Below are positions 1 through 64,000 of a stretch of DNA of 64,000 nucleotides, in pieces (position 1 is the stretch's first letter; the number at the start of each line of letters is the position of its first letter). Source of the DNA: Arcticibacter pallidicorallinus. Lineage in GTDB: Bacteria > Bacteroidota > Bacteroidia > Sphingobacteriales > Sphingobacteriaceae. The position numbers and the translations under genes are program-made. The stretch covers positions 62,001 through 126,000 of the forward strand of contig NZ_PVTH01000006.1 of the NCBI RefSeq assembly GCF_003002875.1. The letters are read 5' to 3'. The notes under the pieces were generated by a model that ran no database searches, had not been told where the DNA came from, and saw nothing but the letters and a program-made list of their open reading frames with translations.

Positions 1-2
1 AA

Positions 3-2765
3 CTTGGGAACGATAATGCTGAAAGTCTGTTTTTAAACTTTATCAAAGAGAATCCAGCCAGCGCCAATACGAAGTCGGCATACTTCCAGATCGGAAAGTC
101 ATACTTCGACCGTAAGAACTACGAAAAGGCAGTGGAATGGTTCAGCAAGACAGAAGCCGGAAACCTGGCTGGCAGAGAGGCTGATGAGTATCGCTTTAAG
201 CTTGGTTATTCCTACTTTGTTGCTAAAAATTATAATGGTGCAGAGCCCCTGTTTGCAGAGCTGAAAGACGGCAAGAGCGAATACGCTGAATCGTCTATTT
301 ATTACTTCGCATATCTGAATTACCTGAGTGCGGATTATCAAACAGCTTTGACCGAGTTTGAGCGTCTGAAGAATTCTACACGCTATCAGGCAAGCTATCC
401 TTATTATATATCGGCGTTGTATTTCCTTGACAAGCGTTATGACGATGTCCTCGCTTATACTATTCCTGCTATCGAGACAATCGATCAGCAATATAAAGCA
501 GAGATGTACCGGATTGTGGCAGCGACCTATTTCGCGAAGTCAGACTTCAAGTCTTCACTGAGCTATTATTTAAAATTCCAGGATCTGGACAAAGGAAAGA
601 CACAGAACAACCAAGATAACTACCAGCTTGGCTATATCTATGTTCAGCAAAAGGAATATCAAAAAGCGATCACTGAACTGGAAAAAATGAGCACTCCGGA
701 CATTCATTATCAAAATGGTATGATTGTTCTGGGTAATGCGCTGATTAAAACAAACAACAAGCAAAGTGCGCGTAACGCTTTCTTTAGAGCGTCGCGTCTG
801 GACTTTGATCCAAACCTGAAAGAAGAAGGGTTGCTGAATTATGCAAAGCTTTCACAGGAGCTGGAATTCCATACTGTAGCATTGGATGCCGTTCAGGAAT
901 TCATAAAGACATATCCGCGTTCTCCGCGGATTAATGAGGCGAAAACTCTGCTTGGGGAGGTCCTTCTTTCTACCAGGAATTTTAAAGAAGCGGTAAATAT
1001 TCTTGAAACGATTCAGAACAAGAATGAAGAGTCTCAGATGGTCTATCAACGGGTGACCTATTTCCGGGGACTGGAGTTTTATAACGAGCGTGCTTTTGAG
1101 AACAGTATTTCGATGTTCATGCGTTCTCAGAACAACCCTATCGATCCTGAGATCACTGCACTGGCGACCTACTGGCTCGCAGAGGCGATGTTTGAAGTTC
1201 GTAAGTATGGAGAGTCTGTCGCTCAGTTTGAAAAATTCCTGGCGATGTCGGCTGCAAGGAAAACTGACGTCTATAACTACGCGAACTATGCATTGGGCTA
1301 CTCAGCTTTCCAGAATGAGAGCTATAGCAAGGCTTCGAATTACTTTCAGCGCTTCCTGAGTGGAAACGACAAAGATCAGAACACGATAGTGGACGCTACC
1401 CTGAGACTTGCGGATTCTTACTTTGTGATGAAAAGCTATGATGCGGCGATGGCACAGTACAACAAAATCATCGCCTGGAACAGTCCAGGTGAAGACTATG
1501 CACTATTTCAGAAAGGGATGATTCAGGGACTGCAGGGTCAGAACGACGTGAAAATAGCTACTCATGAGTCGCTGCTTCGTAAATTCCCGAATTCGAATTA
1601 CTCTGATGATGCCGGATTCGAGATCGCCTATACCTACTTCGTAAAGGGTGATAACGAGAAATCCAAAACTGATCTTCTGTCACTGATTGAAAAATATCCG
1701 CGAAGCAGCTATGTACCCAGAGCATTGGTTACAATCGGCCTGGTTCAGTATAACAATGATGAGAACGACGCGGCTCTGACCACCTTCCAACGAGTTGTGC
1801 AGGACTATTCAACAACGGATGAGGCGAAACTTGCTTTGGAATCCATTAAAAACATCTATTTGGATAAGGCTGACGCGAATGGTTTCCTTGCTTACGCAAA
1901 CACAACGAGCATCGGTAATCTGTCGACGTCCGAACAAGATAACATCACCTTCCAGGCTGCTAACAACCTTTTTTTAAAGGGAGATTCTCAGGGTGCCTTC
2001 GATGCGATCAATGCATACTTCGACAAGTTTCCAAAGCCGATCTATGAAAAACATGCGAAGTTTATCCGTGCGGAAAGTCTTGTTAAACTAGGGCGTCCGG
2101 ATGAGGCTATTCCAGACTATACGTTCATTTTGAATGATTGGACCAGTGATTACACGGAGCGCGCGCTGATCAGCATATCGAAGCTCTATCTTAACCAGAA
2201 GAAATACAACGAAGCTGTTGTTTACTTGAAGAAGCTGGAAACCACATCAGAATATAAAGCGAACTACAGCTTCGCGGTGAACAACCTCATGCAGGCGTAC
2301 AGTAGCATGAACATGCCTGATGATGTCCTTAAATATGTGAAGCTCGTCAGGTTATTTGACCGTTCATCCGAAGATGACAAAAACAGAGCTGGCTTATACG
2401 GCGGAAAAGCTTATCTGATGAAAGGCGATACAACCACAGCGGTGAAGGAGCTGTCTGCAGTAGCTGCTCAAACCACCACAGCTATCGGCGCTGAAGCTCT
2501 TTACACTGTCGCTAACGTTCAATACCTGAAAAAGGATTATAAGACATCACAAAAAAACATCCTTGATCTGGTAAAGAGAATGGAGTCTCAGGACTACTGG
2601 GTCGCCAAAGCGTATATATTACTGGCAGACAATTACGTTGCTCTTAAAGACAACTTCCAGGCAAAAGCGACTTTACAAAGCGTACTGGACAATTATGAAG
2701 GTAAAGATGACGTACTTCCAACAGCGAAGTCGAAGCTTGAACAACTGAATACTAAGAACAAATAG
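3..2765 (+). CDS. TPR-repeat protein (5' end outside window)
   Basis: The reading frame is open from base 3 without a start codon that fits, so the gene begins left of the window; 920 residues are visible. The protein is almost entirely helical tetratricopeptide-like repeats with typical spacing of A/G/Y/F residues (for example around residues 75-110, 300-345 and 430-560) and resembles the large YbgF/BamD-type TPR proteins of Bacteroidota. No signal peptide can be judged because the N-terminus is missing. It is followed after 6 nt by an outer-membrane barrel gene and then by HU/SPOR, ExbB, ExbD and TonB-like genes, so it is probably a periplasmic scaffold of an envelope complex. The exact function is not known. 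Confidence 0.85.
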   Translation, partial: LGNDNAESLFLNFIKENPASANTKSAYFQIGKSYFDRKNYEKAVEWFSKTEAGNLAGREADEYRFKLGYSYFVAKNYNGAEPLFAELKDGKSEYAESSIYYFAYLNYLSADYQTALTEFERLKNSTRYQASYPYYISALYFLDKRYDDVLAYTIPAIETIDQQYKAEMYRIVAATYFAKSDFKSSLSYYLKFQDLDKGKTQNNQDNYQLGYIYVQQKEYQKAITELEKMSTPDIHYQNGMIVLGNALIKTNNKQSARNAFFRASRLDFDPNLKEEGLLNYAKLSQELEFHTVALDAVQEFIKTYPRSPRINEAKTLLGEVLLSTRNFKEAVNILETIQNKNEESQMVYQRVTYFRGLEFYNERAFENSISMFMRSQNNPIDPEITALATYWLAEAMFEVRKYGESVAQFEKFLAMSAARKTDVYNYANYALGYSAFQNESYSKASNYFQRFLSGNDKDQNTIVDATLRLADSYFVMKSYDAAMAQYNKIIAWNSPGEDYALFQKGMIQGLQGQNDVKIATHESLLRKFPNSNYSDDAGFEIAYTYFVKGDNEKSKTDLLSLIEKYPRSSYVPRALVTIGLVQYNNDENDAALTTFQRVVQDYSTTDEAKLALESIKNIYLDKADANGFLAYANTTSIGNLSTSEQDNITFQAANNLFLKGDSQGAFDAINAYFDKFPKPIYEKHAKFIRAESLVKLGRPDEAIPDYTFILNDWTSDYTERALISISKLYLNQKKYNEAVVYLKKLETTSEYKANYSFAVNNLMQAYSSMNMPDDVLKYVKLVRLFDRSSEDDKNRAGLYGGKAYLMKGDTTTAVKELSAVAAQTTTAIGAEALYTVANVQYLKKDYKTSQKNILDLVKRMESQDYWVAKAYILLADNYVALKDNFQAKATLQSVLDNYEGKDDVLPTAKSKLEQLNTKNK

Positions 2766-2771
2766 GCTAGA

Positions 2772-4433
2772 ATGAAACTGAATCATATTCCATATACTAC
2801 AGCGATCTGCGCACTCTTGATCTCATCGGTTTCTTATGCACAAACACCAGAGGATCCGAAGAAAGCTGAACCAGCAAGAAGCTCATTAACAGAAGAGATT
2901 GTTGTTGAACGACCTTATAAACCTGTTTTGGCGGATGCCGCAAAGATTAGAAGAAGTCCGGACCTGAACAGCAACAGCGTTTACAGACGTCCGCTAACCT
3001 ACTCCATATTTGATAAAAAACTGGAAATCAACACGGATATAAGGCAATTGCAGGCACAGGAGGTCGTTCAGGGAGACCGTCCGCCATTTAAAAACAATTA
3101 TGCCAAGTTTGGACTGGGCAACTTCAGTACGGGTTTAGCAGAGCTTTATCTGAATACAGGAAGTGATGAGGCGCTTCAAGCGGGCTTCTTTTTGAAACAT
3201 CTCAATCAGAAAGGCGATTATGAAGGGCAGAAATTTACCCGTCAGAGCGCCGGAATATTTGGCAAAAGTATCCAGGAAAAGGTATCCTTATTCGGAGAAC
3301 TGGGATTTGATAAATTCGGTACTTCTTTCTACGGCATTGATCCGCTTACAGAACAGCAGTTCAGCGCTGATCCGGAAAAACAGCGGTATAACACATTCAC
3401 GCTGAGAGGTGAAATGCTAAAGAACTATCGCGAGGAAGATGAGGTCGATTACGCACTGAAAGCTGATGCTTATTTCTTATCAGACAAGTTTAATGCGAAA
3501 GAGAACGCCTTTGTGTTGAGCGGATTTGTCAATAAAGTTTGGGATAAGTTTAACGTTGGCGTAAACACCTCTCTTGATTTCACCCAGACCAAAGATTCTG
3601 TATCTCTGGGTAACCATATTTTCAGAGCTAACCCGTATATCAAGCTACAAGGAGCTAATTTCAAGCTGACGCTGGGTGCAAACCTGGTACAGGAGTTCGG
3701 CAGCAATTCCGGCTTCAACCTCTACCCTGCTATCACGGCGGAAATGCCTATCGTTCCGGAGTTCGCAACCATCTTTGCAGGATTTACGGGTGATGTCAAC
3801 AAGTCTACACTCAGAGACTTTTCTATTGAAAACCCTTATTTAAACCGAAACATTAACATTCTTAATGTGAACGAAAGCGCTAATTTCTACGGTGGTATAA
3901 AAGGAAATGCGGGCTCAGGATTTGGCTATAAAGCTACCCTATCGTATAAGAAGCTTGAGAACATGCCGTTGTTCATCAATAATCCGGTTAACCCTGAGCG
4001 TTTTGACGTAATTTATGATGACGCAAATGTTACGGGACTTGAGGGAGAAATCAATGTGAAGGTTTCTGAAGCGTTTAGCTGGCTGGGACGCGTATCCATC
4101 AATAACTATAATATGGATGTGCAGGAAAAGGCCTGGTTCAAACCAGATTTCAAATTGTTCACCAATGCGCGTGTAAAAATCACTAAAGAGCTTACGCTTG
4201 ATGGAGAGTTGGTATTCAATGATGCTACATCGGCATTCTTATCTACTCCTACCCCAAGTATTGTAAAGGTTAAGAGTTATGCTGACGTTAGTGCCGGTGC
4301 GGAATATCTCTACCAGGAGAAAGTGGGTATCTTCTTGCGAGTTAACAACATCATTGGTAACAAATATCAAAGGTTTTTATACTATCCTCAACTGGGCATG
4401 AATGTGCTTGGAGGCATCAACTATTCATTCTGA
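2772..4433 (+). CDS. outer-membrane beta-barrel protein in Ton gene cluster
   Basis: 553 residues. The N-terminus has a signal peptide (residues 1-23, cut likely after SYA before Q). A short periplasmic segment (EEIVVERPYKPVLADAAKIRRSP) resembling plug-linker regions is followed by alternating amphipathic strands to the C-terminal residue Phe (NYSF), typical of an outer-membrane barrel. There is no full TonB plug domain, so it is not a classical TonB-dependent receptor. It starts 6 nt after the TPR gene and precedes the HU/SPOR, ExbB, ExbD and TonB-like genes, suggesting the barrel is the outer-membrane partner of that trans-envelope machine. The substrate is unknown. Confidence 0.8.
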   Translation: MKLNHIPYTTAICALLISSVSYAQTPEDPKKAEPARSSLTEEIVVERPYKPVLADAAKIRRSPDLNSNSVYRRPLTYSIFDKKLEINTDIRQLQAQEVVQGDRPPFKNNYAKFGLGNFSTGLAELYLNTGSDEALQAGFFLKHLNQKGDYEGQKFTRQSAGIFGKSIQEKVSLFGELGFDKFGTSFYGIDPLTEQQFSADPEKQRYNTFTLRGEMLKNYREEDEVDYALKADAYFLSDKFNAKENAFVLSGFVNKVWDKFNVGVNTSLDFTQTKDSVSLGNHIFRANPYIKLQGANFKLTLGANLVQEFGSNSGFNLYPAITAEMPIVPEFATIFAGFTGDVNKSTLRDFSIENPYLNRNINILNVNESANFYGGIKGNAGSGFGYKATLSYKKLENMPLFINNPVNPERFDVIYDDANVTGLEGEINVKVSEAFSWLGRVSINNYNMDVQEKAWFKPDFKLFTNARVKITKELTLDGELVFNDATSAFLSTPTPSIVKVKSYADVSAGAEYLYQEKVGIFLRVNNIIGNKYQRFLYYPQLGMNVLGGINYSF

Positions 4434-4441
4434 TATCTTTG
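4405..4441 (+). promoter_or_regulatory. Bacteroidota-type promoter before HU/SPOR gene
   Basis: TATCTTTG at 4434-4441 exactly matches TAnnTTTG and begins right after the stop codon of the barrel gene. A TTG lies about 23 nt upstream. It would give a leader of about 27 nt, so the downstream exbB/exbD/tonB group may have its own promoter in addition to read-through from the TPR gene. Confidence 0.4.
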
Positions 4442-4473
4442 CTTGATTGACTTTTTAGTTTAATTTTACGGGA

Positions 4474-5475
4474 ATGAATATTTCGCTATATATATCGGAA
4501 TTGCTAAGAGATTATGATGAGGTATGTCTTTCCGATATAGGCACATTCTATAAGGAACGTACTCCTGCGTCTTTTAACGAAGCTTCAGGCGTGTTTAACG
4601 CGCCTTTCGATAGGGTGCGCTTTAGACCAAAGGCAGATGGTGATGATGTTCTTGTTAATTACATCAGTGAGGTAAAAAAGATTTCAGTTGCTTCCTCGAG
4701 GTATTTCATCAATAAATTTACAAACAGTATACAACAGAGTCTAACGTCTGACAATCAGGTGGAGTTACAACCCATTGGTGTTCTTAAGAAAGGGCCATCA
4801 GGGCTTCAACTTATTGGCAACCATGAATCTCCCGCATATTTCGGATTACAGGCTATTCAAGATCCAAGCTATTCATCGCGTGTGAGGCCAATGAATGTCG
4901 CAGTCGTAAATGAAGCGGTAAACACCGGGATAGAAAATGAGTCTTCCGGCTCTGCGAGCGGCGGAAAAATAGCGACGATCGTTCTCATCGTTCTCCTCAT
5001 TACGGCCGGTATCTTATACATATTCAACCCTTCCCTTTTCAATTTATCTGCGGATAAGCCAATCACGGAAAGGAATAAAGCAAAAGTCGATTCCCCGGCA
5101 GCAAAAACTACTTCAGAACCAGCTGTTGTTCAAACCGCTAAGGATAGCGCTGCACCTTCGATTTCGGCCGTTGCTCAGGATACGGTCAAGAAAATAGCCC
5201 CCGCGGTTTCTTCTGAATCCCCCGTTCTTGCACCATCTTTTGAGGTGATTGGTGCATCGTTCGCTCTGCCCTCGGAAGCGGATACTTATGTCAATTTGAT
5301 GAAAAGTCGTGGCATTAAAGCCAAGGTGATAGAAGACAAGAGAAAACCAAAATATAAAATCAGTCTGGGCTCATTCACTACTTATGAAGCAGCCAACGTT
5401 GAGAAACGGCGCGTGCAAAGTACATTTAATAAAGAAGCCTGGATCTTAACCTTAAACGATAAAGCTAAAAAATAA
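4474..5475 (+). CDS. HU/CCDC81-like and SPOR domain membrane protein
   Basis: 333 residues. Residues 1-120 resemble the CCDC81-like prokaryotic HU domains found N-terminally in Bacteroidota SPOR proteins. One transmembrane helix is at about 165-186 (IATIVLIVLLITAGILYIF). A Ser/Ala/Pro-rich linker follows, and residues about 253-333 form a SPOR domain (FEVIGASFALPSEADTYV, YKISLGSFTTYEAA), a family that binds septal peptidoglycan lacking stem peptides. The predicted topology puts the HU-like part in the cytoplasm and SPOR in the periplasm. It sits just upstream of exbB (5 nt gap). Its role in linking cell division or peptidoglycan to the Ton-type motor is inference. Confidence 0.85.
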   Translation: MNISLYISELLRDYDEVCLSDIGTFYKERTPASFNEASGVFNAPFDRVRFRPKADGDDVLVNYISEVKKISVASSRYFINKFTNSIQQSLTSDNQVELQPIGVLKKGPSGLQLIGNHESPAYFGLQAIQDPSYSSRVRPMNVAVVNEAVNTGIENESSGSASGGKIATIVLIVLLITAGILYIFNPSLFNLSADKPITERNKAKVDSPAAKTTSEPAVVQTAKDSAAPSISAVAQDTVKKIAPAVSSESPVLAPSFEVIGASFALPSEADTYVNLMKSRGIKAKVIEDKRKPKYKISLGSFTTYEAANVEKRRVQSTFNKEAWILTLNDKAKK

Positions 5476-5480
5476 CACAC

Positions 5481-6185
5481 ATGTTTTTATTACAAATCGA
5501 CTCCTTTAACACCATTACACCGGATACCGTTGCTACTGCTGCGACTCAGACTGCCCAGGAAATGCAGGACATTAGTTTCTTCGACTTGCTATTGAAAGGC
5601 GGTTGGGTGATGCTTCCGTTGGCGCTTTTATTCTTTCTGGCACTAGTTATTTTTATTGAAAGATACATCACCATCAGAAAAGCTTCAAGAAATGAAGCTA
5701 ATCTCATGTCGCAAGTAAAGCAAAGCGTACTGACAGGACATCTTGATTCTGCGATTGCATTGTGCAGAAATAGTAACTCTCCTCTGGGCCGTATGTTGCA
5801 AAAAGGACTTCTTCGTATCGGTCGTCCAATCAAAGACATTGAGGGAGCAATTGAAAACCTGGGTAAGCTGGAAGTTTCCAAGCTGGAGAAAAACATCAGT
5901 ATCCTCGGTATTGTAGCGGGTATCGCCCCCATGCTTGGATTCGTAGGAACGATCTTAGGTGTAATCAAGATTTTTTACAATATCTCGTTACAGGATAACA
6001 TTAGCATTGGTGCCATATCTGGTGGTCTGTATGAGAAGATGATCACATCAGCAACAGGTCTTGCCATTGGTATCCTGGCCTATGTGGGTTATCATATCCT
6101 GAACATCATGGTTGACAGAGTAATATTAAGAATGGAGACAGACGCTATCGAATTTGTAGATCTGTTAGACGAACCGGGGAGATAA
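5481..6185 (+). CDS. exbB: MotA/TolQ/ExbB proton channel protein
   Basis: 234 residues with the three-helix topology of the ExbB/TolQ family: helices at about 38-62 (GWVMLPLALLFFLALVIFIE), 138-164 (the GIVAGIAPMLGFVGTILGVI signature) and 187-212. It forms the inner-membrane proton channel that energises TonB-type or Tol-type proteins. It is followed by exbD after 6 nt and by a TonB-like gene, so it is one subunit of a complete motor. The family cannot be split between ExbB and TolQ from sequence alone; the tonB-like neighbour favours ExbB. Confidence 0.92.
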   Translation: MFLLQIDSFNTITPDTVATAATQTAQEMQDISFFDLLLKGGWVMLPLALLFFLALVIFIERYITIRKASRNEANLMSQVKQSVLTGHLDSAIALCRNSNSPLGRMLQKGLLRIGRPIKDIEGAIENLGKLEVSKLEKNISILGIVAGIAPMLGFVGTILGVIKIFYNISLQDNISIGAISGGLYEKMITSATGLAIGILAYVGYHILNIMVDRVILRMETDAIEFVDLLDEPGR

Positions 6186-6191
6186 ACAGGC

Positions 6192-6587
6192 ATGAATTTA
6201 AGAAAAAGAAATAGGCCCGCCGCTGAAGTGAACACTTCGGCGATGAACGACATCATGTTCTTTTTGATGCTGTTCTTCCTGATCGCTTCTACAGTAACCA
6301 ATCCGAATGTCATCAAGCTTTTGCTTCCAAAATCAGACACCGGACAATCTGTATCGAAGAAAACCGTTACCATTTCAGTAACTAAGGACCTCGAATACTT
6401 TTTAGACAAACAGCAGGTACCTGTTACCGAACTTGAAGCAAGACTTCAGGGTTTGAAACAACAAACTGATGAGTTGACGATTGTATTGTATGTGGACCGC
6501 ACCGTAGCCATCCAGGACGTTGTTCAGATCATGGATATCGCTAACAGAATGGCTATCAAACTTGTTTTAGCAACAGAACCAAAGTAA
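6192..6587 (+). CDS. exbD: ExbD/TolR biopolymer transport protein
   Basis: 131 residues: a short cytoplasmic basic tail (LRKRNRPAAEVNTSAMND), one transmembrane helix at about 20-38 that carries the conserved Asp20 used for proton transfer, and a periplasmic ExbD/TolR domain. Normal length for the family. Gaps are 6 nt to exbB and 4 nt to the TonB-like gene, so the three are almost certainly co-translated. It partners ExbB in the inner membrane. Confidence 0.92.
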   Translation: MNLRKRNRPAAEVNTSAMNDIMFFLMLFFLIASTVTNPNVIKLLLPKSDTGQSVSKKTVTISVTKDLEYFLDKQQVPVTELEARLQGLKQQTDELTIVLYVDRTVAIQDVVQIMDIANRMAIKLVLATEPK

Positions 6588-6591
6588 AGGT

Positions 6592-7410
6592 ATGCAGTAC
6601 CAGGAAGAAAATAATTATCCAAAAGCGTTTATGATTGCAGGAGCTTTAATGACTGCATTCTTAGTGCTGTGTTATATTCTGCGCTTTGGAATGAACACGC
6701 CGGATGAAGTCGGTACCGGTGGAATCGTTGTGAACTACGGAACTGTTGAGGAAGGAATGGGAGATGATTATATGAGCATCGAAGAACCTTCAATGGACCC
6801 CAATGCAAATAACACCCCTCCCGACAAAGTGATTGAGGAAACGCAGCCTGAAACTGCGCCTGCAGCGGAGACCAGCGACAAGACGGTCGTTACTCAGGAA
6901 AATGAGGATGCACCGGTGGTTAAAGCGTCTCCTAAGAAGACGGCAGCGGCTACTCCTTCTACGGCTACCGAAACTAAACCAACCAAGCCGGCGGTAAACC
7001 AGAATGCACTGTACAAGGGCAAGAAGAGTAAAGGCTCTGGTTTGGGCGATGGTACTGGCAGCACGCCAGGTAACCAGGGTGACGTGGATGGCGATCCTCT
7101 GGCTCCTAATTATGGCAGCGGCGGATCTGGGTTCGGGAATGTTAAGTTGGATCTCGCCAGCAGAAGGTTCATGAACCTTCCGAAAATAACCGATGAAGGG
7201 CAACTTTCGGGCCGTATTCATGTGGAAATCCGTGTAGATAAACGCGGAAAAGTGGTTTTCGCCAGAGCTGGTGTAAAAGGTACTACTCTATCCGACCAGT
7301 CTCTCTGGAGGAAATGTGAAGCGGCTGTTATGGGTGCAAGTTTAAATCAGCTGGAGTCAGCTCCGGATGTTCAGGTAGGTGTTGTAGTGTTTAACTTCAA
7401 AGTGAAGTAA
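6592..7410 (+). CDS. TonB-like energy transducer
   Basis: 272 residues. One N-terminal transmembrane helix (about 11-30), then a Pro/Thr/Ala/Glu-rich spacer (residues 60-135), a Gly/Ser-rich segment (about 140-180) and a C-terminal domain (about 190-272) with the TonB-like pattern of a conserved Arg/Lys turn (IHVEIRVDKRGKVVFARAG). It would span the periplasm and couple ExbBD to the outer membrane. It follows exbD by 4 nt. The likely partner is the barrel encoded at 2772-4433, but TonB proteins can serve many receptors. Confidence 0.85.
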   Translation: MQYQEENNYPKAFMIAGALMTAFLVLCYILRFGMNTPDEVGTGGIVVNYGTVEEGMGDDYMSIEEPSMDPNANNTPPDKVIEETQPETAPAAETSDKTVVTQENEDAPVVKASPKKTAAATPSTATETKPTKPAVNQNALYKGKKSKGSGLGDGTGSTPGNQGDVDGDPLAPNYGSGGSGFGNVKLDLASRRFMNLPKITDEGQLSGRIHVEIRVDKRGKVVFARAGVKGTTLSDQSLWRKCEAAVMGASLNQLESAPDVQVGVVVFNFKVK

Positions 7411-7439
7411 AACATATCGGCGATAACCCTCGAAAAAAA

Positions 7440-8744
7440 ATGGACTATTTTCAGACAGTTGAATACTTGTATTCACGCTTGCCCATGTTTTCAAGACAAG
7501 GCGCATCGGCCATTAAAAAAGACCTGCACAACACCATACTGCTGTGCGAGAGTCTCGGCAACCCACATCACAAGTTCAAAACGATTCATGTTGCGGGCAC
7601 CAATGGTAAGGGATCTGTATCTCACATGCTCGCTGCGGTACTTCAGGTAGCCGGGTATAAGACAGGTTTATATACCTCTCCTCATCTGCGTGATTTCCGT
7701 GAGCGAATTCGAATAAATGGTGAAATGATTCCGAAGGAAATGGTTGTATCATTCGTCCAGGAACAACAGGAACTTATCGAAAAAATCGACCCGTCGTTTT
7801 TTGAAGTTACCGTGGGAATGGCTTTTGATTACTTCGCCAGGGAGAATGTCGACATCGCAATTATTGAAACAGGTCTTGGCGGACGCCTTGACTCTACAAA
7901 TATTATCAGGCCGATCCTGTCTGTCATTACCAATATTGGGTTTGATCACGTCGCTATCTTAGGTGATACACTGCCACAGATTGCTCGCGAAAAGGCCGGT
8001 ATCATAAAGGCTGGTATTCCCGTTGTGATTGGTGAAGCGACTGGCGAGGTTAGACAGGTCTTTCTTGAAAAGGCCGCATTGGAAGGGTCACCGATATACT
8101 TTTCGGCTGAAGAGTGGGACGTCGATACTCAGGAGGAGATGAATGAAGAATTGCTTCATCTTCAAGTTACCAGGGTTATCGATTCAGGCCCAACCTACGA
8201 ACCAAAATTCAAGCTCTCCCTTGACCTCACTGGCTTCTACCAGATGAAGAATATCAAAACGGTATTGTCAGCGATTGGTCAGATACGAGAATTAGGCTTC
8301 TCTATCAATGATCAGCAGCTCTATTCGTCGCTCAAAAAGGTTACAACACTCACGGGCTTGATGGGAAGATGGCAGACCATCGGATATCAACCCAGGACGA
8401 TATGTGATACAGGCCATAATGAAGACGGCGTTAGGGAAGTGTTAAGCAACCTGAAGCGACTTCATTATGAAACGCTTCACTTCGTGATCGGTATGGTAAA
8501 GGATAAGGACATTCAAAAGGTTCTTAATATGCTGCCTGCACAGGCTGAATATTACTTCTGCGCACCGGACATTGAACGTGCCAAGCCTGCTATTTCTTTA
8601 AAGGAAGAAGCGTCAGCTTTGGGACTGCACGGTGAAGCTTACAACAGCGTCGCTGAGGCATTAATGGCGGCGCGAGAGAGCGCTTCGCCTGAAGATCTGA
8701 TCTTGGTAGGTGGCAGTACTTTCGTAGTGGCAGAAGTCATTTAA
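7440..8744 (+). CDS. folC: dihydrofolate/folylpolyglutamate synthase
   Basis: 434 residues, Mur-ligase fold. The ATP-binding loop is seen as HVAGTNGKGSVSHML near residue 50, followed by the family motifs YTSPHLRDFRERIRING, VDIAIIETGLGGRLDSTN and ITNIGFDHVAILGDTL, and a C-terminal domain with CDTGHNEDGV. FolC adds L-glutamate to dihydropteroate and to tetrahydrofolates in the cytoplasm. It lies 29 nt after the TonB-like gene on the same strand, so it may be co-transcribed without a functional link. FolB for the same pathway is encoded elsewhere in the window at 33.5-33.9 kb. Confidence 0.95.
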   Translation: MDYFQTVEYLYSRLPMFSRQGASAIKKDLHNTILLCESLGNPHHKFKTIHVAGTNGKGSVSHMLAAVLQVAGYKTGLYTSPHLRDFRERIRINGEMIPKEMVVSFVQEQQELIEKIDPSFFEVTVGMAFDYFARENVDIAIIETGLGGRLDSTNIIRPILSVITNIGFDHVAILGDTLPQIAREKAGIIKAGIPVVIGEATGEVRQVFLEKAALEGSPIYFSAEEWDVDTQEEMNEELLHLQVTRVIDSGPTYEPKFKLSLDLTGFYQMKNIKTVLSAIGQIRELGFSINDQQLYSSLKKVTTLTGLMGRWQTIGYQPRTICDTGHNEDGVREVLSNLKRLHYETLHFVIGMVKDKDIQKVLNMLPAQAEYYFCAPDIERAKPAISLKEEASALGLHGEAYNSVAEALMAARESASPEDLILVGGSTFVVAEVI

Positions 8745-8767
8745 ATGCCTTAGCCTCAAAATCCCTC

Positions 8768-9445
8768 TTACAGGTATGAAAGCTTGCCGAAAGTGTAGGC
8801 AAAACCGATCGTTAATGAACTGAACATGTCATTCTTCGATCCTGGTATGGCAACGCCGTCTATTTTATCACCTAATACAAAATTTGCCTGGTAATTCAGG
8901 TTGAGTAGCAAGCGTGAATCCTGCCTGAGATAGAGATCAATTCCGGCCATCGCAGGAAGGTAGAGTTCCTTATTGTTGTAAGTTGCTTCGGAGTGAACCC
9001 TGCTCCTGATCAAGATTATGCCCCCGCCCGTGCCGAGGTAGAAGCCTTTCAGAGCCCGGCTGACGAAAGAATGACGCACCAGTTTATATCGACGTGGGTG
9101 TGCGGCAAATTCACCGGCATGCACTTTGCCGCGAACTTGCAGCGTCACCAGCTCGCCATTGAAACCTTCCGTTGCCCCCGTCTGGGAATTCTTGCTATAT
9201 CCGGAGATAGTACCTGCCTGAAGCTCCAGCCCCGCATTTAAATACGGCGTGAAATAATAGTCCAATGTTCCCAGTCCTATGTATCCGCCATCTGACTGGC
9301 TTCGATCCGTATAAGAATCTGCTAGTCCTCCTCCGATGCCTATACTAAACCTCCTGAAGGTTTGCTGAGCAATAGCTGACTGTGTGAGAGCGCATGAGAT
9401 CAGCACTATTATTGCTGATCTTTGTATAAAATCCATTGAATGCAT
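8768..9445 (-). CDS. small outer-membrane beta-barrel protein
   Basis: 225 residues with a signal peptide (hydrophobic core SAIIVLISCALTQSAIAQ, cut near AIA). The rest is a series of amphipathic strands with glycine-rich turns (RFSIGIGGGLADSYTD, YTFGKLSYL at the end), resembling OmpA/OprF-like porin-family proteins of Bacteroidota. Start at Met1 or at Met4 (9436) are both possible. It is convergent with folC (23 nt gap) and lies 11 nt after the lactate dehydrogenase gene, so it may be co-transcribed with it. No substrate can be assigned. Confidence 0.75.
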   Translation of the reverse strand: MHSMDFIQRSAIIVLISCALTQSAIAQQTFRRFSIGIGGGLADSYTDRSQSDGGYIGLGTLDYYFTPYLNAGLELQAGTISGYSKNSQTGATEGFNGELVTLQVRGKVHAGEFAAHPRRYKLVRHSFVSRALKGFYLGTGGGIILIRSRVHSEATYNNKELYLPAMAGIDLYLRQDSRLLLNLNYQANFVLGDKIDGVAIPGSKNDMFSSLTIGFAYTFGKLSYL

Positions 9446-9456
9446 TCGTTAATACT

Positions 9457-10383
9457 CTACATGCTAACCGTGCCAATAATATCTTTCAGCTTCGCTGCTG
9501 ATTGCTCAAGCAATCCCTTTTCTTCATCATTAATCTCCAGGGTAAGCACTTCTCTGATTCCGTCTCTGTCGACAATACAAGGCACTCCGAGGAAAACATC
9601 TGATACGCCATGATAATCTTGCAGCAGTGTAGAAACATTTAGGACTGAAGCTTCATTATGAAGAATTGCTGTGCAGATTCGATCCAGTGCCAACGCTATG
9701 GCATAAAAAGTTGCTCCTTTTGCTTTGATTATCTGATAAGCCGCGTTTTTGGTATTGGAAAAGATTTCCTCTTTATCCTCATCAGAGAGTGATAAACCCG
9801 AACCTGCAACATTCGCAAGGCTCCAAATGGGTAGCTCTGAATCTCCATGCTCACCGATTATATGGGCATGTACGCTTCTGGAGTCAATATTCAGCTTCTC
9901 ACCTATCAGGTATCGAAAACGTGCACTATCGAGCAATGTTCCAGATCCGATGATCCTGTTGGTGGGCCATCCTGACTTTTTCCAGGTAAAGTAGCTCATT
10001 ACGTCGACAGGATTTGACGCGATAAGTAGAATTCCGTCCGTATTATACTTCAGAACTTCGGTCGTAATGCTCTCAAATATGGCTACGTTGCGTTTCAACA
10101 GATCTATACGCGATTCTCCATCGCGCTGTGCTGCACCGGCAGTGATGATGATTATATCTGCGCCTTTGCAATCTTCGTAAGTACCCGCCCAGACCTTGGA
10201 TTGTCCAAGAAAAGGTAAACCGTGACTCATATCCAAAGCATCGCCGATAGCCTTTTCCTGGTTCGCATCAATAAGGACCAATTCATCCATACGCTCTCTC
10301 AAGAGTAGTGTATAAGCGGTAGTAGATCCTACGGCTCCCGCTCCTATTATAACAATCCGGCTTTTTTTATTTGTTAACGACAT
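9457..10383 (-). CDS. ldh: L-lactate dehydrogenase
   Basis: 308 residues of the lactate/malate dehydrogenase family. An NAD-binding GAGAVGS loop lies near residue 15. The active-site loop reads TAGAAQRDGESR: Gln at the substrate-specificity position points to lactate rather than malate dehydrogenase, which has Arg there. The catalytic signature IIGEHGDSELP holds the proton-relay His. It reduces pyruvate to L-lactate with NADH in the cytoplasm. Length is normal. Together with adhE at 40.8 kb it suggests some fermentative capacity. Confidence 0.92.
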   Translation of the reverse strand: MSLTNKKSRIVIIGAGAVGSTTAYTLLLRERMDELVLIDANQEKAIGDALDMSHGLPFLGQSKVWAGTYEDCKGADIIIITAGAAQRDGESRIDLLKRNVAIFESITTEVLKYNTDGILLIASNPVDVMSYFTWKKSGWPTNRIIGSGTLLDSARFRYLIGEKLNIDSRSVHAHIIGEHGDSELPIWSLANVAGSGLSLSDEDKEEIFSNTKNAAYQIIKAKGATFYAIALALDRICTAILHNEASVLNVSTLLQDYHGVSDVFLGVPCIVDRDGIREVLTLEINDEEKGLLEQSAAKLKDIIGTVSM

Positions 10384-10453
10384 TTGATCTGTTTATAATT
10401 TACTTTGACAAGATACTTAAAAGATGACAACACTAAACGGCAAAAATCGGTTC

Positions 10454-10483
10454 AAAAAAAAGGCCGCATACTTACGTGCGGCC
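10454..10483 (-). terminator. rho-independent terminator of serA
   Basis: On the minus strand GGCCGCA (10477-10483) pairs with TGCGGCC (10462-10468) across an 8-nt loop and is followed by a run of eight T, the standard intrinsic terminator layout. It sits 31 nt after the serA stop codon. Confidence 0.85.
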
Positions 10484-10514
10484 TTGCAATAGTATCAAGA
10501 AAGAAACTTATTCC

Positions 10515-11465
10515 TTATTTTTTGAAAAAATCTATAATCAGACTGGCTAACTCGACTCCTATACGCTCTTGAGCTTCGTTTGTCGCAGCTCCAATATGAG
10601 GTGTAAGCGAAACTTTGGAATGAGTCAGGATCTCCTGACGAGGTGTTGGCTCGTTGTCAAAAACATCCAGTCCGGCAAAACCTACTGTACCATTATCCAG
10701 TGCCTCAAGAAGGGCTTGCTCGTCTATTGTGCCTCCGCGCGAACAGTTCACGATGCCCACCCCGGACTTCATTCTTTCGAATTCATGTTTTCCAAGGATA
10801 GGTTTATCAAGAAACGGAATATGAAGACTGATGAAATCACTTTCTGTGATCAGTTCGTTGAACTCAACTTTCGTTACAGGAACGTCCACGTTAACTCCGC
10901 CAGCCAGATTTAACTGCAAAGTAGCTGGAACGTCATATAAGTCGTATGCCAGAACTTCCATTCCTAAGCCCAGAGCGATCTTAGCGGTTTCCCGGCCGAT
11001 ACGACCGAATCCGATAATACCGATCTTTTTACCTTTTAACTCAATACCGCTTCCGTATGCCTTTTTAAGTGCATTGAACTTAGTACCGCCCTCAACAGGC
11101 ATTTTACGATTCGAATCATGCAGGAAACGGATTCCGGTAAAAAGATGAGCAAATACTAATTCTGCAACAGAAGGCGAAGACGCAGCAGGAGTATTCACCA
11201 CCGCCAGACCTTTTTCACGTGCATAATCAACATCAATATTATCCATTCCTACTCCACCGCGACCGATAAGGCGCAGATTAGGGCAGGCGTCGATCAGCTC
11301 TTTTCTAACTTTAGTAGCGCTGCGGACAGTGATAGCATCAAAGTTTTTCAAAGCTTCAGGAAGCTGCTCCTGAGGAATGTTTTGAGTTTCGACGGTGAAG
11401 CCAGCCTCTTCGAGTAATCTCTTACCGACAGCGTCTATACCATCATTTGCAAGTATTTTTATCAT
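10515..11465 (-). CDS. serA: D-3-phosphoglycerate dehydrogenase
   Basis: 316 residues from the ATG at 11465 (MIKILANDG); a longer in-frame start at 11504 would run into serC, so the shorter one is chosen, leaving 19 nt after the serC stop. D-2-hydroxyacid dehydrogenase family: substrate/NAD motifs GRGGVGMDNIDV, the Rossmann motif GFGRIGRE, the catalytic stretch NCSRGGTIDE and TPHIGAATNEAQ with the catalytic His. It lacks the C-terminal ACT domain, so it is the short, probably serine-insensitive type. It performs the first step of serine synthesis and is co-transcribed with serC. Confidence 0.9.
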   Translation of the reverse strand: MIKILANDGIDAVGKRLLEEAGFTVETQNIPQEQLPEALKNFDAITVRSATKVRKELIDACPNLRLIGRGGVGMDNIDVDYAREKGLAVVNTPAASSPSVAELVFAHLFTGIRFLHDSNRKMPVEGGTKFNALKKAYGSGIELKGKKIGIIGFGRIGRETAKIALGLGMEVLAYDLYDVPATLQLNLAGGVNVDVPVTKVEFNELITESDFISLHIPFLDKPILGKHEFERMKSGVGIVNCSRGGTIDEQALLEALDNGTVGFAGLDVFDNEPTPRQEILTHSKVSLTPHIGAATNEAQERIGVELASLIIDFFKK

Positions 11466-11484
11466 TACGTTGTATTTGTTTAAA

Positions 11485-12552
11485 CTAACCGTTATTTTCT
11501 GCAAACTCCTTCATCGTGTCGATGAGTGCCTGAACGGAAGAAAGAGGAAGAGCATTGTAAATAGAAGCTCTGAAACCTCCAACACTGCGATGCCCCTTGA
11601 TTCCTACCATCCCGCGCTCCTGAGCGAATTTAAGGAAAGGTTTTTCAAGCTCGGGATTTTCCATCACGAAACAAACATTCATCCGAGATCTATCCTCTAC
11701 GTTACAAGGTCCTTTGAACAATGGATTACGATCAATCTCCGCGTAAAGAGCATTTGATTTCTCGATATTTTCTTTTTCAATAGCTGCTACACCACCCTTA
11801 GCCTTCAGCCATCTGAGGTTCAGCAATGATGCGTAGATAGAGAAAACTGCAGGCGTGTTGTACAGCGACTTGTTGTCTGCATGCACTTTATAATCGAGCA
11901 TCGAAGGAAGCTTACGACCAGATTTACCCATAAGCTCGTCTTTAACGATTACCAGAGTAAGACCGGCAGGTCCCATATTTTTCTGAGCACCAGCGTAGAT
12001 AATTCCAAAATCAGCTACATTGATCTCACGGCTTAAGATGTCTGAAGACATGTCAGAAACGATTGGAACGGATGTTTTTGGGAAGTTAAAAAGCTCTGTT
12101 CCGAATATCGTATTATTGGACGTGCAGTGGAAATACGCTGCATCGGCAGGAATTTCAAAATCTTTGGGAACGAACGTGTAGTTAGCGTCTTTGGATGATG
12201 CTACAACGTTGACATTACCGAAAAGCTTTGCTTCCTTAATCGCCTTACTTGACCAGGCTCCAGAATCCAGATAGGCTGCGGTTTGACCTTCACCTAAAAG
12301 GTTCATCGGAACCATAGTGAACTGCAAACTTGCACCTCCCTGAAGCAAGAGTACCGAGTAGCCTTCCGGAACGTTCAGCAACTCTTTTATCAACGATAAT
12401 GTTTCATCTACGACAGCTTCAAATTCTGGAGCTCGGTGAGAAATCTCAAGAATGGAAAGTCCGGTATTGTTAAAATTTAATACTGCCTCTGATGCTTGTT
12501 TAAAAACTTCCTGTGGCAAAATACAGGGTCCAGCGCCGAAATTATATTTCAT
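11485..12552 (-). CDS. serC: phosphoserine aminotransferase
   Basis: 355 residues of the class V aminotransferase family. Characteristic motifs are [13 protein letters not shown] at the N-terminus, [21 protein letters not shown] and the PLP-lysine segment [14 protein letters not shown]. It converts 3-phosphohydroxypyruvate and glutamate to phosphoserine and 2-oxoglutarate, and can also act in pyridoxine synthesis. The serC-serA order on one strand with 19 nt between them makes a serine-pathway operon; serB is not in this window. Confidence 0.96.
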
Positions 12553-12577
12553 GGTATAGCTCGTGTTAGTAAAGCGC

Positions 12578-12585
12578 CAAATTTA
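12578..12585 (-). promoter_or_regulatory. possible -7 box for serC
   Basis: On the minus strand TAAATTTG matches TAnnTTTG 25 nt before the serC ATG. No good TTG is seen at the expected upstream distance, so this is tentative. Confidence 0.3.
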
Positions 12586-12828
12586 TAAGTTTTATTAAGT
12601 AATTGTAAGAGAAAATGAAATAACAGTGTAATATTTGAAGAATTCAACCATATCGCGCCGGTTGGGACGCATACTATTGATACAGGGGCTATTTCCACAT
12701 ATTGTGACCCTGCCCTTGCCGGATTATTATATCGGCATTCATTCCAGGTTAAACATTCGGTCACATCTTGTCGACCAGTATAAAAAGGATCATCATCAAT
12801 TTCTAAGGATTTTCTTTTCTTTGCAAAG

Positions 12829-13515
12829 ATGGACGTATTTGGTAAGGCATTAAGGGATTATTTTGACGACAAGCCGGTGTCGACGCTATGGTTATATAAC
12901 ACCTATGGCGAGCCGGAAGAGATGCCTGTTGATATTTTTTTCAGAGACATTGACGACATGCCGGAACTGGAGCGGCTCGCACTGAAGTACTGCAAAGGAA
13001 AAATCCTGGATGTTGGAGCTGGAGTAGGTTCACATGCTTTGTTTTTACAAAACAGGTCCGTGGATGTAACAGCTTTAGAAATCTCTAAAGCGGCCTGTGA
13101 TATCATGAGTGAGCGAGGTGTGAAAAATGTCGTGAACGCGGATTTCTTCACGTTCAACACCGGAAAGTTCGATACAATCCTTCTTTTGATGAATGGTATC
13201 GGACTTTGTTCCAGTCTTTCTAACCTGAATACGTTCTTAAAACATGCACGCCAGTTGCTGGAACCAAATGGCTGTCTGATTTTCGATTCCTCTGATCTCA
13301 GCTATCTTTACCAGACACAGCCGTTCCCCAAAGACCATTACTACGGTGAGATAGGGTATCAATATAAATATAAAGATCAGCTGGGGGAATGGTTTCAATG
13401 GCTATACGTCGATCAATATACACTTCAAGAGGTTGCCGAAGAAGAGGGCTGGAACTTCGAGCTTCTGCTGATGGAAGCTACAGACCAGTATCTCGTGAAG
13501 CTTATTCCAGCCTAG
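12829..13515 (+). CDS. SAM-dependent class I methyltransferase
   Basis: 228 residues. The SAM-binding motif I is ILDVGAGVGSHALFL near residue 60, followed by an acidic strand (VTALEISKAA), GKFDTILLLMNGIGL (motif IV region) and a helical C-terminus. The substrate cannot be told; the fold resembles small-molecule methyltransferases. It stands alone, divergent from serC and convergent with a lipoprotein gene. The start is the only ATG before the conserved region; a TTTCTTTG stretch (7 of 8 to TAnnTTTG) lies 5 nt upstream. Confidence 0.8.
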   Translation: MDVFGKALRDYFDDKPVSTLWLYNTYGEPEEMPVDIFFRDIDDMPELERLALKYCKGKILDVGAGVGSHALFLQNRSVDVTALEISKAACDIMSERGVKNVVNADFFTFNTGKFDTILLLMNGIGLCSSLSNLNTFLKHARQLLEPNGCLIFDSSDLSYLYQTQPFPKDHYYGEIGYQYKYKDQLGEWFQWLYVDQYTLQEVAEEEGWNFELLLMEATDQYLVKLIPA

Positions 13516-13521
13516 CAGAGC

Positions 13522-13540
13522 ATCCTGCTTACAGCAGGAT
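13522..13540. terminator. hairpin between convergent genes
   Basis: ATCCTGC (13522-13528) and GCAGGAT (13534-13540) form a 7-bp stem with a 5-nt loop that overlaps the stop codon of the minus-strand lipoprotein gene and follows the methyltransferase stop. There is no T run, so termination is only suggested by the position. Confidence 0.35.
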
Positions 13541-14125
13541 ACTTCGCGTGATCTCTTTGTTTATTGTAATATAACCGGGGAACTTGATCGCTTTATTTCC
13601 TAATCCTATCGTCGGTCGTATTTTGATAGTTAGAACACTTTTCTTGCTGCTGGAATTGCTATCCAGAAAATCGAGAATAGCGCGCTGCGTTCCGCTATCA
13701 GACAAAAAACCATAAATATTTGAACTGATTTTTATAGGTACAACCGTCTGACCTCCGTTAGGTGGCACATTAATCGTCTGATCGACGAATCCATTCGCAA
13801 TTTCCTGATCTTTTATTAACAGCTTGTACTCAAACTGACGTATCGCTGCAAGGTCTGGAGTAGGATTCTTTATTTCCAGATTGATATTTCCTTCCAAAGG
13901 CACGTTCTTCCGCAGCAATGCAAGGACGAGTCTTGGAGACTTAACAATATCAAAGTTCCCCGATTTGAAAGTTTCGAGCACGTTAACATTGGCAAGGTAC
14001 AGACTATCTGCAGATCTGATTTCATATTTGCATTTCTCGAATGCTTTAGTTTGTTTAAACTGTTTGTTCACACCACAGCTGGAAACAAAGAAAGCCAGCA
14101 GAAACAGATAAATTACATTTTTCAT
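13529..14125 (-). CDS. LEA type 2 family lipoprotein
   Basis: 198 residues. The N-terminus is a lipoprotein signal (LFLLAFFVSSC, lipid Cys17). The mature part resembles the LEA_2/WHy fold: GNINLEIKNPTPDLAAIRQFEYKL, then INVPPNGGQTVVPIKIS, the alternating pattern of a single beta-sandwich domain found in Bacteroidota periplasmic proteins and plant LEA14. The function of the bacterial members is unknown, with desiccation or stress roles proposed for the family. Likely anchored in a membrane facing the periplasm. The gene stands alone. Confidence 0.7.
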   Translation of the reverse strand: MKNVIYLFLLAFFVSSCGVNKQFKQTKAFEKCKYEIRSADSLYLANVNVLETFKSGNFDIVKSPRLVLALLRKNVPLEGNINLEIKNPTPDLAAIRQFEYKLLIKDQEIANGFVDQTINVPPNGGQTVVPIKISSNIYGFLSDSGTQRAILDFLDSNSSSKKSVLTIKIRPTIGLGNKAIKFPGYITINKEITRSILL

Positions 14126-14333
14126 ACGCCAATTCTAACGTATATAATAGCCATAATGTTATTAATGATCTGGAGATCCGGTGCTTTATCCCACATTTCG
14201 TTGTAGCATCCCGCAACAAATTGATCAGGAAAAACTTTTCTTTCGCCCATATACAGCAGATATACAGCAAAATACAGAATCGACAATTGATTGGCAAAGT
14301 ATTTTCAAGGTAGTCGACATAACAATTAAGCAT

Positions 14334-14894
14334 ATGAAAAAAGTAATTTTATCAGCTGCCTTCGCAGCCCTAATAGCTCTAACGAACGCTCAGGCACAGA
14401 CTGCCGATTCAACACAGGCGAATGCTACTGCTCAACCAACACAAGCTGCGCCGACTGGTGACGTAACCCAAGCTATCGGAGCTTCCGGCTACAACGCTAG
14501 TCTGGCTACCGCTATAAAAACTGCGGGTCTTGAGACCACGCTTAAAGGTGCAGGTCCTTTTACTGTCTTTGCCCCTTCCGACCAAGCTTTTGCCTCGGTA
14601 CCTGCAGGCGACAGCCTGCTCACGCAACAGCCGAAATTAGCGGCAGCACTGAAAAATCATATCATCAGCGGAAAGTATTCCAAAGATGATATCATCAAAG
14701 CATTAACTGCCGGTAAGGGGGTTGCAACCTTAAATACCATAGAAGGAGGAACAGTAACGCTGAAGGTTAACGAAAATAAAAATTTAGAACTTTCTGACGC
14801 ATTCGGAAACAAAGCGCTTGTCACCGTTTTCGACGTTGAAGGCACAAACGGAACAGTACATGTCATCAACAACGTGCTGATTCCAAAGCAATAA
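14334..14894 (+). CDS. secreted fasciclin-domain protein
   Basis: 186 residues from the ATG at 14334; this start gives a clear signal peptide (MKKVILSAAFAALIALTNAQAQ), whereas in-frame codons upstream give no signal. A Thr/Gln/Ala-rich stretch (residues 23-50) leads into one FAS1/fasciclin domain (about 50-186) with the H1 motif FTVFAPSDQAFASVP and the H2-like end NGTVHVINNVLIPKQ. FAS1 domains mediate adhesion. It is likely exported to the periplasm or cell surface. It is followed by a strong terminator. Confidence 0.88.
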   Translation: MKKVILSAAFAALIALTNAQAQTADSTQANATAQPTQAAPTGDVTQAIGASGYNASLATAIKTAGLETTLKGAGPFTVFAPSDQAFASVPAGDSLLTQQPKLAAALKNHIISGKYSKDDIIKALTAGKGVATLNTIEGGTVTLKVNENKNLELSDAFGNKALVTVFDVEGTNGTVHVINNVLIPKQ

Positions 14895-14906
14895 TGAAAC
14901 CCGACA

Positions 14907-14945
14907 TAAAAAAGGCCCTGACTGAAACAGCCAGGGCCTTTTTTA
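14907..14945. terminator. bidirectional terminator
   Basis: GGCCCTG (14914-14920) pairs with CAGGGCC (14932-14938), extended by an inner CTG/CAG pair; the hairpin has A on the left and T on the right, so it can terminate both the fasciclin gene and the minus-strand barrel gene whose stop lies inside the T tract. Confidence 0.85.
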
Positions 14946-17618
14946 TGTTTCGAATTTGTTTAAATTGAGGGTAAACAACAGCATAAAATATCTGCCCAGT
15001 TTATTACTTCTGTTATCGAATATCGAATTGTTAAGTACCATACGCTGGACGTTTGCATTCTGATCAAAAAGATCAAAACCGGTAAACCTCAAAGCTCCCT
15101 TCTTGGCCTTCAAGAACTGAAGTTCCAGGTAGGTGTTTAGAATTAACGGATTAGTCTTCACAGAGCCTGCTAATCCGTTGTAAAAGTTCTTATCGAACGC
15201 TGATCCCAAAATAAAAGAAGGTGTTATGTTCCAGCGGCCGGAGGCACTAAGCGCCCAGGAAGAAAGATTATTCTTTTCATATTCATCAATTGAATAAGCC
15301 GTTTTATTAAACGTATACGTAACCGAAGGGTTAAGTTCAAACTTACCACCCGGATTCACCTGCATCCGGAAATTTTGCGATGCAACAAAGTTCTTTCCAC
15401 TAATACGGGTATAGTTGCTAAGAGAGACGTTATTGTTATAATTAACACTACCGTTTATGTCCAGTATTAATTTACGTCCAACCAGCGGAAGTGAAGCATT
15501 GTAGATCCCTCCCAGTTGAAAGCCTCCGTTCACGTTCTCGAAAAACGTTTCCTGGGTAACGATGTTGCCTTCCTGATAAACAAGCACAGTGTTAGAAACA
15601 ACCTGATCCTGTACCAAAGATGCATTCAAATTGGTAAACAGCGTGTTACCTGTGTCGAAGTCAAAACTATTATACGAAAAATCGACGGTATGCCACAGCT
15701 CTGATTTCAAGGTCGGGTTACCTGTAACCGGATATTGAGGGTTAGTCACATCTCTAACGGGCTGTAGTTGCAAATAGGAAGGTGGATTACTGGTGGCGGC
15801 ATAATTAAATGCGAAAGATTTCTCTGAAGAAAACGTATAGGTATAGTTCAGTTCAGGAACGATATTCAATCCGTTTCTATTCACATAAATGTTCCTGTTG
15901 ATAGATTCGCCCGATAGCTGTGTGGGCTGCACACTAACACCAAGAGCGTAAGAGTGCTTCTGCCCATTATGCCTGAAAGATAGGCTCACGGTATTGGTCA
16001 TGAAAGAATATTCATATTTATCACTAAGTGAGTCTATCCGCCTTCTCTGATCAGCACGCGTCGTTTCACGGTCATTCAAAAAACCCGAATAATCGTACGT
16101 ATAGCCAAGCTCAACGCGCGATCCATTGCCTACAGGTTCTATGTAAGAGACCCGGCCTGACGCGGAAAAGTTTTCGTTTGCATTTCGATGAAATGTTCTC
16201 TGAATGGAGTCAACACTGAGATTTCCTCTTCTGTCGAAATAATTCAAACGAGCGTTCAAGCTTTGGCGGGAGGTATTCTGGCCATTCTTGACATTCACTT
16301 CCGCATAAATATTGCGCCCCGGCTTTGCAAATCTGTGATTGGCCACGACTTTGAGGCCCAAAAGCGGACTACTATTAAATATCTCCTCATCTGTAACCTG
16401 CCGCAAACTATCAGCAAGAAACGAGTTGAGCAATTTATTCTGACTCAGGTCAACCTCTCTTCCCGTTTTCTTTCTATTATAAGAGATGGAGGGAGTGATC
16501 TGAATATAATCCACTTTATTCCTGTCATACTCAATATTCCACTGAAAGAGATGGTCGTAAGCATTGCTTTCCACGCTGCTGGTATCATTGTTCGTGATTT
16601 TGGTATTATCAGGATAAATGTTCTGCCTAAAAGTCTCTGACAGCAGCTCGTTCTGAGCATTGGAAAAGTTATAACTACCGAAAGAAGTTAAGTTCTTGTT
16701 GTGTTTTTCTCGATGGTTGAGTCCGAAAGCATTGAGCGTCGTCAGTCCATTCTCACCGCCATTCTTCAACGTATAGCCCGAGCCGCTCAGGTTAGAGTTA
16801 TTATTGTTGAGATTGCCGTAGACTCCCGTTTCCCGGTTATTATTGAAATAGTTAGCCAGCGCAGAAACCTGATATCGGCCTTCTGTCCCTATTCCTGCGT
16901 TCGCATTTCCAAAATACCCTTTGCGCAGATTTGCCCATGTCTTGATATTAATAATTTTTTGTGCCCTCCCGTCACCGGTTCCTGTCAGCCGGCCCTTGTC
17001 GCCATAGTCATTGATCACCTGAATTTTCTCTATCAGATTGGCTGGAATATTTTTTATCACGGTCTCTATATCACCGCCAAAAAAATCTCTTCCATTTACC
17101 GTGATTTTAGAGATCTGCCTACCCTGCGCTATGATGTTACCATCACGACCAAGGATAATTCCCGGCAACAACCTCATAAGGTCCTCGGTGTATGCATTTT
17201 CACGCAATTTATAGTTTCGGGAGTGATACTCTATCGTATCTTTTTTAATAACCAGAAGCTGTTTTCCGGTTATCAGGATTTGGTTGAGTTCATAAGACTG
17301 GGCCTGCAATTGCAAAGGTTCAAGCTCAATGTAGAAATTATCCGGATCCAGTACGTATTCTTTTTCCAGCGACTGATACCCAAGATTAGACAATGAAAGT
17401 TTAAATGCTGATGAAGCTACCTCCTGAAACGAGTAAAAACCCCTTTCATTTGTCCGCACACTAATGGAATCAGCATCTGAGGTAAGAAGCACTGTCGCAC
17501 CCGAGATTCCGGTACCTGTTGTATCCTGCAATGTCCCTCTTACAAAATACTTTATACTTTGAGCAGTCAAAGACGGAGAAGACAGTAAAAGTGCAAACAG
17601 GATTACAAATACTTTCAT
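14943..17618 (-). CDS. TonB-receptor-like outer-membrane barrel with CarboxypepD-like domain
   Basis: 891 residues. A signal peptide (1-19, SLTAQ) is followed by a carboxypeptidase-regulatory-like domain (about 25-100: GTLQDTTGTGISGATVLLTS), a plug-like segment with LLPGIILGRDGNIIAQGRQISKITVNGRDFFGGDIETVIKNIPANLIEKI compressed here to its key words, and a long barrel of alternating aromatic strands up to about residue 891. This is the architecture of the Bacteroidota outer-membrane-barrel group related to SusC-like/TonB-dependent receptors, but no SusD partner is adjacent. The substrate is unknown. It stands alone on the minus strand. Confidence 0.85.
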   Translation of the reverse strand: MKVFVILFALLLSSPSLTAQSIKYFVRGTLQDTTGTGISGATVLLTSDADSISVRTNERGFYSFQEVASSAFKLSLSNLGYQSLEKEYVLDPDNFYIELEPLQLQAQSYELNQILITGKQLLVIKKDTIEYHSRNYKLRENAYTEDLMRLLPGIILGRDGNIIAQGRQISKITVNGRDFFGGDIETVIKNIPANLIEKIQVINDYGDKGRLTGTGDGRAQKIINIKTWANLRKGYFGNANAGIGTEGRYQVSALANYFNNNRETGVYGNLNNNNSNLSGSGYTLKNGGENGLTTLNAFGLNHREKHNKNLTSFGSYNFSNAQNELLSETFRQNIYPDNTKITNNDTSSVESNAYDHLFQWNIEYDRNKVDYIQITPSISYNRKKTGREVDLSQNKLLNSFLADSLRQVTDEEIFNSSPLLGLKVVANHRFAKPGRNIYAEVNVKNGQNTSRQSLNARLNYFDRRGNLSVDSIQRTFHRNANENFSASGRVSYIEPVGNGSRVELGYTYDYSGFLNDRETTRADQRRRIDSLSDKYEYSFMTNTVSLSFRHNGQKHSYALGVSVQPTQLSGESINRNIYVNRNGLNIVPELNYTYTFSSEKSFAFNYAATSNPPSYLQLQPVRDVTNPQYPVTGNPTLKSELWHTVDFSYNSFDFDTGNTLFTNLNASLVQDQVVSNTVLVYQEGNIVTQETFFENVNGGFQLGGIYNASLPLVGRKLILDINGSVNYNNNVSLSNYTRISGKNFVASQNFRMQVNPGGKFELNPSVTYTFNKTAYSIDEYEKNNLSSWALSASGRWNITPSFILGSAFDKNFYNGLAGSVKTNPLILNTYLELQFLKAKKGALRFTGFDLFDQNANVQRMVLNNSIFDNRSNKLGRYFMLLFTLNLNKFET

Positions 17619-17846
17619 CTATATGCAATTATAAAGAATATGCCTCGAGTAAAGCAAACTAATTAATCGTTTAGAGTCGTTAAATTAGAGTAACCGGCAT
17701 GAACTTTAAACGGGAGTTGCGCCTTTATCATATCAAGACAATTTCTTTTAAGGAAATCGCAAAAGACAAATTGATGGATGCGAAATATACTATTGAAGGA
17801 GGGCTACCCTTGACATTATGAGAATATAAGATAGTCCTAAAATAGC

Positions 17847-17872
17847 AAAAGGGCCGTAAAACAGCCCTTTTC
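17847..17872 (-). terminator. terminator of RRM gene
   Basis: AAAAGGGC and GCCCTTTT form an 8-bp stem around a 9-nt loop, 7 nt beyond the stop of the minus-strand RRM gene; on that strand the stem ends in a T-rich run. Confidence 0.75.
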
Positions 17873-17878
17873 TATATT

Positions 17879-18184
17879 TTATCGGTTGTAACCGCCTCTG
17901 CTGCCACCACCACGGCTGAAGCCGCGACTTTGACCGTCATTTGGTTTATCTTCAGCTACCTTCACGGTGATCTTACTTCCATTGTAATCTCCACCATTCA
18001 TGTTCTTGATAGCTTCTTTAGCCTCATCATCATTCGGCATTTCGACAAAACCAAAGCCTCTGCTCTTGCCTGTCTCACGATCTTTAATAATTCTTAGTGA
18101 TTTAACTACGCCGAAATCACCGAAGACCGCTCTTAATTCTGCTTCCTCTACTTCGAAAGGAAGACCTGCAATAAATATCTTCAT
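17879..18184 (-). CDS. RRM-type RNA-binding protein
   Basis: 101 residues. Residues 1-78 are one RNA recognition motif with RNP2 (IFIAGLPF, 3-10) and RNP1 (KSRGFGFVEM, 40-49), both with the aromatic residues that stack on RNA. Residues 80-101 are a Gly/Arg/Ser-rich tail (SRGFSRGGGSRGGYNR). This size and layout is that of the small bacterial RRM proteins of cyanobacteria and Bacteroidota, several of which are linked to cold or stress response. It acts in the cytoplasm; its targets are unknown. It has its own terminator and a probable promoter. Confidence 0.92.
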   Translation of the reverse strand: MKIFIAGLPFEVEEAELRAVFGDFGVVKSLRIIKDRETGKSRGFGFVEMPNDDEAKEAIKNMNGGDYNGSKITVKVAEDKPNDGQSRGFSRGGGSRGGYNR

Positions 18185-18203
18185 TAAAACTTTAAAATTT
18201 ATT

Positions 18204-18211
18204 CAAATGTA
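18204..18211 (-). promoter_or_regulatory. promoter -7 box of RRM gene
   Basis: TACATTTG on the minus strand matches TAnnTTTG and lies 19 nt before the ATG. A TTTC about 17 nt further upstream could be the -33 element. Confidence 0.45.
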
Positions 18212-18331
18212 CGGCTTTTTAATTTAAGAAACTGTAATTCTAATGACACATAACTTGTTTTTCACTATGTTATCTGCATTTCCGAACGCTCTGGGTTCAG
18301 GTAAATCATCAATCGCTTTCTGGAAGGCTGC

Positions 18332-18390
18332 CCGAGCGCCACCAGGGGCGCCCGGACCGCACAGTCCTTACGAACGTAACAATAACGTTC
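18332..18390 (-). terminator. two hairpins after the PEPCK-like gene
   Basis: A GC-rich stem (CCG-a-GCGCC with GGCGC-c-CGG, 18332-18355) and a second stem (GAACGT with ACGTTC, 18372-18390) lie directly after the minus-strand PEPCK-like gene. Neither has a T run. They may end or stabilise that transcript. Confidence 0.35.
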
Positions 18391-20298
18391 TTATGCTATA
18401 GTAGCTTCGATTATCTTGCTTTCTAAAGGATACTGTATCAGATCTACATAATCTCCCAGTGTGCCATCATTCAAACAAGTTTCGATTATTTTTCTTCCCA
18501 GTGGATGCAGATCGGGTACCAGGTACGTCTGCAATTCCCTTTTGAAGAAGTCAGTCAGAATAGCCGCACCTGCGTCATATCCTTCTGTACCATTATCTTT
18601 CTGCAATTCTACCTGCAGGAAGTGTTTCGGAATCACCTGACCATCTATCTTCAATGATTCAAGCGCGTAGCCGAGTAAGGGCGTCCTTGAAGGAACCAGA
18701 GGCTCTTTCTTGAAGCTCACGTTTCCTCTGCGAGAAAGATATTCCCGAGCGATCCACTGGCCCATAAAACCAACTTCATAAGCACCAATATGTTGATTAG
18801 GAATGAGGATGTACCGTGTTAAAGGCGTATTTAGGACCTGCTCAAGCAGAAGATTTGCCTGATCGACGCGTCTTCCTGTCGCAAATGGCCAGTAAGACCC
18901 AACGCCCTCGCTGCTCATCCCCTCTGTGCTCATAATGCTCGGATTTGCATGTCCTCTTGGAGCCACCAACCTCCACAACCACGCTAATGCTGGCGGAAGG
19001 ATATGGAAGATGCCGATTATCCCGTAATTAGGATTCTCCCTGGTGCTTGGAGGAGTTCTTATTCCAAAACTTCTGATGTCGATCTCTACAGGTACATCAA
19101 CCGTGTTACGCACGAATCTTCTCGGCAAAATTACCCTTGGGTTGGTACAAGGTTTTCCAGGGCTATCCATGGTATGCTCCCAGATCAGACAAGTGGCATC
19201 AGGCTTGCCATCTATACTCAAAAACACCAAAGGTTCCTGAGGATGAATAGTAGCTCTTTCTATATCGGGATCGGTACCATATTGGTCGATATGATTGATT
19301 CTTAAGAACCATCCGTATTCTGCATCCTTTATGACAAGTTTCTTGCCATTCTGAAAGCTTGGCAACGCCAGCGCCATATCATCTGTTACCGGCTGAAGCT
19401 CTGAAGAATCTTTTATATCCAGATAGTACTTCTCTTTACTTTTCAGATTAGTACCCAGAAGCAAACGTCCGTCTGCCTCTCTTTGAAGAGCGCCTGTCAT
19501 CTCACTTTTCCCGCCACCGCTTGCACCTTCATGCATGATGGTAAATTCGTTCTCGTATGGTGTCGTAATTTTAACCGCTGATGCGTGCAGACATGTCCAT
19601 CCCTCCTCTTCACCAATATCCAGCAACACCGCGTAGATACCTTTTTTGGCACTTGGACCAGGATACAGATTATAGGCAAACATCTCGTGCATTTTGTTCA
19701 GGCGGTTATGAACAACCACTTGCTTCCCTCCGAAATGCGTATGTCTGAACGGCGGTGCCAGATAAATCACAGCCCTCGGTTTAAAATCATGTGGTATCTT
19801 ACTTCTTGGAATGAAGCCCTGCAGATCCGCAAGGGCTGCCGCGAAAAATCCGGCATTCGCAGGGGCAACTAGCAACGAAGGATATCCCGTATCGTCACCA
19901 CCCGCCATAAAAGGAACAAGTATCAGCTCTTCCTGCTCCTTCAGCCATTCGAACGTGGCTGTCCGCAAATCGGTAAAATCTGTTCCATATTTATCAGCAA
20001 ACTTGGGCTTATCTGTTGGGTTACTGTCTGCAATCACCATACAATCTGGATCTCGCCTTCTAAGGTATGGATCTGTGTAATTTACCGATACCCCGTTTTT
20101 ACACCTGACTACCGTTGCCTCGACGACTTTTCCAAGTCCGGGAGTTTCATAAGATACTTCGTAAGTATGACCCTGAATTCGGCCCAGAGCTAAATCGCTA
20201 AGATCTTCCCTGCTCTCCGCAAGGATTATTTCTTTCGTTTCGATTATCCCTTCCAGTTCCAGAGGAAGAACAAACTTTTTAAATAAGGATTTTTCCAT
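18391..20298 (-). CDS. PEPCK-like protein of unknown function (DUF4914-type)
   Basis: 635 residues from the ATG at 20298 (MEKSLFKKF); an in-frame ATG at 20340 adds 14 residues with no obvious homology. The protein carries a kinase P-loop HEGASGGGKSEMTG (Lys264) placed as in phosphoenolpyruvate carboxykinase, downstream acidic segments (LQPVTDDMALALP) and HTHFGGKQVVVHNRLNKMHE. It is not a standard ATP- or GTP-PEPCK, whose P-loops read differently. From memory it matches the uncharacterised family DUF4914, common in Bacteroidota and Clostridia; I could not verify this. The reaction is unknown, though a nucleotide-dependent phosphoryl transfer on a carboxylic acid is likely. It stands alone, divergent from the SpmAB operon. 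Confidence 0.75.
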   Translation of the reverse strand: MEKSLFKKFVLPLELEGIIETKEIILAESREDLSDLALGRIQGHTYEVSYETPGLGKVVEATVVRCKNGVSVNYTDPYLRRRDPDCMVIADSNPTDKPKFADKYGTDFTDLRTATFEWLKEQEELILVPFMAGGDDTGYPSLLVAPANAGFFAAALADLQGFIPRSKIPHDFKPRAVIYLAPPFRHTHFGGKQVVVHNRLNKMHEMFAYNLYPGPSAKKGIYAVLLDIGEEEGWTCLHASAVKITTPYENEFTIMHEGASGGGKSEMTGALQREADGRLLLGTNLKSKEKYYLDIKDSSELQPVTDDMALALPSFQNGKKLVIKDAEYGWFLRINHIDQYGTDPDIERATIHPQEPLVFLSIDGKPDATCLIWEHTMDSPGKPCTNPRVILPRRFVRNTVDVPVEIDIRSFGIRTPPSTRENPNYGIIGIFHILPPALAWLWRLVAPRGHANPSIMSTEGMSSEGVGSYWPFATGRRVDQANLLLEQVLNTPLTRYILIPNQHIGAYEVGFMGQWIAREYLSRRGNVSFKKEPLVPSRTPLLGYALESLKIDGQVIPKHFLQVELQKDNGTEGYDAGAAILTDFFKRELQTYLVPDLHPLGRKIIETCLNDGTLGDYVDLIQYPLESKIIEATIA

Positions 20299-20557
20299 AA
20301 TGCTAATCTGAGATTGCGACCCCAATGATATACAATGCAATGGTAAACATACTCCGCTAATCCTGAAATGACGACCGTCATAGTTTAGCGTAACTTGAAG
20401 TTAATTTTGAAAGAAATCACTATTTTGTATCAAATATTTGCAATAGTTCTGCGCTGTTAGTATGAAACTTTCGCTTGCTCTTCATATTTAAGGTAGTCCG
20501 GCTTTTGTGATGAAATTTTGTAGATTTAGCCGATTAAATTGGGAACAACAGTAGCAT

Positions 20558-21790
20558 ATGGCTCTAAATTACATCTGGATTGCCTTTTTTTTAATATCGT
20601 TTATAGTAGCTCTCATAAAGTTGGTCTTCTTCGGAGACACTTTGGTCTTCACTGCGGTGATGAACGGAATGTTCGACAGTGCGAAGACCGGGGCTGAAAT
20701 TTCTTTAGGGCTAATCGGAATAATGACCTTCTGGCTCGGTATCCTCAAGGTCGGCGAGAATGCCGGCATGATTGCTATGTTTGCGAGGGCCGTCAACCCA
20801 TTCTTTAGTAAGCTATTTCCGGGCATTCCAAAAGGTCACCCGGCGTCAGGCTCTGTCATCATGAACTTCTCGGCTAATATGCTCGGACTCGACAATGCTG
20901 CTACTCCTATGGGGCTTAAGGCGATGAAAGATCTGCAGGATCTGAATCCTGTAAAAGACACCGCCAGCGACTCGCAGATTATGTTTCTCGTGCTCAACAC
21001 TGCAGGTTTGACAATAATTCCCACCTCTGTCATCGCCCTGCGAATGGCAAATGGAGCCGCCAATCCGGCAGATATTTTCATACCATCCCTTATAGGCACA
21101 TTTATATCCTTTGTTTCCGGCATGATCGCTGTGGCGCTCTACCAAAAGATTAACCTGTTTAAGCTTCCCATACTGGTATTTATCGGAGCCTTCATGGCAT
21201 TGATGTTCGGCCTATATTCCTGGCTCGGCGGACTACCTCCCGACCAAATCGAAATATATACCAGTCTGCTGGGTGGTATTATCATTTTCTCCATAATAAC
21301 CGTGTTTATAGGATACGGCGCCATTAAAAAGATCAACGTTTACGAGGCGTTCATCGACGGTGCTAAGGAGGGATTCAAAACTTCAGTGATGATCATTCCC
21401 TTCCTGATTGCCATCCTTGTTGCGATCAGCGCCTTCCGTGCAACGGGCTGCATGGACTACCTGGTAAACGGCATAGGATATCTTGTAGCCGTCTGTGGAC
21501 TCGACACTTCGTTTGTTCCTGCCCTGCCCGTAGGCATAATGAAAACCCTCAGCGGAAGCGGCGCGCGAGGATTGATGGTTGATGTAATGACCACATATGG
21601 CCCCGACTCGTTCCAGGGACGGCTTGCCAGCATTATCCAGGGTTCTACCGAAACAACATTCTACGTACTGGCGGTTTATTTCGGATCAGTAAACATAAAA
21701 CGACCTCGGTATGCTTTAACTTGTGGATTAATAGCCGATTTCGTAGGCTTAGTTGCAGCTATATTTATTGCTTATATATTTTTTAAATAA
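20558..21790 (+). CDS. SpmA/SpmB fused nucleoside-recognition membrane protein
   Basis: 410 residues, about nine hydrophobic helices. Two Gate (nucleoside-recognition) domains are fused: an SpmA-like half (residues 1-200, with [22 protein letters not shown]) and an SpmB-like half (about 220-410, with [21 protein letters not shown] and [11 protein letters not shown]). In Firmicutes the two halves are separate spore-maturation proteins; in Bacteroidota the fusion is usual and unrelated to sporulation. Probably an inner-membrane transporter of an unknown solute. First gene of a four-gene operon (next start is 5 nt away). Confidence 0.85.
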
Positions 21791-21795
21791 AAATC

Positions 21796-22185
21796 ATGGT
21801 ACAGAAAACAATTGCCCTCATCGCTCATGATGGAAAAAAAGATGAAATGGTAGCTTTCGTCAAAACATATCACGACATTTTGGCGCCTATGAATTTGATT
21901 GCGACCGGAACAACGGGATCAAAAATTCAGGAAACAGGTTTAGCGGTTACCCGAAAGCTAAGCGGACCGGCCGGTGGTGATGCTCAGATAGCAGCAATGG
22001 CAGCAGAAGGCAGCCTTAGCGCTATCATTTTTTTCAGAGATCCCCTGGGTAAGCATCCACACGAGCCCGATGTTCAGATGCTGCTCCGCGTTTGCGATGT
22101 CCATAACGTTCCTTTGGCTACCAACATGGCTTCAGCAAAGTACCTTCTGCTTGGACTAATAGAAGAAAAAGAGGGAAATTACTAA
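21796..22185 (+). CDS. mgsA: methylglyoxal synthase
   Basis: 129 residues. Family motifs are [21 protein letters not shown], the catalytic Asp in [13 protein letters not shown], and [20 protein letters not shown] with the active-site His. It turns dihydroxyacetone phosphate into methylglyoxal plus phosphate, a phosphate-releasing bypass of glycolysis. All catalytic residues are present. It is placed 5 nt after the SpmAB gene and 9 nt before an S9 peptidase gene, an unusual operon context. Confidence 0.95.
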
Positions 22186-22194
22186 ACGTAAATA

Positions 22195-24222
22195 ATGAGA
22201 AGAATACTTGGAACGGGGCTTATCATGGCTGTCACTGCTGTTAACGCACAAGAAACGATGACCCCTGAACTATTATGGCAGCTGGGCAGGGTAAGTGGTG
22301 AGGTGGTTACTGCCGATGGAAAAAACACCATTTATGGAGTAACGACCTACGATGTTAAAGAGAACAAGAGCACAAGAAACCTTTATTCTGTCCCCCTAAA
22401 GGGAGGTGAAGCATCCCGGCTGACATCCGAAGAAGGCGGAAAGAGCGTTCTCTCTACCGACGCCAAATCAGGCAAAATCACCTATTTGCAAAGCGGACAA
22501 ATATGGACGATGGATAAGGATGGTGGAAACAAACAACAAATCAGCCGTTTCAGTACGCCCTTAAGCAATGTCCGCGTTTCGCCTGACGGAAAACGAATCC
22601 TCTTCTCCAGGGAGGTGCAGATCTTGAAAGTGCATAGCAAAGACCGATATCCGGAATTAGATAAGTCAGATGCCTACGTTTACGACGATCTTAACTATCG
22701 CCATTGGGATACATGGGAGGATGGTAAGTTCCAGCACGTCTTCGTAGCCGATTATATTGACGGAAATATTAGCAATGAGGTGGATCTGATGCCCGGCGAG
22801 CCGTTCGACTGTCCGCAGATGCCCTTTGGCGGTTCGGAAGACGCAATATGGAGTCCCGATAGCAAATCTATCGTCTATGTAACCAAAAAGAAGTTCGGAA
22901 AAGAATATGCAGTGAGCACCAACACTGACTTGTTTGTCTATTCCCTGGACTCTAAAAAAACCCTCAATCTAACCGAAAAACTCAAGGGCTATGACACCAG
23001 TCCGGAGTTTAACAAGTCAGGAAGCAAAATCGCCTGGCTGAGCATGGCCGAAGATGGTTATGAATCAGATAAGAACGATCTGCTGATATACGATTTTAAA
23101 TCAGGAGCTGTTACCAACCTAACCAAAGAGTGGGATGGCACCGTCGCCTCATTCAAATGGGATCAAGATGATGCAAAGATCTATTTCCTGGCAGCAGTCA
23201 AAGGAACGGAGCAGCTTTTTGAGATCAGCAAGGTAAACGAAAAATCCCTTAAGAAACCCATCAGACAGGTCACAAACGGACAGCATGATATCAACGCCAT
23301 CGTAGGGCAGTCCGGCGCCGAGCTTATCGTTAAGAAGGAAGATATGAACCACGCTGCCGAGCTTTACAAAGTAGCCCTGAGCACGGGCAAACTTACAGCT
23401 CTAACGCAGGTAAACACAGCAACTTTTAGCAAACTTTCCCTTGGAAAAGTATCTGAAAGGCAAATACGTACAACAGACAATCAGGATATGCTCGCATGGG
23501 TGATCTATCCTCCTGATTTTGATCCCACTAAGAAATATCCAACATTGTTATACTGCCAGGGGGGCCCACAGTCAGCACTCAGCCAGTTTTACTCCTTCCG
23601 TTGGAACTTTCAGTTGATGGCTGCTAACGGTTATATCATTATCGCACCCAATAGACGGGGCATGCCCGGACACGGTGTAAAATGGAATCAGGCGATCAGC
23701 GGAGACTGGGGCGGACAGCCCATCCAGGACTACTTGTCTGCTATAGACGATATTGCAAAAGAGCCCTATGTAGATAAAGACAGATTAGGAGCAATCGGCG
23801 CAAGCTACGGTGGATATTCGGTATTCATGCTCGCCGGGATACATCAGAACAGGTTCAAAACATTTATCGCACACGATGGCTTGTTTGACCTCCGCAGCTG
23901 GTACGGCACCACCGAAGAACTATGGTTCGCAAATAAAGACGTTGGCGGTCCATATTGGGGAAGCAATCCACCTGCCGGCTACAAAAAGTTTAGTCCGATC
24001 GAACTTGTCGACCAATGGAACACCCCGGTCCTGATCATTCAGGGTGGAACAGACTATAGGGTGCCTATTGAGCAAGGTCTCGAAGCATTCCAAGCCGCAC
24101 AGCTAAAAGGAATAAAAAGCCGTCTGCTGTATCTCCCCAATGAAAATCACTGGGTAATAGGTGCTCAGAACGCACAAGTCTGGCAGCGCGAATTTTTTAA
24201 GTGGCTAAAGGAAACTTTATAA
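22195..24222 (+). CDS. exported S9-family prolyl oligopeptidase-type peptidase
   Basis: 675 residues. A signal peptide (residues 1-18, AVNAQE) precedes a beta-propeller with PD40-like repeats (VSPDGKRILFSRE, WSPDSKSIVYVTK) to about residue 400, and an alpha/beta hydrolase domain with the catalytic triad Ser537 (GASYGGYS), Asp620 (GGTDYRVP) and His652 (NENHWV). This is the acylaminoacyl-peptidase/DPP-like group that removes short peptides in the periplasm. All triad residues are present. It lies 9 nt after mgsA and 10 nt before the oxidoreductase gene. Confidence 0.92.
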   Translation: MRRILGTGLIMAVTAVNAQETMTPELLWQLGRVSGEVVTADGKNTIYGVTTYDVKENKSTRNLYSVPLKGGEASRLTSEEGGKSVLSTDAKSGKITYLQSGQIWTMDKDGGNKQQISRFSTPLSNVRVSPDGKRILFSREVQILKVHSKDRYPELDKSDAYVYDDLNYRHWDTWEDGKFQHVFVADYIDGNISNEVDLMPGEPFDCPQMPFGGSEDAIWSPDSKSIVYVTKKKFGKEYAVSTNTDLFVYSLDSKKTLNLTEKLKGYDTSPEFNKSGSKIAWLSMAEDGYESDKNDLLIYDFKSGAVTNLTKEWDGTVASFKWDQDDAKIYFLAAVKGTEQLFEISKVNEKSLKKPIRQVTNGQHDINAIVGQSGAELIVKKEDMNHAAELYKVALSTGKLTALTQVNTATFSKLSLGKVSERQIRTTDNQDMLAWVIYPPDFDPTKKYPTLLYCQGGPQSALSQFYSFRWNFQLMAANGYIIIAPNRRGMPGHGVKWNQAISGDWGGQPIQDYLSAIDDIAKEPYVDKDRLGAIGASYGGYSVFMLAGIHQNRFKTFIAHDGLFDLRSWYGTTEELWFANKDVGGPYWGSNPPAGYKKFSPIELVDQWNTPVLIIQGGTDYRVPIEQGLEAFQAAQLKGIKSRLLYLPNENHWVIGAQNAQVWQREFFKWLKETL

Positions 24223-24232
24223 GCATTTACTT

Positions 24233-25222
24233 ATGAAAGCAATTACGATTTCCAGGCCCGGCGGGCCTGAAGTTCTTCAACTCGCAGAAAGGGCAATTCC
24301 TTTCTGCGGACCTGATGAAGTCCTTATCAAAGTTGCAGCGGCGGGCGTTAACCGTCCCGACGTATTTCAAAGAAAAGGCCATTACCCTGCCCCTCCGGGT
24401 GCGTCGGAAGACATTCCCGGCCTCGAAGTATCCGGAATTGTCGGAACTTGCGGCGAAGCGGTTACCCGGTGGCAGCCGGGCGACGCAGTATGCGTCCTGA
24501 TCGCTGGCGGAGGCTATTCCGAATACGTTACCGCGCATGCCGATATATGCCTGCCTGTTCCAACAGGATTAAGCTTCATAGAAGCCGCAGCCCTCCCAGA
24601 GACCATATTTACCGTTTGGCACAACGTCTTTCAGAGAGGGAGATTAAAAAAAGGGGAATCCCTGCTCGTCCACGGTGGTAGCAGCGGTATAGGAACCACT
24701 GCTATCCAACTAGCCACCGCTCTGGGATCTGCAGTCTATGCAACAGCGGGAACCGACGAAAAATGCAAAGCCGCCGGGGATCTTGGTGCCCTAAGGTGTG
24801 TCAACTATAAAAAAGCGGACTTCTACACCGAGCTCCGATCCGTTGGAATGGACGTTATTCTTGACATGATTGCCGGCGACTATACCGATAGAAATATCAA
24901 GCTCCTGAAAGAAGAAGGAAGGCTGGTCCACATCAATGCGATGAAGGGCAGCAAGGTACAAATCGATATCTCCGACATCATGCGAAGACGACTGACGATA
25001 ACCGGTAGCACCTTGAGAGCCAGAGAGAATCAATTCAAATCTGCACTGGCACATGAGATTCTGGAAAATGTTTGGCCACTTATTGAGGCCGGCAGGCTAA
25101 AGCCCCCTATCTATAAAACCTTCCCGCTCGCTGATGCAGCTTCAGCTCATGCCCTCATGGAAGAAAGCACCCATATTGGAAAAATTGTACTTTCCGTAGA
25201 TGATACCCTCGCAATTAGGTAA
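24233..25222 (+). CDS. NAD(P)H-quinone oxidoreductase, zinc-free MDR family
   Basis: 329 residues of the medium-chain dehydrogenase/reductase superfamily. GroES-like N-terminal half (VLIKVAAAGVNRPDVFQRKGHYPAPPG), a Rossmann half with LVHGGSSGIGTTAIQLA, and the C-terminal FPLADAASAHALMEES. The zinc ligands of alcohol dehydrogenases are absent; it is of the PIG3/quinone oxidoreductase type that reduces quinones or reactive carbonyls with NADPH. Last gene of the operon that contains mgsA, so a role against reactive carbonyls is an attractive inference. Confidence 0.9.
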   Translation: MKAITISRPGGPEVLQLAERAIPFCGPDEVLIKVAAAGVNRPDVFQRKGHYPAPPGASEDIPGLEVSGIVGTCGEAVTRWQPGDAVCVLIAGGGYSEYVTAHADICLPVPTGLSFIEAAALPETIFTVWHNVFQRGRLKKGESLLVHGGSSGIGTTAIQLATALGSAVYATAGTDEKCKAAGDLGALRCVNYKKADFYTELRSVGMDVILDMIAGDYTDRNIKLLKEEGRLVHINAMKGSKVQIDISDIMRRRLTITGSTLRARENQFKSALAHEILENVWPLIEAGRLKPPIYKTFPLADAASAHALMEESTHIGKIVLSVDDTLAIR

Positions 25223-25235
25223 TAACCGCTTCATC

Positions 25236-25263
25236 TTGCATTAATGTGTGCGCCCTAGCTTTG
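25236..25263 (+). promoter_or_regulatory. promoter before DinB gene
   Basis: TTG (25236-25238), 17 nt spacer and TAGCTTTG (25256-25263) match the Bacteroidota consensus exactly. An 8-bp inverted repeat, ATGTGTGC (25244-25251) and GCACACAT (25273-25280), flanks the -7 box and could be an operator. The leader would be about 50 nt. Confidence 0.55.
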
Positions 25264-25319
25264 CAGAAACTGGCACACATTATGCATTATGTTAATCCAC
25301 CATACCTGAATTATTCTAT

Positions 25320-25862
25320 ATGAATTTGCAAGATCACACTACAGAGCGGTTTTTGAATCAGCATAAGACGATTAAATCGTATATCGACGATCTTCCTCCG
25401 GAAGCAATCTACAGCAGACTGTCAGCTGATAAGTTTTCCATCCATGAAACAATAGCCTACTTAACCCGGTACCATCACGTATTTATTTACCGCTTAAAAT
25501 CCATCATAAAAGAAGTAAATCCCTTTTTTGAGATTTACAAGCCTGATTACGACCCTGAGTTTGGATTCAGTTGCGCCAAATCAACCGGTTCATTATTACA
25601 TGAAATGTACCGCCTCAGGGAGGAGATCTGCGCACTATTGGAAAAGGCTGACGAAGAATGCGCTTCCAGGGTTGGAACACATGCAGTGTTGGGGAGAATG
25701 ACGATCAGTCAATGGACAGAGTTCTTCCTCCTCCATGAATCAACACAACTTTTTAAGATCTTCAAGCTGGCCGGAAGCTTCTGGTCAATGAAAACCGAGC
25801 AGCACAGTAACGTAATCCATCTTCCGAGGTTAACAAATTACCTTGACGAACTCGCCGTGTAA
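25320..25862 (+). CDS. DinB/YfiT-type four-helix protein
   Basis: 180 residues, predicted all-helical. The conserved histidines of the DinB superfamily that bind a metal can be recognised: one in the first helices (SIHETIAYLTRYHH) and one in the last (FFLLHESTQLFKI). DinB-like proteins are metal-dependent thiol (for example bacillithiol) transferases or structural proteins of uncertain function. The thiol partner is not predictable. It has its own promoter and is convergent with prmC. Confidence 0.7.
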   Translation: MNLQDHTTERFLNQHKTIKSYIDDLPPEAIYSRLSADKFSIHETIAYLTRYHHVFIYRLKSIIKEVNPFFEIYKPDYDPEFGFSCAKSTGSLLHEMYRLREEICALLEKADEECASRVGTHAVLGRMTISQWTEFFLLHESTQLFKIFKLAGSFWSMKTEQHSNVIHLPRLTNYLDELAV

Positions 25863-25895
25863 GACCAGCCTTACCGGCATTAATGTATACAAACG

Positions 25896-25935
25896 TTGTA
25901 TGATAATAGCTACATGTAGGAATTACCATACAACA
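25896..25935. repeat. 40-bp imperfect palindrome between convergent genes
   Basis: GTTGTATG (25896-25903) and CATACAAC (25928-25935) are exact complements, TAAT/ATTA pairs continue inward, and the centre is the perfect palindrome CTACATGTAG (25911-25920). 17 of 20 positions are complementary. The place (34 nt after the DinB stop, 16 nt before the prmC stop) suggests a bidirectional terminator or a small repeat; no T run is seen. Confidence 0.6.
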
Positions 25936-25951
25936 CCCCCTGGGTTTACCT

Positions 25952-26818
25952 TTACAAACTCCTCCGGGCTTTGATCATTCTGTCTTGCCCGGAAATATCT
26001 TTTCTCAGTTCACCCTTAAAGTCATATCTGTCCAGCAGCGCAAGCATTTGATTTCCCATCTGTGAATTGATCTCAAAATATACGCTTCCTCCCGGTACAA
26101 GACAGTGTTGAGCGAGCTCAAGTATAACACGATAAAACAACAATGGATCTTCATCGGGCACGAACAGCGCTAGTTCTGGTTCGTTATTTAAAACATTAGC
26201 ATGCATTCCCTCCATTTCGGAGCCGGTGATATACGGAGGATTGCTTACAATAATATCGACGGAACCTGCAGCAAAATTCGTCAAACCGGCCAGCACGTCG
26301 CCTTTAATAAGCTTCACGTCGACTTCGTGGAGCAGCACGTTTGCCGAGGCTATCCCGAGCGCATCTTCTGACACATCAACCGAAATAATCTCCACCTCTG
26401 GCAGCTTTTTTTTCAGCGCAATGGGTATACAGCCGCTACCCGTTCCGATATCAACGATCAGATGTGGACGTTCTTTGGTCCAATCTTTTGCTACATCCTT
26501 CAGTATCCAGTCAACCAGTTCCTCTGTTTCAGGTCGTGGTATGAGTACTCCCGGAGCAACCTTAAATTTCAAGCCAAAGAAATCAGCCACTCCCATCAGA
26601 TATTGTAGAGGAACTTCTTTTTTAAGTCCATCAAGGATCTCCGAGAGAAGCAGCTCCTGCTCCGGCGACAAATCCCTACTTCTGTTTTGAAAAGATCTAC
26701 CATAGCTAAGATCACAAACATCCCCGATTGCCAGATTTGCAAGGCTTACCGCTTCGCCCTCACCATACTGCCCGGTAAGCTCCGCTACAAATCGCTGTTC
26801 CATCTCTCCTATCGTCAT
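25952..26818 (-). CDS. prmC: release factor glutamine methyltransferase
   Basis: 288 residues. N-terminal helical domain (1-85), motif I DIGTGSGCIPIAL, and the active-site SNPPYI (about residue 192) that methylates the Gln of the GGQ motif in RF1/RF2 with SAM. RGTSFL-like VPLQYLMGVADFFGLKF and PRPETEELV are typical PrmC motifs. The gene is divergent from ribD with 57 nt between ATGs. Normal length. Confidence 0.95.
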   Translation of the reverse strand: MTIGEMEQRFVAELTGQYGEGEAVSLANLAIGDVCDLSYGRSFQNRSRDLSPEQELLLSEILDGLKKEVPLQYLMGVADFFGLKFKVAPGVLIPRPETEELVDWILKDVAKDWTKERPHLIVDIGTGSGCIPIALKKKLPEVEIISVDVSEDALGIASANVLLHEVDVKLIKGDVLAGLTNFAAGSVDIIVSNPPYITGSEMEGMHANVLNNEPELALFVPDEDPLLFYRVILELAQHCLVPGGSVYFEINSQMGNQMLALLDRYDFKGELRKDISGQDRMIKARRSL

Positions 26819-26856
26819 ATTCGGGCAAATTAAAAATTATTCTACAAATGATTAAC

Positions 26857-26864
26857 TAAATTTG
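26857..26864 (+). promoter_or_regulatory. -7 box of ribD
   Basis: TAAATTTG matches TAnnTTTG and lies 11 nt before the ribD ATG. No clear TTG is seen upstream. It supports the ATG at 26876 as the start, because transcription would begin about there. Confidence 0.4.
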
Positions 26865-26875
26865 CTGCCTTGATT

Positions 26876-27949
26876 ATGACGCGGAACAATCTGGAAGAAC
26901 CTGAAGCAAAATATATGACCCGCTGTTTCGAACTGGCGGAACTGGGTATGGGATCGGTGAGCCCAAATCCTTTGGTCGGTTCCGTGGTGGTCCACAATGG
27001 GAAAGTTGTGGGAGAAGGATACCACCGGCAGTATGGAAAAGCTCATGCAGAGGTGAATGCCATTAATGACGTCATCCAACGCTATCCTAATAACTTTGCA
27101 GAAATCCTGCGCCAATCAACCATTTACGTAAATCTGGAGCCATGCTCACATTTTGGCAAGACTCCACCCTGCTCAGACCTCATCATTAAACATGAGATTC
27201 CGCATGTGGTCATCGGATCTCCGGATCCTTTCGATCCCGTCAACGGGAAGGGTGTGTTGAAGCTAAGGAATGCCGGAATAAAAGTAACAGAGAATTTTTG
27301 CGTAGAACAGTCAAACTTTATAAACCGTCGTTTCTTCACGAGAATTACCAAACAACGGCCTTACTTCATTTTAAAATGGGCGCAGACTGCCGACGGATAT
27401 TTTGCTCCTGCTGATCGCTCTCAGAAATGGATCAGCGGACCCGAAGCAAAGGTGCTAACTCATAAATGGCGAACGGAAGAAGATGCGATTTTGGTAGGAA
27501 AGACGACAGCAGTATCTGATAACCCCCAATTAAATGTCCGGGAATGGCACGGCCGCCCACCCCTCCGCATCGTTATAGACAAAAATCTTGAACTATCGCT
27601 TTCGTCCAATTTGCTGGATCAGTCACAGCCTACCATTATTTTCAACGCTCTCAAAACGGAGTATAACGGACAGGTAAAATATCTGGAGATCGAAAACTTT
27701 GATCATTATCTTCCTCAAATGATCGCTTATCAACTTTATATCCTGGATATTCAGTCGGTTATAATCGAAGGTGGGGCTGCTACCCTAGACCTTTTTATTA
27801 AAGCCGACTTGTGGGACGAAGCCAGAATCTTCATAAGTGACCAGCACTGGGGACAGGGACTCAAGGGCCCAACCCTTCCGGCGGAAAACGAAAAAGTGCT
27901 TGCTGTGGGAAAAGACAGCCTTCATATCTTATTCAATGTCAAGCCTTAA
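26876..27949 (+). CDS. ribD: riboflavin biosynthesis deaminase/reductase
   Basis: 357 residues from the ATG at 26876 (a TTG two codons earlier is in frame but unlikely). The N-terminal deaminase has the zinc motifs HAEVNAI and PCSHFGKTPPC; the C-terminal reductase (about 150-357) has KWAQTADGYFAPAD, EDAILVGKTTAVSDNPQLNVR and VIIEGGAATLDLFI. It deaminates and reduces the pyrimidine intermediate of riboflavin synthesis. No other rib gene is near. Normal fusion and length. Confidence 0.95.
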   Translation: MTRNNLEEPEAKYMTRCFELAELGMGSVSPNPLVGSVVVHNGKVVGEGYHRQYGKAHAEVNAINDVIQRYPNNFAEILRQSTIYVNLEPCSHFGKTPPCSDLIIKHEIPHVVIGSPDPFDPVNGKGVLKLRNAGIKVTENFCVEQSNFINRRFFTRITKQRPYFILKWAQTADGYFAPADRSQKWISGPEAKVLTHKWRTEEDAILVGKTTAVSDNPQLNVREWHGRPPLRIVIDKNLELSLSSNLLDQSQPTIIFNALKTEYNGQVKYLEIENFDHYLPQMIAYQLYILDIQSVIIEGGAATLDLFIKADLWDEARIFISDQHWGQGLKGPTLPAENEKVLAVGKDSLHILFNVKP

Positions 27950-28023
27950 CACCTCCTTTGTGTAGAATACTTAATTCAGAAGAAATATTAGGGAACTTTT
28001 TCAAAATCTTTTGTAAATAATTC

Positions 28024-28031
28024 TACTTTTG
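28024..28031 (+). promoter_or_regulatory. -7 box of LtaS-like gene
   Basis: TACTTTTG matches TAnnTTTG and lies 29 nt before the ATG at 28061; TTTTTC 21 nt upstream is a weak -33 candidate. Confidence 0.4.
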
Positions 28032-28060
28032 GCGGCGTCATTTACACGCCCTTATCAATC

Positions 28061-30196
28061 ATGAACAAAAGGTTCGAGCATTTTTACACTAGCGTTTACA
28101 AGCTATTCTGTGTCTACCTGTTTCAACTCCTGCTTTTTACCTGTTTCCGCATCTCGTTTATCGTTAGGCTCCACAACTCCGACATTTTCTGCATGCCGGC
28201 CGACACAGCCAGGGCATTCGTAAGAGGATTCCAGTTCGATACCATGGTGATCAGCTATGGCCTTATTGTACCCTTCATCCTGTATCTTACATTGCTGATC
28301 AGCTCCTCTGACAGATACCGGATATTTCTGGAAAAGTTTGTCTGGGCATTTTGCGGACTGGTGATCAGTCTGTTTCTCTTGATCCTGTTTATAGACCAGT
28401 ACTTTTATAATTACTTCCAGTCTCATATCAACATCTTGATCTTTGGCCTTATTGACGACGATACCAAGGCCGTTATGACCTCGGTATGGTCAGACTATCC
28501 GATTTTGAAGATCTTCCTTCTGTGGGGCGCTGTTCTCTCATTATACGCCATCTTCGTTAACAAACTATTCAAAAGAGGTCGCTTCCGGCTAAAAGTACCA
28601 GTATGGGTGAGCATAACCGGTTCAGTGGCCATGCTGATTATCTTTGTTCTTGCCATCAGGCAATCGGTAAGCACCTTCCCCCTGCAGCCTCATGACACGG
28701 CTGTTTCTCCCAGTCAGGCTATTAATTTCCTCACAACAAATGGAGTATATGCGCTCAAAACAGCTTTTTCAGAGCGAGGTAAAGCTGAAAACCTTGAGCA
28801 CGCTGCGTTAGATGTAGTGAAAGAGCTGGGTTATAACAATGCGGCAGAAGCGGCGAGAGATTATTTCCAAGGGGGTGATATACCGGCTAGGCTTTCCGAC
28901 GAGGCTGCCCTCGGGAAGCTTTTTTCCATTACTCCGGTAAGTGCCTTCTTAGAGCAGAATCCACCGAACATAGTCTTTGTATTCATGGAGAGCATGAGCA
29001 ACTACAACATGACCTTTGACTCTGATAAGGCAGACCTCATGGGAAGACTTAAACCACATTTCCGCTCTGATATCGTATTTAGAAACTTTGTTTCCAGCGG
29101 AAACACCACCGTTCAGAGCCTGGAATTCCTCATTACCAACAGCCCGGTTAGTTTAACGCAGTCCCGCTACAGATTTAAGCCCCTGCCCACCGGCACCGCA
29201 TTGCCTTTCAAGAAATCCGGCTATGAAACGACGTTTATTACCGGTGGAGAAACTAATTGGCGAAATATCCACGAGCTTGCACCAAATCAGGGATTTGACA
29301 AGCTATTGGGCAAACACGACATCTACAGTGAAATGGCAAACGCTCAGGGAAATCATTGGGGAGCTTATGATGAACATCTATTCGAATATGCATTCAAGAG
29401 ATTGTCGGCGACGAATAAGGCCCCGCAGTTTATGTTCATTCAGACCACCACCAATCATACTCCGTTTGACCTTCCGGCAAGCTATAAACCTGGCAAAATC
29501 GAACTGAGCGCTGATATTAAAAACCGTCTGCTGGTGGATGAAAGTCTTGCCATCAAGAACTTAAATGCTCTCCAGTATTCAAATAATTGCCTGGGAGCAT
29601 TTCTCGACAAGATCAAGCATTCATCACTCGCCAAAAACACGATCGTCGTGGCTACCGGAGACCATAACAACTTAATGCTGTTCGACTTTGACGAGTCAAG
29701 CCAGGCAGATCAGAGAGGTGTGCCGCTGTACGTGTATGTTCCTGAACGTTATCAGCCGGATGGTAGCATGGATACTAGCCGGTTCGGCTCGCATAAGGAC
29801 ATATTTCCTACATTATATCATCTGGCCCTGTCTGATGCAAAATACTTCAGCATAGGGAACAACCTGCTGGAGAAAGGCAACCAAAAACTTTTTTTTGGCA
29901 TGAACCTCGGGTCATTCACCGCGTTTTCTGCTGAGGCAGCTGCTGGTTACGGCTCCGGCGGTACCTTATACAAAACGGAAAACAAGCGATTGAAAAAGGA
30001 CGATAACTGCAGTGCGGCCCGTCAGCTAATGAAGCAGGCCCGCGCAAATTACGCTTTGTCCGTATTCGCGATCATCAACTCCCTCAAAGAACCGGGGGAA
30101 AAACCACACATCAAAAAGCGCAATAAGAAAACCTTGAAGACCGTCCGCACAGATCGGCGAAAAGGCCTTCAAAACCAAACATCCCGACCAGGCTAA
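28061..30196 (+). CDS. LtaS-like membrane phosphoglycerol/sulfatase-fold transferase
   Basis: 711 residues. Five transmembrane helices fill residues about 10-215 (FQLLLFTCFRISFIVRLH, VWAFCGLVISLFLLILFI and so on); residues about 300-640 form an alkaline-phosphatase/sulfatase fold. The nucleophile is Thr349 or Thr350 (SSGNTTVQSLEF); metal residues lie in FMESMSN and VVATGDHNN. LtaS of Gram-positives makes lipoteichoic acid; Gram-negative relatives add phosphoglycerol or phosphoethanolamine to glycans or lipids, so the substrate here is unknown. A basic C-terminal tail (KKRNKKTLKTVRTDRRKG) is unusual. Confidence 0.85.
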   Translation: MNKRFEHFYTSVYKLFCVYLFQLLLFTCFRISFIVRLHNSDIFCMPADTARAFVRGFQFDTMVISYGLIVPFILYLTLLISSSDRYRIFLEKFVWAFCGLVISLFLLILFIDQYFYNYFQSHINILIFGLIDDDTKAVMTSVWSDYPILKIFLLWGAVLSLYAIFVNKLFKRGRFRLKVPVWVSITGSVAMLIIFVLAIRQSVSTFPLQPHDTAVSPSQAINFLTTNGVYALKTAFSERGKAENLEHAALDVVKELGYNNAAEAARDYFQGGDIPARLSDEAALGKLFSITPVSAFLEQNPPNIVFVFMESMSNYNMTFDSDKADLMGRLKPHFRSDIVFRNFVSSGNTTVQSLEFLITNSPVSLTQSRYRFKPLPTGTALPFKKSGYETTFITGGETNWRNIHELAPNQGFDKLLGKHDIYSEMANAQGNHWGAYDEHLFEYAFKRLSATNKAPQFMFIQTTTNHTPFDLPASYKPGKIELSADIKNRLLVDESLAIKNLNALQYSNNCLGAFLDKIKHSSLAKNTIVVATGDHNNLMLFDFDESSQADQRGVPLYVYVPERYQPDGSMDTSRFGSHKDIFPTLYHLALSDAKYFSIGNNLLEKGNQKLFFGMNLGSFTAFSAEAAAGYGSGGTLYKTENKRLKKDDNCSAARQLMKQARANYALSVFAIINSLKEPGEKPHIKKRNKKTLKTVRTDRRKGLQNQTSRPG

Positions 30197-30201
30197 GTCA
30201 T

Positions 30202-30630
30202 CTATTTAGTCCCTTCTGTAATAAAGCTTTCAATAGCCAGCTTATAACTATTCAAGCCAAATCCTGCAATGACGCCGACGCAGTTTTTGGCGAGAAAAGA
30301 ATGATGTCGGAAGGCCTCCCTGGCGTGGACGTTTGAAATATGCACTTCTACAACCGGCGTGGTAACTGCGGCAATGGCATCTCCAATAGCCAAAGACGTA
30401 TGGGTATATGCGCCTGCATTGATGATTATGCCATCAAATTCGTATCCTGTAGCATGGATTTTATCAATTATCGCTCCCTCCCAATTACTCTGAAAATATT
30501 CCAGCTGAAGCTGCGGGTATTGTTGCTGCAAGCTGCTGAAAAATGGCTCAAAGCTGGTATCTCCGTAAATTGATTTCTCTCGTTTCCCAAGCAGATTAAG
30601 GTTGGGCCCATTAATGATCTGTAATTTCAT
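30202..30630 (-). CDS. aroQ: type II 3-dehydroquinate dehydratase
   Basis: 142 residues, the usual length. Active-site features are INGPNLNLLGKREKSIYG (catalytic Tyr), INAGAYTHTSLAI and EVHISNVHAREAFR (proton-donating His). It makes 3-dehydroshikimate in the shikimate pathway, cytoplasmic dodecamer. It is convergent with the LtaS-like gene and divergent from xerD. Confidence 0.96.
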   Translation of the reverse strand: MKLQIINGPNLNLLGKREKSIYGDTSFEPFFSSLQQQYPQLQLEYFQSNWEGAIIDKIHATGYEFDGIIINAGAYTHTSLAIGDAIAAVTTPVVEVHISNVHAREAFRHHSFLAKNCVGVIAGFGLNSYKLAIESFITEGTK

Positions 30631-30673
30631 CTACAATGTATTTCCGGTTAATTGTGATCGTTTTAATTGAATT

Positions 30674-30705
30674 AAGCATCTTTGATGCTTTCAGGTGTAT
30701 CCTGA
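30674..30705. repeat. two adjacent small hairpins
   Basis: AAGCATC-TTT-GATGCTT (30674-30690) and TCAGG-TGTAT-CCTGA (30691-30705) are back-to-back inverted repeats in the divergent aroQ/xerD interval. They could act in the xerD leader or as regulator sites. Function unknown. Confidence 0.45.
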
Positions 30706-30752
30706 GAGTATTCAAACATACTAGTTTAATTGAAGATGTCATATAGTAAAAT

Positions 30753-31649
30753 ATGAACTGGAGTACTTCGATAAAAGGTTTTAAGTCTTACCTCATGCTG
30801 GAAAGGGCAATGGCCCAAAACACCATTGAGGCATATATGAGGGATATAGGCAAACTCCGGGAGTTCTGCAGGAGCTCCGGAGGGCAGGACCCGCAATCGG
30901 TTAGTACAGACGATCTGCGCGTATTCCTGGGCTGGTTGAATGAGTTGGGCATGCTTCCCTCCTCGCAGGCAAGGGTATTATCGGCCATAAAAACCTTTTA
31001 CCATTATCTGGTTCTGGAAGCGGGTCTCGAAAATAATCCCGCTGCCCTGATGGAAGGCCCTCGCCTTAGCAGGAACCTGCCAGACACGCTAAATATCCTG
31101 GAGATACAGGAGCTTATCAACGCTATCGACCTTTCTAAACCTGAAGGTATGCGCAATAAGGCTATGATCGAGGTCTTGTATGGATGCGGACTTCGTGTTT
31201 CAGAGCTGATAAACCTCAAGCGTTCTGATCTCTTTTTAGATGTGGAATACATCAAGGTAATCGGCAAAGGCGACAAACAGCGTCTGGTGCCCATCGGTGG
31301 AGAGGCCATTAAGTACTTGAACATCTATCTTAAGGAATCCAGAGTTCATCAGCCTGTTAAGCCGGGCTTCGAAGATTATGTCTTTTTAAACAGACGCGGC
31401 GCTGCACTGAGCCGTGTGATGGTCTTCTTGATTATCAAAAATCTTGCGCAAAAGATCAATTTGAAAAAAGATATCAGTCCGCATACCTTCAGACATTCCT
31501 TCGCCACCCACCTGATTGAAGGCGGCGCAGACTTACGAGCAGTGCAAGACATGCTCGGACATGAAAGCATTACAACAACAGAGATTTACACGCATCTGGA
31601 CAAATCTTATCTGAAAGATATGATCCGTCAATATCATCCAAGGAGCTAA
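30753..31649 (+). CDS. xerD: tyrosine recombinase XerD (dimer resolution)
   Basis: 298 residues. N-terminal SAM-like domain (1-95), catalytic domain with Arg148 (CGLRVSELINL), a Lys in IGKGDKQR, His244 and Arg247 (HTFRHSFATHL), His270 (LGHESITT) and nucleophile Tyr279 (EIYTH). All six catalytic residues are present and length is that of chromosomal XerC/XerD, not phage integrases. It resolves chromosome dimers at dif together with a partner or alone. No integrated element is next to it, which supports the housekeeping role. Confidence 0.93.
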   Translation: MNWSTSIKGFKSYLMLERAMAQNTIEAYMRDIGKLREFCRSSGGQDPQSVSTDDLRVFLGWLNELGMLPSSQARVLSAIKTFYHYLVLEAGLENNPAALMEGPRLSRNLPDTLNILEIQELINAIDLSKPEGMRNKAMIEVLYGCGLRVSELINLKRSDLFLDVEYIKVIGKGDKQRLVPIGGEAIKYLNIYLKESRVHQPVKPGFEDYVFLNRRGAALSRVMVFLIIKNLAQKINLKKDISPHTFRHSFATHLIEGGADLRAVQDMLGHESITTTEIYTHLDKSYLKDMIRQYHPRS

Positions 31650-31650
31650 A

Positions 31651-32961
31651 TCAGACCGTTTTTACGTCTTTTTTATCGTAGCTCTCGATGTCGGTGATGT
31701 AGTTGTTTAGGATAAGAAAATCGTAAAGCGGCTTCGCCTGATAACTTACGGGCATATTTTGCGTGGTAATAATTTCGTTCGTTACCTTGTTCAGGTAAGG
31801 ATACGCATACAGCTTCACGTTCTTGCTAAACAAGTCGCTGACATAGCTCAAAAGTTCGTCGGTGTAGTTCTCGCCATACTCGGCGGAGTTGAAGATTCGT
31901 CTAAGATTCGCGATATTCGTGGATATCCCTACGCTGCTCGGTCTGCATTTAGCCAGGTACTGAGCAAGCTTATGGTTCCGCGAAAAGTGAGAAACAATGA
32001 CGTGGTTGCCCGTAGCACATAGCTCCTCGGCGCGCTTTGCAAACTCTTCCAGATCCTCCTTATTGATCTCATTCTTTTCATCGAACATGTTCGACATCAA
32101 CACTTCAATAAGCACGATCAGGTTAGAATCATCGATACCCTGAGTGCGCTTAAACTGCTCAACAGCACGGTTGAAGAGATCAAAGTTAGGCGTCGACTTC
32201 TGCCTGTACTTGGTTCTCAGGATCATGATATTTTTCTTGTAAAGCAGGTCTTTAGACTGCTGAACCTCAGCTTCTTTATCAAAAATCGCTGCACTCGAGA
32301 AACCCTTGGCAATCAGGTAAAGGTTCACCAGACGATCATTGGCATGCTGGAAAACTGGTCCTCTCAGATTAATGAGGTCAATCTCAACAGATCCTATGGA
32401 GAGATTATCAACCAGCGATTCAATCATGGTCTGTACATCACCGTTCAGGAAAAACGCAGCGTAAACAAGGTTCACGCCGATTATACCCAATACATTTTGC
32501 TGTAAACTGGCATCGCTGTCTAACAGACGTATATGCAGTATAATTTCGTTCGCTTTGCCATGTGGTTCAGACTGAAAACGTATTCCAACCCAGCCATGCG
32601 GCTCATTGGTTTTGTTGTAGTTTAAAGTCGTAACTGTATTGGCAAAGGAGAAAAAGCACCTGTTATCATAAGCCAGACCTTCAAGCCTTTCGGTTAACAG
32701 ATCAAACTCATGGGTCAACATCTTGATCAGTCTCGATTTGCTCACATATCGTCCTGATTCTTCAGCTCCATAAATTTCGTTGCTAAAGACCATATCATAG
32801 GCAGACATCGTTTTCGCTATCGTCCCCGAAGCAGCACCTGCTGTAAAGAAGTTACGTGCAACTTCCTGACCTGCACCAATCTCCGCAAACGTACCGTAAA
32901 TATTAGGGTTTAAGTTAATTTTTAGCGCCTTCCTCTTGGTTTCGGGTATTTCTCTGACCAT
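31651..32961 (-). CDS. conserved Bacteroidota protein of unknown function
   Basis: 436 residues from the ATG at 32961 (a TTG two codons earlier is less likely, since a promoter box precedes). The N-terminus NLNPNIYGTFAEIGAGQEVARNFFTAGAASGTIAKTMSAYD is reduced here to its hallmark words AEIGAGQEVARNFF and GTIAKTMSAYD; this protein is common in Bacteroidota and Planctomycetes and is often mislabelled as TonB receptor or nicotinate-nucleotide adenylyltransferase (my recollection). No signal peptide or transmembrane helix; looks cytoplasmic. No motif for a known enzyme is visible. It converges with xerD with 1 nt between stops. Confidence 0.75.
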   Translation of the reverse strand: MVREIPETKRKALKINLNPNIYGTFAEIGAGQEVARNFFTAGAASGTIAKTMSAYDMVFSNEIYGAEESGRYVSKSRLIKMLTHEFDLLTERLEGLAYDNRCFFSFANTVTTLNYNKTNEPHGWVGIRFQSEPHGKANEIILHIRLLDSDASLQQNVLGIIGVNLVYAAFFLNGDVQTMIESLVDNLSIGSVEIDLINLRGPVFQHANDRLVNLYLIAKGFSSAAIFDKEAEVQQSKDLLYKKNIMILRTKYRQKSTPNFDLFNRAVEQFKRTQGIDDSNLIVLIEVLMSNMFDEKNEINKEDLEEFAKRAEELCATGNHVIVSHFSRNHKLAQYLAKCRPSSVGISTNIANLRRIFNSAEYGENYTDELLSYVSDLFSKNVKLYAYPYLNKVTNEIITTQNMPVSYQAKPLYDFLILNNYITDIESYDKKDVKTV

Positions 32962-32964
32962 GCA

Positions 32965-32995
32965 CAAAACTAGCCTTTTGATTCAGTAGAAGCAA
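32965..32995 (-). promoter_or_regulatory. promoter at start of unknown-function gene
   Basis: On the minus strand TTG, 20 nt spacer and TAGTTTTG end 3 nt before the ATG at 32961. The match to the Bacteroidota consensus is full. Transcription would begin at or next to the ATG, implying a leaderless mRNA. Confidence 0.55.
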
Positions 32996-33108
32996 AAAAA
33001 CGACTCGCTTTTATCCCTCCGCATGTCGGTCCAAACAAAAAGCTTCCAAATATAGTTTATGAAAATACATCTGCAGAACCAACCAGCCTGCATCAAAAAC
33101 CCCGTTAA

Positions 33109-33534
33109 ATGAACATTGATTCTTACAATTTTAAAACGTATATCCCTATTCGCTTCGGCGATCTGAACGCCTATGGAGTGGTCAACAATGACGTCTTTCT
33201 TTCCTATTTCGAAATCGCCCATTCAGGCTATTGGAAGCAAATCGTGAACTGGAAGAGTAACACCAGAGGAATCATTATAGGCAAAGCGGAGGTGAGTTAT
33301 AAAAAGCCTGTGCGTTTCAACGACGAGTTGTATGCCTACGTTAAAATATCGAAGATTGAAAATTGCAGCTTTACCGTGGAGTACATCCTGACCATCAAAA
33401 CGCATGGTGGTGAGGATATTTGCACTACGGGCAAAACGGTATGCATATTCTACAATTACGAAAAGAACCGGCCCGAAAGGATCCCGGAAATACAACGCCA
33501 GAAGTTAATCGATTTTGAAGCCTTGGTATGCTAA
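33109..33534 (+). CDS. hotdog-fold acyl-CoA thioesterase-like protein
   Basis: 141 residues, single hotdog domain of the 4HBT/YbgC type: residues 13-35 read IRFGDLNAYGVVNNDVFLSYFE in essence, then YWKQIVNW and GIIIGKAEVSYKKP and AYVKISKIENCSF. The Asp that is catalytic in 4HBT-type enzymes (second acidic residue of the D-x-D motif) is Asn20 here, with Asp18 kept, so activity may differ. It lies between a conserved unknown gene (divergent) and folB (convergent, 7 nt). Function uncertain. Confidence 0.75.
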   Translation: MNIDSYNFKTYIPIRFGDLNAYGVVNNDVFLSYFEIAHSGYWKQIVNWKSNTRGIIIGKAEVSYKKPVRFNDELYAYVKISKIENCSFTVEYILTIKTHGGEDICTTGKTVCIFYNYEKNRPERIPEIQRQKLIDFEALVC

Positions 33535-33541
33535 TGCGGGG

Positions 33542-33907
33542 CTAGCGCACGTAAGCAAGCTCTACCTTGGAATTCCTGATCTCTCCCTTAATTGGAAGGG
33601 AGAGTTTGGTTATACTAACCGTTATTTTACTTACTGCAGGGAATTCGTCTTTGATTCTGTTAAGAATACTGTAGGCTACCTTTTCAAGTAACTTGCGGGT
33701 TATCTTCATCTCTTCGGATACGATCTCAAATAGACGTCCATAATCCACTGTCAGCTCCAGCTTATCAGAGTCGTCATCGGTACTTTCCATTTCTGTAGAA
33801 ACATCAACGGAAAAAGGTGTTCCGACAATCTGCTCTTCCGGGAAATAACCGTGATAAGCGAAGATCTTTACCCCTTCCAGACTTATCCTTTTAACAATTC
33901 CAGCCAT
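33542..33907 (-). CDS. folB: dihydroneopterin aldolase
   Basis: 121 residues, the standard length. Motifs are ISLEGVKIFAYHGYFPEEQ (active-site Tyr/Glu region), STEMESTDDDSDKLELTVDYGRLFEIV, and KVAYSILNRI. It cleaves dihydroneopterin to the hydroxymethyl pterin in folate synthesis. A TATATTTG box (33912-33919, minus strand) lies 4 nt before the ATG. Confidence 0.92.
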   Translation of the reverse strand: MAGIVKRISLEGVKIFAYHGYFPEEQIVGTPFSVDVSTEMESTDDDSDKLELTVDYGRLFEIVSEEMKITRKLLEKVAYSILNRIKDEFPAVSKITVSITKLSLPIKGEIRNSKVELAYVR

Positions 33908-33911
33908 GTAA

Positions 33912-33919
33912 CAAATATA
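33912..33919 (-). promoter_or_regulatory. -7 box of folB
   Basis: TATATTTG on the minus strand matches TAnnTTTG and is 4 nt from the folB ATG; no TTG at the usual distance. Confidence 0.35.
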
Positions 33920-33969
33920 GACTATCAGCGAAATAAGGATGATATAAACAGCAGTTTTAAATCAATTTC

Positions 33970-34000
33970 TTGTATTCCAGTTGAGTAAGAGCTAGATTTG
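33970..34000 (+). promoter_or_regulatory. promoter of SCO/cytochrome operon
   Basis: TTG (33970-33972), 20 nt spacer and TAGATTTG (33993-34000) match the Bacteroidota consensus. The ATG begins 5 nt later, so the transcript has almost no leader. Confidence 0.6.
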
Positions 34001-34005
34001 CCGCT

Positions 34006-34644
34006 ATGAATCTTCGTCTGATAATCCCGGTATCCTGTTTTCTGTTTTTATCCTGCAACCAAAAGTCTGAAAAGCTGCCTATACTTGGCAACAGGGAAGC
34101 TGTGACCCGTACGGTTGACGGGAAAACCGTTACCGACACGATCTATCAAACTATCCCTTCATTCAGTTTTGTAAATCAGGACAATAAGGTTGTAACCGAG
34201 AAAGATTTTAGAAACAAGATTTACGTAGCCGACTTTTTTTTCACTTCCTGCCCTTCTATCTGTCCGGTCATGCACCGTAATATGCTCAAGGTCTATGACA
34301 AATTCAAGGACAACGAGGACGTCAAAATAGCATCTCATACCATTGACTATAAATATGACACCCCCGAAAAACTGAAGGAGTATGCTACGAAGCTGGGGAT
34401 TGAAGGAAACCAATGGGAGTTCTTGAGAGGATCTCGTGACTCTGTATATACACTGGCCGAGCGTAACTATCTCGTCGCCGTAAATGAAGACGCCAATGCT
34501 CCGGGAGGATATATTCATCAGGGCTGGTTCATTCTGGTTGATAAGCAAGGACGGCTTAGAGGCGCATACGACGGCACCAAGGAAGACCAGGTTTCGAAGC
34601 TCATGGGCGATATGGAAACGTTGCTAAAAGAAACCGATGAGTAA
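34006..34644 (+). CDS. SCO1/SenC family copper lipoprotein
   Basis: 212 residues. Lipoprotein signal with lipid Cys17 (CFLFLSC). Thioredoxin-like SCO fold with the copper motif SCPSIC (Cys82, Cys86) and distal His171 (GGYIHQGW). SCO proteins deliver copper to the CuA site of cytochrome oxidase from the periplasmic side of the membrane. It overlaps the next gene, a cytochrome c, by 8 nt, so the two are translationally coupled. Confidence 0.94.
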   Translation: MNLRLIIPVSCFLFLSCNQKSEKLPILGNREAVTRTVDGKTVTDTIYQTIPSFSFVNQDNKVVTEKDFRNKIYVADFFFTSCPSICPVMHRNMLKVYDKFKDNEDVKIASHTIDYKYDTPEKLKEYATKLGIEGNQWEFLRGSRDSVYTLAERNYLVAVNEDANAPGGYIHQGWFILVDKQGRLRGAYDGTKEDQVSKLMGDMETLLKETDE

Positions 34645-35074
34645 GCGGAGGATCGCAGGCTTTCTTTTCTGTATAACAGCTGTATGCTCGGTCATCTATT
34701 CTTGCCAGTCGGAGAACGACTTAAACTACGCCCGGTATTACACCAACGGGAAAAAGTTATACGACCTGCACTGTCAGAATTGTCACGGGTCCGACGGTCA
34801 GGGCTTAGGTAAATTGATTCCACCCCTTACCGATACCACTTTCCTCAAAAAGCACAAGTCAGAGATCGCCTGCTGGATCAAGCATGGAGTAAGCGACAGT
34901 ATGCTAGTTAACAATGTGCTTTATGCTTCGGAGATGCCCGCTAACCCGACGCTCCCGGATATCGACATTGCTGCGCTGGTAACGTATATAACCAATACAT
35001 TTGGAAACAACCGGGGCTTATACGATGTAAATAACGCAGCCACTGATCTTAAGCCATGCATTATCAGTAAATAA
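34637..35074 (+). CDS. monohaem cytochrome c lipoprotein
   Basis: 145 residues. Lipoprotein-like signal (SVIYSC, Cys23). One haem motif CQNCH (Cys46, Cys49, His50) and a likely axial Met100 (ASEMPANP). It is a class I cytochrome c domain of about 90 residues. The start ATG lies within the last codons of the SCO gene, and the pair is likely an electron donor/assembly unit of an oxidase not in this window. Confidence 0.92.
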   Translation: MSKRRIAGFLFCITAVCSVIYSCQSENDLNYARYYTNGKKLYDLHCQNCHGSDGQGLGKLIPPLTDTTFLKKHKSEIACWIKHGVSDSMLVNNVLYASEMPANPTLPDIDIAALVTYITNTFGNNRGLYDVNNAATDLKPCIISK

Positions 35075-35077
35075 ATT

Positions 35078-35085
35078 TAACTTTG
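35078..35085 (+). promoter_or_regulatory. -7 box of rnpB
   Basis: TAACTTTG matches TAnnTTTG and ends 4 nt before the predicted RNase P RNA 5' end. It follows the cytochrome stop codon directly. Confidence 0.5.
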
Positions 35086-35089
35086 TAAC

Positions 35090-35460
35090 GGTTGTTCCAT
35101 CGCCGGGTATTTATATCAGGAGGAAAGTCCGGGCAACACAGAGCGTCTTGCTTCCTAACGGGAAGGGCACATCTTTGATGTGTACGGAAAGTGCCACAGA
35201 AAACAAACTACCCGGATTGCTTGCGGTTCGGGAAAAGGTGAAAACGTGAGGTAAGAGCTCACGGCTTTGTATGGCAACATGCATCGCGGTAAACCCCAGG
35301 AGTTGAAAGACCAAATATGCTGGCGACTGAAGGCTGCTCGTCTTAGTTTTGCTTCGCAAATGCGCCAGCGGGTAGGTCGTTTGATCATGTCAGCGATGAC
35401 ATGGCTAGATAAATGATGGAAGCCCTCTTTGGGTGACAGAACCCGGCTTACAGACCTTAT
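35090..35460 (+). ncRNA. rnpB: RNase P RNA (bacterial class A)
   Basis: The conserved cores of RNase P RNA are plain: the 5' region GGAGGAAAGTCCGGGC (35119-35134), GTGCCACAGAAA near 35191, and the 3' region ACAGAACCCGGCTTA. The ends pair as P1 (GGTTGT at 35090 with ACAGACC at 35450-35456, one bulged G). The 5' end is set by the -7 box and is good to a few bases. The RNA removes 5' leaders of tRNA precursors. Reading frames on the opposite strand of this region are spurious. Confidence 0.95.
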
Positions 35461-35461
35461 A

Positions 35462-35499
35462 AAAGAGGGTGTATCATTAATCATGGTCACCCTCTTTTT
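35462..35499 (+). terminator. terminator of rnpB
   Basis: AAAGAGGGTG (35462-35471) pairs with CACCCTCTTT (35488-35497), followed by T, a strong intrinsic terminator just after the RNase P RNA. Confidence 0.85.
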
Positions 35500-35555
35500 C
35501 GTTTCATTCAAGTTGTGAATATCCCGAATACCATGCGGCGGTTTACCTCAGCACT

Positions 35556-35806
35556 ACCGGTGATCTACCTTAGGTCGGCTGCTAGTCTGCTTTAGGTCAG
35601 CCTCTGGTTTGCCGGTAGGTGTAGCTACCATGCAGCCACAGTGGAGCCACAGTGAGGCCACGTTTTTCCCGGTAAAAGGTGGCCTCACTGTGGCCTCACT
35701 GCGGCATCACCCTGGCCTCACCCACCGGCTGGCCACACGCGGATCACTCGCTAGCCCTCAGCAGGCTAACCGTTGACCGTCAGCGTCTAGAAGGCTGATC
35801 ACCGGT
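35556..35806. repeat. 251-bp nested imperfect inverted repeat, unknown function
   Basis: Four pairs of complementary arms nest in order: 35556-35571 with 35791-35806 (14 of 16), 35595-35603 with 35763-35771 (8 of 9), 35605-35621 with 35719-35735 (13 Watson-Crick plus 2 G-U of 17) and 35639-35661 with 35679-35701 (21 of 23 plus one G-U), with a 17-nt loop containing TTTT and AAAA. The right inner arm is an exact tandem of an 11-bp unit (GTGGCCTCACT). No reading frame of note is inside. It could be a structured RNA or a small palindromic repeat element. The flanks 35500-35555 and 35807-35963 show nothing else clear. Confidence 0.75.
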
Positions 35807-35963
35807 GGTCACGTTGAACGTGGGTTTCATGACTCAGTCTATTGGTATTTCACGTATGATACCACTTGTTGCGTTTTTCTAACCAACCTAATCAAAACTG
35901 TATATAATTGTATACATTAGCAAAAACAAAAACTTCTTTTGTGCGTTCAAAAAATAGAACACT

Positions 35964-37352
35964 ATGGCTAAAATTCTAATTGTTGACGACGAGCGGGCTA
36001 TTCGTAATACATTACGTGAGATACTCGAATATGAAGATTATGAAGTGGAAGATGTCGATAACGGCATTGACGGCTTAGCTCTTATACAAAAGCAAAATTT
36101 TGATCTCGTTCTCTGCGATATCAAAATGAACAAAATGGACGGAATGGAGGTCCTTTCTGAAGGACTTGCTATCAAACCAGACCTTCCTTTTATTATGATC
36201 TCCGGTCATGGCACTATCGAAACGGCCGTAGAAGCCAGCAAGAAGGGTGCATACGACTTCATTTCCAAACCACCCGATCTGAACCGCTTGCTGATTACCG
36301 TCCGCAATGCTCTCGAAAGAGGAAATCTCGTAACAGAGACGAAAGTTCTAAAACGAAGAGTCAGCAAAGTAAGGGAGATACTCGGAAATTCACCCGCTAT
36401 CTCCAAGATTAAAGACACCATTGACCGGGTCGCACCTACTGAAGCGCGCGTTTTGATAACGGGTGCCAATGGAAGCGGAAAAGAGCTTGTAGCAAGATGG
36501 CTACATGAGAAATCGAGCCGCGCCAACGGACCGATAATCGAGGTAAATTGTGCAGCCATCCCTTCAGAGCTTATAGAAAGTGAGCTTTTCGGTCACGAAA
36601 AAGGATCTTTTACGTCGGCTGTTAAACAGCGTATAGGCAAGTTTGAGCAAGCCAACGGAGGCACTTTGTTCCTTGATGAAATTGGGGATATGAGTCATTC
36701 TGCGCAAGCTAAGGTTCTTCGTGCATTGCAGGAGAATAAGATCACACGCGTGGGTGGAGAGAAAGAAATTGAAGTGAACGTTAGGGTCGTCGCTGCGACG
36801 AACAAAGATCTGCAGAAGGAGATCGAAATGAACAACTTCAGAATGGACCTTTACCACAGGCTGAGCGTAATCCTGATACATGTACCGCCGCTATCTGATC
36901 GTAAAGACGACATTCCTATACTTGCCGAGAGCTTCTGCAATGAGATTTGTTCAGAATACGGTATGCCGGTTAAAAAATTCAGCGATGGTGCTATTGATGC
37001 ACTCAAGGCGCTTCCCTGGACGGGGAATATACGCGAATTGCGGAATATGATCGAGAGGCTCATCATTCTGAGCGAAAAAACGATCACTGAGAATGATGTC
37101 CGCACTTTTGCGAACCCTTCCGGAGCCGAGCAGCCGGCAACCGCTACAGCAGCTGCTTGGCAAAACACCCAGGTTAACTTTGACCAGTTTGCAAGTTTTC
37201 AGGAGTACAAGGATCAATCGGAGAAGGATTATATCAAGTACAAACTCCAGAAAAACAATTGGAACGTTTCCAAAACGGCGGATGATATCGACATCCAGAG
37301 AAGTCATTTGTATAGCAAAATAGAGAAGTATGGTCTGAAAAGATCAGAGTAG
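35964..37352 (+). CDS. NtrC-type response regulator, sigma-54 activator family
   Basis: 462 residues: receiver domain 1-120 (phospho-acceptor Asp52 in VLCDIKM), AAA+ domain about 140-380 with Walker A GANGSGK (about 167-173) and Walker B LFLDEIGD (about 236), and a Fis-type helix-turn-helix at the end ([21 protein letters not shown]). The loop that normally reads GAFTGA, which contacts sigma-54, reads GSFTSA (about residue 214). No cognate kinase is adjacent, so it is an orphan here. A 251-bp inverted repeat lies upstream of the promoter region. Confidence 0.9.
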
Positions 37353-37366
37353 CCTTCCATCTCACT

Positions 37367-37406
37367 CACTATGCCGCTTCTTCCAACAGCAACAAGTGGC
37401 ATAGTG
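37367..37406. repeat. 13-bp hairpin after the NtrC-type gene
   Basis: CACTATGCCGCTT (37367-37379) and AAGTGGCATAGTG (37394-37406) pair with one G-U, with a 14-nt loop. It starts 14 nt after the stop codon. No T run follows, so it may be a terminator of weak type or a regulatory hairpin of the next gene. Confidence 0.5.
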
Positions 37407-37518
37407 GGTAAGATCGTTCGTTAGTGATAATCCTTGCCCTCCACCGTTTCAGGCCTGCAGTGCCGGGTACTGGAACCACTAAAAAAACATAAAGCTTTCT
37501 GCTTTCAGTTTTTCCTTT

Positions 37519-37526
37519 TAACTTTG
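37519..37526 (+). promoter_or_regulatory. -7 box of DUF6580-like gene
   Basis: TAACTTTG matches TAnnTTTG, 5 nt before the first ATG (37532) and 14 nt before the second (37541). The spacing favours the second ATG. Confidence 0.4.
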
Positions 37527-37531
37527 GTATT

Positions 37532-38065
37532 ATGACAAAAATGGTACTCTCCTCCAGATTTCTGGTGCTAACCGGTTTAATCTTATTGGCTGCCTGCACA
37601 AGGGCTCTTCCTCTTTATATTCCGCATATCTGGAACTTTACAGCAGTCGGCGCTCTGGCTATTTTCGCAGGTGCGCAGTTTCAGAATAAGACATTGGCTT
37701 TTTTAGTTCCATTGATGGCTATGGCAGTGTCTGATATATTCCTCGGAAACGGTTTCAATATGGCTGTTTACATTGGTTTTATCGTGATGGTAGCATGTGG
37801 TATCGCTATCCGCGGTAAGGTGAGCCCTACATCAATAGCCCTTTCTTCAATTGCTGGAGCTATTTTCTTTTTCCTTATTACAAATTTCGCTTTTCTATAC
37901 CCATGGTATCCTCACAATATGGGAGGAGTGATTCAGTCATATGTAATGGGACTTCCCTTCCTGAGAAACATGATCATCGCAGATGCAATCTACGGAACAA
38001 TATTATTCGGCGGCTTTTATCTACTTGAAAAAGGTTTCCCGAAGCTGGCATTGGTGAGAGCTTAA
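37532..38065 (+). CDS. small membrane protein, DUF6580-like
   Basis: 177 residues (174 if the in-frame ATG at 37541 is used, which a nearby promoter box favours). Five or so hydrophobic helices: FLVLTGLILLAACTRALPL, AVGALAIFAGAQF, LAFLVPLMAMAVSDIFLG, YIGFIVMVACGIAI, and SSIAGAIFFFLITNFAFLY. This resembles a Bacteroidota family I recall as DUF6580, thought to be a transporter S-component-like protein; not verified. Its stop overlaps the stop of proA on the other strand inside a perfect palindrome. Confidence 0.7.
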   Translation: MTKMVLSSRFLVLTGLILLAACTRALPLYIPHIWNFTAVGALAIFAGAQFQNKTLAFLVPLMAMAVSDIFLGNGFNMAVYIGFIVMVACGIAIRGKVSPTSIALSSIAGAIFFFLITNFAFLYPWYPHNMGGVIQSYVMGLPFLRNMIIADAIYGTILFGGFYLLEKGFPKLALVRA

Positions 38066-38074
38066 GCTCTCACC
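38053..38074. repeat. 22-bp perfect palindrome at overlapping stops
   Basis: The arms GGTGAGAGCTT and AAGCTCTCACC (38053-38074) are exact complements without a loop. The two convergent genes overlap by 3 nt at the stop codons inside it, and both proteins end in Val-Arg-Ala because of it. Confidence 0.8.
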
Positions 38075-39309
38075 TGTCCATTTCCTTTCACTATCCATTT
38101 GTAGCTAGTTAATTCCTCAAGACCCATCGGTCCGCGGGCATGTAGCTTCTGCGTGCTTATTCCTATCTCAGCACCCAATCCAAATTGTCCACCGTCCGTA
38201 AAGCCTGTTGATGCATTCGCATAAACAGCCGCTGCATCAACCTGAGTAAGAAAAGCGTCAATATTCGCTTCATCTTCAGAAAGTATGGCTTCACTGTGCT
38301 TTGAACTATAGGTGGCAATATGATCTAAAGCCTCGCCGAGATCAGACACTGTCTTGATAGCCAGCTTATAATCTAGAAACTCGATTCCGAAATGCTCATC
38401 ACTGGCAGGGAGGAGAAGATGATCGGGATAATTTCCTTTCAGTTGCTTAAAGGCTTCTTCGTCCGCATAGATAACCACATTTGAACTGCGCAGATCTTCT
38501 ACCAGAAAAGCGAGGTTATTGATAGTCTGTTTGTGTACCAGCAAACAGTCGAGCGAATTACAGACGCTAACTCTTCTGGTCTTTGCATTGAGGATGATCG
38601 CTTTACTTTTCTCCAGATCGGCCGACGCATCTACGAAGGTATGCACGATGCCTGCACCCGTTTCTATCACCGGCACTTTGGCGTTGTCTCTTACATAAGT
38701 GATTAAATGCTGACTCCCGCGAGGGATAATCACATCTATATAGTTCACTGCGTTTAGCAAGGCCTCGGTAGCACTTCGGTCCGGAGGTAACAAAACCACC
38801 ACATTCTTATCGATATTATTCGCCTCAAGCACTCCATGAATGATAGAAATCAGTGCTTCGTTAGAGAAAGAAGCATCACTTCCCCCTTTGAGAACAGCTA
38901 CATTTCCGGTTTTAAAGCAAAGAGAGAAAACGTCTATAGTGACATTCGGCCGTGCCTCATAGATCACCCCGACAACCCCTAAGGGTACGCGCACCCTCTT
39001 TAACTGAAGTCCGTTTGGAAGCTCCCTTTCACTTAAGACACCACCAACGGGGCTATTCAGTTGTGAGACACTTCTAAGGTCAGACGCGATATCTTCCAGT
39101 CGGGAGGCAGACAACTTCAGCCTGTCGTATTTTGGATCGTCTACATTCATCCTGCCCAGGTCCTTCTGGTTCTCCGTAATCATGAACTCCTGGTTAACCA
39201 AAAGTTCATGAGCGAGCTCATTTAAAACGCTGGACACTTTCTCGGCAGTAATTAAGCCTAAAGACCTGGCAGCAGATCTTGCTCCCTCAAAAACGCTATT
39301 CAGACTCAT
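38062..39309 (-). CDS. proA: glutamate-5-semialdehyde dehydrogenase
   Basis: 415 residues of the aldehyde dehydrogenase fold. Family motifs are PLGVVGVIYEARPNVT, LKGGSDASFSN, the nucleophile Cys in RRVSVCNSLDCLLV, and DGGQFGLGAEIGISTQKLHARGPMGL as key words. It reduces glutamyl phosphate to the semialdehyde, second step of proline synthesis. It starts 4 nt after proB. Confidence 0.95.
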   Translation of the reverse strand: MSLNSVFEGARSAARSLGLITAEKVSSVLNELAHELLVNQEFMITENQKDLGRMNVDDPKYDRLKLSASRLEDIASDLRSVSQLNSPVGGVLSERELPNGLQLKRVRVPLGVVGVIYEARPNVTIDVFSLCFKTGNVAVLKGGSDASFSNEALISIIHGVLEANNIDKNVVVLLPPDRSATEALLNAVNYIDVIIPRGSQHLITYVRDNAKVPVIETGAGIVHTFVDASADLEKSKAIILNAKTRRVSVCNSLDCLLVHKQTINNLAFLVEDLRSSNVVIYADEEAFKQLKGNYPDHLLLPASDEHFGIEFLDYKLAIKTVSDLGEALDHIATYSSKHSEAILSEDEANIDAFLTQVDAAAVYANASTGFTDGGQFGLGAEIGISTQKLHARGPMGLEELTSYKWIVKGNGQVRA

Positions 39310-39313
39310 ATTG

Positions 39314-40399
39314 TTAATTTTGTGGATTTAAGAAAAGATAATCGTAGTGTATCAGGGCCTTCTGGTTCTTAACCCCCAGACGCTCCCGAGCCTTTTCAGA
39401 ACCGTATTCGGCAATGCCAAGACCAATATTCAGACCGGCCTCATCAATGAGTCGGATAATTTCGCCCTTTTTGAAATCTTTCTCTACAGCGACCAGTCCT
39501 ACAGGAAGAAGGCTGCTGGCCTTAGCGGATGTCAATGCTACTTTCGCACCGTCATTGATTCTGACAAGCCCTGTGGCGTAATTCTCAGAGTGAGCAATCC
39601 ACTTCTTTTTCCCCGAAGCGGTTTTCTGGGGTACAAAATAAGTGCTTAAAACCTCCCTCTTCAGTAAGCGTGGAAGGACATCGGGGGTTGTACCATTTGC
39701 GATATGCACTGCAATACCTAAACGGGCGACTTTCTGTGCCATAGTGGACTTCGTCATCATTCCTCCCCTTCCAAATTCGGACTTTTTAGCTGATATAATG
39801 CCCGAAAAACCTTTGAAATCCTGGTCGATCTGTTCAATTACTTTAGAACCGGCTTCTTTAGGATCGCCGTCAAAAATGCCGTCAACATTGGTGAGAATAA
39901 TTAATGCATCGGCATTTAGCTGGGAGGCAATTAATCCGGCCAGTTCATCGTTGTCGGTAAACATCAGTTCAGTCACCGATATCACGTCATTTTCATTGAC
40001 GACAGGTATTACATTGTGTTTCAAAAGAATATGGAAACAGTTCTTCATATTCAGGTAATGAAGCCTGTCTCTGAAATCTTCTTTAGTAACAAGCACCTGA
40101 GCACATACCAGTCCCTTTTTCTCAAATAGCTCGGAATATTTATTGATTAATTTAACCTGCCCGATAGAAGCGAATAGCTGCCGGGTAGCAACCGCATCGA
40201 ATTTATCAGACGCAGACAGAAGGCTTTTTCCTGAGGCGACAGCTCCTGAAGATACAAGAATAACTTCTGTATTTTGCGTTTTTATTCGTGAGATCTGATC
40301 AACCAGGTGTTCGATCCTCTCAAGATCCGGTAGCCCGTTTGCTTTTGTTAGGACGTTTGATCCAACTTTGATTACAATACGTTTGTAGTTTAAGCTCAT
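39314..40399 (-). CDS. proB: glutamate 5-kinase
   Basis: 361 residues: amino-acid kinase domain (1-255; KVGSNVLTK, VSSGAVASGK, NENDVISVTELMFTDNDELA and the GRGGMMTK loop) and a C-terminal PUA domain (about 270-361). It makes glutamyl-5-phosphate, first and proline-inhibited step of the pathway. Upstream by 24 nt is a small unknown gene; proA follows after 4 nt. Confidence 0.95.
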   Translation of the reverse strand: MSLNYKRIVIKVGSNVLTKANGLPDLERIEHLVDQISRIKTQNTEVILVSSGAVASGKSLLSASDKFDAVATRQLFASIGQVKLINKYSELFEKKGLVCAQVLVTKEDFRDRLHYLNMKNCFHILLKHNVIPVVNENDVISVTELMFTDNDELAGLIASQLNADALIILTNVDGIFDGDPKEAGSKVIEQIDQDFKGFSGIISAKKSEFGRGGMMTKSTMAQKVARLGIAVHIANGTTPDVLPRLLKREVLSTYFVPQKTASGKKKWIAHSENYATGLVRINDGAKVALTSAKASSLLPVGLVAVEKDFKKGEIIRLIDEAGLNIGLGIAEYGSEKARERLGVKNQKALIHYDYLFLNPQN

Positions 40400-40423
40400 A
40401 AGACAGCATAAAACTACTAAATT

Positions 40424-40618
40424 TTAAGACAAAAATGACTTCATTACATCGTCATAGGCCTCTGAAGTGAAATATATAATAGGCTCCTCAGCCTCATGAG
40501 ACGCGTCCATGATTATTTTTGAACCTCCATTACCGGAAGGTTCTATCTCTATTATCCTACCTTTTTCAAATCGGGTAGGCACGCCATCAATCAATACCAT
40601 GAAAAAGCTTTGCGACAT
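40424..40618 (-). CDS. small hypothetical protein upstream of proB
   Basis: 64 residues from the ATG at 40618 (a longer TTG start at 40675 adds residues of low quality). Sequence features: a hydrophobic N-terminal strand (SFFMVLIDGVPTRFEKG), an acidic centre and FTSEAYDDVMKSFLS at the end. It looks like a small soluble alpha/beta protein. Not recognised. It is 24 nt upstream of proB on the same strand and probably co-transcribed. Confidence 0.55.
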   Translation of the reverse strand: MSQSFFMVLIDGVPTRFEKGRIIEIEPSGNGGSKIIMDASHEAEEPIIYFTSEAYDDVMKSFLS

Positions 40619-40740
40619 AATTATAAAGTTTAAATCGAAATACGAGACGATACTTCGCCTTCTGTCTATAAGCAATCAGAATAGCGAAATGTTCATCCGC
40701 AGATCAAAACTCTTCTGATCTCACTATACATTCATAAAAA

Positions 40741-40766
40741 AACCCGGAAGCTGACGCTCCCGGGTT
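40741..40766 (-). terminator. terminator of adhE
   Basis: AACCCGGAAGC (40741-40751) and GCTCCCGGGTT (40756-40766) form a stem with a 4-nt loop and one mismatch, with A-runs on the left that are T-runs on the minus strand, 22 nt after the adhE stop. Confidence 0.8.
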
Positions 40767-40788
40767 TCTCTCCTTTAGTTTAGTTAAT

Positions 40789-43422
40789 TTAGTCTACAAC
40801 CACTACTTCAAGTTTGAGCTCTTCAGTTGGTGCCTTCGGTTTTCCTTCAAAGGCATTAATATATAATTGCTTCATTTCGCTTATCAGCGGATATCTCGGG
40901 TTAGCACCTGTACACTGATCGTCAAAAGCTTGCTCAGACATGGCATCTAACGTAGGGTAGAAAGCTTTCTCTGATATACCGAATTCTTTAATTGATGCAG
41001 GTATGCCGACTTTGGCTTTCAGATCATCAATAGCAGCGATAAGCAGTTCGATCTTCTCTGTATCAGTTTCGCCACCCAGGTTCAGGTAATCTGCTACTCT
41101 GGCGTATCTCCATTTTGCGTTAGGGTATTTGTACTGAGGGAAGGCAGCCTGCTTGCGTGGATTGTCGACAGCATTGAACCGGATCACTTCAGTGATCAGC
41201 ATTCCATTGGCAACTCCATGCGGTACGTGGTGAGTAGCGCCCAGTTTGTGGGCAAGCGAGTGGCATATACCTAAGAAAGCATTGGCGAAGGCCATACCTG
41301 CTACGGTTGCAGCATGCGCCATTTTTTCACGTGCCTTAACATTGGTTTCTCCTTCGTTGTATGCATCCGGTAGATACTTGAATATTAAGCGGATGGCTTC
41401 CAGCGCAAGTCCGTTGGTATACTCAGAAGCAAGGACAGAAACATAGGCTTCGAGAGCATGCGTCAGCGCATCGATCCCCGAAGCGGATGTAAGCCCTTTA
41501 GGCATTTTCATCATCAGCTCAGCATCTATGATAGCGATATCTGGCGTCAGCTCATAATCTGCAAGGGGGTATTTCAAACCTGATACCTCATCGGTGATAA
41601 CAGCGAAAGGAGTTACCTCAGATCCTGTTCCGGCAGAAGTTGGAATAGCCACCATCATTGCCTTCTCGCCCATTGCAGGGAAACGGTAAACGCGTTTCCG
41701 GATATCCATAAAGCGCATGGCCAGATCTTCAAAGCGCACTTCAGGATGTTCATACAACACCCACATAATTTTAGCTGCGTCCATTGGGGAACCACCGCCC
41801 AGTGCGATAATCGTATCCGGCTGGAAGCTGATCATCTCAGCGGCTCCGCGTCTTGCAGTATCCAGTGTTGGATCTGGCTCCACATCGAAGTATACAGTAT
41901 GTTCAATTCCTAACTCTTCCAATACCTTAACTACCGGATCAATGAACCCTAACTTGTATAATACTTTGTCGGTTACGATGAAAGCCCTTTTGCGGCCGAG
42001 ATCCTTTAGCTCACGCAATGCTACAGGCATGCAACCGTATTTGAAATAAACCTTTTCAGGAACCCGGAACCACAGCATATTTTCTCTTCTGCTTGCCACA
42101 CTCTTAATATTTAATAAATGTTTAACACCTACGTTTTCAGAAACAGAGTTTCCTCCCCAGCTACCACATCCCAGAGTCAATGAAGGAGATAATTTGAAGT
42201 TAAAGATATCGCCTATCGCGCCTTGAGAAGATGGCATGTTAACAATCGTACGGCCTGTCTTCATCTTAGTGCCGAACAATTCAATCCTGTCATGCGACTT
42301 AACCTCATCGGTATACAAAACTGAAGTATGTCCGAAGCCTCCTAACTTAACCAGGCGGACAGATTTCTCTAAAGCTTCGTCAAACGTACCTGCCTTATAC
42401 ATGGCCAGGAGCGGAGAAAGTTTCTCGTGGGAAAAGGCTTCTTCCCTTTCAACAGATTCAACCTCTCCGATAAGGATTTTGGTATACTCAGGCACTTGAA
42501 AACCTGCCAATTGGGCAATTTTGTAAGCTGACTGACCTACGATTCCGGCATTTAAAACGCCATTTACGAGAATCACTTTCCTTACTTTTTCCGTTTCTTC
42601 TTCGTTCAGGATATAAGCGCCCCTGTCTTCGAATTCTTGCTTAATCTCCTCATAAATGCTGTCAATTACAATAACAGACTGCTCAGAGGCGCATATCATT
42701 CCGTTATCGAAAGTCTTAGACAACAGAATGGAATTTACTGCCATCTTAAGATGGGCCGTTTCATCTATAATTGCGGGTGTATTACCTGCTCCAACGCCAA
42801 TTGCGGGCTTTCCGGAGGAATAGGCAGATTTAACCATTCCTGGTCCACCTGTGGCCAGCGTAAGGTCGCACTCTGACATGACAATTTGAGATAATTCTAC
42901 TGATGGCTCATCGATCCAGCCAATGATGTCTTTAGGTGCCCCTGCAGCAACAGCAGCGTCCAGAACAATCTTAGCAGCAGCAATAGTTGATTTCTTGGCT
43001 CGTGGATGCGGTGAGAAGATGATACCATTTCTGGTTTTAAGCGCTATGAGTGCTTTAAAAATCGCTGTGGAAGTGGGGTTAGTAGTGGGTACAACAGCGG
43101 CGATTACACCGATCGGCTCAGCGATCTTTGTAATACCAAAGGCCTCGTCAGTCTCGATAACCCCACATGTTTTGGAATCTTTGTATTGGTTGTATATATA
43201 TTCGGAAGCGAAATGGTTTTTAATGACCTTGTCTTCTACCAGACCCATTCCTGTTTCTTCAACTGCAAGCTTAGCCAGTAAAATCCTGGCATTGTTTGCA
43301 GCCATAGCCGATTGACGAAAAATTTCATCAACCTGTTCCTGACTATATGTTGAGTACAATCTCTGAGCTTCACGAACTCTTTCAATTTTTTGGATAAGCT
43401 TTTCTGCGTTAGTAGGTTTCAT
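40789..43422 (-). CDS. adhE: bifunctional acetaldehyde-CoA/alcohol dehydrogenase
   Basis: 877 residues. N-terminal aldehyde dehydrogenase half with nucleophile Cys244 (GMICASEQS), and C-terminal iron-type alcohol dehydrogenase half (about 455-860) with GGGSPMDAAKIMWVLYEHPE in outline, and the iron His residues in AFLGICHSLAHKLGA and HHVPHGVANG. It reduces acetyl-CoA to ethanol using two NADH and forms spirosomes. Full length. A twin palindrome upstream suggests control by a CRP/FNR-type regulator. It is 113 nt away from a cNMP/CBS protein gene on the same strand. Confidence 0.95.
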   Translation of the reverse strand: MKPTNAEKLIQKIERVREAQRLYSTYSQEQVDEIFRQSAMAANNARILLAKLAVEETGMGLVEDKVIKNHFASEYIYNQYKDSKTCGVIETDEAFGITKIAEPIGVIAAVVPTTNPTSTAIFKALIALKTRNGIIFSPHPRAKKSTIAAAKIVLDAAVAAGAPKDIIGWIDEPSVELSQIVMSECDLTLATGGPGMVKSAYSSGKPAIGVGAGNTPAIIDETAHLKMAVNSILLSKTFDNGMICASEQSVIVIDSIYEEIKQEFEDRGAYILNEEETEKVRKVILVNGVLNAGIVGQSAYKIAQLAGFQVPEYTKILIGEVESVEREEAFSHEKLSPLLAMYKAGTFDEALEKSVRLVKLGGFGHTSVLYTDEVKSHDRIELFGTKMKTGRTIVNMPSSQGAIGDIFNFKLSPSLTLGCGSWGGNSVSENVGVKHLLNIKSVASRRENMLWFRVPEKVYFKYGCMPVALRELKDLGRKRAFIVTDKVLYKLGFIDPVVKVLEELGIEHTVYFDVEPDPTLDTARRGAAEMISFQPDTIIALGGGSPMDAAKIMWVLYEHPEVRFEDLAMRFMDIRKRVYRFPAMGEKAMMVAIPTSAGTGSEVTPFAVITDEVSGLKYPLADYELTPDIAIIDAELMMKMPKGLTSASGIDALTHALEAYVSVLASEYTNGLALEAIRLIFKYLPDAYNEGETNVKAREKMAHAATVAGMAFANAFLGICHSLAHKLGATHHVPHGVANGMLITEVIRFNAVDNPRKQAAFPQYKYPNAKWRYARVADYLNLGGETDTEKIELLIAAIDDLKAKVGIPASIKEFGISEKAFYPTLDAMSEQAFDDQCTGANPRYPLISEMKQLYINAFEGKPKAPTEELKLEVVVVD

Positions 43423-43455
43423 TTGATTACGTTTAATCTATGTGATTTGATGGTA

Positions 43456-43520
43456 TAAAGATACCTACCTACCATGTTGAAGCGTATGACAGCTGTCAAC
43501 AACCTCAATGACAGTTGTCA
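43456..43520 (-). promoter_or_regulatory. adhE promoter region with twin palindromic operators
   Basis: Two 12-bp sites, TGACAGCTGTCA (43487-43498, perfect) and TGACAGTTGTCA (43509-43520, one central change), are spaced 22 bp centre to centre. A TATCTTTA (43456-43463, 7 of 8 to TAnnTTTG) gives a start near 43450, placing the first site at about -42 and the second at about -64, positions used by CRP/FNR-type activators. The regulator is not identified. Confidence 0.65.
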
Positions 43521-43535
43521 TTTAAAATCAGATGT

Positions 43536-45440
43536 TTAACCAAACAAATTACTGGTGTACTCACGTCTTAGTCTGGATTGAAATGACTCGATGGTCCTGA
43601 AAATCTCCTTAAGTGTTACCTGCTCAATCTTTGTGAGACTATTTGGATCGATATAATTCTCAGGAACTGCCTTATCATGTATAATCTGGCTGGCTTGCTT
43701 CTTTAATCGCATCGCCATCAGATAATAGTAAGATTGGTTTAATTCATGAAATTCTGATTCAGAAAACACCTTAATATCCTTCAAAGCTTTGAGACGCTCG
43801 CCCGTGTTGGTCTTGAAAATCCTGTTCTTTAGACAGTACAGGCGAACAAGGTCGACGATAGGAGTCATGGCCTTTTTTATATCGAACACTTCCTGCTCTC
43901 CTACGGTAATCGTTCGTATATTTTTGAAGAACGTCAGCGGAGGCTGATATTGAACGGCATTATTCGCCATGTGGAAAAACAGCTTTTCCATCGGTTCATG
44001 AAGCTTTGCGTCGAGAAAGCTATGCAATTCGGAAATAATGGTTTTATCGCCGTAGATGTATCTGCAGTCGAAAAAGGTTGAAAACTTTATAACGGTCTCA
44101 GGAAGTGACTCCTCCATCCAGCTTTCATAATTGCGTTTCCAATGGGAAAGTGAATGAGTCCAGTTGGGATTGCTGGCCATAAACCCACCGGTGCAATAAC
44201 TGAAGCCGATATAATTAAGCTTCTCGGAGACGATCTTCGCAAAGTTCAAAAAATAGTCCCTCACTAACTCACGTTGCTCATTAGCCTTGTCTTCGTAGAT
44301 GATCGCGTTATCCTGATCTGTTTTAAGGGTCTGCTCCTTTCGTCCTTCACTCCCCAATACCATAAAAACAAATTTCGCTGGTGGCTCGCCAACGCGCTTA
44401 ATAACTTCTTCAATAACTTTTTGAGCTATCGTGTCGGCAATTGTAGAAATGATCTGATTAATGATCTCCGCATTTACACCACGGCCCAGCAGCTGCGTAA
44501 TCATTTGTGGCACCTGCTGCCACTTAGACCGGAGCTCTTCAACGGATACCGCAAGCTTAACCGACTGCACGTATACCAGTGGTGATTGCGCCTGTTCGCT
44601 TAATAAGCGGTTACGGCTGATGATACCTTTATAAACGCCGTTTTCTTCTACGAGCAGATATTTCGTCTTTGTGGAAAACATCATCAGCACCGCTTCATAA
44701 ACAAAAGCCTGGCTGCTGATTGTCACCACTGGATTGTCAACCACCTCGATAACGGGCGCATTAACATCTCCCCTTGCAGCAATCACCTTATCTCTCAGGG
44801 TGATATCGGTGACAAAACCTTCCACCACACCTTCAGGACTCCGGACGATCATGCAGCTTGTTTTATTCTCTGCCATAATCCCCGCAGCCTTAAATATGGG
44901 TGTATCCGGATAGCAATATACAATATCCCGATAACCGATACTTTCTATCCGCCGTGAGTAAAGTTGTTCAGAGGCAAGATAACTTTCTTCAAATGAAGTG
45001 GGCTTTTTGGCGAAGTGGGCGAACTCTTCGTTCAGCATCCTGCGACCGAAGTCGGCAGTGAAATGATGAAAGAACTCATCATAAGCATTACATAGAGCCC
45101 TGAAATCTTTTCTCGGCAGAAAATACACCACTGTGCCTTTTTTTGCGATCACGGTCCTTAATGAGCGCTTCCTGTTCAGGAGAACCGAGACTCCACCATA
45201 ACAGAAGCCGGCCTCATGATGCTCTTCGAGGCGCCTGGCGTGCGAACTGTCATAAAAAAACGATTCATATTTTCCCTCAACAATGATGTCGATTCCCTTC
45301 ATCTTAGTCACTTCCTGCTGATAGATGACGGTATCCTTAACATATCTTACTTCATGAAAGAGATCAGCAACACCCAGGAGCACTTTTTCAGGCAGGACAT
45401 TGAACGGGACGACATTTTTTAGAAATTCAGCACGTGTCAT
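43536..45440 (-). CDS. cNMP-binding, CBS and nucleotidyltransferase (DUF294) protein
   Basis: 634 residues with three parts: a cyclic-nucleotide-binding-like domain (about 10-130), a CBS-domain pair (about 150-290), and a DUF294 nucleotidyltransferase domain (about 345-480) with VLGSEGRKEQTLKTDQDNAIIY, the GS-x-G-R...D-x-D type metal motif, then a helical DUF294_C part. No transmembrane helix. It looks like a GlnD-like signalling protein that may modify a partner. It runs 6 nt after the exonuclease gene on the same strand, and adhE follows. Confidence 0.85.
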   Translation of the reverse strand: MTRAEFLKNVVPFNVLPEKVLLGVADLFHEVRYVKDTVIYQQEVTKMKGIDIIVEGKYESFFYDSSHARRLEEHHEAGFCYGGVSVLLNRKRSLRTVIAKKGTVVYFLPRKDFRALCNAYDEFFHHFTADFGRRMLNEEFAHFAKKPTSFEESYLASEQLYSRRIESIGYRDIVYCYPDTPIFKAAGIMAENKTSCMIVRSPEGVVEGFVTDITLRDKVIAARGDVNAPVIEVVDNPVVTISSQAFVYEAVLMMFSTKTKYLLVEENGVYKGIISRNRLLSEQAQSPLVYVQSVKLAVSVEELRSKWQQVPQMITQLLGRGVNAEIINQIISTIADTIAQKVIEEVIKRVGEPPAKFVFMVLGSEGRKEQTLKTDQDNAIIYEDKANEQRELVRDYFLNFAKIVSEKLNYIGFSYCTGGFMASNPNWTHSLSHWKRNYESWMEESLPETVIKFSTFFDCRYIYGDKTIISELHSFLDAKLHEPMEKLFFHMANNAVQYQPPLTFFKNIRTITVGEQEVFDIKKAMTPIVDLVRLYCLKNRIFKTNTGERLKALKDIKVFSESEFHELNQSYYYLMAMRLKKQASQIIHDKAVPENYIDPNSLTKIEQVTLKEIFRTIESFQSRLRREYTSNLFG

Positions 45441-45446
45441 AGTTGT

Positions 45447-46145
45447 TTAGAAAAGAAATGTGATAAGTATCGTAAGTAAGCAAAGGAACAGCACAGGAAG
45501 CACAGACGAGAACTTCTTCGATGTAAACTTCACTTTATTTAAAGGCCCCTGCTGGGAGGCAACGATCTCGCCGGTTATCAGGCCCCTGTGTTCGAGTTCA
45601 AAGAAGCACCTGGCAGTCGCAATGGAATCATCTAACGCATTATGAGGATTTCGCAGATTTTCATTAAACAGCAGCTCATACAGCTGTCCCAGTTTCAGAA
45701 AACTGGCACTCGGGTTCCTGACCAGCTTTACTGTCGCCATCATGGTACAGAAAGCCGGACAACATAGAGCCATGTTTGGAAGCCGGGCACGGTAATAGTC
45801 TGCTCCGATCATATGCAGATCCAGTTCTGTAAAGTGTCCCACAATGATCGGTTTGTATTTCGAAAGATCTGCAGATAAGTCTTTCATTATCTCGAGCCGT
45901 GACTTCCCGTGTTCCTTTCGGTATTCATCCGAAAACCCGTGTATCTTGAACGAACCTGGAGACACCACAAAGTCTTCGTCGTTAATGAAGTGGTCTTTCT
46001 GAAGAAGCTCCTCCCCCTTCCTGGAGTACACCACCCAGGATATCTGGACAATATGTGGCCAGTTCCCTTCCTTAGAGTAAGGCCTGTCCCAGCGTTTGGG
46101 CAGGCCTGAAGTTTCAGTATCTATAAATAAATAGTAATCATTCAC
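45447..46145 (-). CDS. tail-anchored DnaQ-like 3'-5' exonuclease
   Basis: 232 residues; the start is a GTG at 46145 because no ATG precedes the conserved FIDTETSG. DEDDh exonuclease domain (residues 1-180) with Asp9 and Glu11, a second Asp in LDLHMIGAD, and the His/Asp pair in NPHNALDDSIATA. The last 19 residues (VLPVLFLCLLTILITFLF) are a hydrophobic tail that would anchor it in the inner membrane, unusual for this family. It is upstream of the cNMP/CBS protein gene (6 nt), a pairing seen in other bacteria. Confidence 0.85.
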   Translation of the reverse strand: MNDYYLFIDTETSGLPKRWDRPYSKEGNWPHIVQISWVVYSRKGEELLQKDHFINDEDFVVSPGSFKIHGFSDEYRKEHGKSRLEIMKDLSADLSKYKPIIVGHFTELDLHMIGADYYRARLPNMALCCPAFCTMMATVKLVRNPSASFLKLGQLYELLFNENLRNPHNALDDSIATARCFFELEHRGLITGEIVASQQGPLNKVKFTSKKFSSVLPVLFLCLLTILITFLF

Positions 46146-46196
46146 CTTTAATTCATTGGTTAGTTTAATGTCCTTTCAATAAACTACGAAGACCTC

Positions 46197-46961
46197 TTAA
46201 ATGGTCCTTTGCCTTACTGCCTCATAAAGTATCACTCCCGCAGAAACGGAAACGTTAAGCGAACCGATCGTACCACTCATCGGAATCTTGGACAAGTGGT
46301 CTGCCACGCGGATAATTTCAGAAGAAATCCCATCCTCTTCTGAACCCATCACGATAGCTGTAGGGCCTTTGAAATCAACCTTGTACAAATAATCATTCGT
46401 CTTCTCCGTACAGGCAACAATTTGTATACCAGACTCCTGCAGGTATCGAACAACCTTGCTCAGACTCTCATGACGGCAAACCGGAATGTTAAATAGCGCG
46501 CCCGCTGATGTCTTTATGGTATCCGGATTAATCTGCGCAGAGCCTTTCACAGGAACGATGATGGCATGCACCCCCGAACACTCAGCGGTTCTAGCTATCG
46601 CACCCATATTCCTCACGTCGGTGATGCCATCCAATATCAACAGCAAGGGAACCTCACCCTTTTCGTAAACGAGAGGAACAATATCTTCAATTTTTTGGTA
46701 TGTTATCGGTGACACCATTCCGATTACGCCCTGGTGGTTTTTCTGCGTTATGCGGTTCAACTTCTCCACGGGCACTTGCTGATAGGTTATTTCAGCTTCC
46801 TTTAGTAACACTCTTAACTCATTGAACAAAGCACCCGTAAGGCCCCGCTGTACATACACTGCTTCAATATCCTGTCCGCTTTTAATCGCTTCAATCAACG
46901 CTCTGATACCAAAGATCATTTGATTATGCTCCCTGCGGACTCTGTCGGAATTAGTATTCAT
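46197..46961 (-). CDS. rlmB: 23S rRNA (guanosine-2'-O)-methyltransferase
   Basis: 254 residues of the SPOUT/TrmH family. N-terminal substrate-binding domain (IFGIRALIEAIKSGQ, AVYVQRGLTG), then the knot with LILDGITDVRNMGAIARTAECSG, IVMGSEEDGIS and LNVSVSAGVILYE. RlmB methylates G2251 of 23S rRNA; other TrmH-family enzymes cannot be fully excluded. It is convergent-free, divergent from dnaB. Confidence 0.9.
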   Translation of the reverse strand: MNTNSDRVRREHNQMIFGIRALIEAIKSGQDIEAVYVQRGLTGALFNELRVLLKEAEITYQQVPVEKLNRITQKNHQGVIGMVSPITYQKIEDIVPLVYEKGEVPLLLILDGITDVRNMGAIARTAECSGVHAIIVPVKGSAQINPDTIKTSAGALFNIPVCRHESLSKVVRYLQESGIQIVACTEKTNDYLYKVDFKGPTAIVMGSEEDGISSEIIRVADHLSKIPMSGTIGSLNVSVSAGVILYEAVRQRTI

Positions 46962-47108
46962 TCATAAAAATTTATCTGACAAATTACTGTTTTTTTGCGC
47001 ATATTATACTTAATAAATTCCCCGCAGCTTTCGTTTTTAACATCATGGAAACTTTTCAACACTATCTAGCGACTATTAACACCCTGATAAAGCGCCTCCA
47101 CTAACATG

Positions 47109-47117
47109 TTATCCACA
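47109..47117 (+). promoter_or_regulatory. DnaA-box-like site upstream of dnaB
   Basis: TTATCCACA is identical to the consensus DnaA box of E. coli. It is single and lies 98 nt before the dnaB start, so it may link dnaB expression to DnaA. A single box can occur by chance. Confidence 0.4.
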
Positions 47118-47202
47118 TAGCAATGTTAATATCTAAAAACAGTCTTGTTGTAAAAATCGGGATCCTTTCATTAGTTGTGCAGAACTAGACAAACCGATTG
47201 TG

Positions 47203-47210
47203 TATTTTTG
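47203..47210 (+). promoter_or_regulatory. -7 box of dnaB
   Basis: TATTTTTG matches TAnnTTTG and lies 4 nt before the ATG at 47215; TTG at 47175 is somewhat too far (25 nt). Transcription would begin about the first ATG or a little later. Confidence 0.4.
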
Positions 47211-47214
47211 CATA

Positions 47215-48783
47215 ATGAGTTTAGAAATGGAAAACGGGGGATTCAACCCCGACAGAAAATCCACGGGGACAGACAGGAGAACTCGTCTTACAAATATGGT
47301 GAGTGGACTAGGAAAGCTTCCTCCTCAGGCAATCGATTTGGAAGAGGCCGTATTAGGTGCACTCATGCTGGAAAAAGATGCCCTGTCTGCAGTTATCGAC
47401 ATTCTGAAACCAGAGCTCTTTTATAAAGAAACACATCAAAAGATATTCGCTTCTATAGCAACGCTTTTCCAGAAGTCGTCTCCGATCGACATCCTGACGG
47501 TTACATCCCAGCTCAGGCAGCAAGGAGACCTGGAAATGGTAGGAGGTGCATATTATATCACCGAGCTTACAAATCGTGTAGTATCAGCTGCAAACATCGA
47601 ATATCATGCCCGTATCATCTCTCAGAAGTTCATTCAGAGAGAACTGATCCGAATATCTACAGAGATCATCCAGAACGCGTACGAAGACACTACCGATATA
47701 TTCGACCTTCTGGATCATGCCGAAAAGAACCTTTTCGACATTGCGCAGAACAATCTTCGCCGCGATTCCCGGAAAATGGATGACATCATCCGTGAATCAT
47801 TAGACTCGCTTGAAAAATTGCGCGATCGTGTGGACGGGCTCACAGGAGTACCATCAGGCTTTACCGCTTTAGACAGGATGACATCTGGATGGCAGCCTTC
47901 GGATCTGGTCATCATTGCGGCACGTCCTGCAATGGGTAAAACTGCTTTCGTGCTTAGCTGTGCAAGAAATGCCGCAGTTCAATTCAACAAACCTGTAGTG
48001 GTCTTCTCTTTGGAGATGTCCTCTGTTCAGCTCGTCAACAGGTTAATTTCCGGAGAAACGGAAATAGAGCAAGAGAAGATTCGTAAAGGGAATTTAGCTG
48101 AGTGGGAATGGCAGCAGCTTCACTCCAAGATAGGGACCTTGACCGAAGCACCTCTTTTTATAGATGATACTCCGGCTTTGAACATTTTTGAGTTCAGGGC
48201 TAAGTGTAGACGTCTGAAAGCGCAGTACGATATTCAGATGATCATCATTGACTACTTGCAGCTCATGCATGGAAAAGGTGAAGGAAAAGGTGGTAACCGT
48301 GAGCAGGAAATCGGTAGTATATCCCGGGCTCTTAAATCCGTAGCTAAGGAACTCAACGTACCGGTTATTGCCCTGTCGCAGTTAAGCCGTGCCGTAGAAA
48401 GTCGCCCGGGAGGAAATAAGAAGCCAATGCTTTCCGATTTACGTGAATCTGGATCTATTGAGCAGGATGCCGACATGGTACTCTTCCTTTACCGGCCTGA
48501 ATACTATGGTCTTACCGAGGACGAAGAAGGCCGGTCAACAGTAGGTATCGGCGAGGTAATCATTGCCAAGCACCGTAATGGTGAAACAGGAACAATTCCG
48601 CTCCGCTTCATCGGCAAGTATGTAAAGTTTGCCGACCTGGAAGACGATTTCAATGTCAGCTCAGCACCTGTAAACACTGACCCTTTCGCAGGAATGGCCC
48701 CTTCAACCGACTTTGACAAGCCTAACAGTTTCATCACCCGACCATCGCGTATGGACGACATGGACGATGAGGCACCATTTTAG
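47215..48783 (+). CDS. dnaB: replicative DNA helicase
   Basis: 522 residues from the ATG at 47215; an in-frame ATG at 47227 would fit the promoter spacing equally. N-terminal DnaB domain (about 30-130: PPQAIDLEEAVLGALML), RecA-like helicase domain (about 180-455) with Walker A ARPAMGKTAF (Lys242), Walker B MIIIDYLQLM, and RKHR-like IIAKHRNG near the end. No intein. It is the hexameric replicative helicase. Its stop overlaps the chrA stop on the other strand by 3 nt. Confidence 0.97.
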   Translation: MSLEMENGGFNPDRKSTGTDRRTRLTNMVSGLGKLPPQAIDLEEAVLGALMLEKDALSAVIDILKPELFYKETHQKIFASIATLFQKSSPIDILTVTSQLRQQGDLEMVGGAYYITELTNRVVSAANIEYHARIISQKFIQRELIRISTEIIQNAYEDTTDIFDLLDHAEKNLFDIAQNNLRRDSRKMDDIIRESLDSLEKLRDRVDGLTGVPSGFTALDRMTSGWQPSDLVIIAARPAMGKTAFVLSCARNAAVQFNKPVVVFSLEMSSVQLVNRLISGETEIEQEKIRKGNLAEWEWQQLHSKIGTLTEAPLFIDDTPALNIFEFRAKCRRLKAQYDIQMIIIDYLQLMHGKGEGKGGNREQEIGSISRALKSVAKELNVPVIALSQLSRAVESRPGGNKKPMLSDLRESGSIEQDADMVLFLYRPEYYGLTEDEEGRSTVGIGEVIIAKHRNGETGTIPLRFIGKYVKFADLEDDFNVSSAPVNTDPFAGMAPSTDFDKPNSFITRPSRMDDMDDEAPF

Positions 48784-50003
48784 AACAATAGACCCAGCAG
48801 GACCCCGGTTAGAATCAACCATGGGGTTCTGATCCTGGTAAAGCATAAAAGGCAGATCGTCGCGGCGATAATTCCCAACTCGAAGAGAGACGACCCTTCA
48901 CTCTTCAAAAGCATCGGTTGTAGAAGAAAGAGAAAAGCGGCAATTACAAAGCCAACAGCCACGGCATTTATTCCCGACAGCGAATTCCTGATTCTTCCTA
49001 TTTTCTTGAGATCATCCCAAAAAGGAACGAAGAAAAGGACCAATATAACTCCCGGCAGATTGATACCTAAAGTCGCTACAAGACTTCCCGCTATCTGGCC
49101 AGGAATACCGTTTCCGGCATTTTTCATGGCCATTGTACCGACAAAAGAAGTGAAAGAAAACGTAGGCCCGGGTAGGATTTGCTGGAACGCATAGCCGCTC
49201 AGGAACTCGTCGGATGTTAAATAGCCTTTCATTTCCACAAACTCCGTGAACATCAGCGGAACAAGAACCTGCCCTCCGCCAAAGATGATGATACCGTTTC
49301 GATAAAAGTTTTCAAACAGGCGAATGGGGAGACTGAAGGGTGAAGTTTGATTGATGACGGCACCCAGCGATGCAAAAAACAATAAAATCCCGATAAAGTA
49401 TAGAACCTTCTTTTGATTTATATTCCGGAAAATGCTCGGATGCAAGCCTCGCTCCCTTGAAGAGCTATCCAAAGCAGCGGAAATGATTCCACCGATCAGA
49501 ATCAGAATCGGAAATACGAATGCGTTCTTCAGAATCAGCGTAACAATTACAGCTCCGAATGCAAGCCACAACGACAGTCTCGTCTTCAGCTGACTGCGGG
49601 AGAGTTTAATAGACGCGTAACCGACAATACCAACGGCAATCGGCTGAATATAAGCCATCACATGATGAAACCCCGATTTTTCACCCAATAGGGAATAGAT
49701 AATCCCGATGAAGCACAGAAACGCTGCCGAAGGAAATATCCAGATGAGAAATGTGATGAGAGATAAATAAATGCCGCCGACCTTGTATGCGATTCCCACT
49801 AGAGTTTGCGTAGAAGACGGCCCGGGAAGAACCATAGTCATCGCGTTTAGCTCCAGGAGCTCCTCCTCACTAATGTACCTTCTCTTGAGGACAAAGTCCT
49901 TCAGCATCATTGCGAGATGCGCCTGCGCACCGCCAAAAGCCGTTAAAGTAAAGATCACTACATCTTTGAGGAATAACAGCTTTTTAGCGTTCAGCCTAAT
50001 CAT
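48780..50003 (-). CDS. chromate transporter family protein (ChrA-like)
   Basis: 407 residues from the ATG at 50003; upstream in-frame codons lie in the TPR gene and are ignored. Two CHR domains of about six helices each: the first with TLTAFGGAQAHLAMM, NAMTMVLPGPSSTQ; the second with IIFGGGQVLVP and QQILPGPTFSFTSFVGTMA. This is the long-chain CHR architecture for chromate efflux, but many members have no tested role in chromate resistance. The ATG overlaps the stop of the TPR gene by 8 nt, so they are coupled. Confidence 0.9.
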   Translation of the reverse strand: MIRLNAKKLLFLKDVVIFTLTAFGGAQAHLAMMLKDFVLKRRYISEEELLELNAMTMVLPGPSSTQTLVGIAYKVGGIYLSLITFLIWIFPSAAFLCFIGIIYSLLGEKSGFHHVMAYIQPIAVGIVGYASIKLSRSQLKTRLSLWLAFGAVIVTLILKNAFVFPILILIGGIISAALDSSSRERGLHPSIFRNINQKKVLYFIGILLFFASLGAVINQTSPFSLPIRLFENFYRNGIIIFGGGQVLVPLMFTEFVEMKGYLTSDEFLSGYAFQQILPGPTFSFTSFVGTMAMKNAGNGIPGQIAGSLVATLGINLPGVILVLFFVPFWDDLKKIGRIRNSLSGINAVAVGFVIAAFLFLLQPMLLKSEGSSLFELGIIAATICLLCFTRIRTPWLILTGVLLGLLF

Positions 50004-50331
50004 CTTCGTAATCCTGACCTGTCGCAGACAGATATACCGTTTGCAATTCTGAAAAAGCATGCATATTGCGCACCGCCTTGGCAACTGACATGCCTTTTTG
50101 ATAAGTTTTGATAGCCTCCTCCTGCCTTCCAAGCTTTTCATACAGTTTGCCTGCATGATAATAGGTTCCTACATAATCCTCATTATTGGCCATCAAGTCT
50201 TCAAAGTAAGATAACGCTTCTTGAAGCTGCTGTCTTTTCGTATATTCAGTTGCCAGAGCATATTTAATGAATGGATCGGAGGGGTCGTTCTCTAAAAAAG
50301 CGAAAAGCTTTTGCAATCGGTCGTCGTTCAT
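49996..50331 (-). CDS. short TPR protein
   Basis: 111 residues with about three tetratricopeptide repeats (DPFIKYALATEYTKRQQ, EALSYFEDLMANNEDYVGTYYHAGKLYEKLG and EAIKTYQKGMSVAKAV in outline). No signal peptide, so cytoplasmic. It overlaps the chrA start by 8 nt. A protein-protein adaptor; partner unknown. Divergent from the bifunctional nuclease gene. Confidence 0.8.
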   Translation of the reverse strand: MNDDRLQKLFAFLENDPSDPFIKYALATEYTKRQQLQEALSYFEDLMANNEDYVGTYYHAGKLYEKLGRQEEAIKTYQKGMSVAKAVRNMHAFSELQTVYLSATGQDYEDD

Positions 50332-50354
50332 TATAAAAAACTGCTTTTTTAATC

Positions 50355-50362
50355 TATTTTTG
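50355..50362 (+). promoter_or_regulatory. -7 box of bifunctional nuclease gene
   Basis: TATTTTTG matches TAnnTTTG, 37 nt before the ATG. No clear TTG upstream. Confidence 0.4.
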
Positions 50363-50399
50363 CAAAATAAAACAAAACAGGCGATTAAGGGTAAACGGA

Positions 50400-50996
50400 A
50401 TGAAAAAAATCAAATTGGAAATTGTAGGGTTGTCATATAGTCAGACGCAATCCGGCGCTTATGCCCTTGTGCTCGGCGAAGTGAACGGAAGACGCCGATT
50501 GCCTATCATCATCGGTGGTTCAGAGGCTCAGGCCATTGCCGTCGAAATTGAGAAAATGACACCAACCCGTCCCCTTACTCACGACTTATTCAAATCATTC
50601 GCAGTCGCCTTCCAGATCAACATTCAGGAGGTAATTATCTACAACCTTGTAGACGGAATATTTTTCGCGAAATTAATATGCAGTGACGGAAACCAGGTAC
50701 AGGAGATCGACGCAAGAACATCAGACGCAGTTGCTTTGGCCGTACGCTTTGGCTGTCCGATTCACACATATGAATTTATACTCGCTTCCGCAGGCATAAT
50801 GATAGAGGGAAATGATTTTGTGTTTCTTGAAAACATCGATGCAGCTGCCGGTGAAGAAAAGCCAGAAGCGACGTCAGGCTATTCCTCTTTTAGCGACGAC
50901 GAGCTTAAAGAGAAACTACAGCAGGCTTTAGCAGAAGAAGCTTATGAAAAGGCTGTAAAAATTCGCGATGAACTCTCCAAAAGAAAGTCTTCATAA
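50400..50996 (+). CDS. bifunctional nuclease family protein (DUF151)
   Basis: 198 residues. BFN/DUF151 domain (about 1-135): VLGEVNGRRRLPIIIGGSEAQAIA, RPLTHDLFKSF and DARTSDAVALAVRFGCPI. A C-terminal UvrB/UvrC-type motif (about 165-198, LKEKLQQALAEEAYEKAVKIRDEL) is present. The plant relative is a nuclease; the bacterial role is not settled. It is followed by a nucleoside transporter gene after 37 nt. Confidence 0.85.
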   Translation: MKKIKLEIVGLSYSQTQSGAYALVLGEVNGRRRLPIIIGGSEAQAIAVEIEKMTPTRPLTHDLFKSFAVAFQINIQEVIIYNLVDGIFFAKLICSDGNQVQEIDARTSDAVALAVRFGCPIHTYEFILASAGIMIEGNDFVFLENIDAAAGEEKPEATSGYSSFSDDELKEKLQQALAEEAYEKAVKIRDELSKRKSS

Positions 50997-51033
50997 GCCA
51001 CAAAAAGCAAAACACAATTACAGCAACATATAA

Positions 51034-52302
51034 ATGGAAAGATTCACCGGCATAATTGGTATCGTACTAATTTTCGCCATTGCTTTTTTGATGTCTAACA
51101 ACCGTAAGGCAATCAACTACCGTCTCGTTTTCTCAGGTTTAGCCATCCAACTCGTTCTAGCCGTATTCATCTTAAAAGTTCCAGCCGGCAAAGCCATATT
51201 CGCCTGGCTAGGCGCAGGAGTCACCAAGGTTTTAGACTTTTCTCATGCCGGCGCTAACTTTGTATTCGGTCCTCTGGCCAACAAAGTCGCCCTCAACACC
51301 GCTTTCGGCGTCGACACCATCTTCTTTTTCAACATCGTTCCCACCATCATCTTCGTAGCCGTACTGGTTAGCGTAGCCTACTATCTCGGCATCATGCAGC
51401 GGATCGTAAAAGTCTTCGCATACGCAGTTTATAAACTTATGGGAGTCTCAGGAGCCGAAGCGCTTTCTAACATTGCAAGTGCATTTGTTGGGCAGGTCGA
51501 AGCTCAGATCATGATCAAGCCTTACCTTAAGGGTATGACCATGTCTGAACTGCTGGCCTCTATGACAGGCAGCATGGCTTGTATAGCCGGCGGGGTAATG
51601 GCCATATACATTTCGTTTGGCGTTCCCGCTGAGTACCTGCTGGCGGCCAGTATTATGGCAGCACCGGCCGCACTGGTTATTTCAAAAATTGTCTGGCCTG
51701 AGACCCAGGTCTCTGAAACTAAGGGCGAAGTATCCCTTGAAGTCCAGAAAACAAGCGCAAACCTGGTAGATTCAATCTCCCATGGAGCAAGCGACGGCTT
51801 AAAGGTGGGACTGAACGTTGTGGCTATGCTAATAGGTTTTATTGCCATTATTGCTTTGGTGGATTACGTACTTGGAGGAATTGGCTCCGTGCTTGGAGGA
51901 TGGGGTCTTTCCCTGGCATTTGTTGGCATAGACATTCACCATTTAAGTCTTAATCAAATTTTAGGTTCCCTGTTTTCCCTGTTTGCATGGGCTATGGGAG
52001 TTCCTTTCAAAGACATTCAGGCCGCAGGCTCGCTGATGGGCACCAAGATGGTGATCAACGAATTCGTTGCCTACCTTGACCTGGCTAAAGTTAAAGATAC
52101 CATTGATCCAAAGACCCTCGTGATCACCAGCTTCGCGCTGTGCGGTTTCGCCAATTTCAGTTCAATAGCCATACAGGTTGGCGGAATTGGTGAGCTGGCT
52201 CCGGAAAGAAGATCGGACCTTGCAAAATTAGGCGTAAAGGCCTTGATCTGCGGAACCTTAGCATCTTATCTTTCCGCAACAATAGCAGGAATTCTGATAT
52301 AA
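51034..52302 (+). CDS. concentrative nucleoside transporter (NupC/CNT)
   Basis: 422 residues, about ten helices. CNT family motifs: VFGPLANK, the binding-site GQVEAQIMIKPYL and GSMACIAGGVMAIYIS, and the C-terminal ALCGFANFSSIAIQVGGIG. It imports nucleosides with Na+ or H+ through the inner membrane. Followed by a 61-bp palindromic terminator. Confidence 0.95.
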   Translation: MERFTGIIGIVLIFAIAFLMSNNRKAINYRLVFSGLAIQLVLAVFILKVPAGKAIFAWLGAGVTKVLDFSHAGANFVFGPLANKVALNTAFGVDTIFFFNIVPTIIFVAVLVSVAYYLGIMQRIVKVFAYAVYKLMGVSGAEALSNIASAFVGQVEAQIMIKPYLKGMTMSELLASMTGSMACIAGGVMAIYISFGVPAEYLLAASIMAAPAALVISKIVWPETQVSETKGEVSLEVQKTSANLVDSISHGASDGLKVGLNVVAMLIGFIAIIALVDYVLGGIGSVLGGWGLSLAFVGIDIHHLSLNQILGSLFSLFAWAMGVPFKDIQAAGSLMGTKMVINEFVAYLDLAKVKDTIDPKTLVITSFALCGFANFSSIAIQVGGIGELAPERRSDLAKLGVKALICGTLASYLSATIAGILI

Positions 52303-52310
52303 AAGAAGAA

Positions 52311-52371
52311 AGATTAACCCATAAAAAAAGGTATCCGGAAATTCCGGATACCTTTTTTTATGGGTTAATCT
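52311..52371. terminator. 61-bp perfect palindrome, bidirectional terminator
   Basis: Arms 52312-52340 and 52342-52370 are exact complements around base 52341, and the outer pair 52311/52371 extends it to 30 bp per arm. The core is GGTATCCGG/CCGGATACC with seven A left and seven T right, so it is a strong terminator for both the nucleoside transporter and citrate synthase. Confidence 0.9.
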
Positions 52372-52385
52372 ACAGAAACGGCTAA

Positions 52386-53675
52386 TTAACCTCTGTCATT
52401 TATGTCAACGTACTGCTTGTCAACTCCGCCAACATATACCTGTCTTGGTCTGCCTATTGGCTCTTTGTTTTCTCTCATCTCTTTCCATTGAGCAATCCAT
52501 CCTGGTAAACGTCCCAGTGCGAACAGAACCGTAAACATGTCTGTAGGGAAGCCAAGAGCTCTGTAGATAATTCCTGAATAGAAATCGACGTTCGGATATA
52601 GCTTCCGCTCAACGAAGTATGGATCATTCAATGCAGCATCTTCCAATTTCTTGGCGATCTCCAGAATTGGATCGTTAATTCCTAATTTATCAAGGATCTT
52701 ATCACACGCTGATTTGATGATATTTGCTCTCGGATCGAAGTTTTTATAGACACGGTGACCAAATCCCATTAAACGGAAGTTATCATCCTTATCCTTAGCC
52801 TTGTTGATCCACTTCTCTGTATCACCCCCATCATTTTTGATGAGTTCAAGCATTTCAATAACAGCCTGATTCGCTCCGCCATGCAACGGACCCCAAAGTG
52901 CAGAAATACCTGCAGAAATAGACGCAGGTAAGTTACATCCCGATGAGCCTACGATACGAACGGTTGACGTAGAACAATTTTGCTCATGGTCGGCATGAAG
53001 AATCAACAATTTATCCAGCGCATCAACAACAACTGGGTCAATCTCAACTTCTTCTGTAACCTGACCGAAAGTCATATTCATAAAATTCGCCACATAGCTC
53101 AAGCTGTGTTTTGGATAGATGAAAGGCTCACCCAATGACCCTTTATAGATCCAGGAAACGATTGTTGGCATTTTAGCAAAAAGCTTGATAATGCTCAAAT
53201 TGATATCTTCAGCAGATGGATTAGCGTTAAGACTTTCAGGGGAGAATGCGGATAAAGAGCTTACAAGGGAACACAATTGCCCCATCGGATGTGCCTTTGG
53301 AGGAAATCCATCATAAAATTTCTTCATATCCTCATGCAAAAGCATGTGCTTGCTGATTTGATGCTTGAAATTATCGATCTCCGCGTGAGTAGGTAAATTC
53401 CCGTAAATCAATAGGTATGCAACTTCAATGAAACTGGATTTTTCTGCAAGATCTTCGATCTTGTATCCACGGTACTTGAGTATTCCATGTTCACCATCTA
53501 AATAAGTGATAGCACTTTTAGTACTTCCCGTGTTTTTAAACCCACTATCTAACGTGATGTAACCGGTTTGATCTCTAAGCTTTGAAATATCTATGGCATT
53601 CTCATTCTCTGTACCGCTGGTAACTGGTAACTCGTACGTTTTATCTCCTAGGTTTAAAATAGCTTTTTCTGACAT
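52386..53675 (-). CDS. gltA: citrate synthase
   Basis: 429 residues, type I (hexameric Gram-negative type) length. Motifs are LDGEHGILKYRGYKIEDLAE, LHADHEQNCSTSTVR, SLWGPLHGGANQAV-like GISALWGPLHGGANQAVIEML and MGFGHRVYKNFDPRA with catalytic His and Asp residues. It condenses acetyl-CoA with oxaloacetate. No other TCA gene is adjacent. Confidence 0.97.
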   Translation of the reverse strand: MSEKAILNLGDKTYELPVTSGTENENAIDISKLRDQTGYITLDSGFKNTGSTKSAITYLDGEHGILKYRGYKIEDLAEKSSFIEVAYLLIYGNLPTHAEIDNFKHQISKHMLLHEDMKKFYDGFPPKAHPMGQLCSLVSSLSAFSPESLNANPSAEDINLSIIKLFAKMPTIVSWIYKGSLGEPFIYPKHSLSYVANFMNMTFGQVTEEVEIDPVVVDALDKLLILHADHEQNCSTSTVRIVGSSGCNLPASISAGISALWGPLHGGANQAVIEMLELIKNDGGDTEKWINKAKDKDDNFRLMGFGHRVYKNFDPRANIIKSACDKILDKLGINDPILEIAKKLEDAALNDPYFVERKLYPNVDFYSGIIYRALGFPTDMFTVLFALGRLPGWIAQWKEMRENKEPIGRPRQVYVGGVDKQYVDINDRG

Positions 53676-53694
53676 ATATTTGGATGTTGCAACG

Positions 53695-53702
53695 CAAAAT
53701 TA
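53695..53702 (-). promoter_or_regulatory. -7 box of citrate synthase gene
   Basis: TAATTTTG on the minus strand matches TAnnTTTG, 19 nt before the ATG; TTTC at 18 nt upstream is a candidate -33 element. Confidence 0.45.
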
Positions 53703-53914
53703 ATTAAATATGTAAATCCTGAAAGTTAATTATGGAATAGCATTGTAATTTTTTTGTAAGCTCAAATAATGAATTTACGCTTTTAAATCACATCACACTC
53801 AAATTTCAACCACAATATACCATTTATGTGTATATTTATGTAATCATTTCAAACCTTTTCACATTCCAAGCGTAGAACGTGTACATTTATGCGAAAGGTT
53901 GATACACTCATTCT

Positions 53915-54301
53915 ATGAAAAAAGAGATACTGATAGTTGATGACGAAGTAAGCATATTGAAACTTCTCAATTTTGTACTTTCAAAAGACTATAACCTCGT
54001 CATCAAGAATAGCGGTGTTGAAGCGATTAGCTGGTTGGAAGAAGGTAATGACCCCGCTCTGATCATATCAGACCTGCATATGCCCTATTTTGACGGTTCT
54101 TCTTTCATTCATAATCTTAAGGTAAGTGGCTATTACAGGGATATTCCCGTAATTCTATTATCGGGGAATGACGACCTGACCAGCGTAGCCAATAACATGA
54201 CCCGGAAGGCGGAAGCCTACATACACAAGCCTTTCAATCCGGAGGCCCTTAAAGCTGAGATCACTAAGCTGCTCTCCCAATCTCATCAACACTCAAAATA
54301 G
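53915..54301 (+). CDS. single-domain response regulator
   Basis: 128 residues: only a receiver domain, with phospho-acceptor Asp53 (IISDLHMPYFDG), acidic pair Asp10/Glu11 and the Lys in AYIHKPFNPEAL. No output domain. It sits 8 nt before a transferase gene whose own N-terminal domain resembles a receiver without the catalytic residues. The pair suggests phospho-relay control of exopolysaccharide initiation; the kinase is not in the window. Confidence 0.9.
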   Translation: MKKEILIVDDEVSILKLLNFVLSKDYNLVIKNSGVEAISWLEEGNDPALIISDLHMPYFDGSSFIHNLKVSGYYRDIPVILLSGNDDLTSVANNMTRKAEAYIHKPFNPEALKAEITKLLSQSHQHSK

Positions 54302-54309
54302 ACGCTAAG

Positions 54310-55398
54310 ATGTTACTCGAATCAACCTTAAGCACTTTTAACCGTTCAGGCGTCAATGCACGTATCGTTTATGCAGGAAGTGAACTAAAGGATTACCTGT
54401 TGAAAGATCTTAACTCCGCCTATGAGGTCCATCACACAGAACTGTCCATTCATAATATCGAGACTTTTCTCAATGACCAGTCTTTACTTACCCTACCCGA
54501 TATCCTGTTGATTGAAGCTGACTTTAAAGGAGAGTGGATTCAGATAGTATCGAATATAAAGAAGAATCCCCTTCTTGGTGGGATGATCATCGTCGTGCTA
54601 TCTGCCTTCGTCAATAAACAGTGGAAGAAGAAAGCGATCTCCCTCAAAGTACATGATTTCTACAATTATCCCTTCCCTACTGAGGATCTTTGCGAACGAT
54701 TATCTTTCCTGGTAAAGTTTAAATTAATTAAACCGACGCTTACCGAGTTATCGGGGAAGGTAGACGTTCGGTATAGGCTCCCTGCATACAAACGAACGTT
54801 TGATATCATTGCCTCCGGTCTTGCACTTGTTGTATTATCCCCTCTTTTTCTCATTGTGGGTGCGTGCATAGCACTAGAGTCGAAAGGACCAGTAATTTAC
54901 AAGAGCAAAAGGGTGGGTACGGGTTATAAGGTATTCGACTTTTATAAATTCAGATCAATGCGGATGAATGCCGATAAAGAAATCGGACTCCTCTCCTCCC
55001 TCAATCAGTACACTGATGCGGAGAAGGGAAAATCGGCCTTTATCAAAATCAAAGGTGATCCAAGAATCACGAGAATTGGCAAATTCATCCGGATGACCAG
55101 TATCGATGAACTTCCTCAGTTATTAAACGTTTTAATGGGAGATATGTCTATGGTCGGTAACCGCCCGCTTCCTTTATATGAGGCCGAAATGCTTACTTCC
55201 AACGAATGGACAACAAGATTTCTCGGGCCTGCCGGCTTAACCGGATTATGGCAGATCAGCCGGCGAGGGAAAGAAGATATGTCTGAAAGGGAACGTAAAA
55301 AGCTTGATAATTTTTACGCTTCCAACTACTCATTCTGGCTTGACCTTAAGATACTAATGAAAACATTCCCCGCACTGTTGCAAAAGGAAAAGGTTTAG
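54310..55398 (+). CDS. undecaprenyl-phosphate sugar-1-phosphate transferase with receiver-like N-domain
   Basis: 362 residues. Residues about 1-145 look like a degenerate receiver fold (PDILLIEAD in place of the phospho-acceptor strand; YNYPFPTEDL where receivers have a Lys-Pro). Residues about 160-362 are the bacterial sugar-transferase domain (WcaJ/PglC type): membrane segment FDIIASGLALVVLSPLFLIV, then FDFYKFRSMR, DELPQLLNVLMGDMSMVGNRPLP. It moves a sugar phosphate to the lipid carrier as first step of exopolysaccharide or glycan synthesis. The usual four-helix N-terminal part of WcaJ is missing. Confidence 0.85.
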   Translation: MLLESTLSTFNRSGVNARIVYAGSELKDYLLKDLNSAYEVHHTELSIHNIETFLNDQSLLTLPDILLIEADFKGEWIQIVSNIKKNPLLGGMIIVVLSAFVNKQWKKKAISLKVHDFYNYPFPTEDLCERLSFLVKFKLIKPTLTELSGKVDVRYRLPAYKRTFDIIASGLALVVLSPLFLIVGACIALESKGPVIYKSKRVGTGYKVFDFYKFRSMRMNADKEIGLLSSLNQYTDAEKGKSAFIKIKGDPRITRIGKFIRMTSIDELPQLLNVLMGDMSMVGNRPLPLYEAEMLTSNEWTTRFLGPAGLTGLWQISRRGKEDMSERERKKLDNFYASNYSFWLDLKILMKTFPALLQKEKV

Positions 55399-55412
55399 TA
55401 CTTTTCCTTTTG
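55381..55412. terminator. hairpin overlapping the transferase stop codon
   Basis: CAAAAGGAAAAG (55381-55392) and CTTTTCCTTTTG (55401-55412) are perfect complements with an 8-nt loop that holds the TAG stop at 55396-55398; the right arm abuts the stop of the minus-strand PorE-like gene. Likely a bidirectional terminator. Confidence 0.7.
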
Positions 55413-57542
55413 TTATAATTCTTCGCAGTTCAGCTGACTGAGGTTCACTCCCTGCAAAATAACATCAAACTCCGTTCTGCGGTTCAGCTGCTGATCGGCC
55501 TCCGAGCAGATTACGCCGTCGTAACAACGATTCAACAGTCGTGTTTTGCCATAATACTCCACCTTGATCCTACTACCGTTAATGCCTCTGGCTACCAGGT
55601 AATTTTTAGCGGCATTCCCTCTTCTGAGCGAAAGGTTGCGGTTGTAATCTTCAGAAGCGCGACTATCGCAATGACTTGAAGTGATCACGCTCATTTCCGG
55701 ATGTCGTCTCATCAGCGAAGCCAGATGGTCAAGAGCCCGCCTTGCGTCGGGACGAATCTCGTCACGGTCCAGATCGTAAAAAATATTCTCAACCGCGAAA
55801 ACGCGTTTCAAAGAATCACAGTTAGAAATTACATACTGTTGCAGACTCTCAGTTTTGAATAACTGCATATCTGTTCTAACAACCGAATCTCTATCAATGC
55901 CGATAGAAGTTTTGAAAACAAGCTGACTAACATAACCTAATTTCTGCGCCGTAATTTCGTAATCAGTTTCCTTTCTCATATCTAGCCTGAACTCCCCTCT
56001 GCCGTTAGTCATAACCGTATCCACACAGTCAAGGGTCCTCAGTAATATCCTACTGCCACCCAATGGGATGCGGGTTCGCCCGTCGGTTACCTGACCCGCA
56101 AAAATCACTCGATACGAAGCCTGCTCGAATTTATATATATCATCATTCCCTGCACGGTTCGATGAAAAAAAGCCACTTTTCCCGTCTTCCGCTCTTATGA
56201 AACCAAAATCATCTCTCGACGAATTAATAGGTGCGCCCAGATTAACAGGCGCGCGCGCAGCTCGCATATTAGTAAGCGGCACCTCAAATACATCGAGACC
56301 TCCCAGGCCCGGATGTCCTGTTGACGAAAAAAACAAAGAACCGTCGGCTGACAAGGACGGAAACTGCTCATTACCCTCGGTGTTGATCTGTTTCCCCATA
56401 TTGATCGGGCGAGTCCATTGTACTCCTGACCTCACCGAATAATAAAGATCAGTCCCCCCAAAGCCGCCCGGCATATCCGAAGCGAAAACCAGAATATTAC
56501 CGTCGGCCGTCAATGCCGGATGTCCCACAGAGTATTCATCATTGTTATAAGGAAACTCAGATATAACCGAAAGGCTGTTACCTGTAGCGAGATACAACTT
56601 CAACTTATTCACACCGCGCTCACTAACACCTGACTTACCTTTGAAATAATTGTTACGGGTAAAAATAATCGAGCCGTCTGGAAAAGCTGCTGCCGGCCCT
56701 TCATGATATTTGGAATTTACGTTACCGTGAAGCAATTGAACGCCCCTATTTAAAATCTGGCCCAGACCGCTTGAATCACCCGTGACCGAGGGATCATATT
56801 GACCCAGCGTCTTGGTATCATTTGCTGTAGGAGCCGTGTCATCATCATTAGACCTGGCAATTGAATTTCGACCACGAATCGCCGACCCGATGGGGTGATC
56901 ATTTGCGTTCTTGATATCCCCAAGCTTCCGGATATAATACAAACTTGTAAAAGGAGTCCTATCCCAGGGAAAGACACGCTTGACCGGACGATCAGTCATC
57001 CGGTTACTCGCGAACAGTAACCCGCCTTTATAAAAAGCCGGAGAATACTCAGAAGCCGAAGTATTTAAATCGGTCAATGATACTTTCCAAAAGCTGGCGT
57101 CTTTCGAGAACGCACCCGGATTTGCTCGCGAGAACGCCGACGCCCGACGGTCGGAAGGCATCATCCTCATATAGGTCCTGTACCAGCTTTCCGACTTCTC
57201 ATACTGCTGGTCCACAGCCAGTGCTTCCGCATAGTAAAGTGCCCATTCTGCTTTTAAAGGTTGATGCTTGCTCAACTTCTCATACCAATGCAAAGCCTGA
57301 TCGTATTTTTTAGTTTGGCGGTAGCTATAAGCGAGCATTTCAACAGCTGCGATGTCTCCCGAGTCAGCTGCCAGGACCTTGTTAAGGTGCGAAATCGCAT
57401 CAATATATTTATACGACAGGAAGGCAGACTCCCCCGCCTTAAATGCTTTAGAGCGGGAAGGTGACTGAGCATATACGTCAGCTCCGAAGCACACGAATAT
57501 CAGGCAGCAGATAAATGACGATTTTTGTAAAAAGTATTTCAT
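55413..57542 (-). CDS. PorE-like OmpA family protein (T9SS periplasmic component)
   Basis: 709 residues from the ATG at 57542, which gives a signal peptide (MKYFLQKSSFICCLIFVCFG as core, DVYAQ at the cut); longer starts overlap the next gene. In order: TPR region (about 25-130), PD40-type propeller (about 170-450), a carboxypeptidase-regulatory/CNA-B-like domain (about 490-570) and OmpA_C (about 590-709, YDLDRDEIRPDARRALDHLA and SSHCDSRASEDYNRNLSLRR). This is the layout of PorE, which anchors T9SS complexes to peptidoglycan. It is followed upstream by a PorP/SprF gene (4 nt). Confidence 0.88.
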   Translation of the reverse strand: MKYFLQKSSFICCLIFVCFGADVYAQSPSRSKAFKAGESAFLSYKYIDAISHLNKVLAADSGDIAAVEMLAYSYRQTKKYDQALHWYEKLSKHQPLKAEWALYYAEALAVDQQYEKSESWYRTYMRMMPSDRRASAFSRANPGAFSKDASFWKVSLTDLNTSASEYSPAFYKGGLLFASNRMTDRPVKRVFPWDRTPFTSLYYIRKLGDIKNANDHPIGSAIRGRNSIARSNDDDTAPTANDTKTLGQYDPSVTGDSSGLGQILNRGVQLLHGNVNSKYHEGPAAAFPDGSIIFTRNNYFKGKSGVSERGVNKLKLYLATGNSLSVISEFPYNNDEYSVGHPALTADGNILVFASDMPGGFGGTDLYYSVRSGVQWTRPINMGKQINTEGNEQFPSLSADGSLFFSSTGHPGLGGLDVFEVPLTNMRAARAPVNLGAPINSSRDDFGFIRAEDGKSGFFSSNRAGNDDIYKFEQASYRVIFAGQVTDGRTRIPLGGSRILLRTLDCVDTVMTNGRGEFRLDMRKETDYEITAQKLGYVSQLVFKTSIGIDRDSVVRTDMQLFKTESLQQYVISNCDSLKRVFAVENIFYDLDRDEIRPDARRALDHLASLMRRHPEMSVITSSHCDSRASEDYNRNLSLRRGNAAKNYLVARGINGSRIKVEYYGKTRLLNRCYDGVICSEADQQLNRRTEFDVILQGVNLSQLNCEEL

Positions 57543-57546
57543 AAAC

Positions 57547-58482
57547 TTAGAAGTATCTCGGCGATAAAATTTTACCACTCTCGAATCCAAACTCGTAACG
57601 AAGCATAATCTCATGACTTCCCGAGTTAAAGTTGCGTAAAGGTGTAACACTGTAATCGTAGCTATATCCTATGCGGATCTGTGGAGTAGCCTGAATTTCA
57701 AGAATTCCCGCCACATCAGCACTGGTACGATACTGTGCTCCCACGGCTATAACATCGTTGACCCACAACATCGCGTTAATATCTGCCTCTACCGGCGCCC
57801 CTTTGACACCCTTAACGAGAACAGAAGGTTTTAGCTTGAACGTCTCGTCCAGCGCAAATACATATCCCGTCGCGAAGAACAAATGAAGATTCTTAAAACT
57901 TCCACCTGTAGAATCACTAGGCGCCTCGTACTCTGTGATTCTTGTGTTCAAAAGATCCTGGGCCGACAAACCGATGTAAAACTTGTCTGAATTGTAATAA
58001 ACCCCGGTTCCGAAGTTAAACAGCATCTTATTCACATTTTCAGAAAATGCCGGGTCATAGGCACCACCATTTCCTAAATCAACACCCGTATAATCTGCCC
58101 GGTACTGCACAGCGCTTCCCTGCACGCCAAAGGCCAATGAACCCTTGTCCATTCTGATCCGGTAGGCGTAACTCAACACCGCCCCTGTAGTTTTTGAGAT
58201 ACCGAGCTGGTCATTGATCAGTTGAAGACCCAGACCTACCCGCTTGTTCCGGAAAGGCGCGTCAATTGTCAGTGTTGTAGTCTTTGGCGCTCCATCCATT
58301 CCCGACCATTGGTTCCGGTGCAGTGCCGTTGCTGACACTACATTTCGACTGCCCGCATAAGCCGGGTTAATAGCCATAGTATTGAACATGTATTGTGAGT
58401 ACATCGGATTCTGCTGCGCATTAACGCCAGAGGCGCTGACCAGCAAGAGCATGACTGCTATAACCTTTATTTCGAATTTCAT
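57547..58482 (-). CDS. PorP/SprF family T9SS outer-membrane protein
   Basis: 311 residues. Signal peptide (1-22, SGVNAQ) and the PorP/SprF hallmark QQNPMYSQYMFNTMAINPAYAGSR in outline (residues 23-46), followed by barrel strands (ATALHRNQWSGMDGAPKTTTL). SprF-type proteins dock type B C-terminal signal cargo to the type IX machine at the outer membrane. The start codon overlaps the stop of the cargo gene, so both are translated together. Confidence 0.93.
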   Translation of the reverse strand: MKFEIKVIAVMLLLVSASGVNAQQNPMYSQYMFNTMAINPAYAGSRNVVSATALHRNQWSGMDGAPKTTTLTIDAPFRNKRVGLGLQLINDQLGISKTTGAVLSYAYRIRMDKGSLAFGVQGSAVQYRADYTGVDLGNGGAYDPAFSENVNKMLFNFGTGVYYNSDKFYIGLSAQDLLNTRITEYEAPSDSTGGSFKNLHLFFATGYVFALDETFKLKPSVLVKGVKGAPVEADINAMLWVNDVIAVGAQYRTSADVAGILEIQATPQIRIGYSYDYSVTPLRNFNSGSHEIMLRYEFGFESGKILSPRYF

Positions 58483-60992
58483 TATCTGTTGATTGTGATA
58501 TAGCCCGACATTTTATCCTTACCGTCCAATATAATTACGTAGTAATAAGTACCCACCGGGACGTCGTCCCCAATATGAATTCCCTCAGTACACCTTCCGT
58601 TCCAGTCATTCTGATAGTCTGCAGCCCTGTAAATCCTGTTCCCCCAACGATTATAAATCTCAAGATGGATTTTACGGCCCAGACTGTTCTGAATGATCAG
58701 AACATCATTAATCCCATCGTTATTAGGAGAAAACCCACCTGGAATAAACAGGTTCTGCCTTACCAGGGATACCGGAGTAGGATCTGCCGGACTTGGATCT
58801 CCTGAGATCCTGGAGTCAGGAGCCAACCCATTCGTTGACTGGTCGGTTACCAGGGCCCCGTTCCGAACAGAAATACCACTGACAAGAGCAGTATTCAGAT
58901 AAGTGGCGCTTTCAGCATCCGCATATATGACCAGGTCAAGGTAGACCGCCTCCTTGTACTCCGCCCTTATCGAACTGGCCGGAAGCAACAGTCCAACGTC
59001 AGATGTTCCATTATAAGCCGGATTTACGAGTAATTCGCCGGTGGCAGACAGTCCGCTTACTGTAAATCTGGAGTTCGGAAATGCAGCAACCAGGTCGTCG
59101 GTTAAATTCAACTGATCGATCCTGGCATTACCAAAATTCACAATTGTAAATGTGAACCTCAAATTATAGCTGCCATCCAGATTCTTAACAATGGAGCTGA
59201 GGGCCTTAGCCAGTCCAATTTTTACTGGCGGGTTTACAATTACAGTCACCACCCCAGGCGTCGATTGGTTGCCATCTCCGTCAGTTATAACATATTCAAA
59301 ATCGTCAGGACCGGAATAACCGGGATTAGGTACGTAAATAACCTGACCAGTCACCGGATCGATAGTGATTGTGCCGTTAGCCGGCGGCCTGGTAATTACA
59401 ATCGATCCACCCTCAGGAACCGGAACATTGATGACGATCCGCTCGTCGACGGTTCCGTCAACATTGATATCGGGCGCATCAAATAGCAAAGAATTGACAG
59501 TGACTACCACATCGTCGAAGGTTACACAACCACCTGTGGATGTTATCGTCCATCGAAATATATAAGTCCCGGCAACCAGATTATTAACAACCACACTTGG
59601 CGAAGAAGATCCTGTAATTCCAGCCGCTGTCGGTCCGGTCAATTGAGTCCATAAACCAGTACCAGGCCCTGGCGAATTTCCCCGTAGGTTGTAACTGCGG
59701 GGTTGAGCTCCAACGTTAATAGTTGTATCTCTTCCTGCATCGGCCTGAACAGGAGCTGGAGTGATCGTAAACCGGATGGAGGCTGAAGCCGACTGTGCTC
59801 CATAGGTGTCTCTTACCGTATAAGTAGTTGAAGATGTCCCGGTGAAGCCGGCTATTGGCGTAAATGAAACTACCCCTCCAGTGTTAACGGCAAAAGTACC
59901 CTCTCCGGGGATAGTAAAGGAAGACTGAATACCCGGCTGCGCCGGATTAAGATCAACGGATCCTCTATTGATTGCTCCTCCAAAGTTATTTGAACGGTCA
60001 TTTTGGGTGACGTTGATAAAAATGGATTGACCAACGCAGCCAGTGATTTCGTCATCCGCAGCCGTCGGTGGAGCCAGCTCGGCTGAATTAATCACATCAA
60101 TCTCAACGTTACGAATTTCATGAAAATTGGTTTTATCACCCGTGGACGAAGCTATACCGTAGCTAAGATTAGCGGGAGCAATATCGGGATAATAATATTT
60201 GTCAATTACCGTGGTAGAAATCGGAGATGGTCCTCCACGCGTAATTCTAACGGTGATATTGTATCCTCCACGCGGATCAGGAACCAACTCCATATACACT
60301 CTCCTATAGCCCGGAGATGCAGGATCCGAGAATCTGGCAGAGCCTCCTTGTGTTAATGGAAAACCCAGATCCTGAGTTCTTACCGACGTTAAAAATCGGT
60401 AATTATCCGGTACTAACGCAGCTCCGTCTCCCTTACCGCGTAAGGTTACTGATCCAGCCCTGATACCTGAAATGCCACCTTGTCTACCCTCTGTCGGATT
60501 AGAAAAGTTCCCGAATTCATCCAAGCCTATGGCGAGGTATCCTTTGGACACGCCAGGCGAGACTGGAGTGGTTGTAGTGATTTGAGCATAACCCAAAGAA
60601 CCGCCAAACCCTCCGATAACAAAGGGGTTCGCTGTAGCGTCAAACAAAAACAAGCTGATTCCGTCCGCACCAGTTCCGCCGTAAATGTAGTATTCGAAGT
60701 CAACAGAAAGCCCCTGCGAAGAAGGAAAACTACTGGTACTATAAACAAATCCTTTTTGGTTCCTCGTGTTATTGGTTAAACGAAGATAACCGCTTCCGAC
60801 CGGATCTATGCTCGTTCCATTCACACCAGTTCCGGGCGCTGCGGTCAGGAAAGCTGAGGGAGCTCCCCCAAAAACTACTCCTTCTGCAGTTGCGTTTCTA
60901 AAACTTTCATTATAGGGAAATTGCGCCTGGGAAATATTCGGAAACAGCATAACCAACAAAAGAAATGTGGTTAAGTGTAAAGATTTGATCAT
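58482..60992 (-). CDS. T9SS type B cargo with lectin-like domain
   Basis: 836 residues. A signal peptide (1-24, ISQAQ) leads to an L-type lectin-like domain (about 25-290; FPYNESF, GADGISLFLFDATANPF). Then come cadherin/Ig-like repeats (about 310-600), some with acidic calcium-type residues (ITDGDGNQSTPG), and the type B C-terminal sorting domain (about 745-836: IPGGFSPNNDGINDVLII, IYNRWGNRIYR, GTYYYVIILDGKDKMSGYI). It is exported through T9SS and probably is a surface adhesin. It begins the three-gene cassette with porP/sprF and the PorE-like gene. Confidence 0.92.
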   Translation of the reverse strand: MIKSLHLTTFLLLVMLFPNISQAQFPYNESFRNATAEGVVFGGAPSAFLTAAPGTGVNGTSIDPVGSGYLRLTNNTRNQKGFVYSTSSFPSSQGLSVDFEYYIYGGTGADGISLFLFDATANPFVIGGFGGSLGYAQITTTTPVSPGVSKGYLAIGLDEFGNFSNPTEGRQGGISGIRAGSVTLRGKGDGAALVPDNYRFLTSVRTQDLGFPLTQGGSARFSDPASPGYRRVYMELVPDPRGGYNITVRITRGGPSPISTTVIDKYYYPDIAPANLSYGIASSTGDKTNFHEIRNVEIDVINSAELAPPTAADDEITGCVGQSIFINVTQNDRSNNFGGAINRGSVDLNPAQPGIQSSFTIPGEGTFAVNTGGVVSFTPIAGFTGTSSTTYTVRDTYGAQSASASIRFTITPAPVQADAGRDTTINVGAQPRSYNLRGNSPGPGTGLWTQLTGPTAAGITGSSSPSVVVNNLVAGTYIFRWTITSTGGCVTFDDVVVTVNSLLFDAPDINVDGTVDERIVINVPVPEGGSIVITRPPANGTITIDPVTGQVIYVPNPGYSGPDDFEYVITDGDGNQSTPGVVTVIVNPPVKIGLAKALSSIVKNLDGSYNLRFTFTIVNFGNARIDQLNLTDDLVAAFPNSRFTVSGLSATGELLVNPAYNGTSDVGLLLPASSIRAEYKEAVYLDLVIYADAESATYLNTALVSGISVRNGALVTDQSTNGLAPDSRISGDPSPADPTPVSLVRQNLFIPGGFSPNNDGINDVLIIQNSLGRKIHLEIYNRWGNRIYRAADYQNDWNGRCTEGIHIGDDVPVGTYYYVIILDGKDKMSGYITINR

Positions 60993-61358
60993 ACTTAATT
61001 GAATAGATGCGTGATAAATGTAGCTACAAACATAATATAACAGTTATACTTCTAGATAATCAGGCAGATATTTACAATAAACAAAAACAAAGCCACGAAC
61101 AACTATACTGCAATTCTAGCAATTTTCGAGTGCAATAAACTGATAATGAATGGATTTTTATTAAAATGGCATCTTTTTATTTGAGCTAATTTCTTTCGTA
61201 GCCGATCCATAGTGAGCCGATGTACACCAGATGTGAAGTTTTTTCCCCAGCTGTGAAATTCTTGATCAATATTAAAAAAACATCCTTAATTTTATTAACT
61301 CGTGCAAAACCACATTTATGGTGGAAGTTGTTTAATTTTAGCCCCTTTACAGCTGTCA
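60993..61358. other. intergenic region between T9SS cassette and EPS genes
   Basis: 366 nt. The minus strand has TATGTTTG (61027-61034, matches TAnnTTTG) 35 nt before the cargo ATG. On the plus strand I see no consensus promoter and no RNA gene. The region is AT-rich. The start of the TolC-like gene is taken at 61359 because it gives a signal peptide. Confidence 0.4.
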
Positions 61359-62042
61359 ATGTTTACAAAAAAATCGTGTATCCTGTTTCTGTTCCAGCTT
61401 GTACTGATCTTTCAGCATGCGAGCGCACAGGAATCAATCTTGTCTGAATACTCCCCACTATATGTTCAAAAGCTGATTGCAGTTGCCAAAGAGAACTATC
61501 CAAAATCTAAAGCATACGAACACCAGGTAAAAATCGCCAAGTACAATTTGTCCGGTGAAAAAACATCCTGGTTAGACCCTTTTTCATTTTCCTACCTGTT
61601 GAGATCTAACAATAATACGGTAGACATTGTAAACCCGCAGTTGCTTACCGGTTATCAGTTTGGTGTATCAGTCAACCCCGGCTCGCTTCTAAAGAAACCT
61701 TTCAATATTAAGGCGGCGAAGGAGGAAGTGAAGATAGCGCAGCTGGAACAAAACGAATATGCCCTTCAGCTGGAAAGCGAGGTCACAAGGAGATATATGT
61801 TTTACTTACAGAGTCTGAACCTGTTAAAGTTGCAAAACAAGATCACGGTTGATGCAGAAAGTTCCTTTGCAGACCTTAAACTCAAATATCAACGAAGCGA
61901 GATCACGTTTCAGGAATACAATTCGGCATCAACTAACCTTTCTAATGCTCAGATGGCTCGTGTGCAGGCCGAAGCAAACATGATTACGGCCAAAGCCTCA
62001 ATTGAGGAACTGCTGGTTAGAAAACTGGAAGAAATCAAATAA
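61359..62042 (+). CDS. half-length TolC-like outer-membrane factor
   Basis: 227 residues. Signal peptide (MFTKKSCILFLFQLVLIFQHAS then AQ). The mature part is mostly long helices with heptad-like spacing (VKIAKYNLSGEKTSWLDPFSF, EEVKIAQLEQNEYALQLESEVTRRYMFYLQSLNLL and AQMARVQAEANMITAKASIEELL in outline). It resembles one TolC repeat rather than the two of full TolC (about 450 residues). It ends directly before the Wzc-like gene (stop codon and ATG are adjacent), so it may be the outer-membrane side of an exopolysaccharide exporter. Confidence 0.8.
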   Translation: MFTKKSCILFLFQLVLIFQHASAQESILSEYSPLYVQKLIAVAKENYPKSKAYEHQVKIAKYNLSGEKTSWLDPFSFSYLLRSNNNTVDIVNPQLLTGYQFGVSVNPGSLLKKPFNIKAAKEEVKIAQLEQNEYALQLESEVTRRYMFYLQSLNLLKLQNKITVDAESSFADLKLKYQRSEITFQEYNSASTNLSNAQMARVQAEANMITAKASIEELLVRKLEEIK

Positions 62043-64000
62043 ATGGAAGACGTCTACAAGTTTCTTAGGCTATTAAAAAAGCACCGCCTCACACTGATCA
62101 TCATACCGGCTCTAACGGTAATAATCACTTTCTTTTTAGTCAGGAATTTACCGGATTCTTATGTTTCCCAATCGCAGATAGCAACGGGGATTGTCGACAA
62201 TACTCAGCAAGCAGTTTTAACCGGAGGTAATTCATCAAAGGGCTGGGCCGAGGTAAATCAGGAGTTCAGTAACCTGATTGAGATGATGAAGCTTAAAAAG
62301 ATCCTAGATCAGGTGTCTTACAAACTAATCATCCACGATCTCAGTTCCGAAAATCCTTTTCGGGACACGCAATCTGTTCGAAAAGAATCCAGTCAGGCTG
62401 AGATTAAGCAAATGCTGACTATCTTTCAACAAAAATACGACAGATCAGAGGGCCTAAATCTTTGGGATAAACAGCAAAGTAAACTGCATAGTGTACTGCA
62501 GTCTTTCGACTACGACAGCGAAGCCCTCAAAGGGAAATTACGTATCGGAAGAGCAGGCGATAGCGACTTCATTAACGCCGAATTTGACTCTGAAAATCCT
62601 CAGCTTTCAGCATTTGTGATCAATACACTGATCGAAGAGTTTATCAAGCACTATACCTTTGTCGTTAAAACAAATCAAAGACGAGCAAACGTATTTCTAG
62701 ATAGTCTCCTTTCCGAAAAAAGAGTTGAGATGAATTCCCGGATCGCCGCTTTAAGAAACTATAAGATTCAAAACCGCGTGCTGAACCTGGAAGAACAATC
62801 AAGCCAGCTCTACGCGCAAATACTGGAATACAATAATAAGAAACAGGCGATCCTAAAGGACGTTTCTGCGAATGCAGGTGCTGTAAGCGAAATAGAAGCA
62901 AAGTTTGGACCCGGAGAACGCGGCTATCTGGAGTCAACGCTTACCAAGATAAATCAGAACCTCGTTTCCACTAAAGAAGAGCTAAAATCACTGTACGACC
63001 TGTATATACAAAACGAATTTGATCCAGCATATAAGGCCTCTATCGACTCTCTTCAACGCATCCTTAATTACCAGATTAATATCTCCTCAGACCAGTATGT
63101 GAACAGTCCGCTGGCCACCAAACAAGCCCTTATACAACAGAAGATATTGCTTGAGGTACAACTTGATCTCTCCAGGTATAGCATGAACACTATTGATAGG
63201 GAAGTCAGGAACCTGAACAGCCAATTCGATCAGATGGTACCTCATGAAGCTGAAGTTCAATCCCTTGAACGGGAAGTCGAGATCTCCAGCACCGAATATC
63301 TAGATGCCTTGAATAAATTCAACCAAAGTAATATGGAATCTGGGTTTTCCATAAAACTCAATCAGGTACAAAAGGCAATGCCAGGACTCCCCCAGCCGTC
63401 AAAAAAAATGCTGCTCGTCATACTGAGTGGGATCATCACATTCGTGTTTTGCCTGGTAGTCTTGTTTATCCTATTCTTCATCGATCATTCCATTACGACA
63501 GCAAAGGGACTGGCAAACAAAACGAACGCACCTGTTTTGGGAAACCTCAATAAAATCCGTGGATCAATGGTTGACCTGAGTGCAATATGGTCAGGTTCGG
63601 CTTCCCCAAGCCTGGATGCCTTCAAAGACCAGTTACGTTCCATCCGATTTGAAATTGACCGCGAGCTTAACTCGGGGATCATTGCAATAACCAGTATGAA
63701 TCAGTCAGAAGGCAAGACCCTTCTTGCGCTCAGCCTCGCTCATGCCTGGAAGATGACTGATAAAAAAGTATTGCTGATTGACGGAAACTTTGACAATGCA
63801 GACATCAGCAAGTCTCTAGACAGCAACCTTTATATTGAAGACTACCTCACAGGCACTCTAGATATCAACCTTTCATATCCCCCTTCCGCGGTCACCATTC
63901 TTGCCAATAAAGGCCAGGATAAGTCTCCTCTGGAAATTGCAGATGTAGAGACGATCAAAAAAAAGCTAAACGCGCTATTAGAACAATTTGATGTCATCAT
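62043..64000 (+). CDS. Wzc-like polysaccharide co-polymerase (3' end outside window)
   Basis: 652 residues visible, open to the right edge. Two transmembrane helices: about 14-35 (LIIIPALTVIITFFLV) and 456-480 (MLLVILSGIITFVFCLVVLFI). Between them is a long periplasmic coiled-coil region (Wzz/GNVR type). A cytoplasmic CpsD/Wzc-like ATPase follows with P-loop NQSEGKT (Lys558) and the strand VLLIDGNFDN (normally LLIDADLR). The P-loop differs from the usual PGEGKST. It regulates chain length and export of an exopolysaccharide. It starts right after the TolC-like gene. Confidence 0.88.
   Translation, partial: MEDVYKFLRLLKKHRLTLIIIPALTVIITFFLVRNLPDSYVSQSQIATGIVDNTQQAVLTGGNSSKGWAEVNQEFSNLIEMMKLKKILDQVSYKLIIHDLSSENPFRDTQSVRKESSQAEIKQMLTIFQQKYDRSEGLNLWDKQQSKLHSVLQSFDYDSEALKGKLRIGRAGDSDFINAEFDSENPQLSAFVINTLIEEFIKHYTFVVKTNQRRANVFLDSLLSEKRVEMNSRIAALRNYKIQNRVLNLEEQSSQLYAQILEYNNKKQAILKDVSANAGAVSEIEAKFGPGERGYLESTLTKINQNLVSTKEELKSLYDLYIQNEFDPAYKASIDSLQRILNYQINISSDQYVNSPLATKQALIQQKILLEVQLDLSRYSMNTIDREVRNLNSQFDQMVPHEAEVQSLEREVEISSTEYLDALNKFNQSNMESGFSIKLNQVQKAMPGLPQPSKKMLLVILSGIITFVFCLVVLFILFFIDHSITTAKGLANKTNAPVLGNLNKIRGSMVDLSAIWSGSASPSLDAFKDQLRSIRFEIDRELNSGIIAITSMNQSEGKTLLALSLAHAWKMTDKKVLLIDGNFDNADISKSLDSNLYIEDYLTGTLDINLSYPPSAVTILANKGQDKSPLEIADVETIKKKLNALLEQFDVI

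Follow-up and report, generated by a model that had tools for sequence, protein, structure and literature searches.

A palindrome of mirrored 11-bp units beside rnpB in Arcticibacter pallidicorallinus, a probable solo relative of the mobile gene1 module

The palindrome between rnpB and the NtrC-type gene

What is the large palindrome that separates rnpB from the gene of an NtrC-type response regulator (ntrC) in Arcticibacter pallidicorallinus? A preliminary description of the window, that is, of the whole 64,000-nucleotide stretch of DNA analysed here, offered three readings: a structured RNA, a leader that controls ntrC, and a non-autonomous palindromic element. The nested inverted repeat described there is present in the sequence, with its arms and their nesting. 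The inverted repeat is real, and its size is revised from 251 bp to 257 bp, with outer arms that pair from 35553 to 35809.

The element (35553..35809) is an array of 11-bp units inverted around a 17-nt core, GTTTTTCCCGGTAAAAG (35662..35678), which is kept in most copies and is a T-run/A-run mini-hairpin. At the base of this mini-hairpin is a G.G clash (C.C on the other strand). The left inner arm, of the 'B' arm type, spans 35618..35661 and comprises four units that read, from the core outward, AGTGAGGCCAC, AGTGGAGCCAC, CATGCAGCCAC and GGTGTAGCTAC. The four units of the right inner arm, of the 'A' arm type (35679..35722), begin with the exact 11-bp tandem already noted, GTGGCCTCACT twice (35679-35700), followed by GCGGCATCACC and CTGGCCTCACC. 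Weaker 11-bp units make up the left outer arm (35553..35617) and the right outer arm (35723..35809), the latter including CACCGGCTGGC, CACACGCGGAT and CACTCGCTAGC. The inner stem, said to contain one mismatch and one G-U, has one G-U and one A.C clash. It had also been stated that no gene lies inside and that the GC content exceeds that of the surroundings; there is no long ORF in the palindrome, and its GC content is 59.9%, the intergenic DNA on its two sides having 44.2% and 33.1%. The 11-bp period and the existence of a 12-copy genome family are the part of the observation that goes beyond this description.

RNA folding, one of the checks proposed, gave -144.5 kcal/mol (z -9.25) for the single + strand and -147.5 (z -8.52) for the - strand, and none of 200 shuffles folded as well on either strand. 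When the whole 64 kb was scanned for palindromes with 44-bp arms around a 16/17-nt core, this palindrome was the best, forming 33/44 pairs, and the runner-up formed 27/44. The latter, at 52340 (ATCCGGAAATTCCGGAT), has A/T runs, is terminator-like and is without 11-bp units. In an Rfam search of the window at the gathering threshold, RNase P was the sole match, and the palindrome matches no curated family.

The neighbouring genes are both on the + strand. RNase P RNA (rnpB, class A) occupies 35083..35466 (Rfam, 245.5 bits) and is followed on its 3' side by a terminator-like hairpin, AGAGGGTGTATCATTAATCATGGTCACCCTCTTTTTC (35464..35500). The NtrC-type response regulator is taken from the ORF list (35964..37352) and its name is read off its sequence. 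Its start is 155 bp from the palindrome, which lies upstream. Between the two, also on the + strand, is a stretch holding AAAACTGTATATAATTGTATACATT (35885..35917), and a similar motif is kept upstream of ntrC in the congeners compared; here the palindrome lies 5' of it.

Comparison with relatives reveals that the palindrome is absent at the matching place. The rnpB gene is single-copy in 6/6 Arcticibacter genomes, and the gene order SCO1-like, cytochrome c, rnpB, ntrC is common to the window and to genomes G005 (L072) and G002 (L075), as seen in their ORF lists. A covariance model of the palindrome, run at E values up to 10, had no match within 1.5 kb of rnpB in the five congeners, and in the same run it recovered the window's own copy on both strands. 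The rnpB-ntrC gap is 497 bp here, 125 bp in G001 and G005, 313 bp in G004 and 370 bp in G002, G003 being left out of the comparison as its ntrC start was not located. In the G002 gap (L075) there is a 16/22 palindrome outside the model's reach, which is perhaps built on another word or due to chance. Among the relatives compared, no empty site was close enough to the window site for alignment.

These observations bear on the proposal that the palindrome is a structured regulatory RNA or the leader of ntrC. Its position 155 bp upstream of the gene is what such a leader would have, but the congeners have no model match there, two of them leave just 125 bp between rnpB and ntrC, other copies adjoin unrelated genes, and no Rfam family is matched. 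We consider this explanation very improbable. The structured-RNA and leader readings found no support in the pairing of the BLAST-found copies, the clash bias or the gene settings described below, or in the position of the ntrC motif.

The hairpin at the end of rnpB has parallels elsewhere. A terminator-like hairpin pattern occurs within 300 bp of the palindrome in 5/12 copies of the own genome (a count that includes L017, whose match was unchecked); the share is 1.7% for positions drawn at random and 5.7% for intergenic ones. A 24-mer of the hairpin beside rnpB, with up to 3 mismatches, is found at three genome sites (window 35464-35500; G000:C3:64768; G000:C1:332548), two of which adjoin palindromes. 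The hairpin may be an insertion target or a part of the element; what is observed is an association only.

A dispersed family with constant spacing and changing words

The blastn check for further copies, also proposed, located 12 places in the own genome; the matches number 21 because palindromes match both strands. The unit pattern GTGGCCTCACNGTGGCC, with up to 2 mismatches, has 45 matches in that genome versus 2 for a reversed control. BLAST reached 4/5 congeners and 0/54 other relatives. A covariance model built from 27 copies detected the element in 6/6 genus genomes and, using stricter filters by which weak matches are lost, in 20/151 family genomes (7/25 genera) and in 1/247 genomes of a class-wide draw, this one being the own genome. 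The copies laid out for comparison number 96 from 18 genomes, 74 from Arcticibacter and 22 from other genera. This set excludes L109 and L112, which have no clear centre, and the weaker model matches of the genus search.

In most copies the layout is a core of 16-17 nt, approximately [GC]TTTTnnCGnnAAAA[GC], followed outward on both arms by 11-bp units, with three to four inner units per arm and then weaker outer units. By eye, the A and B arms differ recurrently at units 3-4. The spacing and core are constant and the inner word varies, both between species and within genomes. This word is GTGGCCTCACY in G000, G001 and G005, the last two of which also have another type, ATGGACTTAAC; GTGCACTCACC and GTGCACTCATG in G004; GTGCACTCACC in G002; GTAGGCTCATG, GTGGCTTCATT and others in G003; and STGGACTCACC-like in other genera. 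Copies in G004 (L127/L128; L115, L116, L120, L121) have about 250-290 bp in common, which could be the natural element size. Pattern matches in Kribbella (L066 near 5781) and Streptomyces (L064 near 4085) were set aside, having a different layout and being probable chance. These two carry tandem GGTGAGGCCAC-like 11-mers that are not in mirror order, the product of chance or an unrelated operator array.

How stable are the copies? Genomes G001 and G005, with 13 and 14 copies, have 11 sites in common, a site being counted when one or both of its flanks are similar, so the solo copies are, by this measure, old in both and copies can evidently be stable. Among solo copies no near-identical pair at clearly different sites was seen; L144 and L147 are 96% identical over 284 bp, and a broken assembly may have made two loci of a single place. 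At two orthologous sites in two species (L158/L169 and L148/L049) the inner word differs on both arms, while similarity is retained in the flank and in part of the outer arm, which suggests concerted in-place overwriting by conversion or re-insertion. In another orthologous pair, L056/L057, the core has opposite orientations with respect to the A and B arms, as if the centre had been inverted.

Whether the palindrome is kept as RNA or as DNA was addressed through its pairing. The covariation check that had been called for was run, and covariation is absent among BLAST-found copies (tests on 28 and 27 copies). In most units of these copies the arms match within a copy no better than between copies. 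In the 27-copy test 82.2% of pairs are formed versus 81.8% in shuffles, 54/500 of which reach the covariation score. Lack of other copies and lack of covariation had both been named as signs against the original proposal; other copies exist, and covariation is absent in the closest of them. The inner 33 bp, read with the B arm first (the window's + orientation), have 32 G.U versus 45 A.C clashes, and these numbers are swapped on the other strand. There is no strong RNA bias here. In the larger, model-found set, which is biased to paired copies by the structure-based model, unit 1 pairs better within copies in 3/9 groups (3/2000, 4/2000 and 0/2000 shuffles) and unit 2 does likewise in one of these groups (0/2000), with weaker signals for unit 2 in other groups (57, 69 and 90 of 2000).

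Orthologous copies provide a second view. In nine G001/G005 pairs, units 1-2 changed at 32/396 arm positions (8%) and units 5-8 at 273/792 (34%), a difference suggestive of retained function or gene conversion and not of dead copies. At the inner sites of the same pairs, 4 pairs changed on both sides and were kept and 19 were lost, of which 4 went to G.U, 6 to A.C and 9 to other combinations. This pattern suggests that constraint or homogenisation acts on the DNA and not on an RNA strand, with room for some pairing constraint. Given the 4 kept and 19 broken pairs and the biased set, we claim neither RNA selection nor a strict lack of pairing constraint.

The same data inform a broader proposal, namely that the palindrome is mainly a transcript structure such as a bidirectional terminator, an insulator or a UTR hairpin. 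It is consistent with the very stable fold of both strands, with the location of copies between longer ORFs (though some are crossed by small ORFs), with the terminator-like hairpins near 5/12 own copies and with the better pairing of inner units in 3/9 groups. Set against it are the absence of a strong G.U bias (32 versus 45 A.C, and 4 versus 6 in orthologs), the near-equality of pairing in copies and shuffles, and the terminator-like hairpin that rnpB already has of its own. In addition, the gene settings of the copies are tandem, convergent and also divergent, as determined by a crude ORF call. In our judgement this proposal is improbable.

gene1, DUF6266 and the spread of modules

When the loci were compared by tblastx, the same gene family turned up next to copies in all genomes of the genus. 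This unnamed gene, gene1, adjoins 9/96 laid-out copies, and in 9/9 it reads away from the palindrome with the start of its domain 153-417 bp from the centre. In 7/9 of these a second gene follows approximately 1 kb further on, whose product is DUF6266 (E 1.2e-16). With this profile, 0/22 copies from other genera are beside gene1. Word types accompany particular modules: in G004 a CACC word is found with module L123 and a CATG word with module L127, and in G003 three words are found with modules L136, L146 and L147. Solo copy L128 is 87% identical over 249 bp to the palindrome of module L127 in the same genome (G004). This likeness, over a length near that of the window element, supports the solo reading, though the event it would record is not recent.

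The gene1 product is about 280-390 aa. The gene1 proteins scanned against Pfam, NCBIfam and PADLOC gave nothing above threshold, and no transposase, recombinase or nuclease family scored above threshold in those scanned (Pfam, NCBIfam, PHROGs, PADLOC, PDB profile). The alignment of gene1 with DUF6266 is collinear but weak (E 0.003, probability 10%). Over 43 residues DUF6266 is similar to fibronectin III (E 0.002), which is not an enzyme. When one gene1 protein each was compared with plasmids, phages and viral contigs, there was no match. DUF6266 was seen in viral contigs at 2 loci, which look like chromosome pieces by their ORFs and were rejected.

Across the family, DUF6266 is present in 68/151 genomes and gene1 in 51/151. 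Of the 20 palindrome-bearing genomes, 20/20 have DUF6266 and 19/20 have gene1, the exception being G140. The hypergeometric probability of the DUF6266 co-occurrence is 2e-8, and 2.7e-6 for the 14 genomes outside the genus, relatedness being ignored in both. Starting from the protein, a palindrome (at least 16/22 pairs around a 16-nt core) is upstream in 11/30 gene1 loci and downstream in 1/30, versus 0.5% in mononucleotide shuffles; five of the 11 upstream finds are modules known from the palindrome side, and 6/25 are new. By eye, units around a core can be seen at -113 to -191 in 13/25 of the loci L207-L231, with none clear in 12/25. The 14 other gene1 copies of the own genome (15 scored) all have shorter TAAGTCCGAC-type mirror units approximately 200-270 bp upstream in a by-eye alignment. 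In the 600 bp upstream of 30 DUF6266 loci the best repeat lag is 11 in 13 loci and 10 in 12, versus 5 and 0 downstream, the statistic being noisy (lag 11 downstream in 5/30). Mirror arrays of 11-bp units are plain upstream of DUF6266 in L198, L175, L177, L181 and L193.

Other features accompany DUF6266. In 19 of the loci L170-L199, many of the regions 60-430 bp upstream have a second array, of 10-bp direct repeats (GTCAAAnnnn or GGCAAAnnnn). This is followed by TAnnTTTG, which we take to be a promoter-like motif, and often by GTACCGGTAC or similar approximately 70 bp before the start. In L200, L201 and several of the loci L170-L199, the genes downstream often encode a small lipoprotein and a holin-like membrane protein or an endolysin-like one, and resemble a stand-alone lysis cassette, with names given by eye from translations. 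L200 also has cas1/cas2-like ORFs (by eye).

The gene1 modules are multi-copy and include near-identical pairs at unrelated sites: L255/L256 are 99.3% identical over 1512 bp, L257/L258 98.8% over 1220 bp and L259/L260 98.4% over 1335 bp. L246 shares about 94% over 1457 bp with L247-L249, and other module groups are at 84-91%. Judging from these identities, gene1 modules have spread recently. Homology between modules starts 261-531 bp before gene1 and, in 7/8 groups (counting L251/L253 and L252/L254 apart, though they are related), ends at -2 to +11 of the gene1 stop codon. The exception is L246-L249, where the shared stretch extends beyond the stop by 156 bp, and by more still among L247-L249. 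The final two stop-codon bases of L263/L264 and of L251/L253 belong to the flank and are not the same (TGA, TAG). In L255, L257, L252, L259 and L264 the left end is found 75-137 bp outward from the centre, near the palindrome's outer edge; these distances are for modules where a centre was found, the automatic search having missed it in several. No target duplication or terminal inverted repeats were seen on inspection of the module ends.

There is another way to view arrays that accompany these genes. A host protein of the nucleoid, segregation or repressor type might bind the phased 11-bp units of both arms on the chromosome; gene1 and DUF6266 would then use the array as an operator, and solo copies would act on the chromosome or on neighbour genes. 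This is consistent with the near-exact 11-bp phasing and symmetry, the preservation of inner units (8% versus 34% change) at sites common to two species, the arrays upstream of many gene1 and DUF6266 starts, and a concerted change of unit words that looks like coevolution with a binding protein. It is at odds with the turnover of sites between species, the coexistence of several words in one genome and the lack of a match in 131/151 family genomes at this sensitivity. We regard such a chromosomal array as unlikely, though clearly less so than a transcript structure.

A probable solo element and its closest known counterparts

Of the three readings offered at the outset, the non-autonomous palindromic element is the one that fits; the structured RNA and the ntrC leader are not supported. 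The fitting one agrees with the 12 dispersed copies, with the five congeners having no model match around rnpB and with the 87% identity of L127 and L128. The window copy is best read, from its sequence and that of its relatives, as a solo, MITE/REPIN-like relative of the mobile gene1 module. That it is a solo, non-autonomous copy of a Sphingobacteriaceae mobile-element family, of which the gene1 module is the full form, we hold to be somewhat more likely than not. The full element would consist of the palindrome of inverted 11-bp units near its left end, a spacer and gene1, with the gene1 stop codon as its right end in most groups seen, and solo copies would hold the palindrome alone. The 11-bp units are putative phased binding sites, approximately one per DNA helical turn, for a module protein, most likely the product of gene1 or DUF6266, and a hairpin or cruciform may be the recognised form. 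The module protein would have spread the solos in trans, much as MITEs depend on transposases and REPINs on RAYTs. The window copy would then be a solo derivative spread in trans, with gene1 as a candidate mover.

A bolder proposal, which we put forward tentatively and would not expect to hold in full, is that gene1 and DUF6266 represent a new class of bacterial mobile element. Such an element would be characterised by a single protein of no assigned fold, no target-site duplication (TSD) or terminal inverted repeats (TIR), a left-end palindrome of 11-bp units serving as an address in helically phased or cruciform form, a right end that is the stop codon (completed by target DNA in several copies), and solos whose word changes in concert per genome. 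If the solo reading is right, a gene family in Bacteroidota (DUF6266, gene1) would be a candidate for a mobility system whose DNA address is defined. The many copies, several address words and matching gene variants would amount to a natural specificity experiment. The same reading would account for strong intergenic palindromes that could be mistaken for riboswitches or terminators.

In the openly licensed literature, as far as its available text goes, we found neither an account of elements like these from Sphingobacteriaceae nor any article dealing with DUF6266. The accessible part of a comparative genomics study of two Arcticibacter species describes CRISPR palindromes and few transposable elements (PMC5435697). 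The closest concept to the Arcticibacter palindromes is that of REPINs, which the portion consulted describes as palindromic, multi-copy, non-autonomous DNA associated with RAYT (Bertels and Rainey 2011, PMC3116915). REPs are 20-40 bp long according to the text available on GTAG REPs (PMC3733652). As far as these excerpts go, the likeness lies in the inverted-repeat architecture and in a genome having more than one sequence group, with groups close to a gene of their own. The difference is that here approximately 250 bp are made of 11-bp units, the own genome is without a Y1 transposase and the partner gene, gene1, is without a known domain. On inspection, no GTAG or CGTC end tag and no 20-40 bp unit was found in the palindrome copies, the units being of 11 bp with no such constant end. 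That the palindrome is itself a REP/REPIN moved by a RAYT (Y1 tyrosine transposase) would agree with its multi-copy, palindromic nature and the pairing of word types with gene-family members; yet PF01797 has 0 matches in the own genome and is positive in 5/14 control genomes, which leaves this origin highly doubtful.

A second counterpart is the BrickBuilt MITE of Porphyromonas gingivalis, also of the Bacteroidota, which in the text available has 19 copies, 23-nt head-to-tail repeats and small inverted ends (PMC4596501). Going by that text, both elements are multi-copy (19 there, 12 here), intergenic and based on a short tandem repeat. They differ in that here 11-bp arrays form both arms in mirrored order, a relative that carries a gene is seen, and no TSD or TIR was seen. 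With respect to MITEs in general, the element is multi-copy, short, non-coding and palindromic. As to a parent element, the gene1 module shares the palindrome and has spread, and the gene1 proteins scanned match no known transposase family.

Inverted arms of short tandem repeats are also a feature of foldback elements, for example Galileo, which are eukaryotic and have a P-superfamily transposase. The tandem-repeat arms are the likeness, which is by description only, and the eukaryotic setting is the difference. Finally, parC of plasmid R1 contains two sets of five 11-bp iterons that are bound by ParR and arranged as direct repeats around a promoter. Both systems have phased 11-bp repeats, which serve as a protein-binding array in parC and putatively do so here. 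In contrast to the dispersed mirror arrays of Arcticibacter, the parC repeats are direct and are not dispersed.
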